NCBI GenBank assembly: GCA_017543645.1
Contig: JAFYFR010000049.1
Span: 1-25,767, forward strand
Length of the DNA stretch: 25,767 bases
Reading direction: 5' to 3'
DNA from: Bacteroidales bacterium
GTDB lineage: Bacteria; Bacteroidota; Bacteroidia; Bacteroidales; UBA3824
Shown here piece by piece: positions 1 to 25,767 of the stretch. Position numbers and translations under genes: made by a program. Position 1 is the stretch's first letter. Each line of letters begins with the position of its first letter. Below the pieces are notes generated by a model. It worked only from the letters and a program-made list of their open reading frames with translations, was not told where the DNA came from and did no database searches.

Positions 1-645
1 ACCCGAAAGTTCATTGAAAGGATAAGTATTGTCGTTGCGTTTGGCATCAAGCACAGCCACAGCATTGGGCAATTCTGCACCGGGCGTATGATGGTCGCAG
101 ACAATAAAGTCGATACCCAAACTATTTGAATAGTCAACACGCGGATTATCTTTGATACCGCAATCAAGGGCAATGATTAGCGAACAGCCTGTTTGCGCGG
201 CGTAGTCAACACCTTGCATCGACACACCATAACCCTCTGTATATCTGTCGGGTATATAATAATCAATATTTTGTGTGCAGTATTTTTTCAAAAAAGAGTA
301 AACAAGAGCAACCGAGGTAGTGCCGTCAACATCGTAGTCGCCATAGATAAGGATTTTTTCACCCTTGTCGATAGCAAGCGAAAGACGGTCCACAGCCTTA
401 TCCATATCGCGGAAAAGAAACGGATCGTATAGATTGGCAAGCGAAGGACGGAGAAACGAGCGGATTTTTTGCAACTCGGTATCACATGTTTCGGGATTTT
501 GCAGCAAATCAAAATCAACACCAACCCTCTGAGCCAACATTCTCGTAAGCGGAATGTCGCAAAAGTTGTTGAGTTTTGAATGTAGAAATGCTATCTGGCT
601 GTCGGTAAAATTGCCGTCACTATTCAGTTCCCAAAGTTTGTCCAT
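1..645 (-). CDS. recJ: Single-stranded-DNA-specific exonuclease RecJ (N-terminal 215 residues, cut by window edge)
   Basis: RecJ degrades single-stranded DNA 5' to 3' in recombinational and mismatch repair in the cytoplasm. The open minus-strand frame starts at ATG 643-645 and runs off the left edge without a stop. It carries the DHH-superfamily motif I as YGDYDVDGTTS (near residue 100) and the name-giving motif as FIVCDHHTPG (near residue 190), followed by a NAVAVLD stretch typical of RecJ. The first 80 or so residues resemble the RecJ N-terminal region. The start lies 26 bp inside the end of the upstream DUF2339 gene, so recJ is probably translationally coupled and is the last visible gene of the kinase/phosphatase unit. 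The C-terminal part (DHHA1 and OB-fold) is outside the window. Identity is secure; the exact start is likely but not proven. Confidence 0.93.
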   Translation of the reverse strand, partial: MDKLWELNSDGNFTDSQIAFLHSKLNNFCDIPLTRMLAQRVGVDFDLLQNPETCDTELQKIRSFLRPSLANLYDPFLFRDMDKAVDRLSLAIDKGEKILIYGDYDVDGTTSVALVYSFLKKYCTQNIDYYIPDRYTEGYGVSMQGVDYAAQTGCSLIIALDCGIKDNPRVDYSNSLGIDFIVCDHHTPGAELPNAVAVLDAKRNDNTYPFNELSG

Positions 646-2851
646 CGTCTTGTAGTTTATCTTTTTTGAAGTATTTAGAGTAAATATACGACACAAGTAA
701 GAATGTAACACCCACAGCCACAAACACAACGGCTTTGACCCATAATTCAGAGTTCCAAATGTCGTAGAAAAACAGTTTCAAAACTGTAGCACCCGAAAGC
801 ACGAAGCCACAAATTCGGAGATGCTTTAATTCGAGTTTGAAACCAATTATAAACAATGCCAGCGATGCCAAACCAAACCAGACGCTCAGCCAAATACCGT
901 ATGAATCAACACTTTGCGACATAGAAAGCAAGTAGATTATTTCTGAACTTACTAACCACACCGCCACAATCGACACTACAATATCTGTTAATATTTCACA
1001 ATAGCTCATAGTCTGAGATTTGCGGCGCATAAGGGCGAAAACCGAAAATCCAACTGCAACCCCCAACGATACATAACGCCACACAGGATAAGGAATTGTC
1101 AAATTGGTGACACTCAGGTTGGCGAGACTCGGCACTGCCATAACGCAAAACATCAGCAAATCCACCAAGAGCAAAGCTGAACCTGCTATCTTACAGTATG
1201 ATAAAAATTCCCATTTCTTTGGGAGCAATGATGCCGCCACCGAAAGCACTCCATACCAAAGCACAAGCATTATGCGTTCGAGATTATCTTCCTGCGAATC
1301 GCTGTGATAAGAGTCCACATAATCCCAATAAATAGAGATTTCGTGTGCAACAGTAAGAGCCACAGCAACATAAAGAATAAGGCTGAATAATATCTTATGA
1401 GCTTTGTCGGTTATTTTGCTGAGTATCAGCACCAACACTGCAATATATACCAGTTTGGAGATAAAACCGACGTTAAGCACTACCCAATAATTGTGGGGAA
1501 TAGAATAGTTGTAATCCAATATGGGAAGACCCATAAACACCACTGCGTATGACAGATACACCAACGACAACGTTACCCGCTTAAAATAATCAACCTTTGA
1601 AAACCAGTAAACCAACGCCGAAGCCAATATCTCTATTGCGAATACAAGCGGAAACCATTCCGAATATTCTATGAAGAAATTGACAAGCAATGCCACGTTG
1701 GCAAAAACAAGCGCATAGGTAAAAGGTGTGTTAAAAAGCAATTTGACTTCGGGAAGCAATTTCTGAAACAGAAACGCCGTAACGCACAACGCTACCGACA
1801 TATATATATAGGTGTGCGAAATAGAGTGCCTGTTGTGCAGTTCGATGGCAGAGCAAATGGCAAATGACGTCAGATTAACTGCGGTAATAAATAGAAACGT
1901 ATAATCAAAGTTTGGCTTTACCTTCTGCAATACCACAGCACCGGCATAAAACACGGCGCAGAGTATGGCAAAATAGAGCACATTGATCCAATGCGACAAG
2001 TCTGCCCCGTCAAAAAACTTTATAATGCAGACCAGTCCTGTGACCATAAAAGCCGAGACATACACCGACGACCATTTTTTCATCTGGTACACAAAGCACA
2101 AGCCCACATTAACCACAATGGTGAACACCATCCAAAATACAGTTCTATTTGTATGAGAATCAAACGAATAGCCAGCACAGAACGGTGACATCACAAACCA
2201 GAATAGGGCGTATGAGAAAAGCAGCTTGTTGTCCTTGATATACGAATAAGCAAGCATCGCCGAGGTAATCGTCCACATAACAGCGAGAGTTACGGGCGAC
2301 GAGAATAAATCAAAATAACTGTAGGCAATCCAGGTGATGGCGTATCCAAGGTTTGCTCCTCCAAAAAGCAATGTATCTTTGAGCACCTTGCGGGCTGATG
2401 GAACTTTAAACGCGCCAGCCACCATTGCTACCGAAACCACATATCCGAGCACCACTCGTCCCACAGAACCAATCAAGTCACGATCCAACAATATCTTGAT
2501 ACATAGACTCAATCCCAACACTGCAATAGTGATACCAACTATCGCCATCCATTTTACGCCTATATTTCGCTCGCTGTCAACAGGTGCTGTCTTAGCTGGC
2601 TGCGGCACTTGCATAGCAGGTGGAACTGGCGGCGGAGCCACCACAAACGGAGGAGGAGTTGCCGTCTGACTTTCGGCTTCGGTCACCACAGACTCAAATG
2701 GCGGTGGAGTGGCATCCGTATGCTGTTGCCGGCCGGCAATTGAAGAATTAATCTCCGCCCTCAGGGTGGAGATTTCCTCGTCGAGCTTATTGCGCTGGCT
2801 CATAAGCAGGAGCAGACGCTTAACCAACTCTTCATTATCTACATTCTCCAT
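620..2851 (-). CDS. DUF2339 family multi-pass membrane protein
   Basis: A 743-residue protein with three parts. Residues about 1-40 form a charged heptad-like coiled coil beginning MENVDNEELVKRLLLLM. Residues about 45-90 are Pro/Thr-rich with repeated PPPF and PPPVPP runs. From about residue 95 to near the C-terminus there are many closely spaced hydrophobic segments, probably more than 20. The first helix (IGVKWMAIVGITIAVLGLS) and the following R-V-V-L-G-Y segment match the usual start of the DUF2339 membrane domain. The biochemical function of the family is unknown. The gene starts 12 bp after the Hsp70-like gene and its end overlaps recJ by 26 bp, so it is in the same transcript. The cytoplasmic coiled coil and proline linker could contact the kinase module proteins; this is inference. 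Family call is good, function unknown. Confidence 0.82.
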   Translation of the reverse strand: MENVDNEELVKRLLLLMSQRNKLDEEISTLRAEINSSIAGRQQHTDATPPPFESVVTEAESQTATPPPFVVAPPPVPPAMQVPQPAKTAPVDSERNIGVKWMAIVGITIAVLGLSLCIKILLDRDLIGSVGRVVLGYVVSVAMVAGAFKVPSARKVLKDTLLFGGANLGYAITWIAYSYFDLFSSPVTLAVMWTITSAMLAYSYIKDNKLLFSYALFWFVMSPFCAGYSFDSHTNRTVFWMVFTIVVNVGLCFVYQMKKWSSVYVSAFMVTGLVCIIKFFDGADLSHWINVLYFAILCAVFYAGAVVLQKVKPNFDYTFLFITAVNLTSFAICSAIELHNRHSISHTYIYMSVALCVTAFLFQKLLPEVKLLFNTPFTYALVFANVALLVNFFIEYSEWFPLVFAIEILASALVYWFSKVDYFKRVTLSLVYLSYAVVFMGLPILDYNYSIPHNYWVVLNVGFISKLVYIAVLVLILSKITDKAHKILFSLILYVAVALTVAHEISIYWDYVDSYHSDSQEDNLERIMLVLWYGVLSVAASLLPKKWEFLSYCKIAGSALLLVDLLMFCVMAVPSLANLSVTNLTIPYPVWRYVSLGVAVGFSVFALMRRKSQTMSYCEILTDIVVSIVAVWLVSSEIIYLLSMSQSVDSYGIWLSVWFGLASLALFIIGFKLELKHLRICGFVLSGATVLKLFFYDIWNSELWVKAVVFVAVGVTFLLVSYIYSKYFKKDKLQDDGQTLGTE

Positions 2852-2863
2852 AGTCTACAGTTT

Positions 2864-4384
2864 TTACATCACTGAAATCTTAACCACCGGACGCGTTCTA
2901 AATCGTCCGAGGTTCTTACCGCTGCGGGTAATCATCAAATCTATCTGCACACCGGATTTCCAAAAGTCGGAAACTGGCTCGGCAATGTCGCCGGGGCGAA
3001 GTGTGCGCGTACTCGAAAGCACTTTGAATTGATGGTTGCCAAGATATACAAACTCCTGATGCGCCGCGCCTTTGCCCGGTGCCGGATCAAATGTGTTGAG
3101 CAACACTTTTTTATTGTGCGAAAGCGATGCTATATTAACGCTCTCGACCTGAGTATAAACAGGTTGCGAAGATTTAGAAGATACAGACGGAGGAGGTGGC
3201 GGCGGCGTGGTCTTTTTCTCGATATGCTGAGCACCCATCTGAAACATGGTGCTCTCCTCGTCTTCCACAGGCTGCGGTGCCTGTTCCTTAAACAGTTCGC
3301 CAAGCACAAAACTTATATCGTCGGTAAATACCTCGAGCTTGGTTTCTCCGTAATTGGCAAACTCTTTTTGCACGGTGGTGTTGTTGAGCGAGTTGCCAAC
3401 AAGGAAAATCTTATCCAAGTCGATAGTCTTGATTTTTTCCTTTGCAAGAAAGTTGTCGGAAAAGAATGCCGAAAACTGCCTCGAATACAAATACGACAGT
3501 TTGTTGATTTCGTCTAACGAGAGGCTCACCTTAATCTTGTTGCCTTGGTTCACTGCAAACGAAGTCTGAAGGCTGATAACCGGCTTGTTCCACTTGGCAA
3601 GGAGTTCCACAATCTTCACAGCCTTGTCGTAATGGCGGATATATTCGCGGTTGATGGCGGCTGAGTCGTCGCGGTCGATAATGTTTTCCTGTCGGTTGAC
3701 ATCGTCCACTATCTTTTTGGCTATCACCTTGATACGCGGATCGATACCGTAACCGTCAAACTTTTTGAAAGCAATGCGCGAAACATTTGCACCGTCAACG
3801 TTAAGTACCGACATATTCAAGTCCATTCCGAGAGCTTCGATAACGGCGAACTTGCGGTTCTGGCAGTAGAGTCCGTTCTTGGCTTTGTAATACTGGAGTA
3901 GCAGCGTGTCGAATTTTTCAACCTTTACGAAATTAAAACATTTCGTCCTCCAGTACTTCAAGAACTCCGACTGCGCCTTCTGGGTGATATTTTCGCTAAA
4001 GACTATGGCAGTTTCAATCAAGGTAGAGTCTGAAAACGGAAACTCCTCGTATTTAGCCATCTCACGTGCATAGAGCTCACGGATGTCGCGGATAATGGGA
4101 TTGAAGAGCGTAATATAATCCTCGTCGAATCCCGAAATAGAGATTTTCTGTCCTCCCTTGTCCAATGCCTGCATCACGTCGCCGGCAAAAAGGTTCTTGT
4201 TGTCGCGGAAATTGATTTTGTAATCAAACCCGTAGTCTATACTGCTGTCGGTAGGGTTTATGTAAAAGTATAATGGGAATTTTTTTTCATCATTGGTAAA
4301 AAGTAACGAAAACTTATCCTTCAATGGCTGGACTGCCACTGTCAGATAATCGTCGTTGACAAAAACCGCTAATGTTTTGTTCAT
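2864..4384 (-). CDS. Divergent Hsp70/actin-fold-like protein with Pro-rich linker and C-terminal beta domain
   Basis: A 506-residue cytoplasmic-looking protein without signal peptide or membrane segment. Residues 1-366 can be laid over the Hsp70 ATPase domain. KIFLVGNSLNNTTVQKEF (325-342) corresponds to the DnaK VILVGGQTRMPMVQKK region, IKVSLSLDEINKL (284-296) to the segment before it, and FAVIEALGMDLNMSVLNVDG (179-198) to the phosphate-2 strand. The glycine-rich phosphate loops are not conserved: the N-terminus reads LAVFVNDDYLTVAV where DnaK has DLGTTNS, so ATP binding may be lost or altered. A linker with six consecutive prolines (394-399) leads to a conserved-looking beta-rich domain (about 424-506). 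It lies 37 bp after the PP2C gene and 12 bp before the DUF2339 gene. Fold assignment is an inference from motif spacing; a specific function cannot be given. Confidence 0.6.
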   Translation of the reverse strand: MNKTLAVFVNDDYLTVAVQPLKDKFSLLFTNDEKKFPLYFYINPTDSSIDYGFDYKINFRDNKNLFAGDVMQALDKGGQKISISGFDEDYITLFNPIIRDIRELYAREMAKYEEFPFSDSTLIETAIVFSENITQKAQSEFLKYWRTKCFNFVKVEKFDTLLLQYYKAKNGLYCQNRKFAVIEALGMDLNMSVLNVDGANVSRIAFKKFDGYGIDPRIKVIAKKIVDDVNRQENIIDRDDSAAINREYIRHYDKAVKIVELLAKWNKPVISLQTSFAVNQGNKIKVSLSLDEINKLSYLYSRQFSAFFSDNFLAKEKIKTIDLDKIFLVGNSLNNTTVQKEFANYGETKLEVFTDDISFVLGELFKEQAPQPVEDEESTMFQMGAQHIEKKTTPPPPPPSVSSKSSQPVYTQVESVNIASLSHNKKVLLNTFDPAPGKGAAHQEFVYLGNHQFKVLSSTRTLRPGDIAEPVSDFWKSGVQIDLMITRSGKNLGRFRTRPVVKISVM

Positions 4385-4421
4385 TTTTTTGGGATGTGTA
4401 AGTTATATATATAATGTGTAT

Positions 4422-5195
4422 TTACGAAAGAAATCTAAAGACTACAGCTGTGATATTGTCCTTGCCACCGGCGTTGTATGCGCTCTCGGTGAGTGCGGAG
4501 GCAAGTCCTTCGGTGGTTTCGTAGCGTTTTACAAGACGGTAGATAAGCTCGTCGGTGAGAGCGTCGTGCACACCGTCGGAAAAAGCCATCAGAATGTCGC
4601 CATGCTCTATCGGTCGCGGACCCTGCACATCAATCTGCATAAGCGACAAGTCCTGACCAATGGCGGAAGTCATCATATTGCGTTTAGGATGCGTAAAAGC
4701 CTCTGCCTCTGTAATTTCGCCACTATCAACAAGCTGCTGGACAATAGAATGGTCGTGAGTTTCGCGGCTCAGGCTCTCCCTATTCCAAAGATAAACTCGG
4801 CTGTCGCCGATATTTACGGTGTAATATGCGTTGTTGAGTACAAGGAAACCCGAAAGCGTAGAGCCGCAATTTTTGTACAGCGGGTCGGAAGTACTTTTGG
4901 CAAGCACCGCACGGGCGGCTTCGAGAGCAGTATTCCTAAGGAAATCCACCGCCGTAATATTGTCGGGCATATTCTCAAAAGCATCTTGAAACACTTCCAC
5001 TGTTTTTGCGCTTGCGAAATCGCCATGTCCGTGTCCGCCTACGCCGTCAGCCACAAAGCAGAGTGTTTTTCCGTTTATTTCGGGTGAGACATAAAAACTG
5101 TCTTCCTGCGATGGCTTGCGCCCTTGTATACTGCTGGTTTCCACCTTGTTAGCAGAACCATTATTACTAAATATCTTTTTTATCGAACTGAGCAT
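4422..5195 (-). CDS. PP2C-family Ser/Thr protein phosphatase
   Basis: A 257-residue metal-dependent phosphatase of the Stp/PrpC type, which removes phosphate from Ser and Thr. The standard motifs appear in order: GRKPSQEDSF (25-34, with the conserved R and E-D), FVADGVGGHGHGD (47-59, metal-binding D50-G51), GSTLSGFLV (111-119), NIGDSRVYLW (128-137), SDGVHDAL (206-213, metal-binding D207) and GGKDNITAVVF (243-253, metal-binding D246). All catalytic acidic residues are present, so it should be active. Length matches the bacterial family. There is no signal peptide or membrane segment, placing it in the cytoplasm. It starts 19 bp after the kinase stop codon, the usual pairing of a Hanks-type kinase with its cognate phosphatase; the kinase and possibly the lipoprotein or Hsp70-like protein are likely substrates (inference). 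Confidence 0.93.
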   Translation of the reverse strand: MLSSIKKIFSNNGSANKVETSSIQGRKPSQEDSFYVSPEINGKTLCFVADGVGGHGHGDFASAKTVEVFQDAFENMPDNITAVDFLRNTALEAARAVLAKSTSDPLYKNCGSTLSGFLVLNNAYYTVNIGDSRVYLWNRESLSRETHDHSIVQQLVDSGEITEAEAFTHPKRNMMTSAIGQDLSLMQIDVQGPRPIEHGDILMAFSDGVHDALTDELIYRLVKRYETTEGLASALTESAYNAGGKDNITAVVFRFLS

Positions 5196-5214
5196 CGGTC
5201 TTCGTTTTTGATTG

Positions 5215-6966
5215 TTACTTTTTCTTGTGTGTTAGAAACTCCTTCGCCATATATCCGCGCTTTTTGTCCACCCGCACTTCCACCCAGTAGTAACCGTCGT
5301 CGATAACCTCCACGGATGTTCCTTTGGGATATTCCTGAAGAACTTTGCTGTTTTTGCTGGCAAGTTCGCGCAGTTTGAGGTTGGCTTTGGTAAACACAAT
5401 TTCGCCTTTCTTAAAAACTTCGTCGCCTTTATCCACAGGCACTTCCACCGTTCCGTTACTGCCCTGAGGTCTTTCCTGACCCCATCCGAATTCCTCTTTA
5501 AGCTCCATGGTAAGAACCAAAAGTATCGCAGCAATTATCACAAGAAAGATGAACGTCTGCACAGGTTTCAAGCGAGATTTCTGTGGATGCTGATTCTCAG
5601 GCGAATAGCCAATGCCGCGTTTTGCGTTGTCGCGATTGGCTTTCTCGACAGAGATCATGCGCTCGCGGGCTTTTTCAAGCTCCACATCCATAAGCAGTTC
5701 CACCGCTTTTGGGTCGATTGCGTTTTTGGATGTTTCAAAATCAATATCTTTGCGCTCCTTACGGGTGATAACGCCGTCGGCAGCATATTCTCTGATTTTG
5801 GCGGCAAGCCAGTCGGGAACTGACGCCTTTGGCTGAGGGGAGTCGTTTATACGGAGCAAAGCCAAGATTTCATCGCACGACGAATAACGCCCTTCGGGGT
5901 ATAGCATAGTGCTCTTGTCGGCAATCTCGCGCAGCACACCGTTGTTGATACCAGCGAGCTTTCTGCGGTCGGGAGCTCCTGCGAGCCATTCAAGAATTAT
6001 CATTCCTACAGAGTAGATGTCGGCACGCTGATCGGCGGTGTAAGCCTTGTTGTTGAGTTCGGGAGCGGCGTATTTTGGAGTTCCGGCACGCTTGAGGTTG
6101 TCGGGCAGGTCGTCGGCGGAGGCAAGTCCGAAATCTATAATCTTAACATTGTCGCCCTTATATGTGAGCATAATGTTGTCAGGCTTGAGGTCGCGGTGGA
6201 AAATCTGTTTCTTGTGGACATAGCTGAGCGCATCCAAAATCTCCACAATCACACGGCGGACAAAATTGATGTCCTGACGGTGCTCCACATTGATAACTTC
6301 GGTGAGTGTTCGACCGTCGATATATTCCATATAATAATACGGTCCTTCGGCATCCTCACCCTTGCCGTAAACATGCACTATATTGTTGTGCTCGAGAGCA
6401 AAACCATTGTCGAACTCCTTGAAAAACAATTCTATATATTGAGGATTCTGACGGTATTGCTGCTTTATGCGCTTGATAATCACCTTGCGGCGTCCGAGAT
6501 GCACTGCGCTGTAGATATCGCTCATTGCGCCCGACGAATCTATAAGCTTCACCTCCGAAAACATATTGCCGTCTGGCGAAGACGACACAACCGCCATCGA
6601 GGTCATTCCCGACTGCGAATCGGTATCGTTGACAAAGCCCGAACCCTGACTGTCGGAAACGAATCCAGAACCTTGGTTGCCGGAAACGAATCCAGAACCT
6701 TGGTTGTTAGAAATAAATCCAGAACCCTGATTATCAGACACAAACCCAGAACCCTGCGAAAGTTCGTCGGTTTCGGGGTATTCGGAATTCTGCTTGCCCG
6801 TAACGTGCGCTATCTCAATTTCGGCACTCTTGATAAGCACAAGCAGCTCTCCGGTGTTTATGCCCATATCTGCGGCCTGCTTACGAAGGAGTTCGCGTTT
6901 GCCTTCGGTCATGCCCGTCCTCACATATTGGTCAATCAGTTTTTTTAATTTATCTATATTTTCCAT
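5215..6966 (-). CDS. Membrane-anchored Hanks-type Ser/Thr protein kinase with SH3-like C-terminal domain
   Basis: A 583-residue kinase. Residues 1-70 are helical, and 71-115 hold five 9-residue QGSGFVS-type repeats. The kinase domain spans about 138-372: glycine loop GAMSDIYSAV (146-155), ATP-binding K165, HRDLKPDN (257-264), DFG (278-280), and the activation-segment end AAPE (300-303). All catalytic residues are present. Residues about 384-440 form a small helical module with DGVITRKER, resembling TerB-like tails of other bacterial kinases. A single membrane helix (about 472-488) leads to a probably periplasmic SH3-like domain (521-580) that could sense the envelope; there are no PASTA repeats. 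The gene follows the lipoprotein by 13 bp and precedes the phosphatase by 19 bp. Kinase assignment is secure; ligand and substrates are unknown. Confidence 0.93.
   Translation of the reverse strand: MENIDKLKKLIDQYVRTGMTEGKRELLRKQAADMGINTGELLVLIKSAEIEIAHVTGKQNSEYPETDELSQGSGFVSDNQGSGFISNNQGSGFVSGNQGSGFVSDSQGSGFVNDTDSQSGMTSMAVVSSSPDGNMFSEVKLIDSSGAMSDIYSAVHLGRRKVIIKRIKQQYRQNPQYIELFFKEFDNGFALEHNNIVHVYGKGEDAEGPYYYMEYIDGRTLTEVINVEHRQDINFVRRVIVEILDALSYVHKKQIFHRDLKPDNIMLTYKGDNVKIIDFGLASADDLPDNLKRAGTPKYAAPELNNKAYTADQRADIYSVGMIILEWLAGAPDRRKLAGINNGVLREIADKSTMLYPEGRYSSCDEILALLRINDSPQPKASVPDWLAAKIREYAADGVITRKERKDIDFETSKNAIDPKAVELLMDVELEKARERMISVEKANRDNAKRGIGYSPENQHPQKSRLKPVQTFIFLVIIAAILLVLTMELKEEFGWGQERPQGSNGTVEVPVDKGDEVFKKGEIVFTKANLKLRELASKNSKVLQEYPKGTSVEVIDDGYYWVEVRVDKKRGYMAKEFLTHKKK
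6622..6756 (-). repeat. Five tandem 27-bp repeats encoding QGSGFVS(D/N/G)(N/S) in the kinase
   Basis: Five in-frame copies of a 27-bp unit give Gln-Gly-Ser-Gly-Phe-(Val/Ile)-(Ser/Asn) plus two variable residues, at kinase residues 71, 80, 89, 98 and 107. The DNA copies differ mostly at third codon positions, so the peptide is under selection while the DNA has drifted. The segment lies just before the catalytic domain and offers nine or so serines that could be autophosphorylated or serve as a docking tail (inference). Confidence 0.9.
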
Positions 6967-6979
6967 TTTTCAGTAAGTT

Positions 6980-7948
6980 CTATTTTTTTAGCAGGAACGT
7001 GGTTTGATCCACCTCCTTGCCGTCCATAAAAAACGTCACGGTGTAAAGCCCGGGTGTAAGAGTAATGCCATTGGTATGCCAAGTTATGTCCATGGCGGTC
7101 TTATTACCCGAAAAAAATGAATTTTTTTTCACAGTATAGGCGATGGACTTTCCTTCGTAGTCGAACATACCAGAATCGTTGTTTCTCAATACATTACCAT
7201 CTTTGTCGGTAATGCGGACAAACACTGTAACGTCTTTTGGCTGAGAATATTTGTTTTCGTTTATATTGAATTTAATATCTACTGTCGCAATCTTCTTGGC
7301 TTTGCGGACATCGGGCAGAACAATGTTGATCGCCGACAATGTGAGTTTGGCGGCATCCTGCGTAACCTCCTGCTTTTCCTTCGCGGTCTGGGCCACTTCG
7401 TTGGCGAGTTCGGTGTTCTGCGACTGTAGGTTCTCGTTTTCGGTGCGCAGATTGGTAACCTGCTGATGAAGTCCCGAAATTTCCTGCTGCAGAGCCACCA
7501 CCTCTTTCTGCTTGGCATCAATAGCCGAAAACATCATATTCAGAAGCTGCTGCGCCGAGGCGTTTTTGTATCCGGCGTTTTTAAAATCCTTGGCAATGTT
7601 GCTGTTTTTGGCGATATAGCCCTTAATCTGGGCAACAAGGCGGTCGAGCTCCTTGTTCTGCTCGGGTGTGGCAGAACCGTGGCTCTTGATAACGCTCTTC
7701 AGACTGTCGATAGCCATTTCGCGGAGACGGATGCTGTCCTCAAAATTGCCGAAACGCGCGATGCTGTTGTCGTAGAGCTTGAGCATCTCCGATTGACGGC
7801 CGTTTTCTTCCTGATATTGCCGCAACAAAGTTTCAAGACTATCGGCACGGCTCTCCGCATCACCGCCTATGATGCCGCACGAAACGCCCGACATCACTAC
7901 CAATACCGCTAATATTCTGTATATAAATAATTTCATCTTTGATGACAT
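6980..7948 (-). CDS. Coiled-coil lipoprotein with C-terminal beta domain, first gene of the kinase unit
   Basis: A 322-residue envelope protein. The N-terminus (MKLFIYRILAVLVVMSGVSC) is a signal sequence ending in a lipobox-like GVSC with the acceptor cysteine at residue 24. The -3 Gly is not the usual Leu, so lipidation is likely but not certain. Residues about 30-200 are charged and heptad-rich (LQQEISGLHQQVTNLRTENE and flanking parts), predicting a long coiled coil. Residues about 210-322 are beta-rich (VDIKFNINENK, VTVFVRITDKDG, LTPGLYTVTFFMDGKEV), like an Ig-type domain. A second ATG at 7934-7936 is an alternative start. It is preceded by a good -7 box and followed by the kinase after 13 bp, so it may be the periplasmic partner of the kinase's SH3-like domain. 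I do not recognise a named family. Confidence 0.8.
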   Translation of the reverse strand: MSSKMKLFIYRILAVLVVMSGVSCGIIGGDAESRADSLETLLRQYQEENGRQSEMLKLYDNSIARFGNFEDSIRLREMAIDSLKSVIKSHGSATPEQNKELDRLVAQIKGYIAKNSNIAKDFKNAGYKNASAQQLLNMMFSAIDAKQKEVVALQQEISGLHQQVTNLRTENENLQSQNTELANEVAQTAKEKQEVTQDAAKLTLSAINIVLPDVRKAKKIATVDIKFNINENKYSQPKDVTVFVRITDKDGNVLRNNDSGMFDYEGKSIAYTVKKNSFFSGNKTAMDITWHTNGITLTPGLYTVTFFMDGKEVDQTTFLLKK

Positions 7949-7970
7949 TTATAGCATCCCTTTTATCCCA

Positions 7971-7978
7971 CAAATATA
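7971..7978 (-). promoter_or_regulatory. Bacteroidetes -7 box for the lipoprotein-kinase-phosphatase unit
   Basis: On the minus strand the bases read TATATTTG, a full match to the TAnnTTTG consensus, about 22 bp upstream of the lipoprotein start. At 18 bp upstream there is only a partial -33 element (TGTG). It is the only strong promoter-like site seen ahead of the six-gene unit. Confidence 0.55.
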
Positions 7979-8071
7979 ATAATTCAAACAAATTTGCACA
8001 GCATTTTTTTAAATTATTTTAGATAATTTGAAAACTTTTTTTTAAATAGTGGCAAGAAAAGAAAAGTTGAC

Positions 8072-8079
8072 TATCTTTG
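8072..8079 (+). promoter_or_regulatory. -7 box for the ECF sigma factor gene
   Basis: TATCTTTG matches TAnnTTTG and sits 19 bp before the ATG at 8099, implying a very short leader. The -33 position carries only GTGG, so strength is uncertain. It faces away from the promoter at 7971-7978; the roughly 100 bp between them are AT-rich and could hold shared control sites. Confidence 0.5.
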
Positions 8080-8098
8080 CAACAATTTAACGAAGACA

Positions 8099-8632
8099 AT
8101 GGACGAATTAGAAATCCTCAAACAGATACAAGAAGGCAACAAAGGCGCGTTTGAAATTCTTTTCAAGCAGTACTACCGTATGCTGGTGATATTTGCCGCC
8201 AAATACCTGCGCTCAATAGAAGAAGCGGAAGAGCTTGTGCAGCAGGTTTTTGTATCGTTTTGGGAGAAAGCCGCCCGCACCGACATCAACATCTCGCTAA
8301 AAGCGTATCTGTACAGATGGACTGCCAACGCCTGTATCAACCGCATCAAACATCTGAAAATCAAGGACAAATACGCGCAATACGCCGTTACCGAAATTCA
8401 AAACTCCTTTGACGACAACCTCCAGTTTACCGAGCCCGACCTGAAAGAAAAAATCGACAAGGCTATCGACCACCTTCCCACCAAATGCCGCGAGATATTT
8501 GTCAAAAGCCGCTTTGAGAACAAGAAAAACCACGAGATAGCCACTGAACTCGGCATTTCGGAAAAAACCGTTGAAAACCAAATGACTATAGCCCTCAAGA
8601 AACTTAGGGCAGACCTCGCGCAATTCCTATAA
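8099..8632 (+). CDS. ECF-type RNA polymerase sigma-70 factor (Bacteroidetes FecI-like group)
   Basis: A 177-residue sigma factor with only regions 2 and 4. Region 2 covers about residues 20-95, with FKQYYRMLVIFAAKYL, EEAEELVQQVFVSFWEKA (the region 2.2 core-binding helix) and LYRWTANACINRIKH. Region 4 covers about 120-172, with LPTKCREIFVKSRFENKKN and the helix-turn-helix HEIATELGISEKTVENQMT. Length and motifs fit the ECF family expanded in Bacteroidetes. No FecR-type anti-sigma gene or SusC/TonB receptor is adjacent, so it is an orphan whose signal is not evident. It is divergent from the kinase unit across about 150 bp and convergent with rho. Phosphorylation by the nearby kinase is conceivable but nothing in the sequence shows it. 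Confidence 0.93.
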   Translation: MDELEILKQIQEGNKGAFEILFKQYYRMLVIFAAKYLRSIEEAEELVQQVFVSFWEKAARTDINISLKAYLYRWTANACINRIKHLKIKDKYAQYAVTEIQNSFDDNLQFTEPDLKEKIDKAIDHLPTKCREIFVKSRFENKKNHEIATELGISEKTVENQMTIALKKLRADLAQFL

Positions 8633-8667
8633 AAAAAAGACATTCGGCACTTAAGTAACCGAATGTC
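8631..8667 (-). terminator. Intrinsic terminator of rho
   Basis: A perfect 9-bp stem (GACATTCGG at 8639-8647 with CCGAATGTC at 8659-8667) encloses an 11-nt loop. On the minus strand it is followed directly by eight T residues, so it ends rho transcription. For the plus-strand sigma gene the hairpin is not followed by T residues, so it would act poorly in that direction. Confidence 0.85.
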
Positions 8668-8696
8668 ACACAAATGAACATCTAAAACTAATCCTT

Positions 8697-10526
8697 CTAA
8701 ATTGATCCTGCGAGTTTTATGTACTCGTTTTTGGCGCGGATAAGGAACTCCTCGTTGTTGATGGTGTTTTTCATATAGTTGAGCAACCACAACATAGCCT
8801 CCTCGGGATTCATATCGGCGAGGTACTTGCGGAGTTTCCAGATAATATCCAACATACCGGGTATCAACAGCTTGTCCTCACGGCGCGTGCTTGAAGCATT
8901 GATGTCAACGGCGGGGAATATGCGCTTGTTGCTGAGCTTGCGGTCGAGCTGAAGCTCCATGTTGCCCGTACCTTTGAACTCCTCGAAAATCACCTCGTCC
9001 ATCTTGGAGCCGGTGTCGATAAGGGCTGTGGCAATGATTGTTAACGAGCCGCCGTCTTCGATGTTACGCGCCGCACCAAAAAAGCGTTTAGGCTTGTGCA
9101 ATGCGTTGGCATCAACACCGCCCGAAAGAACCTTGCCAGAAGCCGGCGCAACAGTGTTGTAGGCGCGTGCAAGACGGGTGATAGAGTCAAGCAGAATTAC
9201 CACATCGTGTCCGCACTCTACCATGCGTTTAGCTTTTTCGAGAACGATGTTTGCCACTTTCACGTGTTTTTCGGCAGGTTCGTCGAAAGTTGAAGAAATA
9301 ACCTCCGCCTTGACGCTGCGGGCCATGTCGGTTACTTCCTCGGGACGCTCGTCGATAAGCAATATAATGAGGTAAACATCGGGGTGATTGTCGGCAATAG
9401 AGTTTGCTATATCTTTGAGTAACACCGTTTTACCAGTTTTTGGCTGAGCCACTATCAATCCGCGCTGACCCTTGCCGATAGGTGCGAACATATCCACCAC
9501 GCGGCACGAAAGGTTTTTGGCGTGTTTTCCGCCGGTGAGGTTGAATTTCTCGTCGGGGAAAAGCGGTGTAAGATAGTCGAAAGGCACACGGTCGCGGATG
9601 AAATCGGGCGTGCGTCCGTTGATTTCGATAACCTTGATTAGCGGGAAATATTTTTCGCTCTCCTTAGGCGGACGGATTGTGCCGCGAACTGTATCGCCGG
9701 TCTTAAGTCCGAAAAGCTTTATCTGGGTCTGCGAAACGTAGATGTCGTCGGGCGAGTTGAAATAGTTGAAATCAGGACTGCGAAGGAAACCGTATCCGTC
9801 GGGCATGATTTCAAGCACGCCTGTATTCTCAATAAGTCCGTCCACGTCAAAAATCGAAGATTCCTTCTTGAAGTTCTGGAAACCAGAATCCATAGCACCA
9901 CCTTCGTCTGAAGGCTGCTCCTGAAGCACTTGCTCATCGGGAACGGTATTTGCAGGGGGTTCTACCGAAGTTTTTTTCTTAATAACCCTTTTTGAAACGG
10001 GAGCCGGTTCGGGAGCAGGCTGTGGAGCCGGTTCGGGAATATAGTCTGGAATAAAATCATCATCGTCAAGAAGGTCGGCAGACATAGGCTCTTCATCCTG
10101 AGGCATAGAAAATTCCAACTGATGTTTTGTTTTGTCTTTCAACGGCTGATCTTGCGGTGCCGGCTTGTTGGTCTGAATCTGCGAAGTCTGCTGCTCAAGA
10201 AGCTGCTCGTTTTGGTAACTCTGTGTGCCATTGCTAATTGAGACAGACGCTACCGGCTTGTTTTTAAGCACAAGACGATGACGTTTTTCCCTCACTCTTA
10301 CTGGCGGTTCGGGAATTTCGTATTGGATTTTGGGTTTCGTCTCCGCTTCTGGCTTGGCTTTCGGGGCTTTGGCAGGTTTGGGTGCTTCTTTTTCCTCCTG
10401 AGTTTCAATAATTTTTTGTATCAGTTCCTGTTTTTTGAAATAATCGGCCTTAGGTATACCCAAAGTTTTGGCTAAATCTCGTAATTCAGGAACCAATCGT
10501 TTAGACAGTTCTTTAGCGTCGTACAT
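8697..10526 (-). CDS. rho: Transcription termination factor Rho
   Basis: Hexameric RNA-dependent ATPase that ends untranslated transcripts. The 609-residue protein is far longer than E. coli Rho (419). Residues 1-45 are the Rho N-terminal helical domain ([20 protein letters not shown]). About 50-225 is an inserted low-complexity stretch rich in Pro, Glu, Lys and Gln, with [13 protein letters not shown], as is common in Bacteroidetes Rho. About 230-300 is the RNA-binding cold-shock fold ([16 protein letters not shown]). The ATPase core follows: P-loop QPKTGKT (361-367), Walker [11 protein letters not shown] (442-451), [10 protein letters not shown] (467-476) and [13 protein letters not shown] (519-531). 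Catalytic elements are intact. It has a promoter at 10657-10687, a leader of about 120 nt that could allow the autogenous control known for rho, and its own hairpin terminator. Confidence 0.97.
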
Positions 10527-10656
10527 TGTAATGATTGTGTTTTATTATAAAAAAGTGGCGCAACGGCTTCTAATTTTTGATTGAATAATTGGGGCAAATG
10601 GATGTAGGAGCTGAATATTACTTCAAAAATAAGACGGCTGTCGCCTTTTCTGGTTG

Positions 10657-10687
10657 CAAATGTAGTTAGAAAAATCTATTCTCCAAA
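10657..10687 (-). promoter_or_regulatory. rho promoter, TTTG-N19-TACATTTG
   Basis: On the minus strand TTTG (10684-10687) and TACATTTG (10657-10664) are separated by exactly 19 bp, the Bacteroidetes sigma-ABfr arrangement. The start point would be near 10650, giving a leader of about 120 nt before the rho ATG. I saw no recognisable riboswitch or strong hairpin in that leader. Confidence 0.75.
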
Positions 10688-10723
10688 CAAAAAAGCTATT
10701 TTTATGCAAATTTTAACGGACAT

Positions 10724-11083
10724 TTATTTTACCAAAAGCTTTTTGATAAGGACTTTGCCGTCGTCGAATGTAATCTTGGCAAGATAAATACCTGATTCAC
10801 AGTTTTCAAGATACAACGAAACATCTTCGTAAAGGTCTTCGGATTTTTTCTTCACCTGAACGCTCTTGCCAATAATGTTGGTGATTTCTACCTTTATGAT
10901 AAGTGCCTGCGACTTGAAATTTACCACATTGCCCACCACAGGGTTGGGATAGATTATCACGTCGTGGGCAAAGCTATTAAGATTTTGAACGTAGAAATCT
11001 TGAATTATTGTTTTCTGCGCCTCTGCCTGCGAAAACGTTATGCAAAATAATGCCGTTAATAATATGGTTTTAACGAGTTTCAT
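10724..11083 (-). CDS. Minimal secreted protein consisting of a signal peptide and a T9SS type A sorting domain
   Basis: A 119-residue protein. Residues 1-23 are a classical signal peptide (KTILLTALFCITFSQAEAQ). Residues about 42-119 match the type IX secretion C-terminal sorting domain: VIIYPNPVVGNVVNF, then VEITNIIGKSVQV, then SGIYLAKITFDDGKVLIKKL with the final basic LLVK. Known CTDs follow a cargo domain and are removed by the PorU sortase after export through the T9SS. Here only about 20 residues (KTIIQDFYVQ and a few more) separate the two signals, so the cargo is almost absent. It may be a tiny exported peptide, a surface-anchor carrier or a shrunken remnant. It lies between kdsB and rho and is not obviously co-transcribed with either. 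Domain call is firm, role unknown. Confidence 0.85.
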   Translation of the reverse strand: MKLVKTILLTALFCITFSQAEAQKTIIQDFYVQNLNSFAHDVIIYPNPVVGNVVNFKSQALIIKVEITNIIGKSVQVKKKSEDLYEDVSLYLENCESGIYLAKITFDDGKVLIKKLLVK

Positions 11084-11148
11084 ATTCGATTTATTCTCAA
11101 AATTTATTTTCTTTTACGTTTACACAAAAAAATTGTTTCACAATATAC

Positions 11149-11156
11149 CAAAATTA
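11149..11156 (-). promoter_or_regulatory. Possible -7 box for the T9SS sorting-domain protein
   Basis: Minus-strand TAATTTTG fits TAnnTTTG about 66 bp upstream of the start, just downstream of the possible kdsB terminator. No -33 element is visible at the expected distance, and the area is AT-rich, so a chance match is possible. Confidence 0.3.
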
Positions 11157-11160
11157 AAAA

Positions 11161-11196
11161 TATTCCGTTGTACTCACCTTCGGTCAAGCGGGAATA
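11161..11196 (-). terminator. Possible terminator of kdsB
   Basis: TATTCC (11161-11166) pairs with GGAATA (11191-11196), extended past a bulge by TTG (11168-11170) with CAA (11185-11187). On the minus strand it is followed by an ATTTTTAATTTTGG tract. The imperfect stem makes this a moderate-to-weak call. Confidence 0.35.
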
Positions 11197-11200
11197 ATAA

Positions 11201-11953
11201 TTAATTGATATCCATTGTTTTCAATATTTTTTCAAGATCCTCGGGAGTATCCACCGCCAAACCTTCAAAATCGGTGAGGCACACCTTTATTTTATATGCG
11301 TTCTCAATCCAGCGGTTCTGCTCAAGACGTTCGGCAAGCTCCAGACCCGACTGCGGAAGGAGCGTGATTTTCTGAAGAATGTCGCTACGGTAAGCGTAAA
11401 CACCTATATGACGGTAATATACATGGCTTGTAACCCATTGTTCGCGCTCTTTTCCACGGTAAAACGGAATCGGCGAACGGCTGAAATATACTGCCTCGTT
11501 GTTGGTGTTGACAATCACTTTGGCGGTGTTCTCGCTAAACACTTCGTCGGAGGTCTTGGCTCGTTTTACCAAAGTGGCAATCTCCACAGAGCTGTCGTTA
11601 AACAGGCTGCCGAGCTGACGGAGCTGGTCGGGGTCAACAAAAGGTTCGTCGCCTTGGATGTTAATCACAGCGGCAAAGGTCTTGCCGGTCTGCTCCGAAT
11701 ATATTTTGGCGGCTTCGGCACAACGGTCGGTACCGCTCTGATGTTTTTCGGAGGTCATAACCACCTTTCCGCCAAACTTGCCAACTTCGTTGAAAATACG
11801 CTGGTCGTCGGTGGCAACTACCACATCGTCAAAAGCTTGCGAGGCTCGCTCGTACACGCGGTGAATCATGGTCTTGCTGCCAATCATCGCCAATGGCTTT
11901 CCCGGAAACCGCGTAGAGGCATAACGAGAAGGGATAATTCCTAATATCTGCAT
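11201..11953 (-). CDS. kdsB: 3-deoxy-manno-octulosonate cytidylyltransferase (CMP-KDO synthetase)
   Basis: KdsB transfers CMP from CTP to KDO, producing the activated sugar for the lipid A-KDO core of lipopolysaccharide; it acts in the cytoplasm. The 250-residue length is typical. Diagnostic motifs are present in order: IIPSRYASTRFPGKPL (6-21, nucleotide binding), VVATDD, HQSGTDRCAEAA, NIQGDEPFVDP (the metal- and sugar-binding NxQGDEP core), YFSRSPIPF, HIGVYAYR, LELAERLEQNRWIE and the terminal VDTPEDLE. No key residue is missing. It stands as a single minus-strand gene with its own -7 box upstream. Its presence shows a Gram-negative envelope. Confidence 0.96.
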   Translation of the reverse strand: MQILGIIPSRYASTRFPGKPLAMIGSKTMIHRVYERASQAFDDVVVATDDQRIFNEVGKFGGKVVMTSEKHQSGTDRCAEAAKIYSEQTGKTFAAVINIQGDEPFVDPDQLRQLGSLFNDSSVEIATLVKRAKTSDEVFSENTAKVIVNTNNEAVYFSRSPIPFYRGKEREQWVTSHVYYRHIGVYAYRSDILQKITLLPQSGLELAERLEQNRWIENAYKIKVCLTDFEGLAVDTPEDLEKILKTMDIN

Positions 11954-11975
11954 TTTTAAGTTCTTTATTTTTTTG

Positions 11976-11983
11976 CAAAATTA
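11976..11983 (-). promoter_or_regulatory. -7 box for kdsB
   Basis: Minus-strand TAATTTTG fits TAnnTTTG and lies 22 bp upstream of the kdsB ATG. The nearest TTTG-like -33 candidate is 22 bp further upstream, slightly longer than the preferred 19-21 bp spacing. Confidence 0.45.
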
Positions 11984-12104
11984 TAAAAAAATTTGATTTT
12001 CAACACAAAAGATATTATTAAAATTTTTTTATCAAAAAGAGAGATGCCGTATTATTTTTTTCCGTAAATTTTGAGTGCGAAAAAAAATTAGAAAAGCGTG
12101 AATC

Positions 12105-12698
12105 ATGGAAGATTTAAAAAATATAGACCTCTTGTCGATTGACCAAAACTGGCTGCAGCCCGGAGCTGGCAAAATACTCATATCCAAACCGTTTTCGGGC
12201 GAGGCGTATTTCGACAAGTCGGTGGTATATATAGCCAAACACGACGAGGAGGGCAGCGTGGGCTTTATCCTCAACAAACCTGTGCTTACCGATATCAACA
12301 TTATAAAACACATACAGAACTATTCGTGGAATCTTTGGTTCGGAGGCCCCGTGCAGAGCGAGTTTATATATTTTATCCACACGGCTGGCAAAGAGTTAGT
12401 GCCGGGCTGCCTGCCCATAGCCGAAGGAATATTCTGGGGAGGAGATTTCAACCTTGTAACCAAACTCATTGAAAAAGGCAAAATTAGCGAAAAATCCATC
12501 CGATTTTTCCTCGGATATTCGGGTTGGGAAAAGGGACAGTTAGAGAAGGAAATAAACGAGAAATTCTGGATAGTGGGCAAACTCGACACCTCTATAATTA
12601 TGGACACCGAAGCCGACACGTGGAAAGAGGCTGTGAAAAACCTCGGCGGACGTTACCGCGTTTGGGAAAACCTTCCTCCCGACCCGCTGCTAAATTAA
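12105..12698 (+). CDS. yqgE: YqgE/AlgH family protein
   Basis: A 197-residue cytoplasmic protein of the widely conserved YqgE/AlgH (formerly DUF179) family, whose molecular function is not settled. Typical features are LQPGAGKILISKPF near the N-terminus, YFDKSVVYIAKHDEEGSVGFILNKP (in two parts, about residues 35-60), WFGGPVQSEFIYFIH (73-87), FWGGDF (103-108), and the C-terminal GYSGWEKGQLEKEI (about 133-146) with a late WKEAVKNLGGRY. Length is normal. A near-consensus AAATTTTG lies at 12066-12073 as a weak promoter candidate. The gene converges on the class IV aminotransferase-like gene with only 14 bp between stop codons and no visible terminator. Family call is firm. Confidence 0.93.
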   Translation: MEDLKNIDLLSIDQNWLQPGAGKILISKPFSGEAYFDKSVVYIAKHDEEGSVGFILNKPVLTDINIIKHIQNYSWNLWFGGPVQSEFIYFIHTAGKELVPGCLPIAEGIFWGGDFNLVTKLIEKGKISEKSIRFFLGYSGWEKGQLEKEINEKFWIVGKLDTSIIMDTEADTWKEAVKNLGGRYRVWENLPPDPLLN

Positions 12699-12712
12699 TT
12701 GACAGTAAGGAA

Positions 12713-13588
12713 TTAAAACTCGTCGGAATAGTAGTCGTTGAGCTTGTTGAGAATGGCTTCGGCGGTTCGGCGGTAAAAACGGCGGTTTTGCAACGCGCCA
12801 ACCCATACTATGCCAAACTCGGTGGACGCAAGAAAAATCTCATCCACAACTTTCAGAAAATCAAGCGTTATATTGGTTTTAACGTCCGCTTGTATGCCGA
12901 GCGTATCAGCCACATCGAGCACATGATGGCGAATAACGCTGTCGCAACATCCCTCGCTCAACGGCGGAGTGTACAAAACAGAATCCTTTACGCAAAACAC
13001 ATTTCCATGCAACGCCGATTCTACAATATTCCCCTGAGTATTAAGCACTAAGGCATCGGTAGTGCGCATTTTGCGGGCGTGCTGCGCTGCAAGGTTCTTT
13101 ACAAGGCTCACCGCGTGGGTGTTGAAATTGGAAATATGTCCCGAAGGCATGGGAATCTCGTCGTAGATGCACAGCGAAAGAGCCTGCTTGTTTAGCTCGT
13201 ACAATACCGTAGGCATATGGTTGACCATCGCAACATATTCAATTTCAGTATTTTGCGGTAAAATATCAACGCCGCCCTTGCGAAAAACCAAAAGTGTGAG
13301 CAATCCGCCCTTGAATATCTTGTTTTTAATCAAAAGCTTAGTGAGCTCGTCTTTGAGGACGGCGCGTTCAGTTGAAAACTTTTTGGGAATATCCATGTTA
13401 AGAAACGACATTGCGGCGCAAAGCTTGTCGATATGCCGCCCGAAGAACAGAATCTTGCTCGCATTGGTGCGGAAATGCTCATACACACAGTCGCCATACA
13501 CCAAAGCACGGTTTATATCATTGATATTTAGCGACGAAGACGACTGGTACTTGCCGTTGAAATCTATTTGTGAAACTTGTTCTGCCAT
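12713..13588 (-). CDS. Class IV aminotransferase-like protein with catalytic lysine position replaced
   Basis: A 291-residue member of the fold-type IV PLP family (branched-chain aminotransferase, D-amino acid aminotransferase, 4-amino-4-deoxychorismate lyase). Family signs are RALVYGDCVYEHFRTN near the N-terminus, RTTDALVLNTQGNIVES followed by GNVFCVKD, LYTPPLSEGCCDSVIR and VDEIFLASTEFGI. Where relatives usually have SNFKT or a similar segment with the PLP-binding lysine, this protein reads ISNFNTHAVSL, with Asn encoded AAC. The closest other lysine is nine residues downstream (VKNLAA). It may therefore be a non-catalytic homologue or use a shifted lysine. The gene starts 9 bp after the rhomboid stop, so the two are co-transcribed. 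Family call is good; pabC-like function should not be assumed. Confidence 0.8.
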   Translation of the reverse strand: MAEQVSQIDFNGKYQSSSSLNINDINRALVYGDCVYEHFRTNASKILFFGRHIDKLCAAMSFLNMDIPKKFSTERAVLKDELTKLLIKNKIFKGGLLTLLVFRKGGVDILPQNTEIEYVAMVNHMPTVLYELNKQALSLCIYDEIPMPSGHISNFNTHAVSLVKNLAAQHARKMRTTDALVLNTQGNIVESALHGNVFCVKDSVLYTPPLSEGCCDSVIRHHVLDVADTLGIQADVKTNITLDFLKVVDEIFLASTEFGIVWVGALQNRRFYRRTAEAILNKLNDYYSDEF

Positions 13589-13597
13589 AACTTCTGA

Positions 13598-14236
13598 TTA
13601 ACCGAATTGATTGATAAAATGCCTGACAATAGATGGATAACAAATTATCGGGAACAACAAGCCGAAAACCGCGCCCCAGAAATGCGCAGAGTGTCCGATG
13701 TTGTCGATATTCTTTTTAGCCATGAAATGACAATAGAGCAGGAACAGAGGCCCGAAAACATATCCCGGAACAGCCACAGGGATAAAGAAAAGCCCGATAC
13801 CCATCTTGGGAGCAAACAGAATGGCTGCGAACAGCACCGCCGATACCGCCCCCGACGCTCCGATGGCATTGTAATAAGGCTGCTCGCGGTATTTGAACAA
13901 ATCGCCGAGCGACGAAACCATCAACGCCAAAATATAGAACACGGCAAAAAGGATCTCGCCAGCCACGGCGCCAAAAATCGTCTGAAACACCTCTTCCACA
14001 AAATAGCCGAAAAAATAGAGCGTGAGCATATTGAACAAAAGGTGCATCCATCCTCCGTGAACCAGTCCCGACGAAAACAGACGGTAAAAATCCCTCCTGT
14101 GCCACACCATAAAGGCGTTGAACTTCAGCTTGTCGAACCACTCGGGACGGCTCATGCTGTAGGGCAGGGGATTCTGCTCCTGAAACGAGGCGATGGATAT
14201 TATAGTTGTTGCCGCTATTATTAAGGTGGTAACCAT
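13598..14236 (-). CDS. Rhomboid family intramembrane serine protease
   Basis: A 212-residue inner-membrane protease with about six hydrophobic segments. The rhomboid signatures are complete: HGGWMHLLFNM (the H-x4-H-x3-N element of helix 2), GASGAVSAVLFA (GxSG with the catalytic serine) and DNIGHSAHFWGAVFG (catalytic histidine on the last helix). I chose ATG 14234-14236 (MVTTLIIAATT) over an upstream frame extension to 14359. The extension is very AT-rich, would start beyond the -7 box at 14267-14274, and adds a hydrophobic segment not seen at this place in simple rhomboids. The aminotransferase-like gene follows after 9 bp. Natural substrates are unknown. Confidence 0.92.
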   Translation of the reverse strand: MVTTLIIAATTIISIASFQEQNPLPYSMSRPEWFDKLKFNAFMVWHRRDFYRLFSSGLVHGGWMHLLFNMLTLYFFGYFVEEVFQTIFGAVAGEILFAVFYILALMVSSLGDLFKYREQPYYNAIGASGAVSAVLFAAILFAPKMGIGLFFIPVAVPGYVFGPLFLLYCHFMAKKNIDNIGHSAHFWGAVFGLLFPIICYPSIVRHFINQFG

Positions 14237-14266
14237 TGTCAAAAAAAAAATCAGTTTTTTATGCCG

Positions 14267-14274
14267 CAAAAATA
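14267..14274 (-). promoter_or_regulatory. -7 box for the rhomboid-aminotransferase pair
   Basis: Minus-strand TATTTTTG fits TAnnTTTG and lies 30 bp upstream of the chosen rhomboid start. The -33 position is not conserved. It supports the start at 14236 rather than 14359. Confidence 0.45.
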
Positions 14275-14369
14275 TCGCATAATTGCAACAAAAAGAAATA
14301 AATCCGAAGATTAAGATAGTTTTTTTTGAAAAAAAAGCCAAAAATATATTCTTACACATCTCATTTTTC

Positions 14370-14377
14370 TATATTTG
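14370..14377 (+). promoter_or_regulatory. -7 box for pyrBI
   Basis: TATATTTG is a full TAnnTTTG match, 48 bp before the chosen pyrB ATG. The -33 position shows only TATT. A TTG inside this box could be misread as a pyrB start codon. Confidence 0.55.
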
Positions 14378-14425
14378 CTAAATAGAATACGGAATAATAA
14401 CACTATATTAAAATACTATAAATCA

Positions 14426-15337
14426 ATGATAAACAAAAGTCTTATATCAATTACCGATTTTTCTACCGAAGAAATATTGCGGATACTTGAAATAGCCGAA
14501 GATTTTGAAAACAAGCCCGAGCCGCACCTCCTGGACGGCAAAGTGGTGGCTACGCTGTTTTTTGAACCCTCCACTCGCACACGGTTGAGCTTCGAAAGCG
14601 CGGTTAACCGTCTCGGAGGCAGAATCATCGGTTTTTCCGACCCGAACATCTCAAGCGTTTCCAAGGGCGAAACTCTCAAAGACACAATCCGCATAGTATC
14701 AAACTATTGCGACCTGATTGTAATGCGCCATCCATTGGAAGGCAGCTGCCGATACGCCAGCGAAGTGGCCACCGTACCGGTAATCAACGCAGGCGACGGA
14801 GCGCACCAGCACCCCACTCAGACACTTTTAGACATGTATTCAATCAAAAAGACCCAGAAACGTTTAGATAATATCAACATCTTTATGGTGGGCGATTTGA
14901 AATACGGACGCACAGTGCACTCGTTGGTACAGGCTATGTCGCCGTTCAACCCGATTTTCAACTTTATCTCGCACCCAAAGCTCAAAATGCCTAAGGAGTA
15001 TCTCGACTTTCTCGACCAGAAAGGCGTAAAATACTACGAGCACGAACAGTTCAACGACATCATCTCCGAGGCCGACATAATCTACATGACACGTGTACAA
15101 CGCGAACGTTTTCAAGACCTTATGGAATACGAAAAGACCAAAGACCTCTACATCCTGCGCAACAGTATGCTCGCCAACACCAAGCCTAACATGAAAATTC
15201 TCCACCCCCTGCCGCGTGTCAACGAAATTCAGCAGGACGTGGACACAAATCCCAAGGCATACTATTTTGAACAGGCTTTGAACGGTGTATTTGCCCGCCA
15301 AGCTGTGATTTCTTACGTTTTAGGACTTAAAAAATAA
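14426..15337 (+). CDS. pyrB: Aspartate carbamoyltransferase, catalytic subunit
   Basis: Joins carbamoyl phosphate and aspartate to N-carbamoyl-aspartate, the committed step of pyrimidine synthesis. From ATG 14426 the protein has 303 residues, close to the 306-311 usual for PyrB. Key motifs: [15 protein letters not shown] (carbamoyl-phosphate binding), [37 protein letters not shown], and HPLPRVNEI near the C-terminus. An in-frame TTG at 14375 would extend the protein by 17 residues, but it falls inside the promoter box and the added residues are AT-coded filler. pyrI follows after 17 bp, so the two subunits are made from one message. No attenuator was recognised in the 48-nt stretch upstream. 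Confidence 0.96.
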
Positions 15338-15354
15338 TTAAAAACTTACCCAAA

Positions 15355-15810
15355 ATGGACAAATCAGAATTGAAAGTAAACGCCATAAAGGACGGCACTG
15401 TGATAGACCACATCCCTGCCCAAGACCTTTTTGAAGTTATCAAGATACTCAACCTCGAAAAAACCGACAACCAGGTAACATTCGGCACCAACCTGGACAG
15501 CAAGAAACTCGGCAAGAAAGCCATCATCAAGGTTTCCGACAAGTTTTTCCAAGACAGCGAAATCAACAAGATAGCCCTCATCGCACCTCGCGCCAACCTC
15601 AATATCATAAAAAACTACGAGGTAGTGGAAAAACGCCCTGTGGTACTGCCAGAATCTATCAAAGGAATATGCAAGTGTATGAATCCCAAGTGCATAACCA
15701 ATTCCGAACCGATGGAAACCAAGTTTGACGTGGTATCGACCGAGCCTCCCGCCCTACGCTGCTACTACTGCGGCAAAATCACCGACCGTCAGCACTTTGT
15801 GATTATTTAA
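15355..15810 (+). CDS. pyrI: Aspartate carbamoyltransferase, regulatory subunit
   Basis: The 151-residue PyrI binds CTP and ATP and pairs with PyrB in the allosteric dodecamer. The N-terminal allosteric domain contains VNAIKDGTVIDHIPAQDL and KILNLEKTDNQVTFGTNL. The C-terminal zinc domain has the four cysteines in the expected spacing, CMNPKC (C-x4-C) and CYYC (C-x2-C), separated by NSEPMETKFDVV and adjoining residues. Length is normal. Its stop codon (15808-15810) directly abuts the stop codon of the converging 7TMR-HD gene at 15811, leaving no intergenic space. Confidence 0.96.
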   Translation: MDKSELKVNAIKDGTVIDHIPAQDLFEVIKILNLEKTDNQVTFGTNLDSKKLGKKAIIKVSDKFFQDSEINKIALIAPRANLNIIKNYEVVEKRPVVLPESIKGICKCMNPKCITNSEPMETKFDVVSTEPPALRCYYCGKITDRQHFVII

Positions 15811-17946
15811 TCATTTAGGATATTCGATACGCGCATGGTAAATATTCATGAGCTTTTCTTTGAAAAGCTCTTTTACCGTATCTATATCGCGGAATGTGAG
15901 GTTGGTGTTGTCGAACTGTTTTTGGGCAATCTGGTTGTTAACAATGTTTTCCACAAGGTTGCCGATGGTAGAGGTGTCGTATTTTTTGAGACTGCGCGAC
16001 GCCGCCTCTATCGAGTCTGCCATCATCACCACGGCGTTTTCTTTGTTGAGCGGACGCGGACCCGGATATGTGAACTTTGCATCACAGTCCTCGTCGGGAT
16101 GCTCGTTTTTATACATTTTGTAAAAATACCCAGCCTTGGTAGTGCCGTGGTGGGTCTTGATAAAGTCAATAATCTGAATTGGAAGCTTGTTCGACTTGGC
16201 TATGTCAACACCTTTAATTACGTGGTTAATAATAATTTCGGCACTTTTGAGGTTATCCAACTTGTCGTGAGGATTAATACCAGTTACCTGATTTTCAGTA
16301 AAATACATAGGTGCGGTAAGCTTGCCTATATCGTGATACAGCGCACCAGTGCGGGCAAGGTGCGGGTTGCCGCCGATTTTGAAAATAGCAGCCTCGGCAA
16401 GATTGGCCACCTGCATACAGTGCTGGAATGTTCCGGGAGCCTCCTCAGCCAAACGCCTCAGCAAAGGACGGTTGCTGTCGGCAAGTTCTACCAAGGTAAC
16501 GTCGCTTAGCAGTCCGAACACCTTTTCGAACAGATATATAACAGGATAAGCCAAAAGCAGCAGCATACTGTTGATGCCGAGGTCGATAAGCGTTGTCCAG
16601 TTGGTCTCGTTGATATTGCCGTTGTACATAAACTCAAAGCTCAGATACACAAGCGCATAAAGCACAAAACATATAAACGACGTGCGGAAAACAAGTCCAC
16701 GTCGGTTGATCTGCTCTAACGAAATAATCATAAAGTATCCCGGCACAAACTGCATCACAAAATATTCAAACGAGTTGGGTACAACAAAACCCGTTGCCAC
16801 ACAGGTCATTATATGGAAAAACAACGCTGTGCGGGTATCGAAAAACGTCTTTATTATCAACGCCAACAGCAAAAACGGCACTACCCAGATGCTGAACGGA
16901 TTGTATCTGATAACCAGACTCATACCCACAATCACGGCTGTCATAAGGCAGAGTATCAGTAGAGAATATTTGGTCTGGTAAAAAATTTCCCGGCGGAACG
17001 TCCTCAAAAACAGATATATAAGCGTAAAAAACAGCACAAAGACAATAGCCTGGCCAAGAAAAGTGTAGTTGTAGCCCGCACCATGGTCGCTCTGCTCGTA
17101 CTCGCGCCGCAACGATTCGAGAATCCTGAACTCCTCCTCGTTTACCATCTCGCCCTGAAAAATAATTCGCTGCCCCTGCTGAACAATGCCCCGCGTAAGC
17201 GAAATATTGTTGATATTCTCGTTCAGCACTTTCTGCGTGGTAGCATCGTCGTAGTTGATATTCTGCTCAAGCCATTGATTCGGATTAAGCCCCTCCACAA
17301 TTTTTTCAAGATTCTTGAACTCCTCGGAGCTCATCTTGCCCGCCGATTCAGACATAAACGCCCTCATGCAGTTTTTGATGTAGAGATAAGCTGTTTTGGT
17401 GGTAAACACCTCCGACGAAGGCTTTTGCGTGGTCATTGTGCCGTCTTTGATAAGTATAACGCGGTCTTTGATAGAAGTGCCGTTGGGCAGCGACTCGCTT
17501 TCGAGAATGCCGTTCTGATATACAAACGAAAGGGCGTTGTATATGGTGTTGCGGAAATTATGATAAAGGTCGCTGCTGCTTATAAGTGTGTCGTTGATAG
17601 TGTCGGTACGTCCCAAATGCTCCTTCATAAGGGCGTTGTAACTGCGCAGGAAATGCTCGATATTAGCCACAAGCACATGGTTGTCCTTGTTGAAATAGTG
17701 TTTAGTATCCTGAATAAGAGTGTTTTTGTCGTCTTCGATCTCCGCCGCCGACTTGTATATGGCAAAGTCGAAAGGCGCGATAAGGTTCTCGTGCTTCCAC
17801 GGACTGCCTTTCTGATACTCGTATTTGAATTTACCCTCCTTAGGCAGGGCAAACAATATCACCACCACCGCCGCAACATAAATCAGAATCCTGAATATGC
17901 CCGACCATGTATTTATCAACGATAGGTTATTTCTGCTTCTTTCCAT
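15811..17946 (-). CDS. pgpH: 7TMR-HD family phosphohydrolase (PgpH/YqfF type, probable c-di-AMP phosphodiesterase)
   Basis: A 711-residue membrane enzyme. Order of parts: one N-terminal helix (IFRILIYVAAVVVILFAL), an extracytoplasmic region of about 270 residues matching the 7TM-HD extracellular domain, seven hydrophobic helices (roughly 310-490), and a cytoplasmic HD domain. The last includes PGTFQHCMQVANLAEAA, GALYHDIGKL (metal-binding H-D near residue 537), MYFTENQ, HHGTTKAGYF and PGPRPLNKENAVVMMADSIEAASR. These match Listeria PgpH and Bacillus YqfF, which hydrolyse cyclic di-AMP; that specificity here is inferred. I chose ATG 17944-17946 over an in-frame start at 18006 because a -7 box lies between them. 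The 3' end abuts pyrI with no gap. Confidence 0.92.
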   Translation of the reverse strand: MERSRNNLSLINTWSGIFRILIYVAAVVVILFALPKEGKFKYEYQKGSPWKHENLIAPFDFAIYKSAAEIEDDKNTLIQDTKHYFNKDNHVLVANIEHFLRSYNALMKEHLGRTDTINDTLISSSDLYHNFRNTIYNALSFVYQNGILESESLPNGTSIKDRVILIKDGTMTTQKPSSEVFTTKTAYLYIKNCMRAFMSESAGKMSSEEFKNLEKIVEGLNPNQWLEQNINYDDATTQKVLNENINNISLTRGIVQQGQRIIFQGEMVNEEEFRILESLRREYEQSDHGAGYNYTFLGQAIVFVLFFTLIYLFLRTFRREIFYQTKYSLLILCLMTAVIVGMSLVIRYNPFSIWVVPFLLLALIIKTFFDTRTALFFHIMTCVATGFVVPNSFEYFVMQFVPGYFMIISLEQINRRGLVFRTSFICFVLYALVYLSFEFMYNGNINETNWTTLIDLGINSMLLLLAYPVIYLFEKVFGLLSDVTLVELADSNRPLLRRLAEEAPGTFQHCMQVANLAEAAIFKIGGNPHLARTGALYHDIGKLTAPMYFTENQVTGINPHDKLDNLKSAEIIINHVIKGVDIAKSNKLPIQIIDFIKTHHGTTKAGYFYKMYKNEHPDEDCDAKFTYPGPRPLNKENAVVMMADSIEAASRSLKKYDTSTIGNLVENIVNNQIAQKQFDNTNLTFRDIDTVKELFKEKLMNIYHARIEYPK

Positions 17947-17973
17947 TACAATTGTGTTCGCATAAAATGTAAG

Positions 17974-17981
17974 CAAAGGTA
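17974..17981 (-). promoter_or_regulatory. -7 box for the 7TMR-HD gene
   Basis: Minus-strand TACCTTTG fits TAnnTTTG and lies 27 bp upstream of the chosen start, in the 82-bp gap after the LRR-CHAT gene. There is no clear -33 element at 19 bp; read-through from the LRR-CHAT gene is also possible. Confidence 0.45.
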
Positions 17982-18028
17982 ATAAGAAAAAATAGAAAGG
18001 ATGCACACAAACGGAAAATATTTTGTTT

Positions 18029-21000
18029 TTATTCCACTCCGTCCACCATCACAAACGCCGCCCACTTGCGCGGGTCTTGATATTTTTTGCGCAAAAATTC
18101 TTGCGCCGAGATGAACGCCTCGCGTTTGCTCTTGCCGTTGACAAGGTTTTTGTAAAACTCTGTCATCAAGTCTTTTGTGGCGTTGTCGTCCACTTTCCAT
18201 AGGCTCATTACTATGGTATGCGCGCCAGCCTTCTTGAAGCCACGCTGCAATCCAAACACGCCTTCGCTCGTTACCTCGCCCAAACCTGTCTGACAGGCGG
18301 AGAGAACAACCAAATCAAGACCTTTGAAATCGAGGCGGGAGATTTCTTTGGCGGTGAGGATGCCGTCGTCAACGCCTTCGGGAATGTCCTTGCGCTTTTT
18401 GGGGTCGAGGGCTGAATTGGCTCCGGCAAAGAGAAGCCCGGACTGACTGAGTGTGATGTCCTCTCTTTCGTAACTATTTACCACGGTATCTTTTGGCTGG
18501 TAGAATCCGTGCGTGGAAATAAGCATATTGCCGATGCCTTGTCCCGAAAGTTTCTTGAACAATTCTTCCGTGGCGGTAATGCCGGTGGTATTGTCAACTA
18601 ACTGGTAATCGGCTTCTTTGAGAATTTTGCTTACCGCTTCGTACTCCAATTGGCTGCCGGGCAGGAAGGTAACGCCGCTGCGCAATGTGCTGTCTTCGAT
18701 AATAGGCACATCGCGGAAGGCAACGGTGATGCTGTCGGAAAATTCCTTCAAATCCAGCCAGTCGCCTTTGCCAAAATTGTATTTTATGCCGCCAAACACT
18801 GCGGCGGTTTTTGTGGTTTTGGATTTGCCGTTGTTCAACGCCAAAAGCCGAGTGGACGATATGCGGTAGATTTTGTATTTTTGGGAGATGGTGCGGTGTT
18901 CGTCGATTGGTGCGTATTCTATGGCGATGTTGTAGAGCTGCCACGAGGGTGAGAAATAGACCTTGCCGTCGGTGGAAAAATACTGTTCAAGGGGTTTCCA
19001 AACGGCGTTGTAGACATCAGTATTGGAATAATAGGTATCTTTGATTTTGGAGAAATCACTGAGGGATATTAGTTTTGGTGAGTCAAAATCCCGTTTCAGC
19101 ACCAAGGCGAAAAGGCTGTCGGCATCATTGAAGAAAAACTCGATGGCACAATCTTTTTTTCCAAGAGAGTTCTTTACCATTTGCCAATCAACCTTCATAT
19201 AGTTGGTAATGTCGGCAATCTGCGAGGAGCGTTGCATTAGGTTGTTTTCAAGCAGTTCGGAGAGGATTCTTAGATCTTCTCTTTTGGCTGAATCAGTATC
19301 CATCTGCAACCGATATTGCTTCAGCTTATAAAAATCGTCAATAAGCTTTTGGTCTTTGGAGTTAATAATTACTGAGGAGAGACTCTGTTCCGACGACAGC
19401 AGTAGTCCTTTACTTACCAGCAGCGAGTTGTATGCCATACATATCGACTCATTATTGGACAGACGAGTGCATATTTTCACTATGTTGTCAAAAGATAGTT
19501 GGTGTTCCTGCCAATAGGAGCTGCGCTGATAGGAGTTCATAAACGTGAAGTTCCGTTTCAACTTGTCAAACTCGTATATGAAAGATTTTTTGTAATAGGT
19601 ATAAGCTCCTGTCCATGCGTTGCGATTGTAATAAAAATCACCCATGATAGAAAACAAGGTGGGTTCATTCTTGAACGATTCAAAATCTAGATAATTAAGT
19701 GGATTATCAGTAAAAGGGAAATTATTTATTCTATAATATAAATAACATTTTTGTATATCCAATATGATATCATCGGTTAAACTGCAAAATAGCCCAAAGT
19801 TCTCGTGGGGAGGAAGCCCAAGAAAAACTCCACTATTATCATCATAAAATGGATTCTTATTTTGCATAAAGTTTCTTTTGAACAGCAAATCCCAATAATA
19901 TAACCAACTATATTCATCACATCTTTGATGATAATCAAACATATCTATACCTGATTGTATTTTATATGTAATGTCATAACCTTTTAAATAATTATAAAAA
20001 GGGAAACGTTCCAACAGAATTTCATTGGCTTTTCCATCTTGATGAAGATTGAGATAAGCTTCAGCACTTTGGAGCAACAGCAATGAGGAGTAACGAATAA
20101 AATCCTTGTTTTGCAATGTGTCTACTACCCCTGCCTTAAAACTATTTTCATACTTTTTCATTATCAAATCAAATCCTTCTTGGCTATAATGAAGCATACG
20201 TTCAAAATCGCCAATCGTGGAATAATATTCCGCTATTGATTTGTATACACTAAAATGATTGAATCCACTTAGTTTGGCAGACTTTAAAATATCTATCGCT
20301 TTTTGGCAATATTCATGAATCAAGTCGAAACGATCCTGATATTTGTAGTAATCTATCAAACATTTGTATACCAATAAATTGGTGGTAGACGAAGTATCAA
20401 TATCACTTTTTACTAATGCAGGATAAGAAAAAACACTTTCTTCAATCACCTTAACACTTACGGGAATGGTGACGGTTTCGAGTGAGGGGCAATCGTAAAA
20501 AGCACCCATTTCTATATGTTCCACCCCGTCTTCGATTGTTACCGACTTTAATTTTTTACAATGCTTAAATGCACCATTTCCAATCAATTTTACACTTCCG
20601 GGAATGGTGATGGATTCAAGATTTTCACAAGAGGAAAACGCAGATACTCCTATTCTTTCCACACCATTTCCGATTGTTACATATTTAAGTTTCTTACATC
20701 CATTAAACGTACCATCCGAAATATTTTTGACACTGCCTGGAATGGAAACCGATTCAAGGTTATCACAGTTCAGGAACACTTCTTCACCAACTTTTTCAAC
20801 GCCGTTTTCAATTGAGACAGATTTTAAACTTACAAAATCTTCAAACATCCGATTCCCGATTATTCTTATATGTCCGGGAATCGTGATAGAATCAAGTTCT
20901 ACCTGCCAACCATTGAAAGCTCCAGTGGTAATATTGACAACACTTTTGGGAATCACAAACTTAGTAAATAATCGTGGTACATGCAGTAATACAGTTGTAT

Positions 21001-23701
21001 CAGAATTGAAACAATAATTTTGCTCGTATGGTTCAAAAGCATCAATACATTTTTGGATACTTTCGGGAAATACTATATTTTCTAAGTTGTTACAACTTGC
21101 AAATGCCTTATCCAGTATTGCTTCTACACCGTTTCCGATTGTTACATTTTTTAGGTTCCCACATTTCTCAAACGCATAGGTTTCAATTGTTTTGACACTT
21201 CCAGGAATGGTGATGGATTCAAGATTTGAACATCCACTGAAGGCACGATAAGAAATACGAACAACGCTTTCGGGAATAGAAAACTCCTTGACAGATTGTG
21301 GCACTCGTACTAAAATAGTGGAATCAGCATTGTACAACAATAGATTCTTGCAATCTGAAAACGCATTACTATTACATTTAAATTGAACACTTTCGGGAAT
21401 ACTAATAGATTCTATGTTATAACAATCTTCAAATGCTCCATTATCTATTGATTTCACGCCATTTTCGATTGTTACTGATTTTAAGTTCTCGCAACTCGAA
21501 AATGCTTGATGGCCGATTTTCTTGACACTACCAGGAATGGTGATGGATTCAAGCGAACAAAATGCAAACGCCGAATTATCAATTTCTTCAACGCCGTTTT
21601 CGATTATTACAGATTTTAAGTTCCCACAACGATTAAATGCGCCTAAGCCGATTTTCTTGACACTACCAGGAATGGTAACAGATTCAAGATTGGAACACTC
21701 AGCAAACGCACGAAAACCTATATTTTCTACACCGTATTCAATTGTTAAACATCTGAGATTCTCACATTCCTTACAATCATCTATTTTTTTCATATTTCCA
21801 GAAATGGTGACGGATTCAAGACCTGCACATTTAATGATATTGTAATTGTTCTTAATAACTCCATTATATTCAGTAGTATCCGCATTGAACAAAAATACGT
21901 TATCGCATCCCGCAAAATCCTCCTCCCAAATTTCTCTGACACTCTCTGGTATAAATACAGAATCAAGATTTGTACATCCATAAAAAGCTTGAAAACCTAT
22001 TTCTTCCACGCCGTCTTCGATTGTTACTGATTTTAGGTTTACGCATCGCAAAAATGCTGCATTGCCGACTGTCTTGACACTACCAGGAATGGTGATGGAT
22101 TCTAGGTTGGCGCAATCACTGAATGCACCATCACGAATAGTAACAACACTTTTAGGAATAGAAAACATCTTGACTGATTGGGGCACATGCAGCAATTCCG
22201 TGGTGTCAACATCATACAACAAACGATTTTCATAATCAGGGAACGCTTTTTCCCCAATGCGTCTGACTCCGGTGGGTATTATGATGTCAGAAAGGTTGTT
22301 ACATGATTCAAACGCATAATCATCTATTTCTGAAACTCCGACTCCAAAGGTTACAGATTGTAAACTGGTGCATCCAGAAAATGCACGTTCCCCTATTTCC
22401 TCAATACTTTCGGGAAAAGTGATTTTAGTAAGGCAATTACAACCACGAAAAGCATAATCATCGATTTTTTCAACTCCGTTTTTCAAATTCAGAGTCTTCA
22501 AATTATCACATTCCTGAAAAGCATATTTTGCTATAGTTTTAACGCTGCCAGGTATGATAATTGATTCAAGTTTTTTGCATCTCCAAAACGCACCTATTCC
22601 TATTGCCTTAACACTGCTGGGAATGGTGACGGATTTAAGGTTTTCACAAATTGAAAAGGCATAGTCTTCAATCTTCTCAACTCCGTTAGCTATGGTTATT
22701 TCATAGAGATTTCCGCATCCTTGAAAGGCATATTCTCCAATCTCTTTAACTGATTTGGGAATGGAGATTGATTTTAATCCTGAACAATTATGAAACATTC
22801 TGGGAGCTATTTGTTCCAAGTTGTTTGGAAGTTTTACCGTTTTAAGATTCTTACACGCCCAAAAAGCCGATTCTCCAATTTTTTTAACACTATTGGGAAT
22901 TGTCAGCAACGTAAGCCCATCGCAATACGAAAACGCGCCTTCCTCTATTATTTCTACGCTGTTTGGAATGGTTACAGATTTAAGATTATAGCATCCTTGA
23001 AATGAGTATCCCCCAATTCTTTTGACAGATGATGGTATTGTGTATTCCGACAGGTTGGGACAGCTGATTAGTCTTGTCTTGTTGTAACTGAACAGCACAC
23101 CGTCAATAGTGGAAAAAATCTGGTTATTAGGGTCAACTTCAAATTTGCGCAACTTGTAGCATGTACTAAAAGCGCACCCCCTTATCGTAGTTACACTTGA
23201 AGGTATAGAAACAGATTCGATATTAGAACACTCCTCAAATGCCGACTCTTGAATTTCTTTGATATGATTGGGAACTGCAAGTTTAGTTAATTTGTCGCAA
23301 TCGAAAAAAGCTCCATAGCCTATTATTGTAACACTTTCGGGAATTGTATATTCGTCGGTGGCTTTGACAGGAGGGCAGCAGATTATTTTAGATTTGTCCT
23401 TAGAGAACAAAACGCCGTCAATAGAAGTGAAAAAACTGTTCTCAGAATCTACTGAAATTTCTTCCAAGACGGGACAATGTTTGAACATCATGCCTTTTAT
23501 ATTTGTGATGTTCGGTGGAATATAGACTTTTTTCAAGTTTGGACAATCTTTAAAGGCATAATAATCAATTGTGCCTACATCATTTGGTATGGCAATTTCA
23601 GTTATGCTTTTGTCGCCGGTGTAAGTCCAACCTTTGTCCTCTTGCGAGAATACAAACAGAGGAAACAACAAAAAAAATAATATAGCTAAGGTCTTTAACA
23701 T
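18029..23701 (-). CDS. Secreted LRR (BspA-type)-TPR-like-CHAT caspase-family protease protein, 1890 residues
   Basis: One uninterrupted frame encodes three regions. Residues 1-20 are a signal peptide (LKTLAILFFLLFPLFVFSQ), so the protein is exported. About 32-1095 hold some 46 BspA/LRR_5 repeats of about 23 residues, with pattern LxSVTIPxSVxxIGxxAFxxCxN. About 1100-1560 is helical and Tyr-rich with TPR-like pairs (FSVYKSIAEYYSTIGDFERM, LFSIMGDFYYNRNAWTGAYT). About 1580-1888 is a CHAT domain with catalytic His in LISTHGF (near 1729) and catalytic Cys in VLSACQTGLGE (near 1803), then GVFGLQRGFKKAGAHTIVM and SLWKVDD. The dyad is intact. There is no T9SS sorting domain, so periplasmic or membrane-associated action is likely. 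It has a perfect promoter of its own. BspA repeats usually mediate binding; the recognition-then-proteolysis role is inference. Confidence 0.92.
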   Translation of the reverse strand: MLKTLAILFFLLFPLFVFSQEDKGWTYTGDKSITEIAIPNDVGTIDYYAFKDCPNLKKVYIPPNITNIKGMMFKHCPVLEEISVDSENSFFTSIDGVLFSKDKSKIICCPPVKATDEYTIPESVTIIGYGAFFDCDKLTKLAVPNHIKEIQESAFEECSNIESVSIPSSVTTIRGCAFSTCYKLRKFEVDPNNQIFSTIDGVLFSYNKTRLISCPNLSEYTIPSSVKRIGGYSFQGCYNLKSVTIPNSVEIIEEGAFSYCDGLTLLTIPNSVKKIGESAFWACKNLKTVKLPNNLEQIAPRMFHNCSGLKSISIPKSVKEIGEYAFQGCGNLYEITIANGVEKIEDYAFSICENLKSVTIPSSVKAIGIGAFWRCKKLESIIIPGSVKTIAKYAFQECDNLKTLNLKNGVEKIDDYAFRGCNCLTKITFPESIEEIGERAFSGCTSLQSVTFGVGVSEIDDYAFESCNNLSDIIIPTGVRRIGEKAFPDYENRLLYDVDTTELLHVPQSVKMFSIPKSVVTIRDGAFSDCANLESITIPGSVKTVGNAAFLRCVNLKSVTIEDGVEEIGFQAFYGCTNLDSVFIPESVREIWEEDFAGCDNVFLFNADTTEYNGVIKNNYNIIKCAGLESVTISGNMKKIDDCKECENLRCLTIEYGVENIGFRAFAECSNLESVTIPGSVKKIGLGAFNRCGNLKSVIIENGVEEIDNSAFAFCSLESITIPGSVKKIGHQAFSSCENLKSVTIENGVKSIDNGAFEDCYNIESISIPESVQFKCNSNAFSDCKNLLLYNADSTILVRVPQSVKEFSIPESVVRISYRAFSGCSNLESITIPGSVKTIETYAFEKCGNLKNVTIGNGVEAILDKAFASCNNLENIVFPESIQKCIDAFEPYEQNYCFNSDTTVLLHVPRLFTKFVIPKSVVNITTGAFNGWQVELDSITIPGHIRIIGNRMFEDFVSLKSVSIENGVEKVGEEVFLNCDNLESVSIPGSVKNISDGTFNGCKKLKYVTIGNGVERIGVSAFSSCENLESITIPGSVKLIGNGAFKHCKKLKSVTIEDGVEHIEMGAFYDCPSLETVTIPVSVKVIEESVFSYPALVKSDIDTSSTTNLLVYKCLIDYYKYQDRFDLIHEYCQKAIDILKSAKLSGFNHFSVYKSIAEYYSTIGDFERMLHYSQEGFDLIMKKYENSFKAGVVDTLQNKDFIRYSSLLLLQSAEAYLNLHQDGKANEILLERFPFYNYLKGYDITYKIQSGIDMFDYHQRCDEYSWLYYWDLLFKRNFMQNKNPFYDDNSGVFLGLPPHENFGLFCSLTDDIILDIQKCYLYYRINNFPFTDNPLNYLDFESFKNEPTLFSIMGDFYYNRNAWTGAYTYYKKSFIYEFDKLKRNFTFMNSYQRSSYWQEHQLSFDNIVKICTRLSNNESICMAYNSLLVSKGLLLSSEQSLSSVIINSKDQKLIDDFYKLKQYRLQMDTDSAKREDLRILSELLENNLMQRSSQIADITNYMKVDWQMVKNSLGKKDCAIEFFFNDADSLFALVLKRDFDSPKLISLSDFSKIKDTYYSNTDVYNAVWKPLEQYFSTDGKVYFSPSWQLYNIAIEYAPIDEHRTISQKYKIYRISSTRLLALNNGKSKTTKTAAVFGGIKYNFGKGDWLDLKEFSDSITVAFRDVPIIEDSTLRSGVTFLPGSQLEYEAVSKILKEADYQLVDNTTGITATEELFKKLSGQGIGNMLISTHGFYQPKDTVVNSYEREDITLSQSGLLFAGANSALDPKKRKDIPEGVDDGILTAKEISRLDFKGLDLVVLSACQTGLGEVTSEGVFGLQRGFKKAGAHTIVMSLWKVDDNATKDLMTEFYKNLVNGKSKREAFISAQEFLRKKYQDPRKWAAFVMVDGVE
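20417..23608 (-). repeat. About 46 tandem 69-bp BspA-type LRR-coding units
   Basis: Units of about 23 codons are repeated in frame. They often alternate between an IPGSVKxIG form and an IENGVExI form, making a 46-codon dimer. Shorter irregular units containing (D/S)(T/S)T and VPQSVK interrupt the array near residues 500, 607, 800 and 905, and DGVLFS-type units occur twice near the N-terminal end. A 30-bp identical stretch occurs at 21521-21550 and 22073-22102, its last 20 bp also at 21201-21220, which indicates recent internal duplication. Confidence 0.9.
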
Positions 23702-23735
23702 TGTGTAGGTGAGTTAATTTGGTTGCTTAATGATG

Positions 23736-23766
23736 CAAATATAAGTATTTGCCAGTAATTTGCAAA
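23736..23766 (-). promoter_or_regulatory. Promoter of the LRR-CHAT gene, TTTG-N19-TATATTTG
   Basis: On the minus strand TTTG (23763-23766) and TATATTTG (23736-23743) are spaced by exactly 19 bp, a full match to the Bacteroidetes housekeeping promoter. The start point would be near 23729, giving a leader of about 28 nt. Confidence 0.8.
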
Positions 23767-23817
23767 AAATATTTCAGCATGGTTGATAAAAATATAACGA
23801 GGAAACAAAATTTTCAT

Positions 23818-23825
23818 CATATTTG
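23818..23825 (+). promoter_or_regulatory. Possible -7 box for nth
   Basis: CATATTTG matches TAnnTTTG except for the first base and lies 19 bp before the nth ATG at 23845. No -33 element is visible. It points away from the LRR-CHAT promoter without overlapping it. Confidence 0.35.
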
Positions 23826-23844
23826 CATTCCAAAAACACAAACC

Positions 23845-24477
23845 ATGAGCAAATCATTATACCAAGCCGTTACAGGCTATTTTACCCAAACAATGCCCGA
23901 CGCCAAAACGGAACTGAAATACGGAAATCCGTTTCAACTGCTTGTGGCGGTGCGTCTTTCGGCTCAATGCACCGACAAGAGGGTGAATATGGTAACTCCT
24001 GCGCTGTTTGAGCGTTTTCCCGATGCCGAATCGTTGGCGGAAGCGGAGTTCGACGAGGTAATCAAATACACCAAATCTATTTCTTACCCCAATTCAAAAA
24101 CCCGTGACATAATAGCTGCGGCGCAGATAATTGTGGAAAAATTCGGCGGCGCATTACCCAAAACGGTAGAAGAGCTTGAAACGCTTCCCGGGGTAGGCAG
24201 AAAAACCGCAAACGTGGTGGCTTCGGTGCTTTACGGCGCAGAGGTGATGCCGGTAGACACCCACGTGTTCAGGGTGGCAGCGCGCCTCGGACTTACCAAA
24301 AACGCCAAAACACCAATCCAAGCCGAAGAACAGTTAGAAAAAGGTTTTGCACCGGCACTATTAGGACGGGCGCACCATTGGCTGATACTCCACGGACGGT
24401 ATGTATGCACGGCGCGGAATCCCAAATGCGGAGAATGTGGAATATCAAACCTGTGCAAGTATTTCAACCAAAAATAA
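23845..24477 (+). CDS. nth: Endonuclease III (DNA glycosylase/AP lyase)
   Basis: Removes oxidised pyrimidines and cleaves abasic sites in base-excision repair. From ATG 23845 (MSKSLYQAV) the protein has 210 residues, as in E. coli Nth (211). The helix-hairpin-helix LETLPGVGRKTANVVAS carries the catalytic lysine (GRKTA), and MPVDTHVFRVAARLGL carries the catalytic aspartate. The C-terminal cysteines CTARNPKCGECGISNLC follow the C-x6-C-x2-C-x5-C pattern of the [4Fe-4S] cluster. The frame extends upstream to 23749, but those 32 extra residues cross the candidate promoter and lack family similarity, so the shorter start is preferred. It is divergent from the LRR-CHAT gene and convergent with pssA. 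Confidence 0.96.
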   Translation: MSKSLYQAVTGYFTQTMPDAKTELKYGNPFQLLVAVRLSAQCTDKRVNMVTPALFERFPDAESLAEAEFDEVIKYTKSISYPNSKTRDIIAAAQIIVEKFGGALPKTVEELETLPGVGRKTANVVASVLYGAEVMPVDTHVFRVAARLGLTKNAKTPIQAEEQLEKGFAPALLGRAHHWLILHGRYVCTARNPKCGECGISNLCKYFNQK

Positions 24478-24492
24478 TTTAGCCTCAGCAAC

Positions 24493-24525
24493 AAAAAAGG
24501 CGTTTGGAATCATCTCCAAACGCCT
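24493..24525 (-). terminator. Intrinsic terminator between nth and pssA, mainly for pssA
   Basis: A perfect 11-bp stem (AGGCGTTTGGA at 24498-24508, TCCAAACGCCT at 24515-24525) with a 6-nt loop. On the minus strand it is followed by TTTTT, so it terminates pssA. On the plus strand the following bases (CTTGTACAAA) are less T-rich, though it may also end nth, whose stop is 15 bp before the A-run. Confidence 0.85.
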
Positions 24526-24553
24526 CTTGTACAAAATAAATCTCCCTATATAT

Positions 24554-25390
24554 CTATTCTTTTTTAGCGTTTCGGGACAAGAGCCAGCGTACAAACGATA
24601 CCACAACGTAGGCTGTGATGATAATCGGCACCGCTATCCACTGCAAAACAATCAGCAAAAGTACCGAAAAGATTAAAAAGTTGTAAACCAACTTATTGTC
24701 TTTATACTTATAGCTTTTCATCTTGAGCGAGAACATTGGAAGGTTTGTAACCATCATAAGCGAGAAGAAGATTGTCATTGGAAGCAGAAATTTCGCGCTT
24801 CCGAACACAAAAACCTGCAAGCCTATGAGTGCGATAGTGGCTGTAAATGGGAAATCGGCATTGCAAAGTGCGTGAGCCACAGTGTAAATCCAAAAATCTT
24901 CGGGAACCATGGCGTTGATTAGCGGAATAGAGGCTATCAAAATAGCGTTTGCAGGAGTAGCAAGTCCCTTAAAACCATAACTTTGCTCCGGGTCGATATT
25001 AAACTTGGCAAGCCTAAGGATAGAGCAGACCACAATAATCACGGTAGCCATAAGAACAGCTATCTGCCATCCTTCAAACGATAGGAAACCGCCTTTTAGT
25101 TTCAAGGCATCCTTCATTAATGCAAACATAATGGCTGTAGGCGCAACGCCGAAACTTATTGCATCTGCCAATGAATCAAGCTGTTTGCCAAGTTCGCTTT
25201 GGGCATGTAGAAGACGCGCCGCAAATCCATCGCTAAAATCAAACACGCTGGCAAGCAAAATAAGGTACGAAGCAATAACCAAACTTTTTTCGCCGTCCAA
25301 CGCCAAAAAAGTCGCCATTATTCCGCAGACAGCACTCGAACATGTAAGCATGCTCGGCACAAATTTCAATTTTGATATTATTCCTGACAT
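24554..25390 (-). CDS. pssA: CDP-diacylglycerol-serine O-phosphatidyltransferase (phosphatidylserine synthase)
   Basis: An integral inner-membrane enzyme that makes phosphatidylserine, precursor of phosphatidylethanolamine, from CDP-diacylglycerol and serine. The 278-residue protein has the complete CDP-alcohol phosphotransferase signature, DGFAARLLHAQSELGKQLDS followed by LAD (D-G-x2-A-R-x8-G-x3-D-x3-D), within residues about 53-75. It starts with KLKFVPSMLTCSSAVCGIMA, typical of the PssA group, and has around six to eight membrane helices. The lysine-rich C-terminal end (LSRNAKKE) is cytoplasmic-looking. The family as a whole includes other phosphatidyltransferases, but the N-terminal segment and Bacteroidetes context favour PssA. 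It is a single gene with its own promoter (25426-25455) and terminator. Confidence 0.93.
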   Translation of the reverse strand: MSGIISKLKFVPSMLTCSSAVCGIMATFLALDGEKSLVIASYLILLASVFDFSDGFAARLLHAQSELGKQLDSLADAISFGVAPTAIMFALMKDALKLKGGFLSFEGWQIAVLMATVIIVVCSILRLAKFNIDPEQSYGFKGLATPANAILIASIPLINAMVPEDFWIYTVAHALCNADFPFTATIALIGLQVFVFGSAKFLLPMTIFFSLMMVTNLPMFSLKMKSYKYKDNKLVYNFLIFSVLLLIVLQWIAVPIIITAYVVVSFVRWLLSRNAKKE

Positions 25391-25579
25391 TTTGTTTTGT
25401 AATCTTAATTTTCCTTTTCAAACTGCAAATATAAGACCATTTTATGGATTACAAAAAACAAAGTTTGCTTTAACTCGCATTTTTTATCCCCGCCGTGGGT
25501 TATTTAGCCGGTATCCATTGCGTAATATGCTAACATTGCACATTTTTATTATTTGTGCGCTCAAAATAGAATATAAAGG
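25391..25579. other. Intergenic region between pssA and the right-edge fragment
   Basis: About 190 bp of mostly AT-rich sequence holding the pssA promoter. The part from 25480 to 25579 has no convincing gene, tRNA or hairpin terminator. A TA-N3-TTTG sequence near 25549-25557 resembles, but does not match, a plus-strand -7 box. Confidence 0.5.
25426..25455 (-). promoter_or_regulatory. pssA promoter, TTTG-N18-TATATTTG
   Basis: Minus-strand TTTG (25452-25455) and TATATTTG (25426-25433) are spaced by 18 bp, close to the preferred 19. The -7 box is 35 bp upstream of the pssA ATG. Confidence 0.65.
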
Positions 25580-25767
25580 ATGTGCTGTGGCATCTACCTC
25601 GGGAGCGGCGGCAGGATATTGGAATCGGCGTTTGTGCGTTTTGGAATATCCGACTTTATGAAAAACAATCACTTATATATCTCACGCACATACAGTTATG
25701 TACCCTCGTTGGGTGCGGGCATAAAGGTTTCGCGGTTTTCGTTCGACTACGCCTTTATGGACGCAAG
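25580..25767 (+). CDS. Possible outer-membrane beta-barrel fragment (PorV/PorQ-like C-terminal strands), runs off window
   Basis: An open frame begins with ATG at 25580 (in-frame stop at 25574-25576) and continues to the window edge, 62 codons. The later part, NNHLYISRTYSYVPSLGAGI then KVSRFSFDYAFMDA, shows alternating aromatic/polar beta strands. G-A-G-I-K-x-x-R-F-S-F-D-Y-A is like the last strands of PorV/PorQ-type Bacteroidetes barrel proteins. There is no signal peptide and no room for the rest of a barrel upstream, so if the match is real this is a 5'-truncated remnant or a frame-damaged gene. It could also be an unrelated small protein. Low confidence in both reality and identity. Confidence 0.35.
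   Translation, partial: MCCGIYLGSGGRILESAFVRFGISDFMKNNHLYISRTYSYVPSLGAGIKVSRFSFDYAFMDA

Follow-up and report, generated by a model that had tools for sequence, protein, structure and literature searches.

The window, the whole 25,767-nucleotide stretch of Bacteroidales DNA analysed here, carries a long gene between nth and pgpH. Judging by the relatives of its genes, the host is probably a rumen-type Bacteroidales. An uninterrupted open reading frame that opens with ATG encodes 1890 amino acids (the protein is called P0001 below), combining a signal-peptide-like start, an LRR array, a helical middle and a CHAT domain (Table 1). Comparison of the pgpH surroundings in five stretches showed that the gene has no fixed counterpart at this position. 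In the genomes G001 and G006 an acyltransferase-like gene lies between pgpH and nth, and in G009 the interval holds a TonB-like gene, a radical-SAM-like gene and an ATPase (all named by eye); in G002 and G003 an ATPase of the G009 type adjoins pgpH and nth was not found. The two genes are about 12 kb apart in G004 and on different contigs in G005. The gene content of the pgpH-nth interval is thus variable among the relatives G001, G006 and G009 (L152, L153 and L149). As the surroundings of pgpH and nth differ between relatives, the occupation of the interval by the LRR-CHAT gene is specific to its lineage, and its position implies no operon partner. To look for horizontal transfer between the lineage of G001 and that of the window, four-fold differences were compared. 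They amount to 0.56 in pgpH and, depending on the region, to 0.33-0.69 in one comparison and 0.33-0.80 in another for the LRR-CHAT gene; the values overlap and speak neither for nor against transfer.

Table 1. Features of the LRR-CHAT gene and its two flanks, in window coordinates
Feature	Position	Strand	Basis and remarks
7TMR-HD gene (pgpH-like), downstream co-directional flank	15811..18006	-	Pfam; true start probably ~17955
LRR-CHAT CDS, 1890 aa + stop	18029..23701	-	ORF and Pfam
CHAT core, residues 1715-1890	18032..18559	-	Zone with excess same-genome DNA identity in related genomes
CHAT domain, residues 1563-1886	18044..19015	-	Pfam; protease part in the AlphaFold2 model starts ~1515
C1803 codon, putative catalytic Cys (SACQTG)	18293..18295	-	Sequence, alignment
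H1731 codon, putative catalytic His (STHG)	18509..18511	-	Sequence, alignment
Helical TPR-like middle, residues ~1138-1500	19202..20290	-	AlphaFold2 (low-confidence loops), TPR-CHAT fold matches
BspA-type LRR_5 array, residues ~31-1094, 35 pattern-fitting units	20420..23611	-	Pfam, 23-residue pattern
Signal-peptide-like N-terminus, residues ~1-19 (...LFVFS/Q)	23645..23701	-	Sequence by eye
nth (endonuclease III), divergent flank	23749..24477	+	Pfam HhH-GPD, EndIII_4Fe-2S; true start probably further in

An earlier note on this DNA had proposed that a single frame joins LRRs to a CHAT domain, and Pfam agreed, with LRR_5 (PF13306) matching in 11 stretches (E 6.3e-247, 805.5 bits, cut-off 27.7) and CHAT (PF12770) matching once (E 5.3e-47, 161.1 bits, cut-off 24). 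The signal peptide that it placed at the start is plausible by eye: the N-terminus, MLKTLAILFFLLFPLFVFSQ, is signal-peptide-like, no transmembrane stretch was noted after it, and a crude rule detected a similar hydrophobic start in 105 of the 120 listed relatives described below. The figure of about 46 LRRs holds as a length estimate, the array length divided by 23, since 35 units fit the 23-residue pattern and the others are degenerate or interrupted. Phe occupies position 20 in all 35 of these units and Cys position 23 in 31, both being residues that the pattern itself favours there. TRF reported no array in the gene, giving no sign that single LRR units were recently duplicated in tandem. 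Internal DNA matches of 68-84% that are larger than single units are present, a pattern that would be fitting for growth of the array by older segments.

Residues 1138-1890 were modelled using AlphaFold2 with A2 (pLDDT 83); a single-sequence run on the C-terminal part reached a pLDDT of 35.8 and was set aside. Helices run to about residue 1500, in keeping with the helical, TPR-like middle proposed earlier, although Pfam gave no TPR match in that region. The best structural match, spanning both the middle and the CHAT domain, was Csx29/TPR-CHAT, with about 11% identity in the alignment. Separase and gingipain matched over the C-terminal ~270-290 aligned residues with an rmsd of 3.0-3.4. Sequence searches of the PDB gave no matches with A1 and 95 sequences with A2, TPR and LRR structures being among the matches listed. 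The motifs STHG and SACQTG, previously taken to hold both catalytic residues, supply H1731 and C1803, which are conserved without exception across the 55 aligned rows, and the zone surrounding them is the most conserved within the C-terminal region. From sequence and model together, we infer that P0001 is probably a catalytically competent protease. Separase and gingipain, which belong to clan CD, share this C-terminal fold and lack an LRR array. Gingipains use a T9SS tail, which is absent from P0001: Pfam found no Por_Secre_tail (the T9SS C-terminal sorting domain) in the protein. P0001 also differs from NLR/STAND receptors, which have an NTPase between sensor and effector, as Pfam detected no NTPase domain in it and its middle is modelled as helical repeats.

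A search for relatives with residues 1130-1890 returned 3418 matches; the counts below refer to the 120 that were listed. LRR_5 and CHAT occur together in 11 of these (P0001-P0008, P0024, P0030 and P0040); with ten further cases besides P0001, the architecture is no chance artefact. Nearly all other listed matches combine TPR with CHAT, and P0068 and P0077 have CHAT alone by Pfam. The nearest TPR forms (P0009-P0020) are 48-51% identical to P0001 over about two thirds of the query. Bacteroidales TPR-CHAT proteins share the CHAT end of P0001, the helical segment before it and, mostly, a signal-like start, but they carry a TPR arm where P0001 has its LRR_5 array. Where named, they are called "CHAT domain-containing protein" or "tetratricopeptide repeat protein", and we know of no function for them.

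In the genome collection, the best 80 of 96 relatives were kept, representing 79 loci, mostly from ruminant Bacteroidales MAGs. An LRR array was seen at one, L001 (RGIG6546, sheep reticulum), which encodes P0002, and a long array could escape notice at some of the 79 because genes there are truncated. Nine further loci inspected from the family and order of G001 showed none. The family as a whole is paralogous: each of nine genomes searched has 4-15 matches at E<=1e-20, fragments among them, and at E<=1e-60 a match was found in all 18 genomes of the family of G001 and in 23 of 393 genomes drawn from its order, with at most four candidates scored per genome. Residues 1140-1365, used as an LRR-CHAT marker, matched 0 of the 393, a result that is uninformative since G001, a known carrier, was missed as well. 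None of 44 pattern-matching stretches on viral contigs encodes a relative, and a degenerate N-terminal cap pattern had no match in 131 loci. The LRR-CHAT form thus appears to be an uncommon version within a large family that has been copied many times, in which the arms vary and the protease end is far more uniform.

On balance, we read P0001 as a Sec-exported, periplasmic or surface-located, caspase/separase-like cysteine protease with a target-binding LRR arm, as sequence and modelling suggest. Its hydrophobic start would direct Sec export to the periplasm or the surface, and the BspA-type LRR arm, replacing the TPR arm of relatives, would bind a partner. The helical middle may couple this arm to the protease, by likeness to Csx29, and the CHAT protease, judged by its fold and invariant residues, would then cleave a substrate. 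Purifying selection and some gene conversion may keep the protease end uniform across the Bacteroidales CHAT family. Speaking against this reading, no substrate, partner or ligand of P0001 emerged, the protein has no T9SS tail, and the conversion signal described below fades among closer pairs. The sensing followed by proteolysis envisaged in the earlier note is thereby partly supported: architecture, fold, invariant catalytic residues, paralogy and differing arms on near-identical protease ends are observed, and export, activity, binding, coupling and a substrate are what we infer.

The LRR array might instead serve mainly for adhesion or as a scaffold holding the protein at the surface, with a CHAT domain that does general or self-processing work and with no sensing step. 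BspA-type LRR surface proteins have the same 23-residue LRR_5 repeats as P0001; their arrays are surface adhesins and, to our knowledge, come without a protease. The NCBIfam model of the LRR adhesin HupY/LrrG gave P0001 329 of 1250 bits, far below its cut-off, as were all NCBIfam matches of the protein. We consider this explanation rather unlikely, since nearly all other listed relatives bear TPRs and not LRRs on a similar protease end, and since the TPR part of Csx29, the closest relative with a solved structure, lies at the Cas7-11 interface according to PMC10028731.

It is improbable that the CHAT domain acts in signalling and not as a protease, as might hold for DdvA, which is among the structures matching the P0001 model. 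DdvA is a transmembrane anti-sigma factor by its PDB titles; in P0001 no transmembrane stretch was noted by eye after the start, and both the invariance of His and Cys and the conservation peak around them argue for catalysis.

A cytosolic defence or suicide protease of the Craspase or gasdermin type is suggested by the fold. In Csx29/TPR-CHAT of type III-E CRISPR (Craspase), helical repeats precede a His/Cys protease as in P0001, which falls within the same TPR-CHAT fold; the pair in Csx29 is H615/C658 in PMC10028731. Csx29, however, has no LRR array and acts with Cas7-11 in a CRISPR complex, and the 16 window ORFs scanned include no Cas or gasdermin Pfam match. Neither Cas7-11 nor Csx30 was found alongside P0001 within the window, where the longest other ORF has 743 aa; Cas7-11 is longer than this. 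PADLOC 2023 returned 0 families for P0001 at E<=0.01, and no recurring neighbour emerged, no family being present in more than 8 of the 79 CHAT loci, many of them truncated. Together with the signal-like starts of P0001 and most listed relatives, this makes a cytosolic role very improbable.

That metagenome assembly joined an LRR gene and a CHAT gene into a chimera is hardly tenable. In favour of it, different copies have near-identical CHAT cores, in which several contigs of other genomes break off, and GC3 moves from 0.31 before the last 540 residues to 0.60 in the last 390. Against it, the frame is uninterrupted and the architecture recurs in the ten other listed proteins, including P0002 from a named MAG (at L001), whose array aligns with that of P0001 in register over residues 23-293; beyond this stretch P0001 is the longer, and the full proteins differ by 562 aa. 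Related CHAT genes also show a GC3 rise. Across 79 family genes, the rise has a mean of 0.081, is at least 0.2 in 4 and is 0.25 at its largest; the shift of 0.29 in the LRR-CHAT gene is extreme within the family, yet the same in kind.

Among the relatives, differing arms sit on near-identical protease ends. Whole blocks of some LRR-CHAT relatives are 63-68% identical just upstream and 95-100% identical at the protease end. Compared window by window, P0024 and P0030 share 37-77% identity up to residue ~1520 and 97-100% beyond it (97% over 377 residues), and P0004, P0005 and P0007 step from 43-77%, with one window at 91%, to 84-100%. Identity of P0001 to P0002 and P0003 rises more smoothly, the sharp step being absent, so that no conversion is demonstrated for the window's own gene. 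Between that gene and L080, four-fold differences number 11/16 upstream, 24/47 further on and 9/27 in the CHAT core.

When the 120 proteins were placed on a quick tree by their last 480 residues, the LRR label required 3 changes versus a mean of 10.7 after shuffling (none of 500 shuffles reached so low a value). TPR forms surround P0040, and P0024 and P0030 lie with four TPR proteins on a long branch, a placing not mirrored in their best CHAT identities. Over residues 1345-1540, P0024 is nearest to LRR forms (68% identity to P0005), and its halves therefore group differently. As part of the favoured reading of P0001, and with the same degree of confidence as the whole, we think it somewhat probable that recognition arms diversify and are exchanged on a kept protease end.

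Signs of conversion were sought at synonymous sites in 91 genes from 27 genomes; almost all are of the TPR-CHAT type, and they form 146 same-genome pairs. With flank-checked sites, four-fold differences over residues 1715-1888 were 0.510 within genomes versus 0.582 between genomes (0/500 label shuffles), and upstream of the CHAT core they were 0.575 versus 0.556 (373/500). A first version without flank-checked sites gave 0/500 in the CHAT core and 166/500 upstream. The CHAT core values were 0.509 versus 0.533 (15/500 shuffles) for pairs with an upstream identity of at least 0.4, and 0.517 versus 0.525 (144/500) at 0.5 or above; the CHAT-minus-upstream difference was reached by 16/500 and 20/500 shuffles, respectively. 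Exact DNA runs of at least 50 nt joined 5 of 127 same-genome and 7 of 3522 between-genome pairs with an upstream identity below 0.6. L092 and a neighbouring gene in L005, located on one contig, share an exact run of 106 nt at 36% upstream identity. The longest run, 141 nt, links two genes cut at contig ends, where assembler overlap may contribute, and genes cut in this way are involved in some of the long runs. An identity excess confined to the CHAT core fits gene conversion in related TPR-CHAT genes, as judged from these sites, with a weaker signal among closer pairs. By analogy, and given the identity steps among LRR-CHAT proteins, conversion may extend to the LRR form.

Four contigs (G003:C461, G003:C434, G404:C288 and G008:C206) end inside the CHAT core, around the His-Cys stretch, as expected if copies are locally identical. 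CHAT genes of rumen Bacteroidales MAGs are prone to misassembly.

Most CHAT proteases described from bacteria work in the cytosol as components of defence systems. Targeted searches of titles and abstract starts recognised no literature on an LRR-CHAT architecture. A family that combines signal-like starts and exchangeable LRR or TPR arms with a protease end of greater uniformity would place caspase-type effectors at the cell envelope in rumen Bacteroidales, and it offers a case in which diversifying sensors on a uniform effector can be put to the test. More speculatively, and with a low probability in our estimation, these cells may hold an extracytoplasmic receptor repertoire that dispenses with STAND ATPases, each cell exporting many caspase-like proteases with diversifying, swapped TPR and LRR arms and a protease end kept by conversion. 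Such a repertoire would follow an NLR-like logic outside the cytosol, perhaps to tell self from non-self or to protect the envelope against attack. In the literature, CHAT proteins of the Bacteroides fragilis T6SS variable region are guessed to be immunity proteins (PMC11854122), and diversity-generating retroelements target proteins whose domains include CHAT (PMC10907252).

The LRR array of P0003 has a weak match to the PARCEL repeat TIGR02167 (24 bits, cut-off 30), an element of a kind that might spread LRR units. Elsewhere in the window, residues 44-118 of a 119-aa protein encoded at 10724-11083 (minus strand) form a Por_Secre_tail, which makes a T9SS in the host probable. A gene at 6980-7948, with a weak CENP-H match below the cut-off as its only match, lies beside a kinase/phosphatase pair, in which a Ser/Thr kinase with an SH3_3 domain (5215-6966, minus strand) adjoins a PP2C phosphatase (4422-5195, minus strand).
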